A DNA stretch of 64,000 nucleotides, taken from positions 124,001 through 188,000 of the forward strand of contig NZ_SLWB01000003.1 in NCBI RefSeq assembly GCF_004340205.1. The letters are read 5' to 3'. Position 1 is the stretch's first letter, and every line of letters begins with the position of its first letter. This DNA is from Acetobacteroides hydrogenigenes. GTDB taxonomy: Bacteria > Bacteroidota > Bacteroidia > Bacteroidales > ZOR0009. The translations under genes and the position numbers were made by a program. The notes beneath the pieces were generated by a model that worked only from the letters and a program-made list of their open reading frames with translations, was not told the origin of the DNA and did no database searches. Positions 1-64,000 of the stretch are shown in pieces.

Positions 1-243
1 CACGAGGCAACCTTCACCGAGGAACTTAAGAAGATGGCTGCCCAAACCGGACATTCTACGGCAAAGCAGGCGGGTAAGATTGCCCGACTGGCAAATGCTA
101 AAAAGCTCATAGTTGGCCATTTCTCTTCCAGATATAAGGATTATTCGGTATTTTTGCGCGAGGCTAAAGAAGAGTTCGATAATGTCGAACTGGCAAAGGA
201 AGGCTCAACCTTTTCTATTGAACTGAAACGATTTAAGGATTAA
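1..243 (+). CDS. rnz: Ribonuclease Z, C-terminal part (gene cut by window edge)
   Basis: The frame is open from base 1 and ends at the stop at 241-243, giving 80 C-terminal residues. They match the end of RNase Z (tRNA 3' endonuclease, metallo-beta-lactamase fold): HEATF at residues 1-5, GHSTAKQAG at about 20-28, and a late GHFSSRY motif that carries a metal-binding histidine (about residue 39). RNase Z trims the 3' trailer of tRNA precursors that lack an encoded CCA. The single tRNA gene in this window has no encoded CCA, which fits. The true start lies upstream of the window. guaA begins 14 bases downstream on the same strand, so the two are probably co-transcribed. Confidence 0.88.
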
Positions 244-257
244 GCATCCACACTAAT

Positions 258-1787
258 ATGCAAGAGAAAATTTTAATTCTTGATTTTGGATCGCAGTACA
301 CCCAGCTTATTGCACGTCGCGTGCGCGAGCTCAACGTTTACTGCGAAATCCATCCTTACAACCACTTTCCTGCGCTCGATTCGTCGGTAAAGGGGGTGAT
401 TCTGTCGGGAAGCCCATTCTCGGTGCGCGATAAAGATGCGCCAGTGCCCGATTTGGAAACCATAAAAGGTAAGGTGCCGCTTCTGGGCGTTTGCTACGGA
501 GCGCAGTTCCTATCGCACTACTACGGTGGCGAGGTTAAGGCTTCGAACAGCCGCGAGTATGGACGTGCTAAGCTTACCCATGTGGTTGATGACGATCCTC
601 TTTTCCATACCATCAGCCACCAATCGCAGGTGTGGATGTCGCATGGCGATACCATCGTATCGATACCTGATAGCTACAGCATTGTTGCCAGCACTCACGA
701 TGTGAAGGTTGCTGGGTACAAGATTGCTGATGAGCAAACTTGGGGTATCCAGTTCCACCCCGAGGTGTACCATAGCACCGAAGGCTTACAGCTACTCAAG
801 AACTTTGTGGCTGGTATCTGCGGCTGCTCTATGGATTGGACTCCTGCTTCGTACGTTGAAACAACGGTAAACTCGCTTCGCGAGCAGCTGGGTAACGATA
901 AGGTTATCCTTGCGCTTTCGGGTGGGGTAGATTCTACCGTTGCCGGCGTTCTTCTTCAAAAGGCTATTGGCGATAACCTCACCTGTATCTTTGTTGATAA
1001 CGGTTTGCTCCGTAAGGATGAGTTTAATAACGTAATGGAGGCCTACAAGATTCTTGGGCTTAACGTTATTGGTGTTGATGCTCGCCACAAGTTCTGGAAC
1101 GACCTTAAGGGCGAAACCGATCCCGAAGGAAAGCGTAAGATTATTGGTCGCGACTTCATCGAGGTGTTCGATGTAGAGGCGCACAAAATACAAGATGTAA
1201 AGTGGCTGGCTCAGGGCACCATCTACCCCGACGTTATCGAGTCGGTGTCGGTAAATGGCCCATCGGCTACCATTAAGTCGCACCACAACGTGGGTGGACT
1301 ACCCGAGAAGATGAACCTTAAGGTGGTTGAGCCGCTTCGCCTTCTATTTAAGGACGAGGTTCGCCGCGTAGGCCGTCAGCTGGAGATTCCTGCCATGTTC
1401 CTCGATCGCCATCCTTTTCCAGGTCCAGGCCTTGGAATTCGTATTCTTGGCGAAGTTACCGAAGAGAAGGTTGCCCTACTTCAGGAGGCTGACCACATCT
1501 TTATCCAAGGATTGCGCGACGCCGATCTTTACAAGGATGTTTGGCAGGCTGGCGTAATGCTGCTTCCCGTTCAATCGGTAGGGGTAATGGGCGACGAGCG
1601 TACCTACGAGTACGTGGTAGCGCTTCGTGCGGTAACATCAACCGACGGTATGACTGCCGACTGGGCTCACCTTCCATACGAGTTCCTTGCCAAGGTATCC
1701 AACGATATCATCAACAAGGTGCGTGGGATTAACCGCGTAGTGTACGATATCAGCTCGAAACCACCAGCAACTATCGAGTGGGAGTAA
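258..1787 (+). CDS. guaA: GMP synthase (glutamine-hydrolysing)
   Basis: A 509-residue protein of normal length that converts XMP to GMP using ATP and glutamine, the last step of guanine nucleotide synthesis. The class I glutamine amidotransferase domain is at about 1-190, with nucleophile C79 in VCYGAQ and the H167/E169 pair in FHPEV. The ATP pyrophosphatase domain follows, with the P-loop SGGVDS at 221-226. The dimerisation domain ends in the typical KPPATIEWE. The ATG at 258 is 14 bases after the rnz stop. A hairpin at 1845-1874 followed by a T-rich run probably ends the transcript. Confidence 0.97.
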
Positions 1788-1797
1788 GGAAAAGATA

Positions 1798-1880
1798 TTA
1801 GACGCTAGATGTTAGATTTTAGATTCTGGCGTTAGAACAAATAGAAAGGTCGCCTCGGTTTCGGGGTGACCTTTTATTTT
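1798..1880 (+). repeat. Dispersed repeat copy A, ending in a terminator hairpin
   Basis: The 307-base gap after guaA starts with an element built of short TTAGA-type words (GACGCTAGATGTTAGA, then GGCGTTAGAA). It ends in the hairpin AAGGTCGCC...GGTGACCTT (1845-1874) and a T-rich tail. A second copy lies just after the pit gene (3533-3624), and the hairpin part alone recurs at 5100-5129. Here the T-rich tail makes it a plausible Rho-independent terminator for guaA. The rest of the gap (about 1881-2060) shows no gene. Confidence 0.7.
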
Positions 1881-2067
1881 TGCTGTCTTGTTTGACGAAG
1901 GCAAATGCTTGCCTGTTATTTCTGTTATTTCCCATTTTGCGGCACCTGCCTATCGGTGATTGACAGTATCAATTTTTGTGCGCTCTAAGACTCTAGGTGC
2001 TTCTTAAACTTAACGTTATCTTAATATACTGAAAAAGCTGCCTTAACTTTCCTCATCTCCGATTTGG

Positions 2068-2075
2068 TACCTTTG
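2068..2075 (+). promoter_or_regulatory. Bacteroidota -7 promoter element for the PiT gene
   Basis: TACCTTTG fits TAnnTTTG and lies 19 bases before the ATG at 2095. No clear TTG is seen at the -33 position. The sequence just upstream (about 2005-2050) is rich in TTAAC/TTAAT words that could be regulator sites; this is a guess. Confidence 0.6.
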
Positions 2076-2094
2076 CAACCTAAAATTTAAAATT

Positions 2095-3510
2095 ATGTTT
2101 GGACTGAGTGATGGCATGACCGTCCTGCTTGTAGTAAGCATTATAGCAGCTTTGGCCTTTGAGTTCATCAACGGCTTTCACGATACCGCTAATGCGGTGG
2201 CTACGGTTATTTACACCAAATCGTTGAAGCCTCGTACTGCCGTTATTTGGTCGGGGATTTGGAATTTCTTAGGCGTATACTTTGGCGGCCTAGCGGTGGC
2301 CATGGCTATCATTAACCTGCTCCCCCTCGAGATGCTCGTGGATCAAAACTTGGCCCATAATATGGCGATGGTCTTTGCGCTTATACTGACCGCCATATTT
2401 TGGAATCTCGGAACTTGGTATTTTGGTATCCCCTGCTCGAGCTCGCACACGCTGCTCGGATCTATCTTTGGGGTGGGCATCGCCTTTATGTTCATCAACG
2501 TAGATGGCAATGTGGCCCTTAACTGGAAGAAGGTGGTTGATGCTGGTCTTGCGTTGCTGATCTCACCTTTGCTGGGTTTCGGGTTGGCCATGCTTATGAT
2601 GTTTATCTTTAAAAAAGTAGTTAAGAAAAAACGATTTTTTAGAGAGCCTGATCCTAATAAGAAACCTCCGTTCTGGATTCGTAGCATCCTGGTTCTTACC
2701 TGCACCAGCGTAAGCTACTTCCACGGCTCGAACGATGGACAGAAGGGTGTAGGGCTTATCATGATAATCCTTATCAGCTTGGCGCCAGCATATTTTGCCC
2801 TCGATAAATCCAAGAGCATAAGTAATATGTACGGTAACATCCATGCCATTGAGTCGTACACCAACAAGATGAATGTTAACGCTCTTAGCGCTGAGCATCA
2901 GAAGAAGCTAGCAGCTATTAAGCTTGAGGTGGCCGAAATTAAAGCTGAGATCGAAAAATCGGAGGTGAAGGATGAGATTAAGGCGGAAAACCGTTTAAAG
3001 GTTCGCAACGACATCGTGCTAATGAGCAAATCGTACGAAACCATCCTTAAGGCCAATAAGGATAATGCCGCAATTGGTTTAACGGAGCGCGAATATAAGG
3101 GGTTAACCAAGAATATAAAGGCGTTGAAGGAGTTTACCGAGTACGCCCCTTGGCCGGTAATACTAATGGTGTCGATGGCGCTAGGTTTGGGTACGATGAT
3201 CGGGTGGAAGCGTATTGTGGTGACCATCGGGGAGAAGATTGGCAAATCGCACCTTTCCTATGCTCAGGGTGCTAGTGCCGAGATCGTGGCATCCAGTACT
3301 ATTGGCCTATCCTCTGTGTTAGGGCTTCCGGTAAGTACCACCCATGTCCTCTCTTCGGGTATTGCGGGTACTATGGTTTCGCAGGGAGGCTTAAAGAATC
3401 TACAGCAAAAAACCATAAAGAACATCCTTATTGCTTGGGTGATAACCATCCCGGTTACCGTAATCCTTTCGTGTGGGATATTCTTAGGGCTGTACTACCT
3501 GTTGGGCTAG
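2095..3510 (+). CDS. PiT-family inorganic phosphate transporter
   Basis: A 471-residue multi-span membrane protein of the phosphate permease (PiT) family, which moves metal-phosphate or phosphate with a cation across the inner membrane. Two inverted family signatures are seen: GFHDTANAVAT near residues 28-38 in the first half and SVLGLPVSTTHV late in the second half, with FHGSNDGQKGVG in the middle. Between the halves there is a hydrophilic, helix-rich insert (about residues 255-345, many K/E) that looks like a cytoplasmic coiled-coil loop. It stands alone with its own promoter and gives the cell a low-affinity route besides the pst operon at 47,113-51,703. PhoU-like regulators often sit next to pit genes, but none does here. 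Confidence 0.9.
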   Translation: MFGLSDGMTVLLVVSIIAALAFEFINGFHDTANAVATVIYTKSLKPRTAVIWSGIWNFLGVYFGGLAVAMAIINLLPLEMLVDQNLAHNMAMVFALILTAIFWNLGTWYFGIPCSSSHTLLGSIFGVGIAFMFINVDGNVALNWKKVVDAGLALLISPLLGFGLAMLMMFIFKKVVKKKRFFREPDPNKKPPFWIRSILVLTCTSVSYFHGSNDGQKGVGLIMIILISLAPAYFALDKSKSISNMYGNIHAIESYTNKMNVNALSAEHQKKLAAIKLEVAEIKAEIEKSEVKDEIKAENRLKVRNDIVLMSKSYETILKANKDNAAIGLTEREYKGLTKNIKALKEFTEYAPWPVILMVSMALGLGTMIGWKRIVVTIGEKIGKSHLSYAQGASAEIVASSTIGLSSVLGLPVSTTHVLSSGIAGTMVSQGGLKNLQQKTIKNILIAWVITIPVTVILSCGIFLGLYYLLG

Positions 3511-3532
3511 GTAGAATGTGATGTTAGACGCT

Positions 3533-3624
3533 GGAAGTAAGACGCTAGACGTTAGATTTTAGATGTTAGACTTTGGCGTTAGAAAAATAGCAAGGTCGCC
3601 TCGGTTTTGGGGCGACCTTGCTAT
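3533..3624. repeat. Dispersed repeat copy B with a perfect 14-bp hairpin
   Basis: This is a second copy of the element at 1798-1880: the same TTAGACGCTAGA / GTTAGATTTTAGAT / GGCGTTAGAA words, then a hairpin with perfect 14-bp arms (3587-3600 and 3611-3624, ATAGCAAGGTCGCC and its complement). No T run follows, so it may fold in RNA without acting as a classic terminator. The two copies bracket the PiT gene in the same orientation. A separate inverted repeat, CGTATCACGA at 3670-3679 with its complement at 3717-3726, lies before the OsmC gene end. Confidence 0.65.
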
Positions 3625-3792
3625 TGTGCGTAAAGGCTATCTAAAAAGGGTATTACGTATTACGATATGCGTATCACGACAGGTTAGACCACATTGCAGT
3701 AGGCTTTGGTACCATTTCGTGATACGTTTTAGACATCCTATTATTCTAGGTCACATTTCACCGTGCCTAAATGAAATCCGAAACGCGGCATA

Positions 3793-4233
3793 CTAGCATT
3801 TCCCAAGCGCTAGCTTAACGTGCGTAGGGTTCTTCAGGTTGTCGCAAACAGGGCAGCGTTCGCCAATGGCCTCTAGCCATTTCTGAAGGGTTTCGGCATC
3901 GGCATCGCAGTCGGGGCGCATTTTTACGGTAATCTCCTTATATCCCGCACGGTCTTCGGTGGGCTGTCCAAAAAGCTTTTCAGGATTTAGCGTTCCGGCA
4001 ATATCGATGCTTACGCTGCGAAGCGTAAAGTTGAGCTCGCGGGCAACCACGTGCGCCATCACGTTAAGGCATCCGGCGAAAGCCGCCAGCACGTATTCTA
4101 CCGGATTGGCCGCAGAGTCGGAGCCTCCAAGGTCTTCTGGCTCGTCGATGGTGATCTGAAAGTTGCGAGCCTTTACAACGGTCTTGGTTGGTGTTTCGCT
4201 ATTCGCGCTTATTCTAAATCGTAAATCTGCCAT
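3793..4233 (-). CDS. OsmC family peroxide/stress protein
   Basis: A 146-residue OsmC/Ohr-fold protein. OsmC proteins are dimeric thiol peroxidases that reduce organic hydroperoxides. C55 in FAGCLNV fits the first redox cysteine; the second is expected near the C-terminus, where C127 and C130 lie in ERCPVC. The two closely spaced late cysteines differ from the single one usual in Ohr. The gene is divergent from the Crp/Fnr gene at 4376, with 142 bases between, so joint control is possible. The ATG at 4231-4233 sits 24 bases after a -7 element. Confidence 0.85.
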   Translation of the reverse strand: MADLRFRISANSETPTKTVVKARNFQITIDEPEDLGGSDSAANPVEYVLAAFAGCLNVMAHVVARELNFTLRSVSIDIAGTLNPEKLFGQPTEDRAGYKEITVKMRPDCDADAETLQKWLEAIGERCPVCDNLKNPTHVKLALGKC

Positions 4234-4257
4234 AACTTTTAGGTTTTGTTATACCGA

Positions 4258-4265
4258 CAAACCTA
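4258..4265 (-). promoter_or_regulatory. -7 promoter element for the OsmC gene
   Basis: On the minus strand this reads TAGGTTTG, matching TAnnTTTG, 24 bases before the start codon. It lies in the divergent gap shared with the Crp/Fnr regulator. Confidence 0.55.
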
Positions 4266-4375
4266 CATCCTTACCCGTAATCGTAAAAGAAAACAACGAA
4301 CCAGTTTTAAGCCGCCCGTGGTGTACTATTACAACGTTAAAGATGTAATTTTACGCTATTCCTAAAATCAGATAT

Positions 4376-5041
4376 ATGAACCCATGCAAGTGCGATGCCC
4401 AATACTGCTTCGATGCCCTTAGCGATAGGGAGCGCGATGTGCTATTCTCGAGCATCACCACCGTAAAGTACAAGAAGGGCGAGACCATCGTTAAGCAGGG
4501 CTTTGCCATGTCGAGCATCCTATTTCTCGAAAAGGGTATCGTAAAGCTAGACGTTGCTGCCGACAACCAGAATACTACCATCAGCATCGTATCCGCCAAG
4601 GCGTTTGTGGGGCTGATGTGCTCGTTTGTCGATCGTCAGGTGGATTTTTCGGTGGTTGCGCTGGTGGATTCGGAGGTTAGCCTTATCGATAAGAATATTG
4701 TGGATGGGCTAATCCGTACCAATGGCGAGTTTGCCAGCCGAATGGTGCACCTAATGTCGCTAATGACCAAGGATATGGTGGGCGAGCTCTCGCGAAAGAA
4801 CACCAAGAACTCGTTGGGCGCCATTGCGCTTACCCTGCTGGAGCTGATGAAGCACTTCGGAAGCACCCGGTATACCCTTCCGTTTACCAGAACCGAGCTG
4901 GCCGAGGTGGTGGGATTCTCGAAGGAGAGCGTAAACCTGTCGTTGGCATCGCTGAGCAAGGATGAGCTGATTGCCCTATCGGGTAAGCACGTCGAAATTG
5001 TGGACGAGGCGCGCTTGCGTACTATCGCGCAGCGGGGGTAG
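4376..5041 (+). CDS. Crp/Fnr family transcriptional regulator
   Basis: A 221-residue regulator. An N-terminal cyclic-nucleotide-binding-like beta-roll (about 15-130: KYKKGETIVKQG...ILFLEKGIVKL) is followed by a winged helix at about 145-215 with the recognition helix FTRTELAEVVGFSKESVNLSLASL. Cysteines near the N-terminus (C4, C6, C11) are too close together and too few to be sure of an Fnr-type iron-sulfur cluster. The ligand is unknown. It is divergent from an OsmC-type peroxidase, so a redox or stress role is a reasonable inference. It is followed by three hairpins in a row (5062-5171). Confidence 0.88.
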   Translation: MNPCKCDAQYCFDALSDRERDVLFSSITTVKYKKGETIVKQGFAMSSILFLEKGIVKLDVAADNQNTTISIVSAKAFVGLMCSFVDRQVDFSVVALVDSEVSLIDKNIVDGLIRTNGEFASRMVHLMSLMTKDMVGELSRKNTKNSLGAIALTLLELMKHFGSTRYTLPFTRTELAEVVGFSKESVNLSLASLSKDELIALSGKHVEIVDEARLRTIAQRG

Positions 5042-5061
5042 AACACCGTAGAATTGCATAG

Positions 5062-5089
5062 GTAGAGCCGCAATTAATAGCGGCTCTAC
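5062..5089. repeat. Perfect 10-bp hairpin after the Crp/Fnr gene
   Basis: GTAGAGCCGC at 5062-5071 pairs with GCGGCTCTAC at 5080-5089 over an 8-base AT loop. There is no T run. It is the first of three consecutive palindromes. Confidence 0.6.
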
Positions 5090-5099
5090 GACAAACCAA

Positions 5100-5129
5100 A
5101 AAGGTCGCCTCAGCTTCGGGGCGACCTTT
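5100..5129 (+). terminator. Hairpin of the AAGGTCGCC family (third copy)
   Basis: AAAGGTCGCC at 5100-5109 pairs with GGCGACCTTT at 5120-5129. It is the same stem as in the two dispersed repeats around the PiT gene, here without the TTAGA-rich part. It is a likely transcription end for the Crp/Fnr gene, although the T run is short. Confidence 0.55.
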
Positions 5130-5138
5130 GGTGCTTGT

Positions 5139-5171
5139 AGACCTGACAGGTTTTTAAAACCTGTCAGGTCT
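5139..5171. repeat. REP-like palindrome (AGACCTGACAGGTTTT)
   Basis: Perfect 16-bp arms (5139-5154 and 5156-5171) around a single central T. The AGACCTGACAGGTTTT word is, to my knowledge, a common intergenic REP-type palindrome in Bacteroidota and some cyanobacteria. No REP-associated transposase (RAYT) is in the window. Confidence 0.75.
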
Positions 5172-5259
5172 GGTTTGCGCAAAACGTTCTATTGCGGTTT
5201 AAAACGCGCCGAACTTTATGCTTTGATTTAGACTACGGAAAACTAGGGGTGTTTTTCCT

Positions 5260-5630
5260 CCCTGCTCAGTTTTGCGCTTAACTGCATTGAAGTTTTTCAC
5301 CCGGCGACCCGGTTATGCTCTCCGAAGCCTTCGTTTTGCTCCCAGCTTGGTTTTGGGCTTAACTGCATTGCGGTTTTCCTCCCAGCGGTTCTGTGGGCTT
5401 AACTCCGTCGTCGTTTTCTCCACAGCTCGGTTTTGGGCTTAACGCCGTCGTCGTTTTACTCCCAGCTCAGTTTTGGGCTTAACGCCGTCGTCGTTTTACT
5501 CCCAGCTTGGTTTTGCGTTAAACTTCGTCGTCGTTTTCCTCCCAGCGGTTCTGTGGGCTTAACTCCGTCGTCGTTTTCCTCCCAGCGGTTCTGTGGGCTA
5601 AACTCCGTTGAATTTTTTCTCCCGACATGG
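5260..5630. repeat. Degenerate tandem array, 40-bp unit, about 9 copies
   Basis: Units start at 5260, about 5300, 5341, 5381, 5421, 5461, 5501, 5541 and 5581 and follow the pattern CCCAGC-N4-TTTGGGCTTAAC, then GTCGTCGTTTT. From 5341 the period is exactly 40 bp; the first two copies are more diverged. There are no spacers, so it is not a CRISPR array. As 40 is not a multiple of three, the open frames that cross it on both strands are not likely genes. The 811-base gap 5042-5852 otherwise holds only hairpins and the GC-rich palindromes at about 5645-5740. Confidence 0.85.
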
Positions 5631-5644
5631 CTTTTATGAATAGC

Positions 5645-5740
5645 CTCGCCCTCGACTTCGCTCGGGCTGCAGCCGGTCTTCGAGCGGAGCCGAGAAGAAC
5701 GGCAAAAGAGAGTAGAGCGCTCTTCGAGCGAGAGTCGGGA
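5645..5740. repeat. GC-rich REP-like palindromes after the 40-bp array
   Basis: The stretch contains nested short inverted repeats such as CGCTC-TTC-GAGCG (about 5718-5730) and the word CTTCGAGCGGAGCCGAGAAG, of a type I recall from intergenic REP elements of Bacteroidota. The stems are imperfect. No protein is encoded. Confidence 0.5.
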
Positions 5741-5852
5741 ATACCTATTGGGGTGGTTCGTGTAGGCGTATCCTTTTCCTCTGTTAAACTTTAGGCTATT
5801 GCCTTGATATGTACGCATAAAGTTCAGTAAATTGGCGTATACTCAACACGTG

Positions 5853-6542
5853 ATGGCTATGAATAAGTATTTTGCAGAGTTTATTGGAACCTTTGTTCTC
5901 GTTCTTATTGGCTGCGGTAGTGCTGTCGTTGCAGGCTCGCAGATTGGGTTCTTGGGTATCTCTATGGCATTTGGGCTTGCCGTTTTGGTGATGGTGTACG
6001 CTATCGGTAACATCTCGGGTTGCCACATTAACCCAGCCATAACTATTTCGATGCTGGTAGCCGGTAAGATCTCGGGGAAGGATACTGTAGGCTACCTTAT
6101 AGCCCAATTTCTAGGAGGTATCGTAGGTGCGCTTATCCTATACTTAATAGCATCGGGCAAGGCCGACTACTCGTTGGCGGCAAACGGTCTGGGGCAAAAT
6201 GGCTACGGCGAGCTATCGCCCATGAAGTATGGCATAGGGGCAGCGTTCCTAGCCGAGGTGGTGCTTACCTTTATTTTCCTTATCGTGATTTTTGGTGCTA
6301 CTAGTCCCAAAGCACCCTCCGGGTTTGCAGGCATAGCCATTGGGTGGTCGCTGGCCATAATTCACATGGTAGGCATTCCTATTACAGGAACATCGGTGAA
6401 TCCTGCGCGTAGCTTTGGCCCTGCATTAATTGTAGGTGGAGAGGCGCTTAGCCAGGTATGGTTATTCCTTCTGGCTCCAATTATTGGCGGTATAGTTGCA
6501 GCATTGGTATGGAACTACATTATAAAACCCAAAGAAACGTAG
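5853..6542 (+). CDS. Aquaporin Z-like water channel
   Basis: A 229-residue major intrinsic protein with six membrane spans. Both half-helix motifs are intact: INPAIT in the first half and VNPARS in the second, the Arg being the selectivity-filter arginine. A histidine in IIHMVG matches the water-type filter and Tyr takes the usual Phe place, so water rather than glycerol is the probable substrate. The frame is open from a TTG at 5832, but the family alignment (MNKYFAEFIGTF) favours ATG 5853 or 5859. It stands alone between the repeat region and a strong terminator at 6562. Confidence 0.92.
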   Translation: MAMNKYFAEFIGTFVLVLIGCGSAVVAGSQIGFLGISMAFGLAVLVMVYAIGNISGCHINPAITISMLVAGKISGKDTVGYLIAQFLGGIVGALILYLIASGKADYSLAANGLGQNGYGELSPMKYGIGAAFLAEVVLTFIFLIVIFGATSPKAPSGFAGIAIGWSLAIIHMVGIPITGTSVNPARSFGPALIVGGEALSQVWLFLLAPIIGGIVAALVWNYIIKPKET

Positions 6543-6561
6543 CAATTGGGCTTTACGATAC

Positions 6562-6588
6562 AAGGGCAGCTGTAGCTGCCCTTTTTTG
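6562..6588 (+). terminator. Rho-independent terminator after the aquaporin
   Basis: AAGGGCAGCT (6562-6571) pairs with AGCTGCCCTT (6574-6583), followed by TTTT. A perfect stem and T run 20 bases after the stop. Confidence 0.9.
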
Positions 6589-6673
6589 AGCGAGGTTGTG
6601 CGTGCTCGGGTTTATACAAAAGCTCCGTCTCAAATTTCGCCTGATACAATTTCGCTTTTTTAGATGGCTTTGA

Positions 6674-6681
6674 TACCTTTG
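6674..6681 (+). promoter_or_regulatory. -7 promoter element for the YggS-type gene
   Basis: TACCTTTG matches TAnnTTTG and ends 20 bases before the ATG at 6702. This spacing supports that start. Confidence 0.65.
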
Positions 6682-6701
6682 GATTCAGAAAATGTAGAGT
6701 G

Positions 6702-7373
6702 ATGAGTATTGTAGAAAATTTACGCTTGGTACAAAACGAGATCCCAAGCCATGTAAAGCTGATTGCCGTATCGAAGACCAAGCCCAACGAGGCTATCATG
6801 GAGTGCTACGAGGCCGGACAGCGCGTTTTTGGCGAGAATAAGCCGCAGGAGCTAACCCAGAAGTGGAACGACCTGCCCAAGGATATCGAGTGGCACATGA
6901 TTGGCCACCTGCAAACCAACAAGGTGAAGTACATCGCGCCGTTTGTGTCGCTAATTCACTCGGTCGATTCGCCCAAGCTGCTGGCGGTAATCGACAAGGA
7001 GGCCGCCAAGAACAATCGCGTAATCGACTGCCTCTTCCAGATGCACATTGCCCAGGAGGAGACCAAGTTCGGCTTCGACTACGCCGAGCTGGCGGAGTTC
7101 CTCGATTCGGGCGCCATCGACGAATTCAAGAACGTTTGCATGGTGGGCGTTATGGGCATGGCCACCTTTACCGACGATGTGGAGCAGGTGCGCGGCGAGT
7201 TTCACGACCTAAAGGAAATCTTTATAAAGATAAAGCAGAAGTACTACGCCAGCGAGCCCTCGTTTAAGGAGGTGTCGATGGGCATGTCGGACGATTTCCG
7301 CATCGCCATCGAGGAGGGGAGCACTATGGTGCGCGTAGGCTCGGCAATCTTTGGCGAGAGGGTGTATTTATAG
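6702..7373 (+). CDS. YggS/PLPBP family pyridoxal-phosphate homeostasis protein
   Basis: A 223-residue single-domain TIM-barrel PLP-binding protein. The PLP lysine is K25 in AVSKTKP. Other family motifs are FGENKPQEL, WHMIGHLQTNK, LIHSVDS and the phosphate-binding end SMGMSDDF...GSTMVRVGSAIFGER. These proteins have no proven enzyme activity and keep free PLP and amino/keto-acid pools in balance. I start it at ATG 6702 rather than the GTG just before, because of the promoter spacing. It is monocistronic. Confidence 0.93.
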   Translation: MSIVENLRLVQNEIPSHVKLIAVSKTKPNEAIMECYEAGQRVFGENKPQELTQKWNDLPKDIEWHMIGHLQTNKVKYIAPFVSLIHSVDSPKLLAVIDKEAAKNNRVIDCLFQMHIAQEETKFGFDYAELAEFLDSGAIDEFKNVCMVGVMGMATFTDDVEQVRGEFHDLKEIFIKIKQKYYASEPSFKEVSMGMSDDFRIAIEEGSTMVRVGSAIFGERVYL

Positions 7374-7696
7374 ATGAATAAAATTGGAAATTAAAATTGA
7401 AGAACAACGAATAGTCGGTATAGATTGGTGAAAAGAGTTGTAAGGTTATTCCGTAAACACCATGGCGAAGCCATACCAAACAGGCACGAAATCTGTCCGA
7501 GTGAGCGGAGCATCTACAATTTTGATTAGCCGAAAAACCATCAACTAGCTGCAACGCACAAAATAGGGGTAGCGTTAAGCAGCGACCGAACGAGTTATTT
7601 CGTGCAGGATTTTTCTTTGTTTCGTTTCTTTTCATCCCTGAAAAGAAATGAAAATTGGAATTTACCACTTTCCAATTATTAGTCCTGACAGAAAAT

Positions 7697-7751
7697 GGGT
7701 TAGGGGTGGGTAATATGTCTTAACCCACCCCTAACCCCTCCCAAGGAGGGG
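7697..7751. repeat. Perfect 15-bp inverted repeat plus CCCCTCC/GGAGGGG stem
   Basis: GGGTTAGGGGTGGGT (7697-7711) is perfectly complementary to 7723-7737 over an 11-base loop. It overlaps a second stem, CCCCTCC at 7735-7741 with GGAGGGG at 7745-7751. Related CCCTCC/GGAGGG remnants occur at about 11750-11775 and 47895-47912. I see it as a REP-like element. The rest of the 536-base gap 7374-7909 shows no gene or clear promoter. Confidence 0.7.
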
Positions 7752-7909
7752 AAAAACAGTTTCAATCTTGCGCTGGTGTTTACTCTCAATCTTCTTTCAA
7801 AAATCATATTGGTTTACGGACTTTGGGTATAATGCTCCACCTTTAGGTGTATTCTTCCAAATGATTTTATATATTGGCTAATGTTTCAACATAACTAAAA
7901 TAACCTACC

Positions 7910-8887
7910 ATGAAATCGTTGGAAGTAAAATATCTTGGACTAACCCTCAAAAATCCGGTAGTGGTAAGCAGCTCGGGTTTAACGTCGACGGTCGACAATA
8001 TTAAAAAGATGGAGGCCGCCGGAGCTGGAGCCGTTGTGCTAAAGTCGCTCTTCCAGGAGCAGATTACGCACGAAGCTCAGGCATACGAGCACGAGGGCGA
8101 CTACCCCGAGGCGCACGACTACATTATGAGCTACGCCGTGAACAACTCGGTGGAGGAGTACCTTAAGCTTATCCGCGAGGCCAAGCAGGCGGTGTCTATT
8201 CCGATTATTGCCAGCATCAACTGCACCTCGGTTGGTGAGTGGGTAAGCTTTGCCAAGCGCATAGAGGCCGCTGGTGCCGATGCGCTGGAGCTGAACATCT
8301 ACTTTTTGGCATCGAATAAGGATATGAACGCTGCAGCATGCGAGGCGCAGTACCTCGGAATTGCTGCTAAGCTGCGAAGCATTGTAACCATACCGATATC
8401 CGTAAAGATGCCCAAAACCTTTACCAATATCCCCCATATGGTCGATCAGCTCTACTACCGTAAGATCAACGGCGTGGTGCTCTTCAACCGCTTCTACGAG
8501 CCCGACATCAACGTTGAGACGATGAAGGTAGAGTCGGCTAGCGTGTTCAGCTCGCCATCCGATATCCGTGAGTCGCTGCGCTGGGTAGGCATCGTTTCGG
8601 CTGCCGTTCCTTTAGTAGATGTTGCCGCATCTACCGGCATCCATAGCGGCGAGGCGGCCATCAAGCAGCTGCTGGCCGGGGCTGCCGTAGTGGAGGTGTG
8701 CTCGGTGCTCTACAAGAAGGGGCCTAAGGCCATCAACGAAATCCTAGAGTTTATTAACGGGTGGATGGGCAAGCATCACTACAAGTCGATCGAAGAATTT
8801 AGAGGAAAGATGAACCCTAAGAATCTGGGCTCGCTCGACGTTTACGAGCGCTCGCAGTTTATGCGCTACTACAGCAGCCACGAGTAG
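7910..8887 (+). CDS. Dihydroorotate dehydrogenase-like flavoprotein
   Basis: A 325-residue FMN-type TIM barrel related to class 1 dihydroorotate dehydrogenases: LKNPVVVSSSGLT at the N-terminus, SINCTSVGEW in the middle, and a late phosphate-binding stretch, STGIHSGEAAIKQLLAGAAVVEVCS. In true PyrD this fold oxidises dihydroorotate to orotate in pyrimidine synthesis. Here no pyr gene is adjacent and several substrate-contact regions differ, so it may be a paralogue acting on another dihydro compound. I do not give a symbol. It ends 83 bases before a strong terminator. Confidence 0.8.
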   Translation: MKSLEVKYLGLTLKNPVVVSSSGLTSTVDNIKKMEAAGAGAVVLKSLFQEQITHEAQAYEHEGDYPEAHDYIMSYAVNNSVEEYLKLIREAKQAVSIPIIASINCTSVGEWVSFAKRIEAAGADALELNIYFLASNKDMNAAACEAQYLGIAAKLRSIVTIPISVKMPKTFTNIPHMVDQLYYRKINGVVLFNRFYEPDINVETMKVESASVFSSPSDIRESLRWVGIVSAAVPLVDVAASTGIHSGEAAIKQLLAGAAVVEVCSVLYKKGPKAINEILEFINGWMGKHHYKSIEEFRGKMNPKNLGSLDVYERSQFMRYYSSHE

Positions 8888-8970
8888 GGAGTCGGGCCCC
8901 AATCGCACATCACACATCGAATATCGCATATCCTGCTTTCTTATCGAAACGGTATCGAACTTACATATTG

Positions 8971-9007
8971 AAACCTGAAAGATTTACTTCTTTCAGGTTT
9001 TTTATTT
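8971..9007 (+). terminator. Rho-independent terminator
   Basis: AAACCTGAAAG (8971-8981) pairs with CTTTCAGGTTT (8990-9000), followed by a T run. The remainder of the 424-base gap (9008-9311) is AT-rich and shows no gene. Confidence 0.88.
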
Positions 9008-9311
9008 TAAAAGGGGTGTTTAATTAGGGAGTGTTGCTGAAATGAATTGAGTTTTTTATTTGGAATGCCCCTTTAAGTTGAGGGGTGTTGTTAAAGAATA
9101 GTAATAAAAATATAGGTGCGGTATCAATTGTAGAATTAGTTTCTATATTGCCCTCGAATCGTGTAGCAATCTTCATGTATGATTAACCATTGTCATCAAT
9201 ATTACCCGGAAAGATTTACACGGCGCTTTTGGCAAAAAGTGCGGTAGCAACCGCACGTACCTACCTCCCCCTAGGTAAATAGACTTTTCATCCTTTATTA
9301 TTTTTTTCGTT

Positions 9312-9755
9312 ATGGAACTTTGCATTAACCAATCGCTAAGGCGTATTGTGGATTTTGCTGAGATGGGGTCGGTACACACCTCTAAGGCGATATCCAAGGA
9401 GCAGAAGGTAAAAGCTCAAGCAGTATCAATAGGAGCCTACTTTGGCATCTTTAACCGCAAGTATAAGATTGAGAGGGTTGGTCTTCCCGAATCGGCTACG
9501 CTTAGCCACGAGCAGGCGGGCTCGTTGGCCAATGCGCTAGAGAATGCCTTTAATGCGTTGGGCAAAATTGTGGCGTTTCCTGCAAATTTGCCGTTGCATA
9601 TGCGCTACACCTTTCTTCGCGATTTGTGGCTCGACGATTCGAAGGCGCTGTACTATTCGCCTAGGATTATTGAACCCTGTACTACCCACGAGCTGGCTTG
9701 CCCTTACAAGGGAATTTGCGATCTTTGCCGAAAGTACGATCAAGAGATAGACTAA
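9312..9755 (+). CDS. Unknown protein with C-terminal Cys cluster
   Basis: A 147-residue soluble protein that I do not recognise. Its last 25 residues hold C123, H126, C130, C136 and C139 (spacing C-x6-C-x5-C-x2-C), a pattern that could bind zinc or an iron-sulfur cluster; the rest has only one other cysteine (C4). There is no signal peptide or membrane span. It ends 14 bases before proC and is on the same strand, so it probably leads the proline operon, but that is no proof of a role in proline synthesis. The start ATG follows an AT-rich stretch. Confidence 0.75.
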   Translation: MELCINQSLRRIVDFAEMGSVHTSKAISKEQKVKAQAVSIGAYFGIFNRKYKIERVGLPESATLSHEQAGSLANALENAFNALGKIVAFPANLPLHMRYTFLRDLWLDDSKALYYSPRIIEPCTTHELACPYKGICDLCRKYDQEID

Positions 9756-9769
9756 CAAAAATGCGGACT

Positions 9770-10570
9770 ATGAACGAAAAAAAAGTTGCCATTATTGGCG
9801 GGGGGAATTTGGGTACGGCTCTTGTTGAGGGGATTCTTCATACTCAAACAATGGCTGCCGAGAACGTGTACATCACTCGGCGGAGAACCCATCTGCTCGA
9901 CCATCTAAAGGAGAAAAAGGTAAATGTGCTATCGAGCAATGTCGAAGCGGTAGAAGCTTGCGATATCGTTATCCTTGCCATAAAGCCCTACCAGGTGATT
10001 GATATTTTGGCTGAGGTAAAAGGCGCTCTTAATCCAGATAAAATTGTGGTGTCGTTTGTTGCCGGAGTAAATATTGCCGAGCTTCAGAAAGCCGCAGGTG
10101 CTGATATCCCTGTTTTCAGGGCCATGCCCAACACCGCTATCGCCCTTGGCGAGTCGATGACCTGTATTGCCTTCGATAAGAGATGGAGCGATAAGCAGGA
10201 TCTTGTTGAGTCGCTGTTTAAAGGTTTAGGTTCTACGGCAATTATTAACGAGGAGCTGATGGCGGCGGCTACGGTGCTGGGATCGTGCGGTATTGCCTAT
10301 GCGCTTCGCTTTATGCGCGCTGCTACGCAGGGTGGTATCGAGATTGGCTTTAGCGCCGAGATGGCACAGTTTATCACCGCTCAAACCATGAAGGGAGCAA
10401 GCGAGCTTATCCTTCGATCGGGGCACCATCCCGAGAGGGAGATCGATAAGGTAACCACACCAATGGGTATTACCATATCGGGACTCAACGAGATGGAGCA
10501 TCAGGGGTTCAGCTCGTCGCTTATTCAAGGACTTGTTGCATCGTATAAAAAAATAGAGAAAAAGAAGTAG
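9770..10570 (+). CDS. proC: Pyrroline-5-carboxylate reductase
   Basis: A 266-residue enzyme for the last step of proline synthesis (P5C to proline with NAD(P)H). The Rossmann motif GGGNLG is at residues 9-14, followed by a basic stretch TRRR that suggests NADPH. The helical dimer domain carries the family signature AMPNTAI and later GSGI-type residues, seen here as LGSCGIAYALRF. The frame extends further upstream, but ATG 9770 gives the usual N-terminus (MNEKKVAIIGGG). The stop overlaps nothing; proB begins 1 base later. Confidence 0.96.
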   Translation: MNEKKVAIIGGGNLGTALVEGILHTQTMAAENVYITRRRTHLLDHLKEKKVNVLSSNVEAVEACDIVILAIKPYQVIDILAEVKGALNPDKIVVSFVAGVNIAELQKAAGADIPVFRAMPNTAIALGESMTCIAFDKRWSDKQDLVESLFKGLGSTAIINEELMAAATVLGSCGIAYALRFMRAATQGGIEIGFSAEMAQFITAQTMKGASELILRSGHHPEREIDKVTTPMGITISGLNEMEHQGFSSSLIQGLVASYKKIEKKK

Positions 10571-10571
10571 T

Positions 10572-11660
10572 ATGAACGCACGCTATAAACGGGTGGCCGT
10601 AAAGGTTGGTAGCAACGTGCTAACGCGAGCCGATAAGATGCTCGATGTGGCACGTATGGCTGCTCTGGTCGACCAGATATCGAGGCTGAAAAAGGAGGGG
10701 GTAGAGGTAGTGCTAATTTCGTCGGGGGCTGTAGCGGCAGGCCGCAGCGAGCTGCAACCGGCACGTAAGCTCGACGACGTCTCCTCGCGTCAGCTGTGGT
10801 CGGCTATTGGGCAGGTGCGCCTCATCAACCGTTACTACGACCTGTTTCGCGAGTGCGGCATCACCTGTGCGCAGGTGCTTACTACTAAGGAAAACTTTAA
10901 GGATCGCAGGCACTACCTCAACATGAAGAACTGCCTGACGACGCTGCTGGAGAACGGTGTCATTCCTATTATCAACGAGAACGACACCATCTCCATTACC
11001 GAGCTGATGTTTACCGATAACGATGAGCTTTCGGGGCTTATCGCCTCTATGATGGGGTTCGAAGCACTTGTTATCCTTAGCAACGTCGATGGCATCTACA
11101 CGGGGCATCCCAGCGAGGCTGGCTCTACGCTTATTCGCGAGGTAAAGGATAACGCCAAAGGGCTGTCGGACTACATCAGCGAAACCAAATCGGAGTTTGG
11201 TCGTGGCGGCATGATTACCAAGGCCAGCATTGCCCGCAAGATTGCCAAGCAGGGTATCAACGTGCATATCGCCAACGGCAAGCGCGAGAATGTGCTGGTG
11301 GATTTGCTCGATTGCCATAAGGATGTACCGAATACGCACTTTGTTCCCTCTGCTAAGCCATCATCAACCATTAAGAAGTGGCTTGCTCACTCCGAGAGCT
11401 TTGCCAAGGGGGCCGTGGTGGTGAACGATGGCGCAAAAGAGGTGCTGCTTTCCGATAAGGCCACCAGCTTGCTGCTTATCGGCATCGATTCGGTGGAGGG
11501 GTACTTCAAAAAGGGCGATCTAGTCTCTATTTACGACACTAAGGGCAATCAGCTAGGCGTTGGCAAGGCTCAGTACGACTCGGCCAAAACGCAGGCGCTA
11601 CTGGGCAGCAAAAAGGCTAAGCCGTTTATCCACTACGACTATCTCTACCTTCCTGAGTAA
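10572..11660 (+). CDS. proB: Glutamate 5-kinase with PUA domain
   Basis: A 362-residue protein: amino-acid kinase domain at about 1-255 (VKVGSNVL, ISSGAVAAG, INENDTI, FGRGGMITK) and a C-terminal PUA domain at about 280-360. ProB makes gamma-glutamyl phosphate, the first and feedback-controlled step of proline synthesis; the PUA domain is common but not universal in bacteria. It follows proC by one base. proA lies 168 bases further on the same strand, the gap holding only a decayed hairpin (about 11675-11698) and a CCCTTCCC/GGAGGGG remnant. Confidence 0.97.
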   Translation: MNARYKRVAVKVGSNVLTRADKMLDVARMAALVDQISRLKKEGVEVVLISSGAVAAGRSELQPARKLDDVSSRQLWSAIGQVRLINRYYDLFRECGITCAQVLTTKENFKDRRHYLNMKNCLTTLLENGVIPIINENDTISITELMFTDNDELSGLIASMMGFEALVILSNVDGIYTGHPSEAGSTLIREVKDNAKGLSDYISETKSEFGRGGMITKASIARKIAKQGINVHIANGKRENVLVDLLDCHKDVPNTHFVPSAKPSSTIKKWLAHSESFAKGAVVVNDGAKEVLLSDKATSLLLIGIDSVEGYFKKGDLVSIYDTKGNQLGVGKAQYDSAKTQALLGSKKAKPFIHYDYLYLPE

Positions 11661-11828
11661 ATAAAATACAGCTGGTAGAGACGCAATTTGCATCTCTTGT
11701 TGTTTAACTAAGTAAAAGGGTTGATGCTATGAGCAATTGTTCGTCAGGGGCATTCCCTTCCCAATTTAAGGAGGGGCGTTGCATGAGCTTATAGTTACGA
11801 TCGGGCCAAGTTATTTTAATCAATCAAA

Positions 11829-13079
11829 ATGAGCAGCATTAAATCGATACTGGAAAATACGAAACGGGCATCGAGAAAGGTGGGCTTTCTTGACGATGCT
11901 CTTGTTGGCAGCATCCTGAATGCTGTTGCCGATAGGGCAATTACCCACGCTGATGATATTCTTAAGGCAAACGCCAAAGATGCTTCGGCAATGAGCCCCA
12001 ACGATCCTAAGTACGACCGTCTGCTGCTTAGCAGGCAGCGCATCGAGGCTATTGCCAATGACCTGAGGAATGTCGCGAACCTACCATCTCCCTTAAATCG
12101 TATTCGCGTGCAACGAACGCTTGCCAATGGGCTAAAGCTAACCAAGGTATCGGTGCCGCTAGGGGTTATCGGTGTAATTTTCGAAGCCCGCCCAAATGTT
12201 ACGTTTGATGTGTTTGCGCTTTGCCTTAAGTCGGGTAACGCTACCGTCCTGAAAGGTGGCTCGGATGCCCATCATTCGAATGCTGCCATTGTGGCTTTGG
12301 TAAAGAGTGTTCTTTCAGATTTTGGCGTTGATACGAACATCGTAAACCTGCTACCAATTGATAGGGTTGCTGCTGCCGAGCTGCTTTCTGCAAATGGCTT
12401 GGTGGATGTTATTATTCCTCGAGGAAGCCAGACCCTCATCAATTTTGTACGAAAGCACTCGTCAATTCCTATTATCGAAACAGGAGCAGGCATTTGTCAC
12501 ACCTACTTCGAGCGCTCGGGCGATACCACAAGGGGACAAGCCATCATCACCAACGCCAAAACCCGTAGGGTGAGCGTTTGTAATGCGCTCGACTGCCTGA
12601 TAATTGACAGGGAACGGCTTCCTGATCTGCCAACTCTTTGTGCTAAGCTTGCTGAGAAAAGGGTAACCATATACGCCGATGCCAGAGCCTATGTTGCTCT
12701 AGAAGAGAGCTACCCCTCAGAATTACTTCAGCATGCTACCGAGGAGCATTATGGAACGGAGTTTCTGGACTACAAAATGGCCATAAAAACGGTGAATTCG
12801 TTCGATGAGGCGCTTGACCATATTGACACCTACAGCTCTAAGCATAGCGAGGCTATCATCTCGGAGAATAAGGATCGAGTAGATCAATTCTTAAAGATGG
12901 TGGATGCAGCTGCTGTTTACGCCAACTCATCGACAGCCTTTACCGATGGAGCCCAGTTTGGTCTCGGTGCCGAGATTGGCATCAGCACGCAGAAGCTACA
13001 TGCCCGAGGCCCTATGGGGTTGGATGAGCTAACCTCGTACAAGTGGATGGTTGAAGGTAGCGGACAGGTGAGAGATTAG
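11829..13079 (+). CDS. proA: Glutamate-5-semialdehyde dehydrogenase
   Basis: A 416-residue aldehyde-dehydrogenase-fold enzyme that reduces gamma-glutamyl phosphate to the semialdehyde with NADPH. Seen motifs are [18 protein letters not shown] and the catalytic cysteine C251 in VSVCNALD; the end has [13 protein letters not shown]. With proC and proB it completes proline synthesis from glutamate in one place. It is followed by a strong two-way terminator. Confidence 0.97.
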
Positions 13080-13101
13080 TTTGGAAGAAAATAGGATATA
13101 A

Positions 13102-13138
13102 AAAATCGCCGTAATGATTAGTGCATTACGGCGATTTT
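13102..13138. terminator. Bidirectional terminator between proA and the lipoprotein gene
   Basis: Perfect 15-bp arms, AAAATCGCCGTAATG (13102-13116) and its complement (13124-13138), with A and T runs on the outer sides. It can end transcripts from both converging genes. Confidence 0.9.
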
Positions 13139-13154
13139 ACTATTTAGTGTATGA

Positions 13155-13631
13155 CTACTGTACGGTAGAGTACGATACGTCGCTAAAGGTTCCTTTGGTT
13201 ATTTGCCCTATTGCAGCGGCTGAGTTGGTTAGGTTAAACTCAAAAGTTCCTGAAACCCTCTTTTTGTTGGTGTCGAACTTGGTAATAATAACTTTTCCGT
13301 TGGAGCTTATAAGGCTTGCCTCCTCGCTGTTCAAAAGAGATGGCTTGTAGACTGCGCCACATTGAGTTTTTAGTAGAAGCGGATTAAGCTCGTAGGTACC
13401 TTCCTTATCACCATTTACGGTGATGGTAACTGCTTTACCATCGAGCGATGTGCTGGCAATGGTTAGAACTCCGCCGGTTAGAATACCCTTTGGGGCAATA
13501 CCAACCCACTCTTGGCTGTCGATGGTAGCGCTTATTGTCGGAATAATTGGAGTTCCATCTTCATTCTTGTCGCAGGAAGTGGCAAAAACTCCAATACAGG
13601 CCACAGCAATGGCAAAAAATAGCTTTCTCAT
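13155..13631 (-). CDS. Small lipoprotein, DUF6252-like
   Basis: A 158-residue lipoprotein. The signal peptide ends in the lipobox FATSC, giving a lipidated C20 followed by DKNEDG, so it is probably at the outer or inner membrane. The mature part is a short beta-rich domain (ISATIDSQEW, then repeated T/V strands) resembling DUF6252 proteins of Bacteroidota, whose role is not known. It converges on proA over a shared terminator. Confidence 0.75.
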   Translation of the reverse strand: MRKLFFAIAVACIGVFATSCDKNEDGTPIIPTISATIDSQEWVGIAPKGILTGGVLTIASTSLDGKAVTITVNGDKEGTYELNPLLLKTQCGAVYKPSLLNSEEASLISSNGKVIITKFDTNKKRVSGTFEFNLTNSAAAIGQITKGTFSDVSYSTVQ

Positions 13632-14050
13632 AGCATTGTTATTTTTAAAAGTAATAGAATATCAGCCTTAAATAATTCGAAGAATTGCATCCTGTTCCCT
13701 TTCAGGATGATTTTGGCCGTTTTACTAGGGTGAAGATAGCAAAAACGAAGAAGCCAGCAGTGGATACTTGTAGATGCTGCAAACCGTAACGGTTAAGCCG
13801 TAGGTCTTTTTGTGCGAGCTTAAGTGCTGACGCTAAGTAAAGTTGCTACGGTTTAGATTGAGATGTGGATTGATGATTTTTAGCAATTAAAAGGTTTAAT
13901 GCAGCAGGCTTGATGATGATAAGAAAATAAATAGGGCTGTTGCACTACTGACAACAGCCCTATTCTAATATTTTTGAAGCATCACTTAAGTTGTTTTGTA
14001 GGACATGGTTGTGATACTTGCGTCTTGGTACTTGATTCTTCAGTACAATG
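13632..14050. other. Intergenic stretch with a minus-strand terminator
   Basis: No gene is seen. A hairpin TAGGGCTGTTG (13932-13942) with its complement (13952-13962) is followed on the minus strand by a T-rich run and so should end the beta-barrel gene at 14051. A small palindrome, AACCGTAACGGTT, is at 13782-13794. Confidence 0.65.
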
Positions 14051-14788
14051 CTAGAATGGACAAATACCAACAATAAAGTAGATATTTCCTCTGGCAGGAT
14101 TTACTACGATAGACCCGTTTACAGGCAGCGTATAGCTGCTGATTTTTACGTCTTGCGATACCTTAAAGCCGAGATTTACCACGTTGGCGTTGTTGTAGTA
14201 CATGCTCTTATGTGGTGTTCCGCCTACAAAGTAGCTTATGGTTTGTCCGCTGCTAAGCGTGTGCTCGTAGCTAGCCTCGAAGTAGGTTGAGTACTTATTA
14301 GAGCCGCTATCGTTAAGATCGGCACCGTACACGATGGTGCTGGCCATAAGCTTTAGAGGAATACTCCCAAACGTGTAGTCGATTGTAGCATCAATAAGGT
14401 GCCCTGTTACATTTTTGTCGAAGTTGAAGAAGTGGTGGTTGGCACCATTTTCGGAGGGCATTGGGTTAAAGTAGTCGTATAGGGTGATGCCAAAGTTGCC
14501 TAAGCTGTAGCTGGCGTAAAGGTCTACCTCGGCATATTCGTTGTTTATGGTGTAGCATCCCCAAGCTCCCAACGTTAGGTTTTTGATTCCCGAGTATTCG
14601 ATGGTTGGCTGCATGTTCCAGCTGCGGGTGGTAAGGCCTCCACGCCATGCGTGGCGCGACTTAATTTCGAGTGATAGCGATAGATCTTTCGATTGAGCCT
14701 TCGATGTGTCTGCTTCCTCGGCCGGGTTCGCAACCGCAACCTGTGCTGAAAGAGCGGCAAATAAGGCTAATACTTTAATACTTTTCAT
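14051..14788 (-). CDS. Outer-membrane beta-barrel-like protein of unknown role
   Basis: A 245-residue exported protein: signal peptide MKSIKVLALFAALSAQVAVA, then an acidic linker and alternating amphipathic strands rich in Y, W, S and N (SLEIKSRHAWRGG, LTLGAWGCYT, NFGITLYDYF), ending with an aromatic residue, typical of an outer-membrane barrel. I cannot assign a substrate. The frame is open further upstream (to 14830) but ATG 14788 starts a proper signal peptide. A terminator lies about 90 bases downstream. Confidence 0.75.
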   Translation of the reverse strand: MKSIKVLALFAALSAQVAVANPAEEADTSKAQSKDLSLSLEIKSRHAWRGGLTTRSWNMQPTIEYSGIKNLTLGAWGCYTINNEYAEVDLYASYSLGNFGITLYDYFNPMPSENGANHHFFNFDKNVTGHLIDATIDYTFGSIPLKLMASTIVYGADLNDSGSNKYSTYFEASYEHTLSSGQTISYFVGGTPHKSMYYNNANVVNLGFKVSQDVKISSYTLPVNGSIVVNPARGNIYFIVGICPF

Positions 14789-14966
14789 TTTAAAAAATTT
14801 TGCAGCGAATATATATAAAAAAGGGAGCATCGCAAATTCTCGTTCTGCTGTAAATGTACGGCTGGGTGCTTCTGTTATTTAACACATTTATACCAAATAT
14901 TTTTTTCTAAAACCATCAACCAGCTGTTACTCCTATGTAAAGTTTAATCTTTAAAATCAGTACGAT

Positions 14967-15191
14967 ATGACCACAGGAAAAGTTGTACTAGGCGTATTGG
15001 CAGGCGTTGCTGTTGGTGCGCTCATCGGCGTATTGTTTGCGCCCGATAAGGGGTGCGAAACCCGCAGGAAGATATCCAAGCGAAGCCACGATTTGGCTGA
15101 GGATTTGAAGGAAAGCTTTTCGAGAGTTGTTGACGACATTGCCGGACGACGCGAAAAGGCTAGCAGCGAAGGTGAGGGAGAAACGGCCTAG
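14967..15191 (+). CDS. YtxH-domain membrane-associated protein
   Basis: A 74-residue protein with one N-terminal membrane span (VVLGVLAGVAVGALIGVLFAP) followed by the APDKGCETRRKISK motif and a charged helix. This is the YtxH architecture, seen in stress-induced bacterial proteins of unknown mechanism. It heads a run of four same-strand small genes to 16889 that may form an operon. Confidence 0.85.
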   Translation: MTTGKVVLGVLAGVAVGALIGVLFAPDKGCETRRKISKRSHDLAEDLKESFSRVVDDIAGRREKASSEGEGETA

Positions 15192-15276
15192 CGATGGCTA
15201 AGCACAACGAACACCTTCGGTTTTTGATGATTTTTGATTACAGGGTAAGCTAAGAGCTTCAATAAAAAGATAGCGT

Positions 15277-15630
15277 ATGGAGGATAAAACAGTACAGGTA
15301 GAGTCGCTTATAGAGAAAGCACAGCGGTATGGCCAAACTAGCATTGAGCTGCTTAGGCTTAAGGCTGTGGATAAATCTTCTGAAGCAGTTTCAACGATAG
15401 CGAGCGTGTGGGCGGTTGTTGTACCTGTTGTTTTCTCCTCCATACTGCTAAGTATAGGGCTATCCATATGGATTGGAGAGGCCATGGGGAAGTTGTACCT
15501 CGGTTTTTTTGTGGTGGCAGGCTTCTTCTTGACAATTGCGCTAACCATTTTTTTATGCCGGATGCGCTGGATTAAACGACCGCTCAAGAACTTTATCATT
15601 AGGCAACTTCTTAAAAAATCATCGTCATGA
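15277..15630 (+). CDS. Small membrane protein, holin-X/YqjE-like
   Basis: A 117-residue protein with an N-terminal amphipathic helix (about 1-40), two adjacent membrane spans (about 45-70 and 73-95) and a basic tail, the arrangement of YqjE / putative holin-superfamily proteins. Those are often next to YtxH or YqjD-type proteins and bind the inner membrane. There is no phage context here, so a lysis role is unlikely. Its stop overlaps the next start by four bases (ATGA). Confidence 0.7.
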   Translation: MEDKTVQVESLIEKAQRYGQTSIELLRLKAVDKSSEAVSTIASVWAVVVPVVFSSILLSIGLSIWIGEAMGKLYLGFFVVAGFFLTIALTIFLCRMRWIKRPLKNFIIRQLLKKSSS

Positions 15631-16052
15631 GCAAGGCCGATGCTGCAACACTACTCAAAGACCAGATTTCGAAGCTGGAGGAAAAGCGGGCGGCAGAGCT
15701 GGTAGCGCTTAAGGAGGAGTTCTTCCTTACCTACGAAAGCTTAAAGCCGGTAAACATCATACGGAAATCGCTTCGCGATATTCTAGCCTCACAGGAGCTA
15801 CAGCAGGATGCCTCGGAGGCGCTGCTGATTGTCGTTTCGCGCTTTGTATCCGCAAAAATAGAGGAGGCTACCTCTGCACCACCAAAAACCTTGCTCAAGC
15901 AGCTTCTTGGAGCTGCGCTTCAGATGGCGTTTACATCTCTAGTCGCAAAATATTCCGAACACTTGAAAGGCTTGGTTGTTAATCTGCTATCTTTGCTGTC
16001 GGGCAAGGAAACCGATTCGAAGGCGAAGAAAGACGATGGCGCGGAAGGCTAG
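15627..16052 (+). CDS. Unknown helical protein translated with the holin-X-like gene
   Basis: A 141-residue protein that I do not recognise. It starts with a charged coiled-coil-like helix (LKDQISKLEEKRAAELVALKEE), has a middle helical part, and a hydrophobic C-terminal region (about 90-125) that may sit at the membrane, then a KE/D-rich tail. The four-base overlap with the preceding gene points to translational coupling and a shared complex. It is probably an envelope-stress accessory protein. Confidence 0.65.
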   Translation: MSKADAATLLKDQISKLEEKRAAELVALKEEFFLTYESLKPVNIIRKSLRDILASQELQQDASEALLIVVSRFVSAKIEEATSAPPKTLLKQLLGAALQMAFTSLVAKYSEHLKGLVVNLLSLLSGKETDSKAKKDDGAEG

Positions 16053-16094
16053 CAAGGGTGCGGCCTTCTATTGTTGAACTAAAACAAATGCAAC

Positions 16095-16889
16095 ATGTTT
16101 GACGATAGCGAAGATGAGGAAGAGGAATACGAAAGAACCGAATTCGAGGACTGGTTCGATACCTACTTTATGTACTTTCCCGTTGAGCTAAGGGCTACCG
16201 GCTACGACGACTTGGAGGTACAGTGCTTCTATACGAACGTATTCTGCAGGATAATGCGGGAGCTTACGCCTCCGATCCGAAAGCTGATGGACAAGCAGTA
16301 CCCGATCTTCAAAAAGGAAACGAGGAAAACGGTACTGGACGAACTCGACCGGATTGCCGGCTTGGTGGGGCCCTACTTTCTGGTTCGCCTCTACGCGCTG
16401 ATGTGCGACGACAAGGCGGGGGTGAACCATAGGGAACAATTCACCGATTTCGAGAACCTGATCGACTTCTACGCGCGACCCGATAAGCCGCGAATGCTCG
16501 AGGAATCGTTCTTTGACCAGTTCCCCTGGCTAACCGAGGAGCAGAAGCAGCAGATGATCGAGGAGGATCGGCAGGAGGCTCAGGAGGCGTTCGACTGGAA
16601 GGAGGGGCGCAAGCGCGATTTCTACGACATCGTTCAGCCCCTAATCTTTAAGTACTACAAGGAAATATTCGACCTAAGCCCTGATGGGCTGATTGTGTAC
16701 GCGATCCATATTCGCGAGGACTACCAGGACTACATGATGCGGTGCGACCATATTGCCACCTTCATTCAATTCGAGTTTCCCGAAGAAGATCTGCATTTGC
16801 CCTACAAGGAGTTTTCCGAAAAGCTGCAGGAGATTTGGGAGAAGCGCCCCGATTTGCGCAACCGGATCTTCGACGATGAGGACGCGTAG
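16095..16889 (+). CDS. Unknown acidic soluble protein
   Basis: A 264-residue, strongly acidic, tryptophan- and tyrosine-rich protein. It begins with DDSEDEEEEYE and ends with FDDEDA. No signal peptide or membrane span is seen. The body is helical with many F/Y-D/E pairs. I know no family that fits with certainty. It follows the preceding gene by 42 bases on the same strand and may belong to the same transcript as the YtxH-like gene. Confidence 0.65.
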   Translation: MFDDSEDEEEEYERTEFEDWFDTYFMYFPVELRATGYDDLEVQCFYTNVFCRIMRELTPPIRKLMDKQYPIFKKETRKTVLDELDRIAGLVGPYFLVRLYALMCDDKAGVNHREQFTDFENLIDFYARPDKPRMLEESFFDQFPWLTEEQKQQMIEEDRQEAQEAFDWKEGRKRDFYDIVQPLIFKYYKEIFDLSPDGLIVYAIHIREDYQDYMMRCDHIATFIQFEFPEEDLHLPYKEFSEKLQEIWEKRPDLRNRIFDDEDA

Positions 16890-17482
16890 CGCTTTGCGAT
16901 AGCGCATATTTTAGCCCGCTAAAACAAGTCGATGCCCGTAGGTACGCGAACATAGCTAGCGTAAGGGTACACGATTGGAGCGTAGGTTTGCTGCTGCGGG
17001 TGTGGAATGGCTAGGTTTACCTAGCTCAAGCATCGGCTAAGGGTGTACCTGTTGGGATTGGGCCTCTTTTCTTGTGCCATTGGGGTTGTGCTCGTAAAGC
17101 GGAATCGGAGTAGGGTTGCCGCCAAGAATACGCGGCACGACTAGCAACGGCGGCGGCGTGTTCTGAATTGACATTTTTTGTTCCCTTATAGTCATAAAAT
17201 AGTTGGAGTATTTTTTTAATACTTAGTTCTCATAATGATGTTTAGTTATAGGGTTGTATGCTGAAATCACTTTATAGTGAGGGGATATATCGGATGAATC
17301 GTTGACTGTACTTATAGTTTTTAGTTATCATAGTAATAGCAGCATCTGCAGGATAATCCTTCGAAATAAATCCAATAGCTACAATGCCGTGGTTGCAACA
17401 TGTCGCAATTTTACAATTTTGCTCGTTTACCCTGGCCTACTTTTGCACCGTAATCGATGTTTAATCTTAAAAAGAAAGAGCA
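16890..17482. other. 593-base gap with possible gene remnants
   Basis: The first half (to about 17165) is GC-rich, the second AT-rich. On the + strand, 17043-17144 (GTG start) could encode 33 residues with one membrane span and a basic tail; on the minus strand, 17037-17174 could encode 45 Pro-rich residues after an AGGGAA sequence. They overlap, so at most one is real; either may be a relic. A small palindrome GCTAGGT-TT-ACCTAGC is at 17010-17025. No promoter is clear. Confidence 0.3.
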
Positions 17483-17842
17483 ATGGAAAAGCTAGTGACG
17501 TGGGTAGACATCCCCGCAGCCGATTTTAAGAGGGCCGTGAAGTTCTACAATGCCGTACTGGGCGTGGAGCTGAAGGTGTTTGAGTGCGGAACCGAGAAGA
17601 TGGCGTGCTTCCCCTCGGGCGATGGGTCTATTGCGTATGCTCCCGATTTTAATCCATCAAAGGATGGAACTTTGGTAAGCCTTAATACCGGCAACGATTT
17701 GGATGGTGCCATCCGGCGAGTGGAGGAGTGCGGTGGCCAGGTTGTTCAGCCTAAAACCAAGATTGAGGTTGAGGGGCGCGGCTACTTTGCTATTTTCATC
17801 GATAGCGAAGGAAACCGGGTTGGCCTGTACGGCGATAATTAA
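17483..17842 (+). CDS. VOC (glyoxalase/bleomycin resistance) family protein
   Basis: A 119-residue single-module VOC-superfamily protein: VTWVDIPAADFKRAVKFYNAVLG at the start and IFIDSEGNRVGLYG at the end, the usual beta-alpha-beta-beta-beta repeats. Such proteins bind a metal or a small ligand, and the substrate cannot be read from the sequence. It is followed 78 bases later by an AraC-type regulator on the same strand, which may control it. Confidence 0.9.
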   Translation: MEKLVTWVDIPAADFKRAVKFYNAVLGVELKVFECGTEKMACFPSGDGSIAYAPDFNPSKDGTLVSLNTGNDLDGAIRRVEECGGQVVQPKTKIEVEGRGYFAIFIDSEGNRVGLYGDN

Positions 17843-17920
17843 TTGGCAAAAGGATTACGAGTCGGTTTTGGCTCGTAATCCCATTCAAAAGGTTTAACTT
17901 TATCCTCAAACAGCGCTGCG

Positions 17921-18730
17921 GTGAGCTACTACTTTGCAAAACCATCATATCCGTTATCCCTTTGGGTAAAGCAGTACTGGGCTATTGACGATTGCTTAGC
18001 CCAAGGGCAGGTGCATGTTCAGCGCATAGTGCCCAACGGGCTAATGGAGCTGATGTTCTACTTGGGGAATCGGCCGGTAGCGTTGGATCGAAGAAAGCAG
18101 CTGTGCGATTGCTCGGTTTTGAGCGGACAGCAAAAAGGGTACTACGACCTTCTGGTATCGGGTCGGGTTTCCATCTTTTCTATCGAATTCCATCCTCACG
18201 GGGTAAGCTCGTTTTTTGATATTCCTGCAAGTGAATTTTTTGATCAGAATGTTTCGTTACGGGATCTGGTTAAGGTTGGGGTCGGAGAGCTGGAGTTCGC
18301 TTTATATGAGGCTCGCACTTTCGATGAAAAAATTGGTATTGTAGAGCAATTCCTTTTACAGCGGTTGAAGCGGAGCGGTAAGGAGTACGAAACAAAGCGT
18401 ATGGCCCATTGTATTGCGTTAATTAATCGCGAAAAAGGGCTTGTTGCTATTGATGAGCTATCGTCGATGGCGTGCTTAAGCCGTAAGCAGCTCGAACGAG
18501 CATTCTCGGCGTTCATCGGCTCGTCGCCCAAGCAATTTTTGCGAACGGTGCGGTTTCAGAATACCTTGCATCAGAAGCACCAGCATGCAGACCTGTCGCT
18601 AACCGAATTGGCCTACAAGTGCGGATATTACGATCAATCGCACATGATAAACGATTACAAGCTGCTATCGGGAAAGACACCTACCCAGTACTTCTCTGAA
18701 TGTGATCCCTATTCCGACTACTTTTTGTAG
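17921..18730 (+). CDS. AraC-family transcriptional regulator
   Basis: A 269-residue regulator. The N-terminal part (about 1-150) resembles DUF6597-type sensor domains (VPNGLMELMFYLG). The C-terminal double helix-turn-helix (about 165-260) has ACLSRKQLERAF and the AraC signature ELAYKCGYYDQSHMINDYKLLSGKTPTQY. GTG at 17921 is the best start. The ligand is unknown; the neighbouring VOC gene is a likely target. Confidence 0.88.
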   Translation: MSYYFAKPSYPLSLWVKQYWAIDDCLAQGQVHVQRIVPNGLMELMFYLGNRPVALDRRKQLCDCSVLSGQQKGYYDLLVSGRVSIFSIEFHPHGVSSFFDIPASEFFDQNVSLRDLVKVGVGELEFALYEARTFDEKIGIVEQFLLQRLKRSGKEYETKRMAHCIALINREKGLVAIDELSSMACLSRKQLERAFSAFIGSSPKQFLRTVRFQNTLHQKHQHADLSLTELAYKCGYYDQSHMINDYKLLSGKTPTQYFSECDPYSDYFL

Positions 18731-18739
18731 GATTTTTAT

Positions 18740-19426
18740 CTACCCAACCACAGGCATACTGTTTGGGTCCAATGCATCGCAGCTGTAGATCTTATGCAGC
18801 TGCACCCCGGCGCGGTAGCGCGTAGGGTAGCTCTTTACGGCATTGGTTATGGCATCGTGAATGGCTGTTCCAACCTGATTGGCCTCGGGCTGTAGCCAAA
18901 TGTCTGGTGCACCCATTCGGAAATCGTTGGTGGTGCAGTGCGAACCTATTTGTTCCCACCAATCCTCGATGGCGGTTGGGCCATCTACCACAATCTTTAT
19001 TTCGTGGGCCTTTTGTATGTTTTGACGAAGAGGCGGAAGGTTCCACTTGGGGCTAACGGTGATCCAGTCGAACGAGCCGCGGATGTCGAAGGCGCCGCAG
19101 GTTTCGAGGTGGGTACGGATGCCAGCCTGCTGTAGGGCTTGAGTTAGCGGAGCTAGGTCGTATATGGTGGGTTCGCCTCCGGTAATAACGGCAAGCGGAG
19201 CGCCGCTCTCCTGTACGCGACCAACAAGCTCGTCAACCGTTAGGCGCTGTATGCTTTCGGGCTGATGATCCTTGTGCCAAGTGCCGGGCGAGTCGCACCA
19301 GCTGCAGCGTACGGGACAGCCTATGGTGCGGATAAAGAAGGCTGCACGTCCAATATGCGAGCCTTCGCCCTGAAAGGCGTAGAAGGCTTCGTAGATGGGA
19401 AGGGTACCGCTAGATGCTTGGCTCAT
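18740..19426 (-). CDS. queE: 7-carboxy-7-deazaguanine synthase (radical SAM)
   Basis: A 228-residue radical SAM enzyme that converts 6-carboxytetrahydropterin to 7-carboxy-7-deazaguanine in queuosine synthesis. The FQGEGSHIG stretch precedes the cluster motif C-x3-C-x2-C (CPVRCSWC); ITGGEPT follows. The open frame runs upstream to 19705, but that part is only a shadow of queD; ATG 19426 gives the family N-terminus. It overlaps queD by 17 bases, so the two are coupled. queC and queF are not in the window. Confidence 0.94.
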   Translation of the reverse strand: MSQASSGTLPIYEAFYAFQGEGSHIGRAAFFIRTIGCPVRCSWCDSPGTWHKDHQPESIQRLTVDELVGRVQESGAPLAVITGGEPTIYDLAPLTQALQQAGIRTHLETCGAFDIRGSFDWITVSPKWNLPPLRQNIQKAHEIKIVVDGPTAIEDWWEQIGSHCTTNDFRMGAPDIWLQPEANQVGTAIHDAITNAVKSYPTRYRAGVQLHKIYSCDALDPNSMPVVG

Positions 19427-19850
19427 AGGTGGCGCAGTTCTTAGAATCCTCGTAAACGGTAACCTTCGAGCACCAAACGCGCTGGTTGGTTGCTTCGCGA
19501 ATGAAATCGTTTGCCATGCTGAATACCATTTCGGATATACCCTCGGCTCCGGCAGAGGGCATGAAGCGTACATCGGCCATTCCCTTGGCGTGCATCTCCT
19601 CGAAGAAAGATCGTTGAGGGTCGTCGCTATCGATGAGCAGCGTATGGTCGAATAGGTCTTCAATCTGCTGGCGTAGCGGACGAAGGGCTCCAAAATCGAA
19701 CACAAAGTGTTGCTCGTCGAGTTCCCTTGCGGTAAAGGAGATGTCTATGCGCCAGTTTTCGCCGTGTACGTAGGCGCATCGACCTGCATGGCGCCACTGG
19801 CGGTGGGCTGCTTTTAGGTTTTTGTACGTTTTGGTGATGGTATGGCTCAT
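19410..19850 (-). CDS. queD: 6-carboxytetrahydropterin synthase
   Basis: A 146-residue protein of the PTPS/QueD family, which makes 6-carboxytetrahydropterin from dihydroneopterin triphosphate. The metal-site histidines are in HRQWRHAG and YVHGENW. The canonical catalytic Cys between the histidine motifs is at R-C-A-Y. The C-terminal part has VYEDSKNCATY. It lies first in the queD-queE operon, with a -7 element about 41 bases upstream and a short hairpin in the leader. Confidence 0.92.
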   Translation of the reverse strand: MSHTITKTYKNLKAAHRQWRHAGRCAYVHGENWRIDISFTARELDEQHFVFDFGALRPLRQQIEDLFDHTLLIDSDDPQRSFFEEMHAKGMADVRFMPSAGAEGISEMVFSMANDFIREATNQRVWCSKVTVYEDSKNCATYEPSI

Positions 19851-19863
19851 CGTATCAAGTTAC

Positions 19864-19898
19864 ACCTCCTGTAGGAGGTTGATTTGGGGGCAAATATA
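19864..19898 (-). promoter_or_regulatory. queD promoter and leader hairpin
   Basis: On the minus strand TATATTTG (19891-19898) matches the -7 element. The short leader holds the stem ACCTCCT/AGGAGGT (19864-19870 with 19873-19879), which could cover an AGGAGG-type ribosome site. The leader is too short and lacks the motifs of a known preQ1 riboswitch. Confidence 0.5.
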
Positions 19899-20016
19899 GC
19901 GATTAAACTGGGATCGAAAAGTTTGGTTACGTTAAGGAGTTGATTGTAGAAATGCGATGTGCGATTTGCGAAATTGCAATGTGATGATTTAGCCTAATTC
20001 ATTAACTACTTAAAGG

Positions 20017-20640
20017 CTATTTCTTCAGCTTTGCCTTAAACACCTTCTCAAACTTTTCGATCTTGGGCACAATTACATACTGACAGTACGCTTGGCTGGG
20101 GTTGTTGGCAAAGTACTCCTGATGGTAATCTTCCGCTTTGTAGAACTTGGTAGTTGGCGAGATTTCGGTAACAATGGGGTTGTTCCAAATTTTCTCGGCA
20201 TCTAGCTTTTGCTTGTAAGCTTCAGCAAGACGCTTTTGCTCTTGGTTATGGAAGAAGATTACCGAACGGTACTGCGTCCCTACATCATTTCCCTGACGGT
20301 TTAGGGTGGTAGGATCGTGAGTTTTCCAGAACACCTCTAGCAGCTCGTCGTAGCTGATTAGGGTAGGGTCAAACGTAATTTGTACAACCTCGGCATGTCC
20401 TGTTTGGCCGGAGCAAACCTCCTTGTAGGTAGGATTTGTTGTTTTACCTCCCGAGTAGCCACTCTCTACTTTTGTAACACCTTTAAGCTGCGCGAAAATT
20501 GCTTCGGCGCACCAAAAACAGCCCTGCCCGAATGTGGCGAACTCGTATTTGTTGGCATCGTTGTCTTTCATAGTAGCGTTATTTGTTGCTGGTGTGCTGC
20601 ATCCGAGCAGCAGGACTAGCGGGATGAACAGGTTTTGCAT
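20017..20640 (-). CDS. msrA: Peptide methionine-S-sulfoxide reductase, lipoprotein form
   Basis: A 207-residue MsrA that reduces the S-epimer of methionine sulfoxide. The catalytic Cys is in the GCFWCAE motif. The N-terminus is a lipoprotein signal with lipobox LLLGC, so this copy repairs proteins in the periplasm or at the outer membrane. There is no fused MsrB domain. ATG 20640 is preferred over an upstream in-frame start because it begins the signal peptide directly. Confidence 0.95.
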   Translation of the reverse strand: MQNLFIPLVLLLGCSTPATNNATMKDNDANKYEFATFGQGCFWCAEAIFAQLKGVTKVESGYSGGKTTNPTYKEVCSGQTGHAEVVQITFDPTLISYDELLEVFWKTHDPTTLNRQGNDVGTQYRSVIFFHNQEQKRLAEAYKQKLDAEKIWNNPIVTEISPTTKFYKAEDYHQEYFANNPSQAYCQYVIVPKIEKFEKVFKAKLKK

Positions 20641-20775
20641 ATTTTTTTTATCACATAACATATTTCGCTCAGCTTTGTTTGAGAGAAGAAAGTTGAGGAC
20701 GTTTACAAATTTTGGGTACTGAATCTATTATTGCAAATACCTAAAAGTGGGTATAGGTAAACGCCCTAATGTGGG

Positions 20776-20783
20776 TACCTTTG
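20776..20783 (+). promoter_or_regulatory. -7 promoter element for feoAB
   Basis: TACCTTTG, 23 bases before the ATG. Two GTGGGTA words lie at and just upstream of it (about 20747-20778). No clear Fur box is seen. Confidence 0.6.
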
Positions 20784-20806
20784 TAGTGCAAAATATTATA
20801 CCGTAA

Positions 20807-23326
20807 ATGAAGTTAAGCGAGCTAAGCACTGGAGAATCGGGTGTAATTACGAAGGTTTCGGGACGAGGAGCCTTCCGTAAGCGCATTACCGAAATGGGGT
20901 TTGTGAAGGGGAAAACCGTTAACGTGGTAAAGAATGCACCGCTGCTCGATCCTGTAGAGTATAACATCATGGGGTATGAGGTTTCCCTTCGAAGGAATGA
21001 GGCCGCCCTCATTGATGTTATTACCGTAGAAGAGGCAAAGCATACCGTTCTAGACAGCTTTAAGGGCGTTATTACCGAAGATATTCTAAGAGAGAACGCA
21101 AATAAGCTGGGGAAGACCATAAACGTAGCGCTGGTAGGTAATCCAAATGCAGGAAAAACATCGGTCTTTAACTTTGCATCGGGTTCGCACGAGCATGTGG
21201 GCAACTACTCGGGCGTAACGGTGGAGTATAAGGAGGCGCAGTTTAAGTATAAGGGCTACACCTTCAACATCACCGATTTGCCGGGCACCTATTCGCTATC
21301 GGCTTATACGCCCGAAGAGGTGTACGTAAGAAACTACATTGTCGAGAATAATCCTGATGTGATCGTAAACGTAGTGGATGCCTCGAACCTAGAGCGTAAC
21401 CTGTACCTTACTACTCAGCTTATCGACATGGACCTTAAGGTGGTTGTGGACCTAAACATGTACGATGAACTGGAGCGCAATGGCGATCGTTTCGACTATA
21501 AAGCCTTAGGCGAGATGATCGGTATTCCGTTTGTGCCAACCGTAGGCTCGAAGGGGAGGGGTTTAACCCAACTTTACGATACTATCATCAATGTATATAC
21601 CGACCACGATAAAACCTCTCGACATATACACATAAACTATGGGCACGACGTTGAGGCTGCCATTTGTACCCTGCAGCAGCAGCTCCGACTTCCAGAGAAT
21701 AGGCATCAGCTTGTTCGCTACTCTACCCGTTTTATTGCCATAAAACTCTTGGATAAGGATAGGGAGGCCCGAAAACTTGTGGCAACATTGTCTAACGGTA
21801 GCGAGATAATTGCAATGGCCGATGGGGAGATCAAGAAGTTGGAGAAGCACCTTAACGATGATAGCGAAACCATTATAACCGATGCTAAGTATGCTTTTGT
21901 AGCAGGTGCCCTTAAGGAAACCTTTAAGGAGGGGGGACGCCGCAAACGTAAATCAACCGAGGCTATAGATGCCTTTATGACCCACAAGTTTTTTGGGTTT
22001 CCAATTTTCTTCTTCTTTATTTGGCTCACCTTTTACGCAACTTTCGCGTTGGGCGAATACCCCAAAGGTTTACTGGAACTGGGCATCGATAAGCTGATGA
22101 TCCTACTGAACACCTCGATGGCCGAGGGCCCATTTAAGGATTTGCTGGTTAACGGTATAATAAATGGGGTTGGCAACGTAATTGTTTTTCTACCCAATAT
22201 CCTTATTCTGTTCTTCTTTATTTCGTTGCTCGAGGATACAGGTTACATGGCGCGTGCCGCTTTCATTATGGATAAGCTAATGCATAAGATTGGGCTGCAC
22301 GGCAAATCGTTTATACCTCTAATCATGGGATTTGGGTGCAACGTGCCTGCAATTATGGCTACTCGTACAATTGAGAGCCGTAGCAACAGGCTGCTTACAA
22401 TGCTGATATCTCCCCTGATGTCGTGCAGCGCACGCCTTCCTGTTTATATCCTGGTGCTTGGAGCTTTCTTCCCCAACAATGCAGGTACAATGCTTTTTGG
22501 CATCTACCTATTAGGCATTGTGCTGGCCATTATCATGGCGCTAATCTTCAAGAAAACGATGTTTAGGCATAAGGACGTACCTTTTGTAATGGAACTGCCT
22601 CCCTACCGAATCCCAACGCTTAGGGCAACAACGCGCCATATGTGGTTTAAGGGGTCGCAGTATCTCAAAAAAATGGGAGGTATTATTCTTGTTGCTGTAA
22701 TTTTTATTTGGGTGCTATCGTACTATCCCCGTGATGTAAGGTATACGAAGGACTATGAGAAGAATATGGTGCTCGTTGAGCAGCAGTTTAAGCAGCAAAC
22801 GGCATTGCTTGATCCTAATGCAAAGGATTATGTGCTGCTCGCTTCGCAGCGCGATACCCTAATTCGCCATATTGATGCTGAGATGCAGTCGGAAAGGCAG
22901 AAGAACTCCTACTTAGGGCGTATTGGAGTTGCCATAGAGCCCGTTATGCGTCCGCTGGGATTTGATTGGAAGATGAGTATTGCACTGCTATCGGCACTTC
23001 CTGCCAAGGAAATTGTGGTGAGCACTATGGGGGTAATTTACCAAGTGGAAAATTCGGACGATGGCAATACTTCGTCGCTAATTAGAAAGTTGCAGGACGA
23101 CCAGTACACAATTGGTCCTCGCAAGGGCGAACGTGTATTCTCGCAACCTGTAGCGCTATCATTCCTTGTGTTTGTGCTCATCTACTTCCCCTGTGTGGCT
23201 GTGGTGGCAGCGCTAAAAAAGGAGTCGGGAAGCTGGCGATGGGCTCTATTCACGATATTTTACACAACTGCGCTGGCATGGGTGGTGTCATTCATTGTGT
23301 ACAACGTGGCTAAGATGGTTTTATAA
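20807..23326 (+). CDS. feoB: Ferrous iron transporter FeoB with fused FeoA domain
   Basis: An 839-residue fusion: FeoA-like SH3 domain at 1-75, a linker, then the FeoB G domain with GNPNAGKTS (111-118), DLPG (157-160) and NMYD (216-219), and a membrane part with about eight or more spans, including the GFGCNVPAIMATRT and AKEIVVSTMG gates. It imports Fe2+ driven by GTP. A hydrophilic insert (about 640-710) splits the late spans. A small Cys-rich partner follows 63 bases later. Confidence 0.96.
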   Translation: MKLSELSTGESGVITKVSGRGAFRKRITEMGFVKGKTVNVVKNAPLLDPVEYNIMGYEVSLRRNEAALIDVITVEEAKHTVLDSFKGVITEDILRENANKLGKTINVALVGNPNAGKTSVFNFASGSHEHVGNYSGVTVEYKEAQFKYKGYTFNITDLPGTYSLSAYTPEEVYVRNYIVENNPDVIVNVVDASNLERNLYLTTQLIDMDLKVVVDLNMYDELERNGDRFDYKALGEMIGIPFVPTVGSKGRGLTQLYDTIINVYTDHDKTSRHIHINYGHDVEAAICTLQQQLRLPENRHQLVRYSTRFIAIKLLDKDREARKLVATLSNGSEIIAMADGEIKKLEKHLNDDSETIITDAKYAFVAGALKETFKEGGRRKRKSTEAIDAFMTHKFFGFPIFFFFIWLTFYATFALGEYPKGLLELGIDKLMILLNTSMAEGPFKDLLVNGIINGVGNVIVFLPNILILFFFISLLEDTGYMARAAFIMDKLMHKIGLHGKSFIPLIMGFGCNVPAIMATRTIESRSNRLLTMLISPLMSCSARLPVYILVLGAFFPNNAGTMLFGIYLLGIVLAIIMALIFKKTMFRHKDVPFVMELPPYRIPTLRATTRHMWFKGSQYLKKMGGIILVAVIFIWVLSYYPRDVRYTKDYEKNMVLVEQQFKQQTALLDPNAKDYVLLASQRDTLIRHIDAEMQSERQKNSYLGRIGVAIEPVMRPLGFDWKMSIALLSALPAKEIVVSTMGVIYQVENSDDGNTSSLIRKLQDDQYTIGPRKGERVFSQPVALSFLVFVLIYFPCVAVVAALKKESGSWRWALFTIFYTTALAWVVSFIVYNVAKMVL

Positions 23327-23389
23327 GACGCAAGATGAAAGAGTCAAGATTATTGGGGCTCTCAAATAAGAAGTTAAAATCTAAAAAGC

Positions 23390-23581
23390 ATGAACGAGCA
23401 AATCCAAATCATACTCACGTGGCTAACAGTTTTAGGTGCTGCTGCTTATACGGTAGTGGTGCTGGTTCGTCTCTTTACCAAAAAGCCTCAGGATGGCTGT
23501 ACCAGCCATGGATGCCCCAGCTGCGGCATCAAGAATGAGCTTAAAGAAAGTTACGCTCGAAAGATTAAGACAGAGAAATAG
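23390..23581 (+). CDS. FeoB-associated Cys-rich membrane protein
   Basis: A 63-residue protein with one N-terminal span followed by the cluster GCTSHGCPSCGIK, that is, three cysteines close together. This arrangement is typical of FeoB-associated Cys-rich proteins, thought to help iron transfer after FeoB. It follows feoAB by 63 bases and is on the same strand. No clear terminator is seen after it. Confidence 0.85.
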   Translation: MNEQIQIILTWLTVLGAAAYTVVVLVRLFTKKPQDGCTSHGCPSCGIKNELKESYARKIKTEK

Positions 23582-23665
23582 ATGAGGACGAATTCTGATG
23601 GCTCAATATGCTAAGTGATTCCAATTTCTTATCTTTTTCTACCATCGTGTAATCAAAGAACTATC

Positions 23666-24460
23666 TTAATGGGGGCGTGCTTCTTCAATTTTCTTTTGGA
23701 GCTTAGGCATTAACTCTTGTTTGATCCACTTAAAGTTTGGGGCAATGGTTAGGATCTTGTTGTAGGTTTGTTGGGCTGCGGTATACTGCTTAATATTAAT
23801 TTGGCAGTAGGCTAGGTTGATGTAGGCGTTTAGGTAGTTCCACGAGCAGCTGTTGTTGCCTCGTTTTTCGAGAAGCGCAATTGCTTTAAGGTAGGTGCGA
23901 AGAGCAAGATTTGGATCGCCACCAAAGAGTTTAGGGGTGTAGAGCAGCGCGTTGGCCTGATCGAGTAGAACCCAAGGATTATTAGGGGCAAGCCTTACTG
24001 CTTGCTGTATTAACTGCTGACATTTTACGCCTAAAGTGACCGCCTTAATGGGATGTATGGCCATTCTATATCCTAAAAATGAGGAGTGTATGGAGATTGC
24101 TTCAGCGTCTTTGGGGTGGCGGTTACGGTAGCTGTTTAGGTAGAGAAAAGCCCTATCGAGCATTGCTGTTGCTTGATCATTTTGCTCCTTGTTCAGCGCG
24201 TAGGGAATGTATCCGTAGTAGCTACGAATAATTTCAATCAGTAGTTCATCTGCTTTGTTTTTAGCGTAGTGGTTTTCCATTACCTCTAATGTTGAGTACC
24301 ACTTATGCATTGCTCCCTCTACGTAGCTGTGGTAGATTTTGCAGCGGTATTCGTCAACAGAAAGGGGAACTTGTGCCTTTGCCGAACTGCAATGCGCCAA
24401 TATTACTGTTGAGATTAGAATTACTGCATGGCTGAACCTTTTTCTGCCCATGTTTATCAT
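23666..24460 (-). CDS. Exported TPR-like protein of unknown role
   Basis: A 264-residue protein with an N-terminal signal sequence (about 1-30, cleavage probably after AKA-Q) and helical repeats of tetratricopeptide type (AIALLEKRGNNSCSWNYLNAYINLAYCQINIKQYTAAQQTYNKIL, shown here only by position about 200-245). It lies four bases after the end of the CruF-like gene and is probably co-transcribed with it. Two in-frame ATGs (24460, 24451) are possible starts. Confidence 0.7.
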   Translation of the reverse strand: MINMGRKRFSHAVILISTVILAHCSSAKAQVPLSVDEYRCKIYHSYVEGAMHKWYSTLEVMENHYAKNKADELLIEIIRSYYGYIPYALNKEQNDQATAMLDRAFLYLNSYRNRHPKDAEAISIHSSFLGYRMAIHPIKAVTLGVKCQQLIQQAVRLAPNNPWVLLDQANALLYTPKLFGGDPNLALRTYLKAIALLEKRGNNSCSWNYLNAYINLAYCQINIKQYTAAQQTYNKILTIAPNFKWIKQELMPKLQKKIEEARPH

Positions 24461-24464
24461 TCTC

Positions 24465-25115
24465 TTATGCCCTAATGGCGATAAAAATGATGTTGAGCAG
24501 CAAGAAAAAGACCATCTGCATAACAAAAAGAGGAACTGCGACGCTATTGGTAATACTAGAACGGGTGCGACGTATTAGCTGCAAAAAGAGCATTCCTAGC
24601 AGAAACCATACAACATAGTTCTGAAAAGGAACATCGTTATTCTTAAATTGCCATAGGCCTAAGCGTGATGCCGAGGGTTCGAGCATGATGTCGAAAAGAA
24701 CCATTAGTCCTGCAGATGCTGTAAGACGGCGGTTGTTGAGAGGCAGCATGCTGGTTGCTAGAAAAGCCATGTAGGCAACCATTGCCCATCCAACTGAAAC
24801 TAACAACGGAACACCAAATATTTTTGGACCTAATCTTTCTCCAAAGGTGTAGTAGCCAAAGATGGAGCCTGAGTTAACCCCAATTGCCTCCACTACCCAT
24901 CCCATAATGCCGACTATAGTAAGGGCTAAAATTATACGTTTACGGTTACCCTTGTGGTAGAGTACTAGCAGTAAGGCACAAATTAGTAAAATTAGGATTG
25001 GAAACCAGCCGAATGAAACCTTACTGTGGAGAAGAGGAATGGCAACAAGGCCTCCTGTAAGGGTTAACGCTACAAGGACAAGTAGGGGGATGCGGAGTTT
25101 GTCGAGGTTATGCAT
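24465..25115 (-). CDS. CruF-like carotenoid biosynthesis membrane protein (DUF422)
   Basis: A 216-residue membrane protein with about six spans. The order VVEAIGVNSGSIFGYYTFGE, then GVPLLVSVGWAM and LFDIMLEPSA fits the DUF422 / CruF family, whose members hydrate C50 or related carotenoids (1',2'-hydratase). No other carotenoid gene is nearby, so the substrate cannot be inferred. An upstream ATG at 25142 would add nine residues. It forms a likely operon with the TPR-like gene. Confidence 0.8.
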   Translation of the reverse strand: MHNLDKLRIPLLVLVALTLTGGLVAIPLLHSKVSFGWFPILILLICALLLVLYHKGNRKRIILALTIVGIMGWVVEAIGVNSGSIFGYYTFGERLGPKIFGVPLLVSVGWAMVAYMAFLATSMLPLNNRRLTASAGLMVLFDIMLEPSASRLGLWQFKNNDVPFQNYVVWFLLGMLFLQLIRRTRSSITNSVAVPLFVMQMVFFLLLNIIFIAIRA

Positions 25116-25226
25116 CGGCTTTTTAATGTTAGTTTCGTACAAGTATGAATACTAATTCATATTTGAATTAAAAGTCGGCGCAAGGTACTAAAAAGTGCTT
25201 AAAAGAATAATATGCTGCAAATCCCT

Positions 25227-25787
25227 TCAAAAATTAACTCCACTTTTTTTAGAAAGAAAGATATTGCTGGCAATTTGCCATTTGTAGCTGCTTCCCGGAT
25301 TAAAATGAAATGCTGTTTTCTTTAACCTTGGGTATACTCTTAGGGCGTATAATGAGCATGGGAATCCTTTTTTGAGTAGGATATTGCTTCGTTTTAGTAT
25401 GTCAACCGTGTATATCAGATTGATGTATGGAGGTTCGGCAGTCTTAATTACATCTCTAAATTCGTAGAAAATTTTTTCGTATACCAGACAAACATCATCC
25501 CGTTCGAGCAGCTTAATCATTATACCTTCAAACGTTTTTAGCATGTTAAAGTTAATGCTGTTGTTGAGGTATAGCTTGCTAACCATATTGAGGTAACTTA
25601 AGGCTTCGATTATTGTATCCCTATCTATTTGGATGGAATTTACAAAGTCTACCTCGTTAAGGATATGATGTTTCTGTATGCCCATCATGTTGATAAGAGA
25701 AGCACTACTAGCCTGTATCCAGTATATGCGTAGGAACAAGTAGATGGATAAAATCGTTATTAATGTCTGAATTGTGGATATACTCAT
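25227..25787 (-). CDS. Unknown AT-rich, membrane-anchored protein
   Basis: A 186-residue protein with one N-terminal hydrophobic span (about 5-25) and then an alpha-rich soluble part rich in I, L, N and K. No family is recognised. Base composition is more AT-rich than most neighbours, which may mean it was acquired or is less constrained. The coding potential is uncertain, but the length and lack of a competing frame make it plausible. Confidence 0.5.
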   Translation of the reverse strand: MSISTIQTLITILSIYLFLRIYWIQASSASLINMMGIQKHHILNEVDFVNSIQIDRDTIIEALSYLNMVSKLYLNNSINFNMLKTFEGIMIKLLERDDVCLVYEKIFYEFRDVIKTAEPPYINLIYTVDILKRSNILLKKGFPCSLYALRVYPRLKKTAFHFNPGSSYKWQIASNIFLSKKSGVNF

Positions 25788-26064
25788 CGTTTGGACTGAT
25801 ATAATTGTGAATTAAAATAGTGCATCAACAATTCGAACAGCAAGTGGACGGTGTTAAATAGAACTGTGCACTTGCATCTTTATGCATAAAGCAAAAACAG
25901 ATCAAAGCAGCGGAGGTCCTATACTGTACTATTGAAGCCATAAAATCAGTCTAAGCAGGCTGCTTTTTCATTGTACATCTCGTATTATTTTTTTAAGTAA
26001 TTGCTGGTAAACCTGCTATTCTAATCGTTATCTTCACCCCATCAAACCATAAAAAACGTAGCTG

Positions 26065-28128
26065 ATGAAGCTTTTTAGTACAACGCTCTGCCTGATGATG
26101 GCTTTTACTGCTCTAATGGGGCAGGAGAGATCCAACGTAATAGGGCCTAAGGATGTTAAGTTCTCCAGCGACCGCCTCACTCCCGAAGTGCTTTGGTCGT
26201 TGGGTCGCTTAGGCGAATACACGGTATCGCCCGATGGGAAAAAGATAGCCTACACCGTTTCGTACTACGATGTGGCGCAGAACAAGGGTAATGCCGATAT
26301 CTACATAATGGATATCGAAGGGAAGAATCAGCACCGCCTAACTCAAACTCCACAAGGAGAAAATAGCCTTGCTTGGAAGGCCGATGGTGCTAAACTTGCC
26401 TTCCTTCGTGGAGGTAGGCTTTATGAGATGGACGTAAATTCGATGGCAGAGGCGCCTGTAACGGATGAGGGAACGGATATCTCGGGCTACATCTATTCGC
26501 CAAAGGGCAATAAAATACTCTTTGCAATAGAAACCAAAGTGGATAAAACGACGCAGGAGGTTTACACAGACCTTCCAAAAGCCGATGCAATGATCTTTGA
26601 CCAGCTGATGTACCGTCACTGGGATACCTGGGAGGATGGGCTATACAGCCATATTTATGTTGCCGATTACAACAACGGTAAGGCGTCGAACCTAAAGGAT
26701 ATTATGCTTGGCGAGCGTTGGGATAGCCCTCTTAAGCCTTTTGGTGGGATGGAAGAAGTTACATGGAATGCTGATGGTACCGCTATAGCCTACACCTGCG
26801 TGAAGAAGGTGGGCAAGGAGCGCTCGTTAACTACCAATTCCGATATTTACTTGTATAATGTGGCTAGCGGCATTACTACCAACCTAACCGAGGGTATGAT
26901 GGGCTACGATAAGAGTCCACGCTTTTCGCCCGATGGCAAGAAGGTGGCTTGGCTGAGCATGGAGCGCGATGGATTCGAGGCCGACCAGAATCGCATTATG
27001 GTGATGGACTTGGCTTCGGGTAAAAAGACCAACATGTTTGAGAATTGGACCTACAGCGCCGAAAATCTGCAATGGGATAAAACCTCAAAGAGCATCTTCT
27101 TTACCGCTTACGTGCAGGCCACTTCGCAGGTGCATAAGCTCGATGTGGAGAAAGTTTCGATTGCGGCAATCACCTCTGGCGACTACGACTATCACGGTTG
27201 TGCTCTAGGTAACGGTGTGGTGGTCACAGACCGCACCCAGCTTATTGCTCCTGCCGATATCTACTCGGTGAACCTAAAAAGCGGCGCAGTAACGCAGCTT
27301 ACCGCTATTAATAAGGGGATTCTCGATCAGCTTACCCTTCCAACCTTCGAAAAGCGTTGGATTAATACGACTGATGGTAAAAAGATGCTTACCTGGGTGG
27401 TGTTGCCTCCAAAGTTCGATGGTTCTAAGTCGTATCCCGGAATACTTTACTGTCAAGGAGGACCTCAGTCGCCCGTTAGCCAAAACTTCAGCTACCGATG
27501 GAACTTTGCGCTAATGGCTTCGCAGGGCTACGTAGTTATCCTTCCTAACCGTCGTGGTACTACCGGAATGGGACAGGAGTGGACCAATCAAATTAGTCAC
27601 GATCATGGTGGACAGGAAATGCGCGATCTTTTTGCTGCCGTTGATTCGGTAAAGAAGGAGCCTTGGCTCGACGAGAACCGTATCGGATGCGTTGGCCCAA
27701 GTTACGGAGGATACACTACCTACTGGATGGCCGGTAACCACAACAAGCGCTTTAAGGCTTTCGTTGCGCACTGCGGTGTGTTCAACTCTGAGATGGAGTA
27801 CATTACCACCGACGAACTTTTCTTCGATAACTGGGAGATGGGAGGCCCATCGTGGGAGGTTAACAATGCAGTTGCGCAGAAGAGCTACGCACAGTCACCT
27901 CATCGTTTTGTGCAAAATTGGGATACGCCAATCCTAATTTTCCACGGGGGACGCGATTTCCGTATTCCGTATACTCAGGGTATGGCTGCTTTTAATGCTG
28001 CTCAGCTCATGAATGTGCCATCTAAGCTGGTGCTTCTTCCTAACGAGAACCACTGGGTGCTAAAACCTCAGAATGGCATTTTTTGGCAGCGCGAATTCTA
28101 CGGATGGCTGGATAAGTGGCTTAAGTAG
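26065..28128 (+). CDS. Secreted S9 family peptidase (prolyl-oligopeptidase type)
   Basis: A 687-residue exported peptidase: signal peptide (MKLFSTTLCLMMAFTALMG), a seven-bladed-type beta-propeller of WD/TolB-like repeats (about 50-400, for instance PDGKKIAY, DGAKLAFLRGG), then an alpha/beta-hydrolase domain with nucleophile S546 in GPSYGG, D631 in GGRDFRIP and H663 in NENHW. The family cleaves short peptides, often as dipeptidyl or acylaminoacyl peptidases. It is monocistronic with a terminator after it. Confidence 0.94.
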   Translation: MKLFSTTLCLMMAFTALMGQERSNVIGPKDVKFSSDRLTPEVLWSLGRLGEYTVSPDGKKIAYTVSYYDVAQNKGNADIYIMDIEGKNQHRLTQTPQGENSLAWKADGAKLAFLRGGRLYEMDVNSMAEAPVTDEGTDISGYIYSPKGNKILFAIETKVDKTTQEVYTDLPKADAMIFDQLMYRHWDTWEDGLYSHIYVADYNNGKASNLKDIMLGERWDSPLKPFGGMEEVTWNADGTAIAYTCVKKVGKERSLTTNSDIYLYNVASGITTNLTEGMMGYDKSPRFSPDGKKVAWLSMERDGFEADQNRIMVMDLASGKKTNMFENWTYSAENLQWDKTSKSIFFTAYVQATSQVHKLDVEKVSIAAITSGDYDYHGCALGNGVVVTDRTQLIAPADIYSVNLKSGAVTQLTAINKGILDQLTLPTFEKRWINTTDGKKMLTWVVLPPKFDGSKSYPGILYCQGGPQSPVSQNFSYRWNFALMASQGYVVILPNRRGTTGMGQEWTNQISHDHGGQEMRDLFAAVDSVKKEPWLDENRIGCVGPSYGGYTTYWMAGNHNKRFKAFVAHCGVFNSEMEYITTDELFFDNWEMGGPSWEVNNAVAQKSYAQSPHRFVQNWDTPILIFHGGRDFRIPYTQGMAAFNAAQLMNVPSKLVLLPNENHWVLKPQNGIFWQREFYGWLDKWLK

Positions 28129-28162
28129 AATTCATCTGTTAGGCCTTAGGCTAACGTCAGGA

Positions 28163-28204
28163 AACGAAAAAAGTGCGGGCAAGGCTCGCGCTTTTTTTCG
28201 TTTG
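28163..28204. terminator. Two-way terminator after the S9 peptidase
   Basis: A stem GTGCGGGC-AAG-GCTCGCGC with G-U pairs is flanked by A and T runs on both sides (28163-28204). It serves the peptidase gene and the converging lipoprotein gene. Confidence 0.75.
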
Positions 28205-28216
28205 GTCGTTATCGTT

Positions 28217-28612
28217 CTATTTGGTAAGGATAAAGGTTCTGCTTACCTGATAGTTTCCATCTTTGTGAAAATGGTCGATTATTAGCTCGTTGTTGCTGGA
28301 GTAGCGGATGGTGTAAGGAAGTATCAGCCCGGTGCCTTCTTCGTTAAACGTAATGATTTCGTCCTTTTGGGTGTACGTGTACTGGTAGACCGTGTTCATC
28401 ATATTTAGGGTTGCTGTTCTGTCACTACGGATGGTAAGATGTCCGGCATCCCAGTAATCGGGGCATCGCTGAAGTTCATCTCCGTTCTTCTCTGTTTGAG
28501 TGAACCGTTGGATGTTCCAATCGCCTACAATGTTTGGGGTGAAGTTTTCTTTGCTGCATCCGAGAAGTGAAACGGATAGGATTAGGAAAAGAATTCGTAA
28601 AGTTGATTTCAT
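28217..28612 (-). CDS. Lipocalin-like lipoprotein
   Basis: A 131-residue lipoprotein with lipobox LLGC (C19). The mature part begins NIVGDWNIQRF and shows the short beta-strand pattern of a lipocalin-like domain (DRTATLNMMNTVYQYTYTQKDEIITFN). Such small lipoproteins are common in Bacteroidota and their ligands are mostly unknown. It converges on the S9 peptidase gene. Confidence 0.75.
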   Translation of the reverse strand: MKSTLRILFLILSVSLLGCSKENFTPNIVGDWNIQRFTQTEKNGDELQRCPDYWDAGHLTIRSDRTATLNMMNTVYQYTYTQKDEIITFNEEGTGLILPYTIRYSSNNELIIDHFHKDGNYQVSRTFILTK

Positions 28613-28719
28613 ATAAGAAAGGTTTGTTTTAAGCGTGCAAAGATATGCGTGATATTTGATTTGTGGACAAATAGTGGAACCTTGTCATCTTATTAGTGGC
28701 AATAGCGCATTTTGCAATA

Positions 28720-28756
28720 AAAGCGGCCTGAAGAATCTACTTCTTCAGGCCGCTTT
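28720..28756 (-). terminator. Terminator of the PNGase F-like gene
   Basis: Perfect 16-bp arms (28720-28735 and 28741-28756, AAAGCGGCCTGAAGAA and its complement) with a 5-base loop and T-rich tail on the minus strand. It lies 18 bases after the gene's stop. Confidence 0.9.
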
Positions 28757-28773
28757 GTTTATTCTTGTTTCAG

Positions 28774-30489
28774 CTACTCCATTTCTCCAATTAGAATACC
28801 CGAAATGCACCATGAACTGGAACTGGTTCCCTCGTTTGGCCCAAGAGGAATGTAAACCGATATCTCGTTTGTGCCTTCCTTTAGGTTGCCAACCGGAATG
28901 AATACCGGATTGGTGAGCGTTCCTGGGCACCATCCCGAGCGGCTTAGGTCGGATGACGAGAGTCCATTCCAGAAGTTTCCGGAGGCAGGGTTAAACGAGC
29001 GGTGGGTTCCGCAATCAGTTCTCCATGGGGTAAATCGGTAGAGAGACTGTCCGTTCAGGAAGATCTCGTTTTGTTTCATCACGAACTCGTCGCCGTTTCC
29101 CCATCCTCCATGACCTGTGGTGATGTAGCGAAGGGTAACATTCTTTACGCCCTTAGGCGCGTTAAAGCGGACGCTAAGCGTATCCTTGTCGAACATTCTT
29201 CCATAGTTTTGCCCGCCCATTTCCATTACGTTAATGGTGGCAAATAGCGGGTAGATCCATACCTTGCTGGCCGTTTCGGGCTTCTTTTCCTTTTCGTTTA
29301 GATGGTATTTTAGGCGAAGCGAGAGTTTGTGGCCTCCTGCATCGTAGTTGCCTATAAAGGCGCCAATCCATACTTCACCATCTAGCTTAGGAAGGAGTTC
29401 AGTGATATCCTGCTTGTAGTGTGCCGAATCTTGCCAAACGGTGCCTTCTACCTGGCGGAAGGTGTTGAAATGGCCAACACCAAATGGGGTAAAGAAGCGT
29501 ACCAACTCGATAATGGGCGAGTACTCTTCGGTGGCAACCACGCCTTGAAACTTAACGCCGTGCTTATCGGTGTAAACAGGAATGGTGTTGATGCCTTTTT
29601 GAATACCATCTAGGAACGACTGCTTCTTGTCCTGTGGGATGATGAAGATTGATCCGGTACGGTCGTAGGCGTCACCGTTAGAGCGCTGGGAGACTTCGGC
29701 AAACACGTTTGCATCGGCCGGAACCTTAGGCAGTTTTACTTTACGGATGATGAGCGTTCCGCCTGCATAGCGGTAGGTGTGGTCGAGAAGGTTGCTGTTT
29801 TCTGGATTCTTAATGCCATCCTTAAAGCAGATCTGCTCGTCGCGGAATACCTCAACCGTTTTCACGAAGCTTCCGGCAACCATTGCGCTGTACTTCTTGT
29901 CGGTTACTTCAGTGCCAAGCGTTGCTGGTATTATAGCTGTAGGGGCATCCTTTTTCTTTAGAATTTCAATTCGATCGGCAACGGTAATAGCATTGCCATT
30001 GCGTACAATCTTTAGTACGAGGCCATCAACATAAAGGCCTGGTTGTGGAGTTCCCTTTAGCTCGGTGTTGTCGGCAATAAAAATTTCGATGGTGTTCGAA
30101 AAGACGCTGGCCTTGTACTTCTTGCAGGTATACCCCAGAATTTTTTCGGTAGCGCCTGTTGGCTCGAACTTGGGCAGGCCTTCAAAACTTCTTGCGGTGT
30201 AGATCTGCTCTCCGGTGTAAAGGTTTGCAACTCTAATAATCCGCTTCCCGTTGTAGTCGATGTAGGTTGCCTCGTCGGGTACCTCCTTTATCTGTTCTTG
30301 GGCAGGCTTTTGTCCTTTAATCAGCACCTCATTGTTGGAGATGATTACCTCGGTAAACGGCCCTTTTTGTTCTTGACCATTGTAGATGGCCTTGTAGTAA
30401 ACCTTTACCGCCTTTGCAGGAGCGGTATCCTTGGCATGCGCGGAGCCCAACAGTAGGACGGCGGCGCATAGGGTGATTAGCTTCTTCAT
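28774..30489 (-). CDS. Secreted PNGase F-like peptide-N-glycosidase with GLPGLI-like front domain
   Basis: A 571-residue exported protein. After the signal peptide (residues 1-19) the first part (about 25-180) resembles GLPGLI-type domains (EKILGYTCKKYKA, GLPKF). The second part (about 240-571) resembles PNGase F: NGDAYDRTGSIF at 271-282 carries a probable catalytic Asp (D276), and TTGHGGWGNGDEF (457-469) carries a probable catalytic Glu (E468); late motifs are WRTDCG and SGWCPGT. PNGase F releases N-glycans from asparagine, hydrolysing it to aspartate. It probably lets the cell feed on or edit host or environmental glycoproteins. It ends at a strong terminator and stands alone. Confidence 0.85.
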   Translation of the reverse strand: MKKLITLCAAVLLLGSAHAKDTAPAKAVKVYYKAIYNGQEQKGPFTEVIISNNEVLIKGQKPAQEQIKEVPDEATYIDYNGKRIIRVANLYTGEQIYTARSFEGLPKFEPTGATEKILGYTCKKYKASVFSNTIEIFIADNTELKGTPQPGLYVDGLVLKIVRNGNAITVADRIEILKKKDAPTAIIPATLGTEVTDKKYSAMVAGSFVKTVEVFRDEQICFKDGIKNPENSNLLDHTYRYAGGTLIIRKVKLPKVPADANVFAEVSQRSNGDAYDRTGSIFIIPQDKKQSFLDGIQKGINTIPVYTDKHGVKFQGVVATEEYSPIIELVRFFTPFGVGHFNTFRQVEGTVWQDSAHYKQDITELLPKLDGEVWIGAFIGNYDAGGHKLSLRLKYHLNEKEKKPETASKVWIYPLFATINVMEMGGQNYGRMFDKDTLSVRFNAPKGVKNVTLRYITTGHGGWGNGDEFVMKQNEIFLNGQSLYRFTPWRTDCGTHRSFNPASGNFWNGLSSSDLSRSGWCPGTLTNPVFIPVGNLKEGTNEISVYIPLGPNEGTSSSSWCISGILIGEME

Positions 30490-30642
30490 GAGTTTGAATA
30501 ATAATAGTGCCCAAAGATAAAGATTGCCCTGAACTATTCCATATCCCGAAACTTAATGTTGTTCGGATAGGTACTTCGTTTTATGGGGGATGTTCTACCA
30601 GTTTTGTTCTAGAGCAATAAGGAGGTTCGAAAAACGGAAACT

Positions 30643-30831
30643 TATATCGATTTCGTTAAGGGTTATATCGATTAGGTCGTAGCTTATATCGATTTCATTA
30701 AAGGCTATGCTGATTTCCCCGTGGCTTTTATCCTTTATGCTAAGGCGTATGTAGATTTCCTTACGATCTATATCGATTTAGCCGTAGCGTATTCCCTTTT
30801 CCTTACACCTTATGCCTGCAACCATTAAGCA
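30643..30831. repeat. Degenerate tandem array, 21-bp unit, 8-9 copies
   Basis: Units start at 30643, 30664, 30685, 30706, 30727, 30748, 30769, 30790 and perhaps 30811, following TATATCGATTTC-N9. The spacing stays exactly 21 bp although the copies differ much. In one + frame the units read as heptads like YIDFVKG, but a TAG stop (30673-30675) and the lack of a start argue against a gene. The 459-base gap 30490-30948 otherwise looks empty. The array ends about 120 bases before the end of the nucleoid-associated protein gene. Confidence 0.8.
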
Positions 30832-30948
30832 AAACGTCATGTGGCTGATGGTTGTACTCATCTTCCCGATGACGTTTGTATGATGCTATCCTTGGCTCCG
30901 CTCGGCAACCAAGAGGAACTGAAATCCGGTGCCCGAACGAAGTTGTGG

Positions 30949-31995
30949 CTAATTCTCGTCGTTGTAGAAGAGCTTGTAGAACTTCATTCCCTTCTCGTCG
31001 TCGTAGCCCTTGTCTACCAGCTCGCGGTCGCCGTGGATGTATATGTGGAAGTTCTTGTCGAGCTTAATTACGCTCTTAAAGTTCTTTTGCATCTTCTTGG
31101 CCACATCGGAGGCAATGCTAAACTCCTCCTTAAAAGCCACCTGGTTCATGGTTTCGTACTTATCCTTATATTCCCTGAACGCCTCGATGATCTCGGGCTG
31201 CTGCATCACCTCGGCCTCAAACACCTCCTCCTTAAACACCTCGTTGGTCTTAAAGAACTCGGCCGTTTTGTTGAGCATTACCACCTGGTCGGCGCGGTCA
31301 ACCTCATTTTCCGTGTTGAAAACCTCTTTCACGAAGCCCTTGCACACCTCCATGTAGCCGCGCGTTTGGTAGTAGCTGTCTTCGCGCGGTTTGATGCGCA
31401 GGAAGGCTTCCTTCCAGTACACCGCCTCGCTGTTGCGGTTGGTATTGTCGATGGCGCACACCTTAAAGCCATCCTCGCGCTCGGTGTTGAATATCAGGCA
31501 GCCCTTATCGAGCTTGTTGATGTTGATTCCATTCTCGCTGCCGAGGTCGAGCCCATCGGCGCCCTGGTTTACCTTCAGGAAGGTCTCCTTGTTCTCCGAC
31601 TTAAAGATGCCGATGGCGTCGCACACCTCCGACTCGACGATGATATCCTTAACCAGCGCCACATACAGTTCTCCTTCTTTAATATTAGGGTGGTCCGACA
31701 TCTCGTAGAGGTGCTTGGCAATGGCCTCGCTCATGGCAAAGAACTGCTTCTCGTCGTCGAAGATGTTGGCGCAGTAGGTGTACACCTCGTTGAGGTTGAC
31801 ATCGGTGGGGTGGGTGAAGTTGAAGAAGGCATCACCCTTAAACGGGGAGAAGAAGAAGTGCATCAGCATGCCACTTAGCGCCTCGTCAAAGTTTTCTATC
31901 TCCTTTTGCGATAGTACAAGCGTCATATCCGACACCTTGTTGCCTACCCTGTGAACGATCAGCCGTTGCAGGGTCGATTCTGCGATTTGTATCAT
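30949..31995 (-). CDS. Nucleoid-associated protein, NdpA/37-kDa family
   Basis: A 348-residue protein of the NA37/YejK (NdpA) family. It begins with the family's IAESTLQRLIVHRVGNK stretch and has the LSQKEIENFDEALSGMLMHFFFSPF region and a C-terminal VIKLDKNFHIYIHGDREL. YejK binds the bacterial nucleoid; its function is unclear. A long open frame lies antisense to it over almost its full length, which is a codon-bias artefact. The 21-bp array lies downstream. Confidence 0.88.
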   Translation of the reverse strand: MIQIAESTLQRLIVHRVGNKVSDMTLVLSQKEIENFDEALSGMLMHFFFSPFKGDAFFNFTHPTDVNLNEVYTYCANIFDDEKQFFAMSEAIAKHLYEMSDHPNIKEGELYVALVKDIIVESEVCDAIGIFKSENKETFLKVNQGADGLDLGSENGININKLDKGCLIFNTEREDGFKVCAIDNTNRNSEAVYWKEAFLRIKPREDSYYQTRGYMEVCKGFVKEVFNTENEVDRADQVVMLNKTAEFFKTNEVFKEEVFEAEVMQQPEIIEAFREYKDKYETMNQVAFKEEFSIASDVAKKMQKNFKSVIKLDKNFHIYIHGDRELVDKGYDDEKGMKFYKLFYNDEN

Positions 31996-32046
31996 TGCGT
32001 AACCATTTTTGCTTTAAAGAAGAGATGTTGCATTCCCCTGAACTTT

Positions 32047-32529
32047 CTACTTTGTTCCCTGCTCTTTTGACGATTCATAGGAGGATTGTTCTTTTTTTTC
32101 CAAACGAGCGGGGAGGGTGTCTTTTCGCTCGAGTCGGAATGGGGCTATAGCATCTTCCTCGATTATTGTAGGAGTTGGCTTTATGCCCCTCTCAATAAAA
32201 AAGAAAGGGATAGAAAGGAGCGCTACAATTGTTAATAGGGTAATTATACGTATTCTAATTTTATGCTTTAGGCCTCTTTTCTCTGGCATAAAATCTAATG
32301 GACGAACGACCTGTAGGTTGCGCTTTACCTCTTCGAGGTCGCTGTTCAACTTGGTTAGATCTACTTCAACAAGGCCCTCGTAGGCAATGGAGCAGAGAGG
32401 ACAACCTGCGATATGCTCTTTTAAAAGCATTTGTTCATCTACCGATAGCAATCCTTTCCTCAGCAGCTCAAACGCTTCCGAAGTAAGGCATCCCGATGCC
32501 GAAAAGAGGTTGTGGTGGTTATTCTTCAT
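32047..32529 (-). CDS. Putative anti-sigma factor with zinc-finger-like N-terminus
   Basis: A 160-residue protein with H39-x3-C43-x2-C46 (KEHIAGCPLC) as in zf-HC2/ZAS anti-sigma domains, plus C14 earlier, one membrane span (about 94-112, IITLLTIVALLSIPFFFI), and an extracytoplasmic tail with many E/K/R. It starts 11 bases before the stop of the sigma-factor gene upstream, a typical sigma/anti-sigma arrangement. It should hold the sigma factor at the membrane until a signal releases it. Confidence 0.75.
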   Translation of the reverse strand: MKNNHHNLFSASGCLTSEAFELLRKGLLSVDEQMLLKEHIAGCPLCSIAYEGLVEVDLTKLNSDLEEVKRNLQVVRPLDFMPEKRGLKHKIRIRIITLLTIVALLSIPFFFIERGIKPTPTIIEEDAIAPFRLERKDTLPARLEKKEQSSYESSKEQGTK

Positions 32530-33136
32530 CGTTTTCTATGAGTAGTTTGCGGAGATTTCGTTTCCCATTTTGGATGTGGCTCTTCACCTCGTTGAGCGAG
32601 AATCCGGTAATGTCTGCAATTTCTTTGTATGATTTATCGTCGAGATACATCAGGTTTATGCAGATGCTTTGCTGGCTTGACAGCTTGTCAATGCATCGGA
32701 GTAGTTCCGATACATGATTTTCCATTTCATCGTTTTCGTTCTTTTGCCCAATCTCTTCTTCGTAAAGTTTCAGTAGAACATATGAGCTGTTTTCTGCAGT
32801 AAGTTCCTTGGTCTCTACCTGTTTTTTTCGGATTTGCATTAGGCAGTAGTTCTTAGCAACAACAAAGAGCCACGACTTTAGATTTCGTACGCTGTGGTTG
32901 CCTAAGTCTGTAAAGATCTTTTCGAAGATTGACTGTACGGCATCTTTGCTCTCTTCTGTGTTCTTGAGGTACTTATAGCATAAACCGTAAAGGATGTAGG
33001 AGTAGCGATTGAAGATCTCGTTAATAATTTCGTTATACGTTTGATCGTTTAGCAGGGCAATAAGTTCCTCGTCAGATAGTTGTGATAGGCTCTGACGTTT
33101 GGTTTCGGAGTGCTTATATGCTTTTCGTAGGAACAA
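32519..33136 (-). CDS. ECF-type RNA polymerase sigma factor
   Basis: A 205-residue sigma-70 family protein. Region 2 is at about 45-115 (YLKNTEESKDAVQSIFEKIF, LKSWLFVVAKNYCLMQIRKK) and region 4 at about 145-200 (CINLMYLDDKSYKEIADITGFSLNEVKSHIQNGKRNLRK). No in-frame ATG is suitable; TTG at 33136 is the best start, supported by a -7 element 18 bases upstream. It overlaps its anti-sigma gene by 11 bases. It is divergent from the TonB-like gene at 33266, which may be a target. Confidence 0.88.
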   Translation of the reverse strand: MFLRKAYKHSETKRQSLSQLSDEELIALLNDQTYNEIINEIFNRYSYILYGLCYKYLKNTEESKDAVQSIFEKIFTDLGNHSVRNLKSWLFVVAKNYCLMQIRKKQVETKELTAENSSYVLLKLYEEEIGQKNENDEMENHVSELLRCIDKLSSQQSICINLMYLDDKSYKEIADITGFSLNEVKSHIQNGKRNLRKLLIENDEE

Positions 33137-33153
33137 TCGAAATTATTTTAAGG

Positions 33154-33161
33154 CAAAGCTA
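33154..33161 (-). promoter_or_regulatory. -7 promoter element for the sigma-factor gene
   Basis: On the minus strand TAGCTTTG, matching TAnnTTTG, 17 bases before the TTG start, so the leader is very short. Confidence 0.55.
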
Positions 33162-33265
33162 AAAAAAATATGAATTGTTGTGTGTAATTGAAGGTGCTAA
33201 TGCATCTTTATAGTAACGGGTACCCATTAAAATAAATATTGTTGAACGCTTAAAACATTGCAGCT

Positions 33266-33961
33266 ATGTTGGCAAAAAAAGCATTTAGCGCAGATTTGGA
33301 GCATCGTAAGGTATTTTTTATGGAATTAGGATTGTGCGTTGCTCTTTTCGTATCGATTGTAGCATTCGAGTGGAACTTTAAAGAACCAGAGGCAGGCATC
33401 AGCTTTGCAAGCGGAAAGGTTGCTGAGGACGTTACGGAGTTAATCCCAATAGTGGAAGAGCCTCAAAAAGTTCCTGAGGTTGTTCAGCCTTCCATCGTTT
33501 CCGATGAGTTTCGTATTGTTCCTAACAATGTTTCTCTTAACAACAATGTTGATTTCTTTGATTCTGAACCAACTGCTGATCCTGTAACTGTAGTTTCTAT
33601 AAGTGTTGGCACTAAGGCGGTTGAAGATGTCAAAGAAGACGACCTACCTTTTATTGTTGTAGAGGATATGCCAACTTTCCAAAATAGTGGAATAGAGGGG
33701 TTTCAAAAGTATGTAATGAAAAATGTGGTTTACAACGAAGCAGCCCGCGATGCCGGTACGGTTGGAACGGTTATCGTAGAGTTTGTTATTGGTAAGACCG
33801 GGAAAATTGAGGATATTAAGATCCTTAGGGGAGTAGATCCCGTGCTAGACAACGAGGTAGTGCGCGTGCTAAAGAATGCACCCGGTTGGAAACCTGGCTA
33901 CCAGCGCGGTAATCCTGTTAAGGTAAAGTTTACGCTTCCCGTCAAGTTCGCGTTACAGTAG
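33266..33961 (+). CDS. TonB-like energy transducer
   Basis: A 231-residue protein with a cytoplasmic start, one membrane span (about 20-40, LCVALFVSIVAFEW), a Pro/Val/Glu-rich linker and a TonB C-terminal domain (about 150-231: GTVIVEFVIGKTGKIEDIKILRGVDPVLDNEVVRVLKN, then PGWKPG). It passes energy from ExbB/ExbD to outer-membrane receptors; ExbB/D are not here. The span and linker resemble other Bacteroidota TonB paralogues. It lies divergent from the ECF sigma gene. Confidence 0.9.
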   Translation: MLAKKAFSADLEHRKVFFMELGLCVALFVSIVAFEWNFKEPEAGISFASGKVAEDVTELIPIVEEPQKVPEVVQPSIVSDEFRIVPNNVSLNNNVDFFDSEPTADPVTVVSISVGTKAVEDVKEDDLPFIVVEDMPTFQNSGIEGFQKYVMKNVVYNEAARDAGTVGTVIVEFVIGKTGKIEDIKILRGVDPVLDNEVVRVLKNAPGWKPGYQRGNPVKVKFTLPVKFALQ

Positions 33962-33985
33962 TTTCTGTATTGTATTAGAAGAGGC

Positions 33986-34016
33986 AATGCCGGGCTAGTC
34001 CCGGCATTTTTTTTGA
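33986..34016 (+). terminator. Rho-independent terminator after the TonB-like gene
   Basis: AATGCCGGG (33986-33994) pairs with CCCGGCATT (34000-34008), followed by eight or more T. Confidence 0.93.
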
Positions 34017-34240
34017 GTTTGATTGCTAAGGTAATCAGCTTCTTACTAGTTGTATCCTTTTTATTTTGAAAAAAAAGATGAGTTGTCGTGTGGAATTTCG
34101 TCACCTTCTGCATCTCTATGTTTTAAGAAGCATGATCATTCTGTATTTGTCCGTTTGTGTTGTCAGGACAAAGAAAATCGAATATATGTCGTCTAGATTA
34201 GTTTAGAAGGGGAGTTGTGGTTAGCTCCTCTTTTTTTATG

Positions 34241-35212
34241 CTAGTCGCTTATCGGGAGCTGCATGGTAGCAGTACCCTTTCTTAAGTTTACGAAGATAAG
34301 CGGATAGCCATCGGCAACAAGCCCCATTTCTTTTGCTGTGCTTGCCAGCAAGCTGTACACATCTTCCAGATTCGTTTCTTTGATGTTAAAGGTAGCTTCT
34401 AACGTTTCAACGCGCGAAAAGAGCGCCAGCGAGCTGTTAGGAAACCGGTTAATCTCTTCGTTTCTTACGGGTACACCGGTGATGATAATTAGCGTATCGT
34501 TGAAAGGGCTATTGGCGTATTGGATAAAGGGATGCCCAACAATGGTGGGCTTTGGAATTGACGCATAAATTCTGCGCAGCTCGTCTATAGCGGTATTGTT
34601 TTTTCGACGAGTGAGGTACGATTTGCGGATCAGGGCTTTGAAATCGCGAACGATTCCCTTTTTGACCGTAATGTTAAGCGGTTTGCTATTCATCATGCAA
34701 TCCATAGCCAACGAGTTAAGCTCGTTGCGGAGATTTCGCTTTACCGAAAAATATAGAAGGTAGACCTTCACCTTCTTCCATATAGAGTTGGGGAGTTCTA
34801 CTTCTAAGCTTGCCTCCACTGTGGTGATCCTCTTTTGGTACGAAAGGTTTAAGATTAGTTCCCCATCTGATTCTTGCTCGTAGTTCACTTGGTAAATGAT
34901 GCTTTCGTATCGTCTAGACTCTTTTTGTTGTACGAACCCAGCTGTTCCATTCTTGTTCTTCCATTGGTAGATGTAAGGCTTTCCCTTTGCGGAGGAGTCT
35001 ATTTGAAAACGATCGAACTTGTTGTAAAAGAATTTGCTTCGGCTGATCCAGTAGTTAGGGTCGGCTAATTTTTGGAATACAAGGCGAGGTGGACACTTTA
35101 TGCCGATGGATTCTTGCACCGAAAGGTTTGATGGCATGAATACATAGATGATGATAGAAAAGAGCGCAAATAGTATAAGCAGGCGCATTATGATTCTAAA
35201 CCATCTTCTCAT
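34241..35212 (-). CDS. Membrane-anchored SRPBCC protein with possible effector-binding C-terminus
   Basis: A 323-residue protein: an N-terminal membrane anchor (about 8-28), an SRPBCC/START-like polyketide-cyclase region at about 35-180 (CPPRLVFQKLADPNYW), and a second part at about 185-320 whose order (PTIVGHPFIQY...IIITGVPV...GYPLIFVN) resembles GyrI-like small-molecule-binding domains. The role is not known; binding of a hydrophobic ligand is a guess. It is on the strand opposite to clpB, 198 bases away. Confidence 0.6.
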   Translation of the reverse strand: MRRWFRIIMRLLILFALFSIIIYVFMPSNLSVQESIGIKCPPRLVFQKLADPNYWISRSKFFYNKFDRFQIDSSAKGKPYIYQWKNKNGTAGFVQQKESRRYESIIYQVNYEQESDGELILNLSYQKRITTVEASLEVELPNSIWKKVKVYLLYFSVKRNLRNELNSLAMDCMMNSKPLNITVKKGIVRDFKALIRKSYLTRRKNNTAIDELRRIYASIPKPTIVGHPFIQYANSPFNDTLIIITGVPVRNEEINRFPNSSLALFSRVETLEATFNIKETNLEDVYSLLASTAKEMGLVADGYPLIFVNLRKGTATMQLPISD

Positions 35213-35410
35213 ACATCACTTGTTTAATTGCTAATTTACGGAGTTCGATAGGTTAAAATCAAGGTGAATTTTGTGCAGATAGCTACGCTGATTATACTTT
35301 TTACGTGTGAAATATTGTCAGATTTGTTCGAATGATCTGAAAAAATGTCGTAGATTTTGGGAATGGCAAGTATGTTGATTGGGTATTAAGCACAAAAAAG
35401 GAGACGCAAA

Positions 35411-38008
<2,598 letters not shown>

Positions 38009-38026
38009 GGCATTGGATATTGAACA

Positions 38027-38075
38027 AGAAGGCCATCCGGGCAGAATACCGCTGTTTCGGATGGCCTTCTTTTTA
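38027..38075 (+). terminator. Rho-independent terminator after clpB
   Basis: AGAAGGCCATCCG (38027-38039) pairs perfectly with 38058-38070, followed by TTTTT. The remaining 225 bases to 38300 show no gene. Confidence 0.88.
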
Positions 38076-38302
38076 CGCTACTACGTGCGAATTTTAACTT
38101 TAATAAAAGTAACAGACGGGAAGCGATAGGCATTATTTTGTCCTTATAGGAACTATTCTAGTTTAGGATACCTTGCTCTATTACAGTTCACAGTCTATTG
38201 AAACGATCTTTTGCATGACGATTAATGGATGAAAGCTTCACCGATCGAAGAATTCCCAAAGTTGTAGGGACATTACCAAGTAAGAACCCCTCCTAAAACA
38301 AA

Positions 38303-38322
38303 AAAGGCTCCGAAGAGCCTTT
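38303..38322 (-). terminator. Terminator of the serC-serA-DUF1015 cluster
   Basis: AAAGGCTC-CGAA-GAGCCTTT, followed on the minus strand by a TTTTTT-rich run. It lies eight bases after the DUF1015 stop. Confidence 0.85.
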
Positions 38323-38330
38323 CTATATGG

Positions 38331-39572
38331 TTAGTCCAACTTGTGGATTACGATACCCGAGCGGAGCTTAGGCTCGAACCAAGTTGTTTTTGGAGGCATG
38401 ATGTTGCCGGTGTCCGAAATGTTGATGAGCTGCTGCATGGTTACAGGGTAAAGAGCAAAAGCCACCTTCATCTCGCCGTTATCCACTCTGCGCTTAAGCT
38501 CGCCAAGACCACGGATACCACCAACGAAGTCGATACGCTTGTCGGTTCTGAGGTCCTTAATGCCAAGCACCTTGTCTAGAACTAGGTTCGAAAGAACGGT
38601 AACATCTAGGATTCCGATTGGGTCGTTATCGTCGTAGGTGCCAGCCTTAGCGGTTAGTGAGTACCACTTGCCATCGATGTACATCGAGAAGTTGTGAAGA
38701 GCGTTAGGTGTGTAGATATCTGCACCCATCTCCTTAATATCGAAATCTTCCGATAGCTTAGCAATAAGCTGCTCGGTGGTTAGACCATTAAGATCCTTAA
38801 CAACGCGGTTGTAGTCGATAATCTTCAGCTGGTTGTCTGGGAAGATAACCGCTAGGAAGAAGTTGTACTCCTCGTCGCCGGTGTGGTTAGGGTTAGCCTT
38901 CTTCTTCTCCTCGCCTACTAGCGCAGCAGCAGCGGTACGGTGGTGACCATCGGCAACGTAAAGCGCAGGAATTTCGGCAAAGATTTCGGTGATGCGCTTG
39001 TTAACGGCATCGTCCTCGATAACCCAGAACTTGTGACCAAAGCCATCGGCAGCAACGAAGTCGTACTCAGGAGCACTTGCAGCAACCACCTTAGCAATGA
39101 TGCTGTCCATTTCGGCAACCGCTGGATAGGCAAAGAATACAGGCTCTACGTTGGCGTTTTGGATGCGAACGTGAATCATGCGATCCTCTTCCTTATCCTT
39201 ACGTGTAAGCTCGTGCTTCTTGATCTTGCCGGTCATGTAGTCCTCGCAGTGACAAGCAGCAACCAATCCGTACTGGGTGCGGCCGTCCATGGTTTGAGCG
39301 TACACGTAGTACTTTTCGGTAGGATCTTGCTTAAGCCAGCCATTAGCCTGCCACTTCTTGAAGTTCTCAACAGCCTTGTCGTACACCTCTTGAGAGTGCT
39401 CGTCGGCGATTGGATCGAAGTCGATTTCTGGCTTGATGATGTGAAGCAGCGACTTTTCGCCAGCCTCAGCCTTAGCCTCAGCCGAGTTAAGCACGTCGTA
39501 AGGACGCGATGCTACTTCAGCAACAATATCTTTTGGGGGACGAACGCCCTTGAAAGGTTTAATTTTTACCAT
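38331..39572 (-). CDS. DUF1015 family protein
   Basis: A 413-residue protein of the DUF1015 family: IKPFKGVRPP and RPYDVLN at the start, YVADGHHR in the middle and a typical end. The DUF1015 family is often next to serA and serC in Bacteroidota, and a role in serine or related metabolism has been proposed from that neighbourhood. Here it is last of three same-strand genes, 58 bases after serA. The biochemical function is not shown. Confidence 0.9.
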   Translation of the reverse strand: MVKIKPFKGVRPPKDIVAEVASRPYDVLNSAEAKAEAGEKSLLHIIKPEIDFDPIADEHSQEVYDKAVENFKKWQANGWLKQDPTEKYYVYAQTMDGRTQYGLVAACHCEDYMTGKIKKHELTRKDKEEDRMIHVRIQNANVEPVFFAYPAVAEMDSIIAKVVAASAPEYDFVAADGFGHKFWVIEDDAVNKRITEIFAEIPALYVADGHHRTAAAALVGEEKKKANPNHTGDEEYNFFLAVIFPDNQLKIIDYNRVVKDLNGLTTEQLIAKLSEDFDIKEMGADIYTPNALHNFSMYIDGKWYSLTAKAGTYDDNDPIGILDVTVLSNLVLDKVLGIKDLRTDKRIDFVGGIRGLGELKRRVDNGEMKVAFALYPVTMQQLINISDTGNIMPPKTTWFEPKLRSGIVIHKLD

Positions 39573-39597
39573 AGGAACAATAAATTTTAGGGAAGGA

Positions 39598-39622
39598 AGC
39601 GGCCTAAGAAGCTTAGACCGCT
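39598..39622 (-). terminator. Imperfect hairpin after serA
   Basis: AGCGG-CCTAAG and its near-complement (CTTAGACCGCT) form a stem with one mismatch in the 58-base gap between serA and the DUF1015 gene. It could weaken readthrough into the DUF1015 gene. Confidence 0.4.
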
Positions 39623-39630
39623 ATAAAATA

Positions 39631-40554
39631 CTACTTATTTACTTGGAAAGTTTTGTCGCCGTTCTTGATTAGGCCTACCACCTGACGGGCAGCAGCAAGA
39701 CCAGCATTAACGTTTGCCTCGGCAGTTTCAGCACCCATTTTCTTTGGGGTGAAGAATACGCGGTTGCCAAATTTTTCCTTAAGCTCAGCAGCAATTGCTG
39801 GTTCGATATCCGAAACGTACTTAAAGTCGGGACGCTCGGTCATCATCTTAACCATATCTGCTTCGTGAATAACCTCCTTACGAGCGGTGTTAACTAGCAC
39901 GCCACCCTTAGGCATCTTCGAAAGAAGATCGAAGTTGATCGAGTTCTTTGTTTTATCGTTAGCAGGAATATGCAGCGAAACGTAGTTGCAGGTAGCGTAA
40001 AGCTCCTCTACGGTAGAGCAAACCTTAACGCCTTCGGCAGCCATAGCCTCAGCAGTAACGAATGGGTCGAACGCGTAAACCTCCATTCCAAAGCCCTTTG
40101 CAATGGTTGCCACGCAGCGGCCAACGTTTCCGTAGGCATGAATACCGATCTTTTTACCCTTCAGCTCGGCACCAGTTCCAGGTTGGAACGAGTTACGGGC
40201 AATATAGAGCATCATGCCAAAGGCAAGCTCGGCAACCGCATTCGAGTTCTGTCCTGGGGTGTTCATAGCCACAATACCCTTTTCGGTGCAAGCAGCAAGA
40301 TCAAGGTTGTCGTAACCGGCACCAGCACGTACCACTACCTTAAGGTTCTTAGCAGCTTCAACCACCTCACGGGTTACCTTGTCGCTACGAACAATAAGTC
40401 CGTCAACATCGGCAACTGCCTTTAGAAAATCGTCGTTCGAAGTATACTTTTCGAGAAGGGCCAATTCGAATCCAGCCGCTTCAACTATCTTTCTGATACC
40501 ATCAACAGCTTCCTTAGCAAAGGGTTTCTCTGTTGCAACGAGTACTTTAGCCAT
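39631..40554 (-). CDS. serA: D-3-phosphoglycerate dehydrogenase, short lysine type
   Basis: A 307-residue enzyme that oxidises 3-phosphoglycerate to 3-phosphohydroxypyruvate, first step of serine synthesis. The NAD motif reads IHAYGNVG with Ala in place of the first Gly. Arg (NTARKEV) and Glu (SDIEPA) of the catalytic set are present, but the usual His in TPH is replaced by Lys in TPKKMGAET, as in type III-K SerA (known from Entamoeba histolytica). It has no ACT or ASB regulatory domain, so serine feedback is probably absent. It follows serC. Confidence 0.93.
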   Translation of the reverse strand: MAKVLVATEKPFAKEAVDGIRKIVEAAGFELALLEKYTSNDDFLKAVADVDGLIVRSDKVTREVVEAAKNLKVVVRAGAGYDNLDLAACTEKGIVAMNTPGQNSNAVAELAFGMMLYIARNSFQPGTGAELKGKKIGIHAYGNVGRCVATIAKGFGMEVYAFDPFVTAEAMAAEGVKVCSTVEELYATCNYVSLHIPANDKTKNSINFDLLSKMPKGGVLVNTARKEVIHEADMVKMMTERPDFKYVSDIEPAIAAELKEKFGNRVFFTPKKMGAETAEANVNAGLAAARQVVGLIKNGDKTFQVNK

Positions 40555-40586
40555 AGTATAAAGTTCTATTCGGTTAGTTATGTAAA

Positions 40587-40618
40587 AAAGGTTGACCGTA
40601 CAGAAACAGCCAACCTTT
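40587..40618 (-). terminator. Hairpin between serC and serA
   Basis: AAAGGTTG (40587-40594) pairs with CAACCTTT (40611-40618) with T's on the minus-strand exit. It lies between the two genes, so it is either a partial terminator or an mRNA-processing structure. Confidence 0.55.
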
Positions 40619-40633
40619 ATATGTTATTTATGA

Positions 40634-41704
40634 CTACGCGTTTTTCTTTTCGAACTCGCGCATGCAATCAATCAAAGCCTTAACGCTTTCGATAGGAAGA
40701 GCGTTGTAGGTAGAAGCACGGAAACCACCAACCAAACGGTGACCCTTAAGACCTTCCATTCCTTGGCTCTTAGCGAACTCTAGGAATTCGGCTTCCTTCT
40801 CCTTGTACTCAGGAGCCATAACGAAGCAGATGTTCATTAGCGAACGGCTTTCCTTCTCGGCAGTTCCCATGAACATTGGGTTGCGGTCGATTTCATCGTA
40901 AAGAAGCTGCGCCTTAGCCTTGTTAAGCTCGTACATCTTCTCAACGCCACCCATTTGCTTCATCCACTTAAGGGTTTCGTTTACGGCGTAAATTGCAAAT
41001 ACGGGAGGGGTATTGAACATAGAACCTTCCTTGATGTGGGTTCTATAGTCAAGCATCGTTGGGATTTGACGGCTAACCTTGCCAAGGATGTCCTCGCGGA
41101 TAAGCACGAAGGTAACACCAGCAGGTCCAAGGTTCTTTTGAGCACCACCGTAAATCATGCCATACTTAGTTACATCAACAGGACGGCTCATGATATCAGA
41201 AGACATGTCAGCAACTAGGGTTACAGGACAGTCAATATCGTGATGAATTTCGGTACCGTAAATGGTGTTGTTAGTAGTGATGTGTACGTAGTCTAGATCC
41301 GAAGGAATGTTGATATTCTTAGGGAAGTAGCTGAAGTTGCTATCAGCCGATGAAGCAAGAACTTCAACCTCGCCGAAAAGCTTGGCTTCCTTGATGGCCT
41401 TCTTAGCCCAAACACCAGTTTCGATGTAACCAGCCTTCTTTTCCATAAGGTTGAAAGGCACCATCGCAAACTGAAGGCTAGCACCACCGCCTAGGAAAAG
41501 AACGTGGTAGTTATCAGGAGCACCAATTAGCTCCTTGAAGTTCTTTTGAGCCTCTTCCATAATGGGCTCAAAGTACTTGGTACGGTGAGATATTTCGATT
41601 AGAGAAAGACCTATACCGTTTAGGTCGCGTACTGCATTTGCAGTATTCTCAATAACCTGTGGGGCCAAGATACATGGACCAGCGCTGAAGTTATGTTTTT
41701 TCAT
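40634..41704 (-). CDS. serC: Phosphoserine aminotransferase
   Basis: A 356-residue PLP enzyme that converts phosphohydroxypyruvate to phosphoserine (and acts in vitamin B6 synthesis in some bacteria). It starts with the typical [12 protein letters not shown]; the PLP lysine is in [13 protein letters not shown]; the end has [15 protein letters not shown]. First gene of the serine cluster; serB is not in the window. Upstream is AT-rich without a clear -7 element. Confidence 0.96.
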
Positions 41705-41866
41705 TGCTACGTATATGTTAAATTCGACTGATTTCAGAGTTAGGTAAAAATGCGAAAAAAATATTTATAGCACAACCATATTGATTATGGTATATAATAC
41801 TTTTTCCTTGCCAAAATTACAGTTTAAAACCAAATCTTAAATATCACGAACAATTTTTAGCTATAT

Positions 41867-42583
41867 CTAAGACTCGGCTACCAATTTCCCTGATTTTAGT
41901 ACAGGTATAATTTTTGCTAAATCGAGAGTATGGCACAGCTTAATGCTTGAGTCCATCTTGTAGTTTCTCAAACGACCTCGTTGTGAAGCTTTTTCAATGT
42001 AACCGAGCAGGTCATTCTCGGCCATTGCCCACAAATCAAGCGAGGCTAGTGCAGAATCGCATTTTGCTGTAAAACGATCGGTACGCAGCAGCTGCTCAAC
42101 TAAGGCTCCTGCAAATACAGAATCTTCGAGGCAGAAGCGGTTTTTCCAGCCCGAACAAAGAATTATTACATCGCTATCCTGCCGAACAAGCCAATTAGCC
42201 AAGGCCGTTAAGTTAAGATACGAGCCAATGACAACCCTCTTGCACAATGCCGCTTTCTGAATAGTTTTAGTTCCATTGGCCGTACTATAAATAAGCGTTT
42301 TACCTAGAACTACATCGGGGGTGAAATTTTCGGGTCCAATGTCAAAATCGGCAAAATCGGCCTTAATACCTTTTCGTTCGCATGCAACAAGGTAGCCATC
42401 CTCCTTGTACCTGCGTGCTTCTTCGACATCTTCTATCGGGATTATTTCTTGTACGCCATTGGCAAACGCATAGCATATTGCCGAAGATGCTCGAAAAATG
42501 TCTACCACAACCACAACCTGATCGTCACGATGCTGCGTGCCGAATATTGCGGGAGAGAAGCAAACCTCTACCTTTCTTTTCAT
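41867..42583 (-). CDS. 2-phosphosulfolactate phosphatase family protein
   Basis: A 238-residue protein of the ComB family: VVVDIFRASSAICYAFANG, the GKTLIYSTANGTKTI stretch and an ILCSGWKNRFCLEDSVFAG motif. ComB removes phosphate from 2-phosphosulfolactate in coenzyme M or sulfolactate synthesis. ComA and ComC are not present here, so in this organism the enzyme may serve sulfolactate or sulfonolipid-type metabolism; that is a guess. It follows the WalJ-like gene by four bases. Confidence 0.85.
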   Translation of the reverse strand: MKRKVEVCFSPAIFGTQHRDDQVVVVVDIFRASSAICYAFANGVQEIIPIEDVEEARRYKEDGYLVACERKGIKADFADFDIGPENFTPDVVLGKTLIYSTANGTKTIQKAALCKRVVIGSYLNLTALANWLVRQDSDVIILCSGWKNRFCLEDSVFAGALVEQLLRTDRFTAKCDSALASLDLWAMAENDLLGYIEKASQRGRLRNYKMDSSIKLCHTLDLAKIIPVLKSGKLVAES

Positions 42584-42587
42584 TCTT

Positions 42588-43361
42588 CTATATTGCAAAA
42601 AGTTCGGTTACCGTATCCTGATATGCAACCTCAACTTCTAGTTTAATTCCTTTTGATTCCAATTCGGTCCTAACGGTTGCCAAGGCAAGATCGTAGGTAT
42701 TGCTATTCTTGCTAACGTGGGCCAAAAACACCTTTTTAAGATTCGGATGATAGCAGCTACAGATTAGCCGTCCCGAATCCTCGTTCGAAAGGTGCCCCTG
42801 CTCACTATGAATACGCTGCTTCAGGTAGTAAGGATAACCGCAGCTTTGAAGCATATCAAAGTTGTAGTTGGCCTCCAGAACCATTATGTCGACATTGGTA
42901 AAATGGGTAAGTATCTCCTCGGTGTAGCAGCCTATATCCGTCGAAATGGCCATCCGTTTTCCGTTAGATCCTTCAACCCGAAATCCTATCGTTCGGACGG
43001 CATCATGGCTTACATTAAAGGGGATAAACCGAACGCCTTCGATATCAAATTCGCCTTCGATAAAACGCAAATTCTCTGGGGCAATTTTCCCGAGACACGA
43101 TGCCGATACCCTGTAGCTTTCTGGCGTAATGTAAATGGGCAGGTTAAGCTTGCGTGAAAGGATACCCACTCCCCTTATATGATCGTTATGCTCGTGCGTT
43201 ACCAAAATTGCCTTAAGCATAGATGGATTGAGACCGAGGTTATGCATTCGACCGATAAGCGTCTTTGCGCTAAACCCAGCATCTATAAGAAAAGGTATTC
43301 CGCAAACGTCCAAATAGGTCGAATTCCCTTCACTTCCACTCCCAAGAACTGAAATTTTCAT
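42588..43361 (-). CDS. Metallo-beta-lactamase-fold hydrolase, WalJ/YycJ-like
   Basis: A 257-residue MBL-fold protein starting with KISVLGSGSEGNSTYL, with metal-binding VTHEHNDH and a late histidine in LAHVSKNSN. This matches the YycJ/WalJ family, implicated as nucleases linked to DNA repair and cell-wall control in Firmicutes. No WalK/WalR genes are nearby. It leads a two-gene operon with the ComB-like gene. Confidence 0.88.
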   Translation of the reverse strand: MKISVLGSGSEGNSTYLDVCGIPFLIDAGFSAKTLIGRMHNLGLNPSMLKAILVTHEHNDHIRGVGILSRKLNLPIYITPESYRVSASCLGKIAPENLRFIEGEFDIEGVRFIPFNVSHDAVRTIGFRVEGSNGKRMAISTDIGCYTEEILTHFTNVDIMVLEANYNFDMLQSCGYPYYLKQRIHSEQGHLSNEDSGRLICSCYHPNLKKVFLAHVSKNSNTYDLALATVRTELESKGIKLEVEVAYQDTVTELFAI

Positions 43362-43400
43362 CGCTATTATCCCAACTGCATATTAGCATTGTAGTAACAG

Positions 43401-43430
43401 AAAAGGCGTAGGCAATGCCCACGCCTTTTT
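43401..43430 (-). terminator. Terminator of gcvT
   Basis: AAAAGGCGT (43401-43409) pairs with ACGCCTTTT (43421-43429) and inner GGC/GCC pairs; T's follow on the minus strand. It lies 20 bases after the gcvT stop. Confidence 0.85.
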
Positions 43431-43448
43431 ATATGATTGCTACTAAAC

Positions 43449-44552
43449 CTATCCTTTATAGAAAGGAAGCTTAGCAACCTTTGCCTTAAGCAGCTTACCA
43501 CGAACGCTTAAGCAGATTTCGGTTCCAACCTTTGCGAACTCTGGCTTCACGTATCCCATACCAATACCAATCTTAAGCATTGGCGACATGGTTCCAGAGG
43601 TTACCTCGCCGATTACGTTACCCTCTGCATCGCAAAGATCGTAGTGCTGGCGTGGAATTCCACGGTCGATCATTTCGAAACCAACAAGCTTACGGCTTAC
43701 GCCTTCCTTCTTTTGCTTCAAAAGAAGCTCCTTGTCGATGAAGTTCTTCTCGTCGGTAAACTTGGTAATCCAACCCAAACCAGCCTCGATTGGCGAGGTA
43801 GTATCGTTGATGTCGTTTCCGTATAGGCAGAAGCCCATTTCGAGACGGAGGGTATCACGAGCTCCTAGGCCGATTGCACGGATGCCTTCTTCCTTACCTG
43901 CTTCGAAGATTGCCTTCCAAAGCTTTTCACCATCCTCATTAGCTACGTAGATTTCGCAACCACCAGCACCGGTATATCCTGTTGTAGAAAGAATAGCATT
44001 CTTAATGCCGGCAACATTTACCTTACGGAAGGTGTAGTACTCCATATCGGTAATAGTTTCCTCGGTAATCTTTTGAACAACCTGCATGGCCAATGGTCCT
44101 TGGATAGCAAGCTGGCAGATTTCATCTGAAGCGTTATAGATCTCCTTACCTGGAGTAAAACCGAACGCCTTGCCCTGCTCTACAATCCAGTTCCAATCCT
44201 TTTCGATATTGGCCGCATTGATTACTAGAAGATAGGTTTCGGCATCGATACGGTAAACCAGAAGGTCGTCTACAATACCGCCCTTACCGTTAGGAAAGCA
44301 AGAGTATTGAACCTTACCATCGAATAGAGCAGCAACATCGTTAGAGGTGATGTACTGTACAAAGTCGAAAGCCTTTGGCCCTTTTACCCAAACTTCGCCC
44401 ATGTGGCTAACGTCGAATACGCCTACCTTCTCGCGAACGGTAGCGTGCTCTTCGTTAATACCAAAGTACTCAACAGGCATGTTATACCCTGCAAAAGGAA
44501 CCATTCGAGCACCTAGCTCTATGTGAAAATTTGTAAAAGCTGTAGTTTTCAT
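43449..44552 (-). CDS. gcvT: Aminomethyltransferase (glycine cleavage T protein)
   Basis: A 367-residue T protein of the glycine cleavage system. It takes the aminomethyl group from H protein to tetrahydrofolate, releasing ammonia. Seen are [12 protein letters not shown] at the start, [19 protein letters not shown], and the end [11 protein letters not shown]. gcvH and gcvP are elsewhere. Glycine cleavage links to the serine cluster just downstream on the same strand, though not in one operon. A good promoter lies just upstream. Confidence 0.96.
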
Positions 44553-44580
44553 AGTGCGTTAAGCAATTTTGTGTCTAAGG

Positions 44581-44610
44581 CAAAGGTAGCGTTTTTCGGG
44601 AAGGGCCAAA
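44581..44610 (-). promoter_or_regulatory. gcvT promoter (TTTG-N18-TACCTTTG)
   Basis: On the minus strand TTTG (44607-44610), an 18-base spacer, and TACCTTTG (44581-44588) match the Bacteroidota -33/-7 pattern. The -7 element ends 28 bases before the ATG. No glycine riboswitch is seen. Confidence 0.75.
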
Positions 44611-44792
44611 TGTTTTTTGACATATAAGGCCCGTTTTTATAAAAATTGAAAAAAAACGCGAACGATAGTTGAAAAAGTGAAAGCAATCGCCGTAATATTG
44701 CTAATTCAAAACCAAACAACAAATTCAGCATTCGCTACATGTAAGGTTGTTTTGATTGATTTACTGGCAAATAACGAAATAGAGGGGATATT

Positions 44793-46358
44793 GTGACACC
44801 AATTATAAAAAGCAAGCCCAAGATACTTCTTGTTGATAGCGACATCAACCTACTCAATAAGCTCGCCCAGCTCTTGGAGCACATCGACTGCGACATATAC
44901 AAGGTTACCAATGGAATGGAAGCTTTTGAGCTGGCCCTTCGAATTAACTTTGACCTTATCATTTCGGAGCTTTTCCTTCCAGAATTAGACGGTAACGAGC
45001 TCGTAAAAAGGATTCGTCAGCTTAGCAACGGTAAAGAATGCGTTTTCGTATTCCTTACCAGCGCCATTAGCGAGGATATGCAGGTAAAGTGCATATCCGA
45101 TGGAGCCGACAACGTCATCGTAAAACCTATAAGGGAAAAGATATTCCAAACTAAGGTAGAGGGCTACATTTCAAGAATCATCGAAACCAAGTACATCCAA
45201 AAAAGACGCTTTAGGCACAACCTTAGCGCAGACTTGGGCGAAATCCTACTTTGTAAGACGGCAGGCTCGCGCACTAAAATAGCCAACGTAGACTTAAAGG
45301 TAAACGAGGTAACCTCCTACTGCGAGTTCGAAAATGTTTTTGCCGCTAAAAACGTTTGGATGATCTTTATTGACGACAAGGCCACCTGGGCCATCAACCT
45401 AATCTACCGAATGGCCCGGCATGTTGGAGCGAGCATTCCCATTTGGCTTATCGCCTGTCGAAAAGCATCCGAATTGCAGCAGCTCAACTTTATAGAAAAC
45501 GGAGGATTTGGGGTGCTTATAAAGTACAAGAACCCCGAAATTCTTTCGCATCAGATAAAAGTTCTAATCGATCGCGAAATCAACATAAAGAACCAGTACG
45601 TAAGCTCCATAAAGCAGGCTGTGCTGACCTCTCCGGTTCACTTTGCCCCAATGTACGAAGAGGATTTCCCGTCGTTCAGGCTACAGGTAAAGTACGAGCC
45701 GTATACGAAACCAGCTGGGGGCGACTTCTACGAAATCGTTAAGCTAGACAACGGCAACACCCTTATCCTACTAGGCGATGTTATGGGTAAAAAGTGGGGC
45801 GCATGGTTCTTTGCCAATGCGTACTTGGCCTACATCCGGGCTAGCCTCAAAGTTTTCCCCACCCAAAAGCAGCTTGAGGTTGGCAACAACCTGGGACTTC
45901 TGCTAAGCGAGATCAACCAGTTTTTGTACAAAGACATCCAGCTATCGGATGCGTTTACTACGCTTACGGCTATGCTGATAGCTCCGGATCAACAACAGGT
46001 TAAGCTAGCTTCGGCAGGTGCCATCTACCCCATTTTCTACTCTAAAAAGGATAGGGCAGCCTCTGTTGTAACCATAAAAGGGAAAATCCTCGGAATCGTT
46101 GAAGAAGAAAAGTATACGGTTGAAGCATTAACCGTTGCGCCTGGCGACAAGGTAGTTCTGGTAACCGATGGCTATACCGAAGCCTACGATACAACAAAGG
46201 AGAAGCTAATTGGGATCGCCAAAATTGCCGCGACGCTAGAAATGCCCCTCAACAAGGGTATTACCAATCTCGACAAACTGGAGCAATCGATCATGGCCAA
46301 CAACAGCATCGATTCGTTTAACGACGACCGCACCATGCTGCTCGTGGAGTTTAAGTAG
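44793..46358 (+). CDS. Receiver-domain PP2C-type protein phosphatase with Glu at the phosphorylation site
   Basis: A 521-residue protein. Receiver domain at about 10-125: acidic D15 and D17, T89 and K111 are normal, but the phospho-acceptor place is E59 (LIISELFLPELDG). A middle part (about 145-265) has a receiver-like pattern as well but lacks the key residues. The C-terminal SpoIIE/PP2C-type domain (about 285-521) has metal residues D311 (GGDF), D329 (GDV), D459 (TDG) and D511/D512. GTG 44793 is the best start. It probably works in a partner-switch pathway; no anti-sigma or antagonist gene is next to it. Confidence 0.85.
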   Translation: MTPIIKSKPKILLVDSDINLLNKLAQLLEHIDCDIYKVTNGMEAFELALRINFDLIISELFLPELDGNELVKRIRQLSNGKECVFVFLTSAISEDMQVKCISDGADNVIVKPIREKIFQTKVEGYISRIIETKYIQKRRFRHNLSADLGEILLCKTAGSRTKIANVDLKVNEVTSYCEFENVFAAKNVWMIFIDDKATWAINLIYRMARHVGASIPIWLIACRKASELQQLNFIENGGFGVLIKYKNPEILSHQIKVLIDREINIKNQYVSSIKQAVLTSPVHFAPMYEEDFPSFRLQVKYEPYTKPAGGDFYEIVKLDNGNTLILLGDVMGKKWGAWFFANAYLAYIRASLKVFPTQKQLEVGNNLGLLLSEINQFLYKDIQLSDAFTTLTAMLIAPDQQQVKLASAGAIYPIFYSKKDRAASVVTIKGKILGIVEEEKYTVEALTVAPGDKVVLVTDGYTEAYDTTKEKLIGIAKIAATLEMPLNKGITNLDKLEQSIMANNSIDSFNDDRTMLLVEFK

Positions 46359-46609
46359 CACACCACTCCAAGGACATTATTTATGCCGTAGCTTAAGCTC
46401 TTTTTGGAGTGGGCCTTCTGCTAAGCCTGCTTCCCATTAAGTTTGAGGCTAGGGTAAAGGTCCCCTCTGAATGATTTATCCCTGCAAAGATAGGATCAGT
46501 CCGATAGCCCACCCTTGAAGGGCTTGTTGACCAACCCTATTGTGCAGGCGTAAGCCCTTAGATGGGAAGGATAATAAGGTTCGGCACAGTTTTATGAATA
46601 TTCTTCAGA

Positions 46610-46880
46610 GTATCTAAGCTGGAATTGCGCCATCGGCCCTTCCGACCCTCCAAATCTAGCTTAGATTTCCTCCATCCGACCCTCCGATCTGGCAAATCTA
46701 GCTTAGATTTTCTTCCTCCGACCCTCCGACCTGGCAAATCTAACTTAGATTTCCTCCATCCGACCCTCCAACCTGCCATGTCTAATTTAGATTTTTTTCC
46801 TTCAGTCCTCCGATCTGTTAATTCTAAGATAGAAATCCATCGTCCGAACCTACGATGTGGCAATTCTAGGCTTCGAAAAG
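46610..46880. repeat. Degenerate tandem array, 42-bp unit, about 6 copies
   Basis: Units start at 46610, 46652, 46694, 46736, 46778, 46820 and in part 46862; the period is exactly 42 bp. A unit reads AAATCTA-GCT-TAGATTT, then CTCCATCCGACCCTCCGA-N5. Each of the first full units has the perfect 7-bp palindrome AAATCTA/TAGATTT. Open frames exist on both strands (14-residue repeats such as KSKLDL), so a repeat protein on one strand cannot be ruled out, but symmetry suggests DNA or RNA structure. The gap 46359-47112 otherwise holds only the hairpin at 46933. Confidence 0.85.
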
Positions 46881-46932
46881 TTCAGCCGACAGCCCTCCCG
46901 TTTATTCCATAAAAGCAGAAGGCTTGGGAAGA

Positions 46933-46969
46933 ATAGAGGAGCGTACCGTTGGCCGATACGCTCCTCTAT
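46933..46969. terminator. Strong 13-bp hairpin between the array and phoU
   Basis: ATAGAGGAGCGTA (46933-46945) pairs perfectly with 46957-46969 over an 11-base loop. No long T run is next to it. It may end transcripts from the PP2C gene or from phoU on the other strand. Confidence 0.6.
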
Positions 46970-47112
46970 ACTCATTTTGTTCTATGGGGCTCCAGCTGTT
47001 TAGAACTAGGCCTGAGGTCTCGGGTAATGGAGTCCTTGGGCCTCGATTCCGCTTGACCTCCGAATATCATCGGATGCCATAAAATACCTTTGGTAGCCGA
47101 GCAGAGCCGAGG

Positions 47113-47775
47113 CTACTTCTTATCCTTATGCTTAATCACCTTTGCCTCGATGTAGAAGATGATTTCCTCGGCAATGTTGCTGCAGTGGTCGCCAATGCGC
47201 TCAATCTTGCGGATGATCGAGATCATGTCTAGCGCTTGGCGAATATTGTCGGGATGCGCCTTGATGTACTCCTCGATGATGGTGTTGGCCTTGCGGTTTA
47301 CCTCGTCGAGGATGTCGTCCTTCGAAAGGATGGATGCGGCCAGCTGCGGGTTCTCCTTGTCGAAGGCGATCTTAGCTTCGGAGAGCATCTCTATGGCATT
47401 CTTAAAAATGATCTCGAGGCTGGCCACCTGTGCAAGCTCCTTGTCGAAGCCGCTGGGGTGGTCGAGCGCAATCCGAGCCAATCCTTCGGCAAAGTCGCCA
47501 ATGCGCTCAATGTCGGAGTTAATCTTTAGGGTCGATAGCACCATTCTGAGGTCGATGGCTACCGGGTTGAAGAGCGCGATGATGTTCTCGCAGTCGCTGT
47601 CGATCTTCAGCTCGTAGGCGTTTACCCGTTTCTCGCGGGCTACCACCTCGTGGGCAAGGTCGATATTCCCGTTGATGCAGGCCTCCTGGGCCTTCTCGAG
47701 CTGGAAGAGCACCGTATGGAGCATGTTTCCCATCTCGGTCTTAAGCATATGGAGCTCGTTATCTAAGTGCGTCAT
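47113..47775 (-). CDS. phoU: Phosphate transport system regulator PhoU
   Basis: A 220-residue helical PhoU, with two three-helix bundles (DLRMVLSTLKINSDIERIGDFAEGLA and MISIIRKIERIGDHCSNIAEEIIFY are the two family signatures, given here by residue range about 75-100 and 180-210). PhoU links the Pst transporter to the PhoR/PhoB signal and limits phosphate uptake. It is last of the pst genes, 196 bases after pstB, and has its own -7 element. Confidence 0.95.
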   Translation of the reverse strand: MTHLDNELHMLKTEMGNMLHTVLFQLEKAQEACINGNIDLAHEVVAREKRVNAYELKIDSDCENIIALFNPVAIDLRMVLSTLKINSDIERIGDFAEGLARIALDHPSGFDKELAQVASLEIIFKNAIEMLSEAKIAFDKENPQLAASILSKDDILDEVNRKANTIIEEYIKAHPDNIRQALDMISIIRKIERIGDHCSNIAEEIIFYIEAKVIKHKDKK

Positions 47776-47790
47776 GGCGTTGTGTTTTTA

Positions 47791-47798
47791 CAAAGTTA
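47791..47798 (-). promoter_or_regulatory. -7 promoter element for phoU
   Basis: On the minus strand TAACTTTG fits TAnnTTTG, 15 bases before the ATG. It suggests phoU can be expressed apart from pstSCAB. A CCCTCC/GGAGGG remnant is nearby (47895-47912). Confidence 0.55.
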
Positions 47799-47971
47799 CT
47801 AAAGTTGGTTGTTATGGGGCGGAACTTATGGTTGTCAAATTAATAAGTCAAGGCTAGTTTCAAACGCTCAAATGCGTAATTGTTGCAGTTTATCCCCTCC
47901 TTGGAGGGAATAAACTATTTCAACTATGCGTTTGAGCCTATCATCAATCCCTATCTTTCAAAAGTATTCCA

Positions 47972-48724
47972 CTAACCAAACCTACCCGTAATGTAGTTCT
48001 GGGTTTGGATATGGTCGGGGTTGGTGAACACCTTTTTGGTATCGCCGTACTCTATAAGCTCGCCCATGTAGAAGAAGGCGGTATGGTCGCTTACGCGGCC
48101 AGCCTGCTGCATGTTGTGCGTCACGATTACGATGGTGTAGTTCGACTTGAGCTCGTAGATCAGCTCCTCGATCTTGGCGGTGGATATGGGGTCGAGCGCC
48201 GATGCGGGCTCGTCCATTAGCAGCACCGATGGCGATATGGCCAGCGCCCTAGCAATGCAAAGGCGCTGCTGCTGTCCGCCCGATAGCTCGAAGGCCGATT
48301 TCTTGAGCTTATCCTTAACCTCTTCCCAAAGGGCTGCCTGTACCAGCGATTCCTTTACCTTATCCTCTATGAAGCCTCTATTATTTTCCCCGTTTACGCG
48401 CAGGCCGTAGGCCACGTTCTCGAATATCGACTTTGGGAAAGGGTTGGGCTTCTGGAATACCATTCCCACATGCTTGCGCAGCTCGTCGATGTTTATGCCC
48501 TTGCGGTAGATGTCTTCACCATCAACGGCAATTAGGCCCGATATCTTTACCGAATCAATGAGGTCGTTCATGCGGTTGATGCAGCGCAGGAAGGTCGATT
48601 TTCCGCAGCCCGATGGCCCGATGAGGGCGGTAACGGTGTTGGGCTTCATCTTCATGTTGATGCCCTTTAGCGCGTGGAAGTCGCCGTAGTGTAGGTTTAC
48701 GTCTTTTGCCTCTATTTTATACAT
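47972..48724 (-). CDS. pstB: Phosphate ABC transporter ATP-binding protein PstB
   Basis: A 250-residue ABC ATPase: Walker [10 protein letters not shown], signature LSGGQQQRL, Walker B VLLMDEP, and the PstB-typical long [12 protein letters not shown] and [12 protein letters not shown] stretches. It powers phosphate uptake with PstA and PstC. It is one base from the pstA stop, so the two are co-translated. Confidence 0.97.
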
Positions 48725-48725
48725 G

Positions 48726-49604
48726 CTAGTTCATTTTTACTTTTTTGCTGAAATACTTGCGCAGCGCGTTGGCAATCAGGTTTACGAATAGAACCATGAT
48801 AACCAGCACCAGGGCTGTTCCGTAGGCCATGGTACGCGATGCCTCTAGGTCGGTGCCGCTGGTCGAGAGCACGTACAGGTGGTATGGCAGCGCCATTACC
48901 GGGTCGGTGATGCTCGATGGCAGCTTGGGCAGGAAGTAGGCCGCTGCGGTAAATAGGATAGGGGCTGTTTCGCCCGATACCCTACCGACTGAGAGCACCA
49001 GCCCTGTTACAATATTGGGGAAGGCCATGGGGAGCGTAACCCTGCGTATGGTTTCCAGCTTAGAGGCCCCAAGGGCGTAGCTGCCGTGGCGGAACGAGTT
49101 GTCGATGGATTTGAGCGCCTCCTCGGTGGTGCGGATCACAATGGGTAGCACCATGAGCCCGAGCGTTAGCGAGCCTGCAATGATGGAGGTGCCAAACTTG
49201 AGGTAGTTTACGAAGAGCGCCATTCCAAACATTCCGAATACGATGGATGGAATACCCGAAAGGTTGTTGGTCATCATGCGTACAAAGCGGATGAACCAGC
49301 CATTTTTAGCGTACTCGTTTACGTAAATCCCCGATAGCACCCCAATAGGGAAGGCAAAGATGATGCTTCCAGCAACTAGGCATAGCGTTCCAACAATGGC
49401 AGGGAAAATGCCTCCTTTGGTCATGCCATCCTTGGGCATCTTGGTGATGAAATCCCAGCTAATGGCTCCTGCTCCTTTGTAGATGATAAAGGAGAGGATG
49501 GTTACCAGTATGGCCACAACCAGGAAACTGAAAAAGCGGAATATCCAAAAGGCTACGCTTTGGCTCGCTCGTTTAGAGTTGTATATCGTATTTTTATCCT
49601 TCAT
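48726..49604 (-). CDS. pstA: Phosphate ABC transporter permease PstA
   Basis: A 292-residue permease with six membrane spans: family stretches [48 protein letters not shown] and [17 protein letters not shown]. It pairs with PstC. Twelve bases separate it from pstC. Confidence 0.96.
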
Positions 49605-49616
49605 AGTCTGTTGTCG

Positions 49617-50825
49617 TTATCGCTTAGAAATCTTCTTCTTGTTCGAGATGTAGTCTACCACAATGTTGATGATAAGCGTCATGATGAAAAGGATGGCTCC
49701 TAGGGCAAACAGCGCTTCGAAGTGGATACCTCCCTGTGGCGCCTCGCCCATTTCGGCGGCAATGGTGGCCGGAATGGTACGCACAGGCTCGAGCAGCGTT
49801 GTCGGAATGATTGCTGCGTTACCCGTAACCATTAGCACAGCCATGGTTTCGCCAATAGCACGACCAATACCAAGTATGGCTGCTGCTGCAATACCCGAGC
49901 TGGAGTAGGGGATAATGACCTTGTAGATGGTTTGCCAGTGGGTGGCTCCAAGGGCAAGGCTGGCCTCCTTCATTGCTCGTGGTGTGGTGCGTATGGCATC
50001 TTCCGATATGGTAATAATGGTAGGTAGTGCCATGATGGCAAGGATAAGGCTTCCTGCAAGGGCCGTCTCGCCAACGGGTAGGTTAAACAATTTCTGGATA
50101 AGTGGCACAATCACTATCAGCCCGAAGAAGCCGTAAACTACCGAAGGAATGCCTGCGAGTAGCTCTATTACGGGTTTTAGCCAGTTGCGAACTTTTGGGT
50201 TGGCAATCTCAGCCATGTAGATGGCTACCGATAGGCCTAGCGGTAGCGATATGAGTATGGCCCAAAGGCTAACCCATAGCGTTCCGGTAATTAGCGAAAA
50301 TGCGCCAAACTGAGCCGATGGTTGTGCCGTTGGAAACCATTCCTTTCCAAAGAAAAACTCCTTTAGCGTAAGCTTTTTCTCGGGAAGTATGCGTCCCTTG
50401 AAGCTCTTGTTGAGGTACATTTCCGGAACAAATGCTACGATGTTGGGAATGCTATCTACCACATTGCTGAGCAGCACGGGCAGGTTCTCGAAGTTGGCTC
50501 CAATTTGCTCTTCGGTGTAGTAGTTTACAATGTCTTCCACGCGGAAGAGCTTAATCTCTTCATCTTTACCTCCAACTTGCTTCCATCGGGTAATCTTTCC
50601 GTCGAAGATCTCCTTTATTTCGAACGAGCTGAGCTGCAATACCGGGTTACTCTTGTTTACGGCAAGCACAAACCCTTTTTCCATGGTGCTTTTATTAAAC
50701 AGCCCGGAACCTTCTCTGAAAAGGAATAGCACGATAAGCAAAACCGTAATGGTGGTAATGGTTCCGCTTAAGAAGAGTATCCCTTCCACGAATCTTTCTA
50801 CAAATCTTTTAAAGATGTTTTTCAC
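49617..50825 (-). CDS. pstC: Phosphate ABC transporter permease PstC with PstS-like loop
   Basis: A 402-residue permease, about 100 residues longer than the common PstC. After the first span (about 20-37) a periplasmic insert (about 45-170) holds GKITRWKQVGG at 76-86, very like GKITNWKQVGG of the PstS encoded upstream, and the preceding region (VNKSNPVLQLSSFEIKEIF) also matches PstS (HPSNKISRLTRQQLEDIF). The remaining spans (ISLPLGLSVAIYMAE, GIPSVVYGFFGL, GIGRAIGETMAV) are normal. The insert may bind or dock PstS. The stop is 12 bases before pstA. Confidence 0.93.
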   Translation of the reverse strand: MKNIFKRFVERFVEGILFLSGTITTITVLLIVLFLFREGSGLFNKSTMEKGFVLAVNKSNPVLQLSSFEIKEIFDGKITRWKQVGGKDEEIKLFRVEDIVNYYTEEQIGANFENLPVLLSNVVDSIPNIVAFVPEMYLNKSFKGRILPEKKLTLKEFFFGKEWFPTAQPSAQFGAFSLITGTLWVSLWAILISLPLGLSVAIYMAEIANPKVRNWLKPVIELLAGIPSVVYGFFGLIVIVPLIQKLFNLPVGETALAGSLILAIMALPTIITISEDAIRTTPRAMKEASLALGATHWQTIYKVIIPYSSSGIAAAAILGIGRAIGETMAVLMVTGNAAIIPTTLLEPVRTIPATIAAEMGEAPQGGIHFEALFALGAILFIMTLIINIVVDYISNKKKISKR

Positions 50826-50884
50826 TGTTTGCTGTTTTCAATTTATCTCACTTTAAACCGATCGCTTGTAGCTGCTCTATGCTG

Positions 50885-51703
50885 CTACTTAACGGGTATG
50901 TAACCATCTTCCTTTACTATTTGCTGTCCCTTAGGCGAGAGTATGAAGTTGATAAACGGATTCACCAACTTTTCGCGCTTTTGGTTGTAGAAGTAGTAAA
51001 GTGGACGGGTAATAGGATATTGTCCGGTTTGTGCATTTTGTAGAGTTGGCTCAACGTAGCCTTTCCCCTCGTATGATACGGATATAGGCTTAACCTTTTT
51101 GTTGAGGTAGGCAAGTCCTACATATCCAATTGCTCCCTTTGTTTGGCTGATGGATTGAATAACGGCACCTGTAGCAGCAAGGCTGAGGGCTGTTCTTGCA
51201 AAGTTCTTTTTGTTCATTACATGATCTTTAAAGAACTCGTAAGTACCCGAACTGGTTTCACGGGTGTACACGATGATGCGCATATCGGCACCACCTACCT
51301 GTTTCCAGTTGGTAATTTTTCCTGTAAAAATATCTTCGAGCTGCTGGCGGGTGAGCCTTGATATCTTATTGGATGGGTGTACAATTACCGATAGGACATC
51401 TTTTGCAATTTCTACCTGCTTATAGGTGATTTTTGCCGTTTGGATTTTTAGTTTCTCGTAGAACTTTAGAGGGCGCGACGACATGGCAATGTCGGTAGTT
51501 CCCTCAATTAGGGCTGCTATTCCAACTCCACTTCCACCTCCGGTAACCGCAATCGAAGTGCCTTTACTGGTTTTGTTGAATACTTCCGCTTCCTTTTGGG
51601 TAAGAGGGAGCGTGGTGTCGCTTCCCATAATCCTTACCGTTTGGCCGAAAGCTGCTGCCGAAATTAGCAATGTTGCTGCTGTTAGGATTAGCCAATTTCT
51701 CAT
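50885..51703 (-). CDS. pstS: Phosphate-binding protein PstS
   Basis: A 272-residue periplasmic phosphate-binding protein. A signal peptide ends before QTVRIMGSDTTLPL; ligand-site segments are GSDTT, GGGSGVG and the GTTDIAMSSR motif. It delivers phosphate to PstCA. ATG 51703 starts the signal peptide; an ATG nine bases upstream is possible. It is first in the pstSCAB operon; 59 bases separate it from pstC. Confidence 0.95.
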   Translation of the reverse strand: MRNWLILTAATLLISAAAFGQTVRIMGSDTTLPLTQKEAEVFNKTSKGTSIAVTGGGSGVGIAALIEGTTDIAMSSRPLKFYEKLKIQTAKITYKQVEIAKDVLSVIVHPSNKISRLTRQQLEDIFTGKITNWKQVGGADMRIIVYTRETSSGTYEFFKDHVMNKKNFARTALSLAATGAVIQSISQTKGAIGYVGLAYLNKKVKPISVSYEGKGYVEPTLQNAQTGQYPITRPLYYFYNQKREKLVNPFINFILSPKGQQIVKEDGYIPVK

Positions 51704-52128
51704 ATGCGCCATATTAGAATTCTGTTTCTTTGTTAAAAGGACTCCTGTTGGCTGTTTTAGTAACAGCTAGCAGTTTGAGTAAGTTCTAATCGTAAGCCGA
51801 TAATCCAGTAGAACTTGCTATTGGTAGCATTACGTTTACATCTCCTTAATCTTACTGCCTTTTAAGGTTTCTTAGGTTAAGAGGATTAATTCTTTTCCTC
51901 TTGATAACAAAGAAACAGTACGTTCGTTACTGCTGGTTTAATGGCGCTTGAATAAATTGTTAAGAATGTCGCCAGTAGGTAAATTGAAAGCTACGAGGAG
52001 GTAATGTAAAATTAACATAGCATATAAAACAGCTATGGCAGCAGCTTATACCCAGATTTGTATTTATATTATGTATTTAACTTATAGAAGGCTAACGCTG
52101 AAAGATATAAGATAACAAAACATGCTTG
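51704..52128. other. Upstream region of the pst operon
   Basis: The gap is AT-rich, with a hairpin AAGAGGA...TCCTCTT (51879-51885 and 51896-51902) and several TTAAC/TTAAG words that may be Pho-type regulator sites. No gene is seen and no clear TAnnTTTG. Confidence 0.35.
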
Positions 52129-52749
52129 CTAGTCTACTATAACCTTAATATCGACTTTTTCTCTAAGAACGCTTAATCCTATGCGTGTGCAGTTACCCTT
52201 AAGCATATAGTAAAGCACTTGGCTTATTTGATGGCTTGAAATTTTTTTTGAGCACAGTAGCCCATTGGGACGATATAGCGTTTCAATTCCTGATAGGTAT
52301 ACTTGGCAAGCAATTTCTATATCGATATCCGACTCAAAGAGTTCTTCTCGTATCCCTTTGATGAATATTCGTTTTACTATATCGACTAGGTCTTGTCGAC
52401 GTTGAAAAAAGATATTTAGCATGGGATTAGTTTTAACTACACCTATTTTCTGCTCGTAAAGCGGTGTGCAATCCCGAAAAACTGGGCCAATGCTGTGGCC
52501 TATGTAGATTAACGAGGAAATGGGGTTTGAATAATGGTTTAGGTTCTCTTTTGTTTCCTCTATCTTACTTTTGAGATAGGAGTCTAGCACGCATTCGAAT
52601 AGCTGCTGCTTGCTATCGAAGTAGTTGTAGATGGTTTTTTTTGTTATACCTAATCTGGTTGCAATTTCGTCAACCTTCATTTTGGGGTTGTTTGTTTCTA
52701 TTAATAGGTTTGTAATTCTTGATATATAGTGCAGTCTTCTAGATTTCAT
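52129..52749 (-). CDS. TetR-family transcriptional regulator (downstream of the efflux operon)
   Basis: A 206-residue regulator. The N-terminal helix-turn-helix (about 10-55) shows MKVDEIATRLGITKKTIYNYFDSKQQLFECVL; the helical ligand domain follows. It is on the same strand as the RND genes but 187 bases after the pump, so it may be a separate unit or a readthrough member. The frame is open upstream to 52806; ATG 52749 fits the family. Confidence 0.88.
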   Translation of the reverse strand: MKSRRLHYISRITNLLIETNNPKMKVDEIATRLGITKKTIYNYFDSKQQLFECVLDSYLKSKIEETKENLNHYSNPISSLIYIGHSIGPVFRDCTPLYEQKIGVVKTNPMLNIFFQRRQDLVDIVKRIFIKGIREELFESDIDIEIACQVYLSGIETLYRPNGLLCSKKISSHQISQVLYYMLKGNCTRIGLSVLREKVDIKVIVD

Positions 52750-52936
52750 GTTAAGAGTATTTTTGGTGTCAACAAATAGGAACAACCACACGGTTGCTAT
52801 CAACATTATCTTTTAGCTAGTTGAGGCTCCATATTGTCCCTTTCATGGTTTGCATAGCTTGCCCGAAGCGCATAATACGGAGCCGTCAATTAGCTTTGAA
52901 AGACCTTTAAGGTCGTAAAGTTAGTCTATAATTCCA

Positions 52937-55900
52937 TTAGTTTTTTACCTCTTCGAATTGTCCTTTTGATACGATTTCCGTAGGAATAAGATCATTAGAC
53001 TTTTTGCTCTTTTTTACCATTTTATCGAGGATAACGTAAAGCACAGGAACAATAATGTATGAGAGAATCATCGAACTAGAAAGACCTCCTACAAGCACCC
53101 ATCCAAGTCCACTTTTCCATTCGGCACCAGCGCCCGCTGCTAGGGCAATAGGTAGCAAGCCTACGATTAGGGCAAGGTTGGTCATAAGAATAGGGCGGAA
53201 GCGGACTGCAGTAGCGTCAAGAACTGCCTTTACAGGATTTTCTCCTTTTTCCTGTAATCCATTGGCAAAGTCAACCACCAGAATCGCATTCTTAGCCACA
53301 AGTCCCATAAGCATAATGATACCCATGATTGAGAATAGGCTTAAGCTTTTACCTGCTAAGGCTAGTGCTAGTAGCGCTCCAATAATTGAAAGCGGTAACG
53401 ATAGCATCACTACCATTGGATAAACGAAGCTGTCGTAAAGAGCAACCATGATAAGATACATAAATATTATGGAGGCAGCAAGAGCAATAAGCAAGCTGGC
53501 AAACGATTCGCCCTGTCGCTCCATATCTCCGGCATAAATTACGTTGACACCGGCTGGCATGTTGGTTTTTGCCAATTTTGCCTTAATTTCTTCACCTACA
53601 GTACCGATTGTTTTCCCGATTAGGTTGCCAGAAATTCTAACCGATGGCATTCTATTATATCGGTTTAATGTCGAAGGACTTTCGCTTTCGCAGATGTCTG
53701 CAACTTGGGACAACTTCACCAGTTGCCCCGATCGGTTTACAAAAGAGATGTTTTCTACGTCGCTTTTGCTTTTGCGGTCAAATTCGTCTAGTGCAATTAG
53801 TAGGTCGTACTCGTTATTCCCATCGCGATATTTTAAATCGCGGTTGCCCTCGTACGACATGTACATTTGTGCCCCTATTTCTCCAATGGTAAGTCCTAGC
53901 CTTGCAAGTTTTTCACGATCGAATTTTACCACTACCTCTTTATCTCCGTTTTCAATAGAAGACTCCACATCGCTTGTGCCTTGTATGGAACGGAGTTCCT
54001 TGGTTACAACCTCGCTGTACTCCTTTACTTTGTCGAAGTTGCTACCTTGCACGTAGATCTCTATTGGAGTAGCGGTATTCCCCATCATAGAAATCTCCTC
54101 TACCTTAAATTTAGGGCCAGGGAAGGTGCTGTTCAACTCGTTTTGTAGCTTTTTAGCGAATAGTTTTGCGGATAGTTTTCGCTTGTCTTTGGGAACCATT
54201 TTGACGATAAACTCTGCGCAGTATGGAGTTTCGAGAATAGAGATGCTACCTCCCTTGGATCCAACTTTGGTGTATATGTGCTTAATCTCAGGATGCTCAA
54301 GCATCTTTTTTTCAATAACAAGACAAGTATTGTTAGTTTGTTCAAGGGTAGAGCTACGGTCTAGCTCCATTGCCATGATAAACTCGCCTTGATCGCCGGT
54401 ATCCATAAATTCGGTTTGGATAAAACCCTTTGAAACAAGTGCAAACGAGCCGAAAAGCATTGCAGTTGCAATTCCAATGATAGCGATCTTGTGCTTTAAT
54501 GACCATTGTGTTGCAGAAATGATAAGATCTTTGGCTTTTTCAATCAAGCGCTCGAACGAAAGCAAAAATCTATCGAATATTTTGGCCCGGTTAAATTCCT
54601 TAAGCTTCCCAAAACGAGAGGTGAGAAGAGGAACCAACGTAAATGAAACTAAAAGACTAAGCAGTATGGAGATAACAATAACGAGCGAGAATGAGCGCAG
54701 CAGTTGTCCTGTAACACCTCCTGTAAGCCCTATAGGTAAGAATACCGCTATGAGAACGATGGTTATTGATGTTACGGTAAGTCCCAATTCTTTTGCGGCA
54801 TCAAGCGATGCTCTCCATCGAGTTTTCCCCATCTCTAGGTGTCGGTAAATGTTCTCGAGGATAACAATAGCATCGTCTACAATGGCCCCTACAACAATCG
54901 ATAGGGCTAGTAGTGTTAGCAGGTTAAGAGAGAATCCGAACAGATGGAAAAATATGAATGTGGAGATGATTGATGTTGGAATTGATATGAATATAAATAT
55001 CAGGTTACGGAATGTATGCAAAAAGAGCAGCATGGTAACTGACACTAGAATAATAGCGAATAAGAGATCGAACATTACTCCGTCTACAGCCTCTTTGGTA
55101 AAGTCTGAGGTGTCGCTGGCTATAATGAACTTCAATCCTTTTGCGCTGTACTCATTCTCAAATTTGGTCAACTCTTCCTTAACTTCCTTGCTGATATTTA
55201 CAGCATTGCCATCAGGTTGTTTTTGAATGCTGAGGCCAAGAGCTGGCTGCCCGTTAATACGGGTGTTTTTTGTGGCCTTTTTTATGCCATCTACCACATT
55301 GGCTACATCGCTAATCTTAACTACCGATCCTGTAGGGGTGGTTTTAATTACAAGATTGCGGATTTGGTCGAGATTGGTAAATTTGCCGGCAAGCCTTACA
55401 ATTAGCTTGTTATTTTCATCTTTAACTTTCCCCGTTGGAAAGTCGACATTGGCAGTTTCAATGGTTTGTTTAATCTGTAAAAGAGAAATTCCATATTGCT
55501 CAAGTTTCTGAACATTTGCCTTTACCTCAATTTCTCGTTGGTTACCGCCTATGATGTCAACCTGAGCGACACCTTTAATTTGCTGAAGCCTTGGCTTAAT
55601 TTCTTTGTCTACAAGGTCGTAAAACTCTTTATCTGGGATGTTCGATTTTGAGGCAATACTCATAATCGGGAACATGTTGAGGTCGAATTTCATGAACTCA
55701 GGCTCTTCGCTATTCTCTGGTAGATCGTTCTTGATGGCGTTAACCTTTCGTTCGCATTCCTGCAGCGACAGATCGGCATTAACACCATCTTTATACTCAA
55801 TCAACACCATCGAAACGCTTTCGAACGAGTAGGATTTGATTTTATCGATACCTTCGATTGCTGATACGGCATCTTCAACTTTTTTGGTTACCGAGTTTTC

Positions 55901-56077
55901 AACTTCCGATGGAGCTGCTCCAGGGTAAACGGTCATCACAGCATTAACAGGGATATCCATGCTGGGAAATAGTTCCTTGTTCAGCATGGTGTAGCCAAAT
56001 AGGCCTGCCAGTGCCAGAATGGTAAAGATAACGATAGGTATCGTCAAGCGTTTTACCGATAATTCTGTTATATTCAT
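52937..56077 (-). CDS. RND efflux pump, HAE1/AcrB-type
   Basis: A 1046-residue inner-membrane RND transporter. N-terminus LSVKRLTIPIVIFTILALAGLFGY; the proton-relay DD pair is in IVDDAIVILEN of TM4; twelve spans and two large periplasmic loops are expected. It exports hydrophobic drugs or toxic metabolites with proton motive force. It is 24 bases after its adaptor gene. The substrate cannot be told from sequence. Confidence 0.95.
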   Translation of the reverse strand: MNITELSVKRLTIPIVIFTILALAGLFGYTMLNKELFPSMDIPVNAVMTVYPGAAPSEVENSVTKKVEDAVSAIEGIDKIKSYSFESVSMVLIEYKDGVNADLSLQECERKVNAIKNDLPENSEEPEFMKFDLNMFPIMSIASKSNIPDKEFYDLVDKEIKPRLQQIKGVAQVDIIGGNQREIEVKANVQKLEQYGISLLQIKQTIETANVDFPTGKVKDENNKLIVRLAGKFTNLDQIRNLVIKTTPTGSVVKISDVANVVDGIKKATKNTRINGQPALGLSIQKQPDGNAVNISKEVKEELTKFENEYSAKGLKFIIASDTSDFTKEAVDGVMFDLLFAIILVSVTMLLFLHTFRNLIFIFISIPTSIISTFIFFHLFGFSLNLLTLLALSIVVGAIVDDAIVILENIYRHLEMGKTRWRASLDAAKELGLTVTSITIVLIAVFLPIGLTGGVTGQLLRSFSLVIVISILLSLLVSFTLVPLLTSRFGKLKEFNRAKIFDRFLLSFERLIEKAKDLIISATQWSLKHKIAIIGIATAMLFGSFALVSKGFIQTEFMDTGDQGEFIMAMELDRSSTLEQTNNTCLVIEKKMLEHPEIKHIYTKVGSKGGSISILETPYCAEFIVKMVPKDKRKLSAKLFAKKLQNELNSTFPGPKFKVEEISMMGNTATPIEIYVQGSNFDKVKEYSEVVTKELRSIQGTSDVESSIENGDKEVVVKFDREKLARLGLTIGEIGAQMYMSYEGNRDLKYRDGNNEYDLLIALDEFDRKSKSDVENISFVNRSGQLVKLSQVADICESESPSTLNRYNRMPSVRISGNLIGKTIGTVGEEIKAKLAKTNMPAGVNVIYAGDMERQGESFASLLIALAASIIFMYLIMVALYDSFVYPMVVMLSLPLSIIGALLALALAGKSLSLFSIMGIIMLMGLVAKNAILVVDFANGLQEKGENPVKAVLDATAVRFRPILMTNLALIVGLLPIALAAGAGAEWKSGLGWVLVGGLSSSMILSYIIVPVLYVILDKMVKKSKKSNDLIPTEIVSKGQFEEVKN

Positions 56078-56101
56078 CGTTTTACTCTTTGTTATTTCCT
56101 G

Positions 56102-57166
56102 TTATTTAACGATGTTGATATCATCTCCATCTTTCAGATTGAGTTGCCCACTTACAATAACTTGCTCGTTTGCAGAAAGTCCGCTAAGGACCTCAACCTG
56201 CTTATCGTTGCTTTGTCCGATAATTAAAGTGCGCTTGATTGCTTTCCCGTTTTGTGCAATAAAAACAACAGGGCTTTCCATGCTTCCTACAATGCTGGCT
56301 TTGGGGATGATTACCTTGCTTTGATTCTTAACAGGGAAGTCTACTTCTGCATACAATCCGCTACGTAAGTGCGTTTTGCTATTGTTCAAAAGCGTAATTT
56401 CTACGTTAAATTTCATTGAGGCATCGGCTTTTTCGGCAATGGCGGTTATGCGACCACTGAACTTTTTCTCTGGAAATACTGAAAGACGAACACCAACAAT
56501 CTGACCTTCTTTAATTTTGTAAACTTCAGCTTCTGAAATCTTAACGTTAAGATTGAGCACGCTATTGTTTACAATTTCGCAAACCGGGGAGCCCCCCGCC
56601 AAGAATTGACCGACGGTAAGACTACTGTTGTTTATGAATCCATTGATTGGCGATTTGATGCTGGTGTTGCTTAATGCTTTTTTTGCAGTAATGAGGTCGG
56701 CTTTAGCTTTCTTCATGCCAATGGTTGCTTGCTCCAGGTCACGCTTGGTAACAGCATTCTCGTTGGCCAAGCGGGTAAGCCTCTCAACATCTTTCTGATA
56801 CTGCATGTAGTTTGCTTCTGCTGTAAGAACATTTGCTGAAATAACCTCGTCATCAACCTTGACAATAGCATCGCCTTGGGATACTCTATCGCCTTTTTGC
56901 TTGTATATTTTTACGATTTTACCTTGGGTTTCAGACACCAGCGTTAACGATTCGGAAGGCTCCAGGGTACCTGTGGCAACTACGTTTTCGGATAGTACTC
57001 CATCAGTGGCAGTCTCTACAATTACTGGGATTTTATCTACTTTACGTTGGGAGTAGGCAATGTTGTCCTGCATTTCTTGCTTATTGCTTTTAAGCTTGAA
57101 AACAACGAATAGCGAGGCTGCAAGAAAAACGATAGTTGTGATTAAGAGCTTTCTGCGGTTTTTCAT
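56102..57166 (-). CDS. RND periplasmic adaptor (HlyD/MFP family)
   Basis: A 354-residue adaptor with an N-terminal anchor (about 8-25), lipoyl-like halves (PSESLTLVSETQGKIVKIYKQKGDRV and the later matching strand SPINGFINNSSLTVGQ), an alpha-hairpin (about 105-150) and a membrane-proximal domain. It links the pump to the TolC-like channel. It lies between them, 20 bases after the TolC-like gene. Confidence 0.93.
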   Translation of the reverse strand: MKNRRKLLITTIVFLAASLFVVFKLKSNKQEMQDNIAYSQRKVDKIPVIVETATDGVLSENVVATGTLEPSESLTLVSETQGKIVKIYKQKGDRVSQGDAIVKVDDEVISANVLTAEANYMQYQKDVERLTRLANENAVTKRDLEQATIGMKKAKADLITAKKALSNTSIKSPINGFINNSSLTVGQFLAGGSPVCEIVNNSVLNLNVKISEAEVYKIKEGQIVGVRLSVFPEKKFSGRITAIAEKADASMKFNVEITLLNNSKTHLRSGLYAEVDFPVKNQSKVIIPKASIVGSMESPVVFIAQNGKAIKRTLIIGQSNDKQVEVLSGLSANEQVIVSGQLNLKDGDDINIVK

Positions 57167-57185
57167 AACAAAGTGTTGTATGTTT

Positions 57186-58541
57186 TTATTGTTTTTGACT
57201 TACAAGTCTTTTTAGATTTCCAGAGGCTTTTAGCATTTGGATCTCTGATGTTTTACACTTAAGAACTTGCTGATTATACGAATTATCTGCCTGCAAGAAA
57301 TCGGAATTAACGTTTAGCAAGTCGGCCATAGATGCCATCCCTTCTTGGTACTGCAATAAAGTTTGCTGGTAAACCTTTTGGGCTAGTTCTCTATTATCTT
57401 TTTGAACTATGAGCTGCTCTTGAGCTGTTTGGTAGGCAGATTGTGCATTGTCGAATGCAATCTTTAGCAGCTCTTTGCTTTTGGCAATATCTTCATTTAT
57501 CTGAAAATGTTGCAGCTGTGAACGTCTGACCTTCGATCGCGTAACGCCTGATTTGAAAATAGGAATAGATAGATTCAGGCCTATAGTTGACATTTTGTTC
57601 CAAGAATCGAGGTTGAAGCTGGTGCCTCCAGATGTAAATGAGTATTTCCCAAATGCGGCTAGTGTTGGGTAGTATTCGGCTTTAGAAAGCTTTGTTTGTT
57701 GTTCGTATACCTCAGCCTGCTTGGTTAGGGCTTGGTAAGAGGGAACGTCTTCAATCTTAAAGTTGGCTTTAGATGTTCTTATGTCAAAATTATTAACAAG
57801 GGATTCTGCATCAATGCTTATTGTGGAGTCGCTTGGAATGCCAGCCAACGCTTTTAGGTAGTTCATTTGAATGTAAATCCCATTTTGAAGCGTCTTTTGA
57901 GTTGTTTCAAGGTTGGTAATGGTCACCTTTAATCGGTTAACATCAGACTCCTTAATGAAGTCGTTCTTATAGTTGAGGTCTGCGATTCTAAATATTTCCT
58001 TAAGGTTTTTAATGGACTTGTTAATGGTTTGCACCTGTAATATCAGCGATCCTGCTTGGTAGTAACCATCTGCAACTTCGGCAATGATCTCTTCTTCGCT
58101 TTTTGTCTTTAAAATGGAGTATAATTCTCTCGTTTTTTTTGCTGCATTAAGTCCAATCCAATACGACTGACTGTAAATCAGTTGGGTTACTTGAACTGCT
58201 GCCGATGTTGAGTAGAACTTGTCGATGCTACTAAGTTTATCTAGAATTGGCGAATATTCTGCAGGTATCATTGAGTAGGCAGATGCAGGTATTTCGATAT
58301 TCTTAAACATCATTTTGCTGCTGCTGGCAGAGCCTTCAACTTGAGGTAAACCATGGCCTCTTGCCTCCTTTACCATATAAGAGGACTCCTGAAGTTGGTA
58401 TTCAGCCTTTTTTACATCATGGCTATGTTCAAGTGCATAACCAATTAAATTTTTAAGTTCTGTTTGACCGCTTGCCTGCTGACTGATGAAAACTGAAAAG
58501 GACAGCAATAAGGGGACTAGTAACTTTTCTTTCATGCGCAT
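57186..58541 (-). CDS. TolC-family outer-membrane efflux channel
   Basis: A 451-residue TolC/OEP family protein with a signal peptide (about 1-26). Repeated long helices (QAEVYEQQTKLSKAEYYPTLAAFGKYSF and QTLLQYQEGMASMADLLNVNSDFLQ, at about 275-300 and 390-415) are typical. It is first of the tripartite efflux operon and follows the TetR gene by 57 bases with an operator-like site between. Confidence 0.93.
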   Translation of the reverse strand: MRMKEKLLVPLLLSFSVFISQQASGQTELKNLIGYALEHSHDVKKAEYQLQESSYMVKEARGHGLPQVEGSASSSKMMFKNIEIPASAYSMIPAEYSPILDKLSSIDKFYSTSAAVQVTQLIYSQSYWIGLNAAKKTRELYSILKTKSEEEIIAEVADGYYQAGSLILQVQTINKSIKNLKEIFRIADLNYKNDFIKESDVNRLKVTITNLETTQKTLQNGIYIQMNYLKALAGIPSDSTISIDAESLVNNFDIRTSKANFKIEDVPSYQALTKQAEVYEQQTKLSKAEYYPTLAAFGKYSFTSGGTSFNLDSWNKMSTIGLNLSIPIFKSGVTRSKVRRSQLQHFQINEDIAKSKELLKIAFDNAQSAYQTAQEQLIVQKDNRELAQKVYQQTLLQYQEGMASMADLLNVNSDFLQADNSYNQQVLKCKTSEIQMLKASGNLKRLVSQKQ

Positions 58542-58560
58542 ATTGTTAAACTTGTTTTAA

Positions 58561-58574
58561 ACCGGACGGTTGGT
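58561..58574. promoter_or_regulatory. Candidate TetR operator upstream of the efflux operon
   Basis: ACCGGACGGTTGGT is a near-palindrome in the 57-base gap between the upstream TetR gene and the TolC-like gene. It shares ACCG-N2-CG-N2-TGGT with the site upstream of the TetR gene itself (59208-59221), as expected if that regulator controls both. Confidence 0.6.
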
Positions 58575-58598
58575 ATGTTTTTATTTCTAAAAAAGGCT

Positions 58599-59186
58599 TT
58601 ACTTTTTTATAGCCTTGTACAACTCATTTATCTGCTTTTCGAACATATCTAAGGCGTATTCAACGGATTCGCTCAGCATCATGTTGGAAACAATGCCCAT
58701 CCCTATTGTCATGAAGTTTTCAGTCATGATGTCTGTGTCTACATTAGATCGTATTTCACCGTTTTTAATGGACTTATCAAGAACCTTCTTCCATTTATTC
58801 TTTTCTTTTTGGAATGAAGCCCAGCCTTTTTGGGCATACCCAGGGTAATGCCGATAGGCTTCTATGCTGAACGTTATGATCTGTAATGGAAGGGTATTAG
58901 GATGTGTGGCTAATGCATTGCTAACATCCTTTTTTACTTTTTTTACTGTATACTCAACAAGTTCGCTTAAACTCATATCTGTGAAGTCATCATCACTTCT
59001 GCTTTCAATTAAGTATTTGTCTACAACGGCTTTGAATAGTTCTTCTTTGCTGGAAAAATGGTGGTAAATAGCGCCTTTAGTTAGCCCTGTAGACTTGCTT
59101 AATGCGCTAAACGTAACCGTTTCATAGTTGCTATACAAGAACATGTTGTATGCAGCTTGCAGTATAAACTCTTTTGTGTCTTTCAT
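58599..59186 (-). CDS. TetR-family transcriptional regulator (upstream of the efflux operon)
   Basis: A 195-residue regulator. The N-terminal helix-turn-helix (about 8-50) has VTFSALSKSTGLTKGAIYHHF; then the ligand-binding helices. It is 57 bases upstream of the tolC-like gene and on the same strand, so it is probably the local repressor of the efflux genes and of itself. Operator-like sites flank it on both sides. Confidence 0.92.
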   Translation of the reverse strand: MKDTKEFILQAAYNMFLYSNYETVTFSALSKSTGLTKGAIYHHFSSKEELFKAVVDKYLIESRSDDDFTDMSLSELVEYTVKKVKKDVSNALATHPNTLPLQIITFSIEAYRHYPGYAQKGWASFQKEKNKWKKVLDKSIKNGEIRSNVDTDIMTENFMTIGMGIVSNMMLSESVEYALDMFEKQINELYKAIKK

Positions 59187-59207
59187 TTGCTATGAAATAA
59201 AAAAAAT

Positions 59208-59221
59208 ACCGACCGTATGGT
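59208..59221. promoter_or_regulatory. Candidate TetR operator upstream of the TetR gene
   Basis: ACCGACCGTATGGT lies between the -7 element (59225-59232) and the start codon (59186), a position where a bound repressor would block initiation. It shares the ACCG-N2-CG-N2-TGGT pattern with 58561-58574. Confidence 0.65.
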
Positions 59222-59224
59222 TTG

Positions 59225-59232
59225 CAAATATA
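59225..59232 (-). promoter_or_regulatory. -7 promoter element for the upstream TetR gene
   Basis: On the minus strand TATATTTG fits TAnnTTTG, 38 bases before the ATG, immediately upstream of the operator-like site. Confidence 0.65.
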
Positions 59233-59385
59233 TTTACATACAAGATGTGTTGTTCTGGATTAACAAAAAATAGTAGTATTATTTGGGGAGGTAGGTTGAT
59301 CTCATTTGATTAGAGACTATAACTATGATATTAGAAAAGTTAAAGCGGCTAGCGCTGTGATTTTTGCGGGTGTTTAAAAACAAAA

Positions 59386-59412
59386 GCCGTTTACATTGAA
59401 AATGTAAACGGC
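59386..59412 (-). terminator. Terminator of the tRNA-Pro gene
   Basis: GCCGTTTACATT (59386-59397) pairs perfectly with 59401-59412 over a 3-base loop; on the minus strand it is followed by TTTTGTTTTT. It ends 13 bases after the tRNA 3' end. Confidence 0.9.
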
Positions 59413-59425
59413 CTACTTTCAGTTG

Positions 59426-59499
59426 TCGGGGTGAGACGACTCGAACGTCCGACCTCTCGCCCCCCAGACGAGAACTCTAACCAACTGAGCTACACCCCG
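59426..59499 (-). tRNA. tRNA-Pro (anticodon GGG)
   Basis: A 74-base tRNA on the minus strand. The acceptor stem CGGGGTG pairs with CACCCCG; D arm GCTC...GAG; anticodon stem CTCGT/GCGAG with loop CTGGGGG, so anticodon GGG (Pro, codons CCC/CCU); T arm GGACG-TTCGAGT-CGTCT; discriminator A. CCA is not encoded (the next bases are CAA), so it needs CCA addition. Confidence 0.93.
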
Positions 59500-59616
59500 T
59501 GCTTTTGCGGATGCAAAGGTAGTAATTTTATACGCGCTTGCAAGTATAAGGCTTGTAAAAAAATCATTTTTTGATTCATGCCAATTATAAGGCTGTTCCA
59601 TATCATTGCTTGTGGA

Positions 59617-59647
59617 TTGGGCAAATGGGAGGGAAAGTCTATATTTG
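59617..59647 (+). promoter_or_regulatory. trxB promoter (TTG-N20-TATATTTG)
   Basis: TTG at 59617-59619, a 20-base spacer, and TATATTTG at 59640-59647 match the Bacteroidota -33/-7 pattern. It decides the start at 59673: an upstream in-frame ATG at 59571 lies before the promoter. Confidence 0.8.
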
Positions 59648-59672
59648 TGAAAAGCAAAATCTCATATTGAAG

Positions 59673-60620
59673 ATGGACAATGTAAAGAATGAGCATGTTA
59701 AATGCTTAATATTAGGAAGTGGGCCTGCAGGATACACGGCTGCTATTTACGCCGCAAGGGCAAATATGTCGCCTGTGGTATACGAAGGAATGGAACCAGG
59801 TGGCCAGTTAACTACCACTACCGAAGTTGACAACTTTCCTGGATACCCTCAAGGAATAACTGGTCCAAAGCTAATGGAGGATCTACGAAATCAAGCACTT
59901 CGTTTTGATGCTGATATTCGTTTTGGTTATGCAACTTCTGCTGATTTGTCTCAACGACCATTTAAGGTGACAATAGATGAGTCGAAGGTTGTTGATGCTG
60001 ATACGCTAATTATTGCTACTGGTGCTACTGCAAAATATTTGGGACTGAATTCGGAGCAAAAGTTCCGTGGTCAAGGCGTTTCTGCTTGTGCAACCTGTGA
60101 CGGATTCTTCTATCGTGGTCAAGATGTTGCTGTGGTGGGAGGTGGTGATACCGCTGCTGAAGAGGCAACCTACCTGGCAACTATTTGTCGTAAAGTTTAC
60201 CTCATTGTACGTAGGCATGAACTTAGGGCATCGAAGGCTATGCAGGAAAAGGTTTTCAATACGGCTAATATAGAAGTACTTTGGGGACATCAAACGAAGG
60301 AAATACTTGGTGATATGTCCGGTGTAAATGGTGCCCTCTTGGTAAGCGACAAGGGAGAGGAAACGAAAATTGATATTACCGGATTCTTTGTTGCTATTGG
60401 TCACCAGCCTAATACGGCTTTCCTTGGCGGACAGTTAGATTTAGATGAGGTAGGCTATATTAAGACAGAAGGAGGAACATCGAAGACAAATATCCCAGGC
60501 GTTTTTGCGGCAGGAGATGTTAAGGATCCGCATTACCGTCAGGCAATTACTGCTGCTGGTTCAGGATGTGTTGCAGCTCTTGATGCTGAACGTTTTTACA
60601 ATATGAATGTAACGAAGTAA
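59673..60620 (+). CDS. trxB: Thioredoxin-disulfide reductase
   Basis: A 315-residue FAD/NADPH enzyme that reduces thioredoxin. FAD motif GSGPAGYTAAIYAARA, redox pair CATC in SACATCDGFF, NADPH motif VVGGGDTAAEEA, and late AGDVKDPHYRQAITAAGSG. The open frame reaches upstream to 59571, but ATG 59673 follows the promoter and gives the usual N-terminus. It is monocistronic, ending at a two-way terminator. Confidence 0.96.
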   Translation: MDNVKNEHVKCLILGSGPAGYTAAIYAARANMSPVVYEGMEPGGQLTTTTEVDNFPGYPQGITGPKLMEDLRNQALRFDADIRFGYATSADLSQRPFKVTIDESKVVDADTLIIATGATAKYLGLNSEQKFRGQGVSACATCDGFFYRGQDVAVVGGGDTAAEEATYLATICRKVYLIVRRHELRASKAMQEKVFNTANIEVLWGHQTKEILGDMSGVNGALLVSDKGEETKIDITGFFVAIGHQPNTAFLGGQLDLDEVGYIKTEGGTSKTNIPGVFAAGDVKDPHYRQAITAAGSGCVAALDAERFYNMNVTK

Positions 60621-60639
60621 ATGAATGTTTTTTATACAA

Positions 60640-60670
60640 AGGCCCCTTAGCATCTGCTTAAGGGGCTTTT
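60640..60670. terminator. Two-way terminator after trxB
   Basis: GCCCCTTA (60642-60649) pairs with TAAGGGGC (60659-60666) with A's and T's outside. It serves trxB and the converging BT_3928-like gene. Confidence 0.85.
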
Positions 60671-60692
60671 GTATTAGAAAATCCAATTTCAT

Positions 60693-61916
60693 CTAGCTTC
60701 TTCTTAACAGTAGCAATGAAAATCCAAATAAAAGTATTGCTCCAATAAGAACGCTTACGAGCAACTCACTTTTAGTATTTTCTAGTGCTAAAAGTTGTTT
60801 CCCTGAAATGTTGCCTTTAAAGAACTCAGGGGCTGGAATATCGTAGCCGCTCCAAATGCCAGTTATTGTTCCATCTTGAAGCATTATTAGCCCAAGGTTA
60901 GAGCGCATTGCTGTTTTTAAAGTTGTTTCGTCGGTTGCATAAATAGGATATAGGGCCCCAGTCTTAGATTTAAATAACTCCACTTGTTTTCCTGTAGATG
61001 AACTTAAACAAATAAAAGGAATATTCCTGCTATTGCATATGCTGTATATCTCGTTTGCTTTCTTAGCATTCTCAATATTGGCATCGGCTAGATTTGGTGC
61101 TATTAGTAGGAATACAATACCTCGCTTTTTTAGAATCCTTTCAGTAATATCCCCATCGGTAGGGGCGAGAATTGAAAAATCGTGAATAGGAGTGACGTAT
61201 CCCTTTTTTACTAATGTAGTTTTTTGTTCAACAAACGTCCATGTAGTATCTTGCCAAGGATAGTTTTGTTCGGTAAACTCTTTTTTAACCCCATTTTTCT
61301 GGTAAACGAGCTTAATGTCGTACACGTCAGCGGGTGCATTAGGTGGGGTTTGCATTCCCGACCAAATATTTTGGCCTATTTTATATGGACGGTAGTTGAT
61401 AAGCGGAAGGTGTCGTAAACTATAGAGATTCAACAGTACTGGGGCTATAAGAATTAGTGAGAAGGCAACCCAAGAAGTAAGAATGGAAACTTCTTCTTTA
61501 TACCTTTTCCGTTGCCAAAATACCAGTATGGCAAAAGGCAAAATCACCAAGTTCTTATAGAATGTTTGCCAATTAGTTAACTTAAAAGCATCTCCAAAGC
61601 AACCGCAATCAGCTACTTTGTCGGTAAGTGCTAATACAAGCGTTATTATGGTGAAGAATACCATAAATGCAAGCGATAGCCACGAAACAAATTTTACTTT
61701 AATATTAAGGAAAAGCGCTAGCCCAATAAAGAGTTCGGCTGCGCATAGGGCAACCGCAAGGATAATTGCTATATTTTCAGGTATAGCAGCTCCTCCTGCT
61801 TTAAAGTAATCGAACAGCTTATAGCTGGTACCTAGTGGGTCTATTGATTTTACAAATCCCGAAAAGATAAAGAGAGCTCCAAGGAGTAGCCTACAAATGT
61901 GGTTAATGGCGTACAT
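60693..61916 (-). CDS. BT_3928 family DoxX/MauE-like membrane protein
   Basis: A 407-residue protein with four N-terminal spans of DoxX/MauE type (ICRLLLGALFIFSGFVKSIDPLGTSYKL; CGCFGD between spans, about 103-108), then a periplasmic segment (about 170-370) resembling a thioredoxin-like or redoxin fold without an obvious CxxC, and a last span near the end. The family is widespread in Bacteroidota and is thought to act in disulfide or quinone-linked redox chemistry of the envelope; this is not proven. It is three bases after tmk. Confidence 0.88.
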   Translation of the reverse strand: MYAINHICRLLLGALFIFSGFVKSIDPLGTSYKLFDYFKAGGAAIPENIAIILAVALCAAELFIGLALFLNIKVKFVSWLSLAFMVFFTIITLVLALTDKVADCGCFGDAFKLTNWQTFYKNLVILPFAILVFWQRKRYKEEVSILTSWVAFSLILIAPVLLNLYSLRHLPLINYRPYKIGQNIWSGMQTPPNAPADVYDIKLVYQKNGVKKEFTEQNYPWQDTTWTFVEQKTTLVKKGYVTPIHDFSILAPTDGDITERILKKRGIVFLLIAPNLADANIENAKKANEIYSICNSRNIPFICLSSSTGKQVELFKSKTGALYPIYATDETTLKTAMRSNLGLIMLQDGTITGIWSGYDIPAPEFFKGNISGKQLLALENTKSELLVSVLIGAILLFGFSLLLLRRS

Positions 61917-61919
61917 AGC

Positions 61920-62600
61920 TTAAATATGATTGTTGACAACTTCAATTACTTTTCTGTTAATGGCCTCTGGCGATAGCATTTGTCTTGATTCCGATTCACA
62001 TTCTATTCTGGCTATGCTGCTATCTACTTCACATTGCCAAAGATACACCTCTCGTACCCGTTCCTGCAAGGTTAAGTCATTTTCATGTATGTCGCTTTTC
62101 CCTTGAAGGTAATCTCTGTCGTCGCCGTCGCGTTGTTCCGTAAGCTTCTTTTTTGTGAAGCTAAAAGGAACATCAAGAAAAAGGTTGATGCTAGGCTTGG
62201 GAAGCTGGTAATATTCAAATTCGAGGTTGATGATCCAATCTCTTAGAGCCTTCCGTTGCTCTATGTTTTCAATCTTTGCGCATTGGAATGCAATGTTCGA
62301 AGATACATATCTATCGGCGATAACAACAATTTCGTCATCGAGCCATTCCTTGATGGCGTTTTTTGCATCATTTCGGTCGCAAGCATATATGAGCGCTACC
62401 AGGTAAGGGTCTACAGAATCTACTGCACCTAAGTCGCCACGTAAAAATTTTGCGATTAGATCCCCAAAAATACTGTTGTCTGTTCTTGGGAAATGGAGGA
62501 ATTGGGTCCGTTTCCCTTGCTTCTCAAAATGTTCCTGTAACATTTTGACTTGTGTGGACTTACCTGCTCCGTCTAGGCCTTCAAGGACTATGAAACTCAT
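61920..62600 (-). CDS. tmk: Thymidylate kinase
   Basis: A 226-residue dTMP kinase: P-loop LEGLDGAGKST, DRYVSSNIAFQ (DRY motif) and DVP (LFLDVPF). It makes dTDP from dTMP. The LID region differs from the E. coli form. The open frame extends to 62633 but ATG 62600 fits the family start (MSFIVLEG). It is upstream of the BT_3928-like gene by three bases and divergent from folP. Confidence 0.92.
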   Translation of the reverse strand: MSFIVLEGLDGAGKSTQVKMLQEHFEKQGKRTQFLHFPRTDNSIFGDLIAKFLRGDLGAVDSVDPYLVALIYACDRNDAKNAIKEWLDDEIVVIADRYVSSNIAFQCAKIENIEQRKALRDWIINLEFEYYQLPKPSINLFLDVPFSFTKKKLTEQRDGDDRDYLQGKSDIHENDLTLQERVREVYLWQCEVDSSIARIECESESRQMLSPEAINRKVIEVVNNHI

Positions 62601-62639
62601 TCGTTTTTTTATTACGTAATTTACAATTGTCAATTTTAG

Positions 62640-62670
62640 TTGAGCTTACCAACTATTGTTAGTAAATTTG
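62640..62670 (+). promoter_or_regulatory. folP promoter (TTG-N20-TAAATTTG)
   Basis: TTG at 62640-62642, 20 bases, then TAAATTTG at 62663-62670; the ATG at 62698 is 28 bases on. It matches the Bacteroidota -33/-7 pattern well. Confidence 0.75.
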
Positions 62671-62697
62671 CTTTTAAAGCAATGCAATTTATAAAAA

Positions 62698-63570
62698 ATG
62701 GAGAAGGGAATAAGCTTTTTAGCGCAAAAGAGAACCATTTGTTTGGAGGGTAACCTGATAAATCTCAGCACGCCAGTGGTTATGGGGATTGCAAATGTTA
62801 CTCCGGATTCGTTTTATGCTCCCAGTAGGCTAAGCGGAAGTGATGCAATACTTGCAAGAACTGAAGAGATTATTTCTCAAGGAGGTGCAATAATTGATAT
62901 AGGTGGATATTCGTCACGTCCTAATGCTCCCGAAGTTCCTGTTAAAGAGGAAATTCGCAGGGTTTGCGATGCTGTATGCCTGGTGAAAAAGAAATTTCCA
63001 TTGCTGCCTGTTTCTGTAGACACCTTTCGTTCGGATGTTGTAAGTGCTGTTGTTCGCAATTGTGGTGCTATTATTGTGAATGATATTTCGGCGGGCGAAA
63101 TGGACGAAAAGATGTTTAAGACAGTGGCCCAACTAAAAGTGCCTTACATTGCTATGCATATGAAAGGGACACCTACTGATATGCAGCAAAATCCAAGCTA
63201 TCACGACATCAGAAACGAAATATTTCTTTACTTCTCTAAAAAATTGCAGCAACTGAGGCTTTTGGGTGTAGAAGAAGTTATTATTGATCCCGGTTTTGGT
63301 TTTGGTAAAACCGTAGATCATAATTACCAAATATTAAGCATGCTCGATGATTTCAAAATTTTTGGGCTTCCAATACTTGTAGGTTTTTCTCGCAAGTCTA
63401 TGATATATAGATATTTAGGAGTAGATTCGGAAGAGTCGCTTAATGGAACATCAGTACTTAATACGGTTGCTCTTCTAAGAGGAGCATCAATACTCAGGGT
63501 GCATGATGTGAAACCTGCAGTTGAAGCAATATCATTAGTCGAAAAGGTAAACTCATCAAATATAGCCTAG
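62698..63570 (+). CDS. folP: Dihydropteroate synthase
   Basis: A 290-residue TIM-barrel enzyme joining pABA and dihydropterin diphosphate in folate synthesis, the target of sulfonamides. Motifs: GIANVTPDSF, IDIGGYSSRPNAPEV, PVSVDTF, NDISAGE, DPGFGFGKT and GFSRKSM. cdaA follows six bases after the stop. Confidence 0.96.
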   Translation: MEKGISFLAQKRTICLEGNLINLSTPVVMGIANVTPDSFYAPSRLSGSDAILARTEEIISQGGAIIDIGGYSSRPNAPEVPVKEEIRRVCDAVCLVKKKFPLLPVSVDTFRSDVVSAVVRNCGAIIVNDISAGEMDEKMFKTVAQLKVPYIAMHMKGTPTDMQQNPSYHDIRNEIFLYFSKKLQQLRLLGVEEVIIDPGFGFGKTVDHNYQILSMLDDFKIFGLPILVGFSRKSMIYRYLGVDSEESLNGTSVLNTVALLRGASILRVHDVKPAVEAISLVEKVNSSNIA

Positions 63571-63576
63571 GTTTTC

Positions 63577-64000
63577 ATGTTCAGTTTCATTCATATTACC
63601 CTGGTAGATGTTTTTGACATCTTCCTGGTAGCCCTTCTCTTTTATCAAATATATATGATGATACGGGGGACGGCTGCAATAAATATCTTTATTGGGATAT
63701 TTTTACTTTACGTTATATGGCTGGTAGTTAGAGCTTTAAACATGGAAATGCTAAGCACCATTTTAGGCCAAATAATAGGGGTTGGTGCGCTTGCTTTAAT
63801 TATTGTGTTTCAGCAGGAGGTCAGGAAGTTTCTTCTTTATATTGGAACTAGGTATCTTTCCAATAAGAATTTCTCAATAGATCGTTTTTTTTCATCCAAA
63901 ACTGGGAATAAAGCCCTACTTGTTGGGATTGATGCTTTAGTTAGAGCATGTCGCAATATGGCTGATGCCAAAACAGGAGCTCTTATAGTGCTAGGTCGTC
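63577..64000 (+). CDS. cdaA: Diadenylate cyclase CdaA, N-terminal part (cut by window edge)
   Basis: From ATG 63577, 141 codons are open to the window end. Three hydrophobic spans (about 9-29, 33-51, 55-75) and then QEVRKFL and the start of the DisA_N domain (ALLVGIDALVRACRNMADAKTGALIVLGR, about 112-141) match CdaA, which makes c-di-AMP from two ATP. The DGA and RHR active-site motifs lie beyond the window. The gene is six bases after folP, a pairing known in several Bacteroidota and Firmicutes-like contexts (folP near cdaA). Confidence 0.9.
   Translation, partial: MFSFIHITLVDVFDIFLVALLFYQIYMMIRGTAAINIFIGIFLLYVIWLVVRALNMEMLSTILGQIIGVGALALIIVFQQEVRKFLLYIGTRYLSNKNFSIDRFFSSKTGNKALLVGIDALVRACRNMADAKTGALIVLGR

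Follow-up and report, generated by a model that had tools for sequence, protein, structure and literature searches.

A probable PP2C-type phosphatase with tandem receivers, the first a glutamate pseudo-receiver, and the graded series of its orthologues

The window analysed here is a stretch of 64,000 nucleotides from Acetobacteroides hydrogenigenes. On its forward strand, at 44793..46358 (stop included), lies a gene with a GTG start that encodes a protein of 521 aa, in which two receiver domains, both decayed, stand in front of a PP2C phosphatase domain; the features given below are on the same strand unless stated otherwise. The first receiver, REC1, covers residues 10-127 (44820..45173), and a helix of residues 115-139 (45135..45209) forms the linker out of it. 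The second, REC2, covers residues 146-247 (45228..45533) and is joined by a long helix of residues 248-278 (45534..45626) to the phosphatase domain, which is of the SpoIIE type (45651..46355). The divergent neighbour is a gcvT-like gene on the reverse strand (43449..44552), used here as a marker of synteny; the gene names gcvT, rpsA, rnz and ybeY are assigned by eye throughout.

A Pfam scan of the protein returned a Response_reg match at residues 11-120 (PF00072, E 5e-18) and a SpoIIE/PP2C match at residues 320-520 (PF07228, E 1e-25, 91.3 bits against a cut-off of 25), with no Pfam domain above cut-off between the two and no kinase or anti-sigma domain in the whole scan. The AlphaFold model has a pLDDT of 83 and a pTM of 0.52, the latter being low for the relative placement of domains, and consists of two receiver-like folds, each followed by a long helix, plus the phosphatase. 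In this model, E59 ends strand beta3 of REC1. Pfam and AlphaFold together give a receiver that precedes PP2C, with a helical linker between them, as in partner-switch phosphatases. The order of domains, at first believed to be unusual, is that of a conserved REC-REC-PP2C family of about 520 aa recovered by homolog searches. A pseudogene is ruled out by one open frame in three species and a low dN/dS, and scans for promoters and terminators gave no excess over shuffled sequence. Just downstream of the phosphatase gene, the window carries tandem 42-nt units containing the near-palindrome AAATCTAACTTAGATTT (46612-46863), and both sister species have arrays of a 21/42-nt period, different in sequence, downstream of their own phosphatase genes (L121, 10357-10832; L122, 6965-7384). 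A second tandem array of the window, with a 40-nt period and 6.9 copies, is found at 5331-5608.

REC1 is recognised as a receiver both by sequence and by fold (Z of about 20 to solved receivers), with the residue pattern of a pseudo-receiver. Its phospho-acceptor position is occupied, as predicted, by a glutamate, E59 (GAG, 44967..44969), which falls in the acceptor column of the homolog alignment. The listing of homologous loci used was the best 80 of 307, and the alignment of 89 rows includes L105-L109, whose proteins are identical to those of L057, L050, L030, L056 and L046. Column 59 reads D in 78 rows, E in 4, N in 3 and I in 1, with a gap in 3; without the five identical-protein loci the counts are D 73, E 4, N 3, I 1 and gap 3 (n = 84). 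The acid pair of the receiver occupies columns 15 and 16, which are D15-S16 in the window protein (44835..44840), the second acid being gone. Across the 89 rows, column 16 is D in 70, S in 6, N in 5, K in 1, T in 1 and a gap in 6, and within the genus it is S in the window protein and N and S in the other two species. The catalytic residues said to be kept were D15, D17, T89 and K111. This stands for D15, for T89 (45057..45059, the Thr/Ser position) and for the conserved Lys, K111 (45123..45125), but D17, which is N in both sister species, is not catalytic, as the conserved acid pair is formed by columns 15 and 16. A shift of the alignment that conceals a true Asp is likewise rejected, since the motif matches the acceptor-Asp motif of the relatives column for column and E59 sits at the end of beta3 in the model.

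As judged from the alignment, REC1 has lost the second metal-binding acid and the acceptor, two of five active-site residues, while T89 and K111 remain. The typical traits of pseudo-receivers described in PMC12632262 are a non-acidic residue in place of the second acid, a Glu acceptor, loss of the aromatic residue at K-3 and fewer small residues at T+1. At K-3, the genus has V/I/V (F in 20/20 Labilibaculum/Marinifilum and Ancylomarina rows), and at T+1 it has S/N/N (G in 15/15 Labilibaculum/Marinifilum rows). The Ile at K+2 of the genus is no sign of decay, because it is also present in 15/15 Labilibaculum/Marinifilum rows with an intact receiver. The safest statement of this analysis is that REC1 should be unable to join ordinary phosphotransfer; with the second acid lost and Glu at the acceptor, it would not be switchable by ordinary Asp phosphorylation.

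Orthologues with Asp at position 59 had been named in the original prediction as the sign of a lone mutation. Distant orthologues do carry Asp, but the three genus genomes that the search returned all have Glu at the equivalent of E59, which rules out a lone mutation or a sequencing error. The two sister proteins share 75% and 60% identity with that of the window, and the Glu codons of the three genomes are GAG, GAG and GAA. The same genome has 8 other receiver matches, and in the 7 that were aligned the acceptor is Asp (7/7). In a tree of 47 of the 89 rows, built with the trait columns omitted and leaving out most Ignavibacteriota rows, repeat rows and the short rows L045 and L055, the acceptor Asp changed to Glu at least twice, once in the genus of the window and once in L051. 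The latter is Ancylomarina sp. 16SWW S1-10-2, sister of L034 (support 100/94), in a clade (100/100) where the four remaining rows carry an Asp acceptor. In total, the acceptor changed among D, E and other letters at least 4 times. Position 16 is S or N in all five rows of this Ancylomarina clade, and only one has E59 (the other four D59), from which it appears that the second acid was lost there before the acceptor Asp. The genus of the window has a stem length of 1.36 and a join support of 46/62; its nearest sister is unsure because of this weak backbone. L060 is also a long branch of unsure position. Counted on the tree, losses of the second acid and of the acceptor make 4-5 independent pairs, too few for significance.

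The second receiver had been described as a receiver-like region without the key residues. The acid pair is indeed gone, but beta3 still ends in an Asp and beta5 in K244 (45522..45524; alignment and model), and REC2 homologues in Ignavibacteriota are full receivers, with two PF00072 stretches in L061. The acceptor-like Asp is D194 (45372..45374) in one alignment and in the model, and a second alignment in another register places D195 at the acceptor. In one alignment, both columns, the beta3 Asp and the beta5 Lys, are kept in 72/78 rows. The domain was folded alone because the fold comparison of the whole model barely probed it, giving a receiver-like fold that lacks helix alpha1 (pLDDT 85.2, pTM 0.80). 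Among the 50 Foldseek rows shown for isolated REC2, classed by title and a few by recall, nearly all are receivers or contain one, a chain of respiratory complex I being an exception; the E-values are weak, 3.6e-4 at best. REC2 is a decayed receiver that is canonical in the Ignavibacteriota relatives. The family is therefore REC-REC-PP2C, with REC2 decayed in the Bacteroidales rows and REC1 additionally decayed in the genus of the window. The phylum also has shorter proteins, of about 380 aa, that combine a single canonical receiver with PP2C; such homologues, L196-L211, align to the REC2-PP2C part of the window protein. This form is possibly the simpler ancestor of the tandem-receiver family.

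In the phosphatase domain, the acids D311, D329, D459, D511 and D512, which we take to be the metal-binding residues of PP2C, are D in 89/89 homolog rows. The phosphatase is probably catalytically sound. The linker helix 248-278 could form a dimer coiled coil, as linkers do in related phosphatases. Control of phosphatases by crossing linker helices in dimers is described in PMC12143880, with RssB of P. aeruginosa included, and the helix of the window protein would suit such a mechanism.

The gene neighbourhood of the relatives is rich in partner-switch genes. Neighbours were sought with single-sequence phmmer (E < 0.01) in flanks of 1.5 kb for loci of the genome search and of up to 5 kb for the others, a procedure that can miss genes: phmmer gave no Hpt at L030, yet the Pfam Hpt model finds one adjoining in G146. 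By this procedure, STAS lies near 69/89 homolog rows and Hpt near 28/89 (66 and 26 of 84 distinct loci). The genus shares a gcvT gene divergent upstream of the phosphatase gene with 22 homolog loci beyond it, so the locus is the same. At these 22 outside loci, Hpt is found in 21 and STAS in 17, with at least one of these in all 22, 5' of the phosphatase gene. Beside the phosphatase gene at the three genus loci, no STAS, Hpt or RsbW-like ATPase gene was found, nor any kinase gene beside that of the window, so the linked cognate STAS expected of a partner switch is missing there. In the Ancylomarina clade, Hpt is adjacent at 5/5 loci and no STAS was found at these loci. L052 and L054 have the gene order STAS, RsbW-like ATPase, REC-PP2C (Pfam run on the L052 genes), and the layout of L048 matches it by eye.

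Two clusters retain Hpt next to a changed receiver. At L051, an Hpt gene that keeps the His motif (4538-4993) ends directly before the Glu-acceptor phosphatase gene, and at L060 a His-bearing Hpt gene (3860-4384) is part of an Hpt-STAS-phosphatase cluster in which the acceptor of the receiver is Ile and the Lys is lost. A strict, family-wide link between local absence of STAS/Hpt and decay of the receiver was considered but did not hold: at L041-L043 and L056, none of them gcvT-linked, the neighbour search gave no local STAS/Hpt, yet both the acid pair and D59 are kept. The loss of a phosphorelay-fed partner switch in the genus of the window is well supported, and it is strengthened by the finding that all 22 gcvT-linked loci outside the genus carry Hpt and/or STAS. 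The view of the protein as a partner-switch regulator is supported by the relatives, with STAS, Hpt and RsbW-like ATPase genes beside their phosphatase genes, but not by the window's own neighbourhood. The companion idea, control without a kinase, gains from the broken acid pair and the missing adjacent Hpt.

Candidate partners are present elsewhere in the genome. Each genus genome has one lone Hpt at another locus (the genome-wide count leaves aside the genome of L051), which has weak similarity to the Hpt proteins adjoining the phosphatases of relatives. In G000 and G001, this Hpt adjoins a REC gene and a receiver-like sugar transferase. The clusters concerned, L120 4202-6103 (G000:C24) and L180 2918-4852 (G001), contain Hpt, REC and a fusion protein in which a sugar-transferase-like domain follows a receiver-like N-terminus (names by eye), and adjoin polysaccharide-type genes (by eye); this protein may be another pseudo-receiver of the genus. 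Each genus genome also has one STAS of the rpsA-rnz type, the lone STAS outside the chemotaxis cluster. That of G000:C3, immediately left of the window (L113, 4962-5312), stands in the order rpsA-STAS-rnz and bears a DSSG motif. Across the order, this STAS type occurs in 138/393 genomes (E <= 1e-10) and the phosphatase family in 9/393 (E <= 1e-45), so the STAS is not dedicated to the phosphatase. Our guess is that it would be the likeliest substrate in this genome, with an RsbW-like ATPase beside ybeY as the candidate kinase. Other SpoIIE-type proteins are encoded as well. At L119 (1479-5133, G000:C20), the gene of a SpoIIE-bearing protein is followed by two further genes that presumably resemble SiaB and SiaC, a possible second partner switch, and at L117 (4117-5307) and L118 (3899-5158) two more stand beside ferredoxin-type Fe-S proteins, hydrogenase-like by eye.

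The known kinds to which this protein belongs are the Glu pseudo-receiver and the PP2C partner-switch phosphatase. RssB of P. aeruginosa (PDB 3eq2, 3f7a) has the same layout of N-terminal receiver, helical linker and C-terminal PP2C; among solved structures it gives the best sequence match, which spans only the receiver (residues 10-149, E 7.8e-11), and it also heads the Foldseek hits of the whole model. It has one receiver where the window protein has two, and identity over the fold alignments is only 15-18%. RssB is described as being encoded together with the rsbV homologue rssC (PMC12143880). In the HptB-HsbR-HsbA system of P. aeruginosa, an Hpt, a REC-PP2C protein and a STAS-type antagonist act together, according to PMC6482189, and the gene clusters of the family's Bacteroidales members suggest the same trio. 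However, HsbR also has a kinase/anti-sigma domain, which Pfam does not find in the window protein, and in the genus of the window both the neighbouring Hpt and STAS genes and the acceptor Asp are missing. RsfR of M. smegmatis is described in PMC10950880 as a REC-PP2C phosphatase of an anti-sigma-factor antagonist, and its engineered D74E form is a laboratory twin of the natural Glu; it differs in having one receiver, a histidine kinase partner and a canonical Asp.

With the Glu-type pseudo-receivers of PMC4395418 and PMC12632262, REC1 shares the Glu acceptor, the lost second acid, the kept Thr and Lys and the non-aromatic K-3, whereas the output here is PP2C and the orthologues form a graded series mostly at one chromosomal locus. 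Aspartate-less receivers are described as over-represented where a module has a kinase and a phosphatase domain together (PMC4395418). The fold matches of the model include PleD chains, and the layout of PleD (receiver, pseudo-receiver, GGDEF) is matched by the Labilibaculum/Marinifilum rows, with a canonical REC, then a decayed second receiver, then an enzyme. The window protein is not PleD-like in this sense, with PP2C in place of GGDEF and both receivers decayed.

Our main reading, to which we give a probability of about 60%, is that the gene product is a PP2C/SpoIIE-kind Ser/Thr phosphatase that would act on a phospho-STAS of the anti-sigma-antagonist type, in a partner switch formerly governed by a phosphorelay. 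Both the phosphatase activity and the STAS substrate are what we infer, the latter from the gene neighbourhoods of relatives. Ancestrally, phosphate would have passed from Hpt to REC1. In the genus, REC1 would then have become a Glu-type pseudo-receiver, through the D-to-E change, loss of the second metal acid and disappearance of the adjacent Hpt and STAS, and control at present may be exerted via the amount of protein, the dimer state or a binding partner.

It could be argued that REC1 is a structural relic, whose site drifted after the relay was lost and which merely aids dimerisation, with Glu as the commonest neutral replacement. Glu is indeed the commonest replacement of the acceptor in aspartate-less receivers, at 26% (PMC4395418; also PMC12632262), the acceptor column of the family also reads Asn in 3 rows and Ile in 1, and within the genus REC1 is less conserved than PP2C (57-71% against 68-81% identity). 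Against drift, the REC1 dN/dS of about 0.135 between the two closer species, with dS near saturation, points to a domain under constraint, and T89, K111, P63 and G67 are kept in 3/3 genus species. Glu was also retained through a codon change, which alone is weak evidence. On balance we hold the relic to be rather unlikely.

A tentative alternative, which we rate as rather unlikely, is that Glu locks the phosphatase off by default, with the receiver as an inhibitory lid released by a partner or ligand. The D74E form of RsfR is the nearest precedent, as the change almost abolished phosphatase activity and phosphorylation is described as inhibitory there (PMC10950880). A permanently active phosphatase would, moreover, render phosphorylation of the STAS pointless. 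The descriptions of HsbR (PMC6482189) and RsbY (PMC10950880) as activated by phosphorylation speak the other way, and the Hpt link of the family resembles that of HsbR. Because the receiver input is described as activating in the Hpt-linked HsbR, we lean, slightly and weakly, towards a fixed state in which the phosphatase would be on rather than off, one of the options of the original prediction. An acceptor Glu by itself is described as often insufficient for activation (PMC4395418).

Another thought concerns the Hpt proteins themselves, which may control the phosphatase by binding alone, without phosphorylation, since His-bearing Hpt genes stay in the clusters of chemically dead receivers in L051 and L060. 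The genus of the window would be the end state, with Hpt and STAS gone. We consider this improbable; if true, a phosphorelay would have given way, step by step, to control of a PP2C partner switch without phosphorylation, with the Glu receiver alone holding the switch.

It is more doubtful still that REC1 or REC2 is a sensor of a ligand or protein, for instance through binding of a nucleotide second messenger to a pseudo-receiver. Such binding is described for c-di-GMP in the kinase ShkA (PMC7010744), and both receivers are decayed yet conserved. Least of all do we expect E59 to be still phosphorylated, or D194/D195 of REC2 to take the phosphate, in a relay in trans: the lone Hpt of each genus genome, with its weak likeness to those beside the relatives' phosphatases, would be the donor, but REC1 is without the second metal acid, REC2 without either acid, and that Hpt adjoins a REC gene of its own in G000 and G001.

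Returning to the main reading, its parts are of known kinds, and among the papers listed by our literature search we found none on the REC-REC-PP2C family, on the combination or on the graded series. A 2025 review calls the activation and inactivation of bacterial pseudo-receivers a mystery (PMC12632262). The interest of the finding is the graded series of orthologues that nature has left at the gcvT locus. It begins with an acid pair and D59 together with Hpt and STAS, in Labilibaculum and Marinifilum, and continues with a broken acid pair, D59 and Hpt in most of the Ancylomarina clade. In L051, the acid pair is broken, the acceptor is E59 and Hpt is kept, and the genus of the window stands at the end, with E59 and no local relay. 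The output of this series is an enzyme activity measurable in vitro, so the meaning of an acceptor glutamate would be directly testable.
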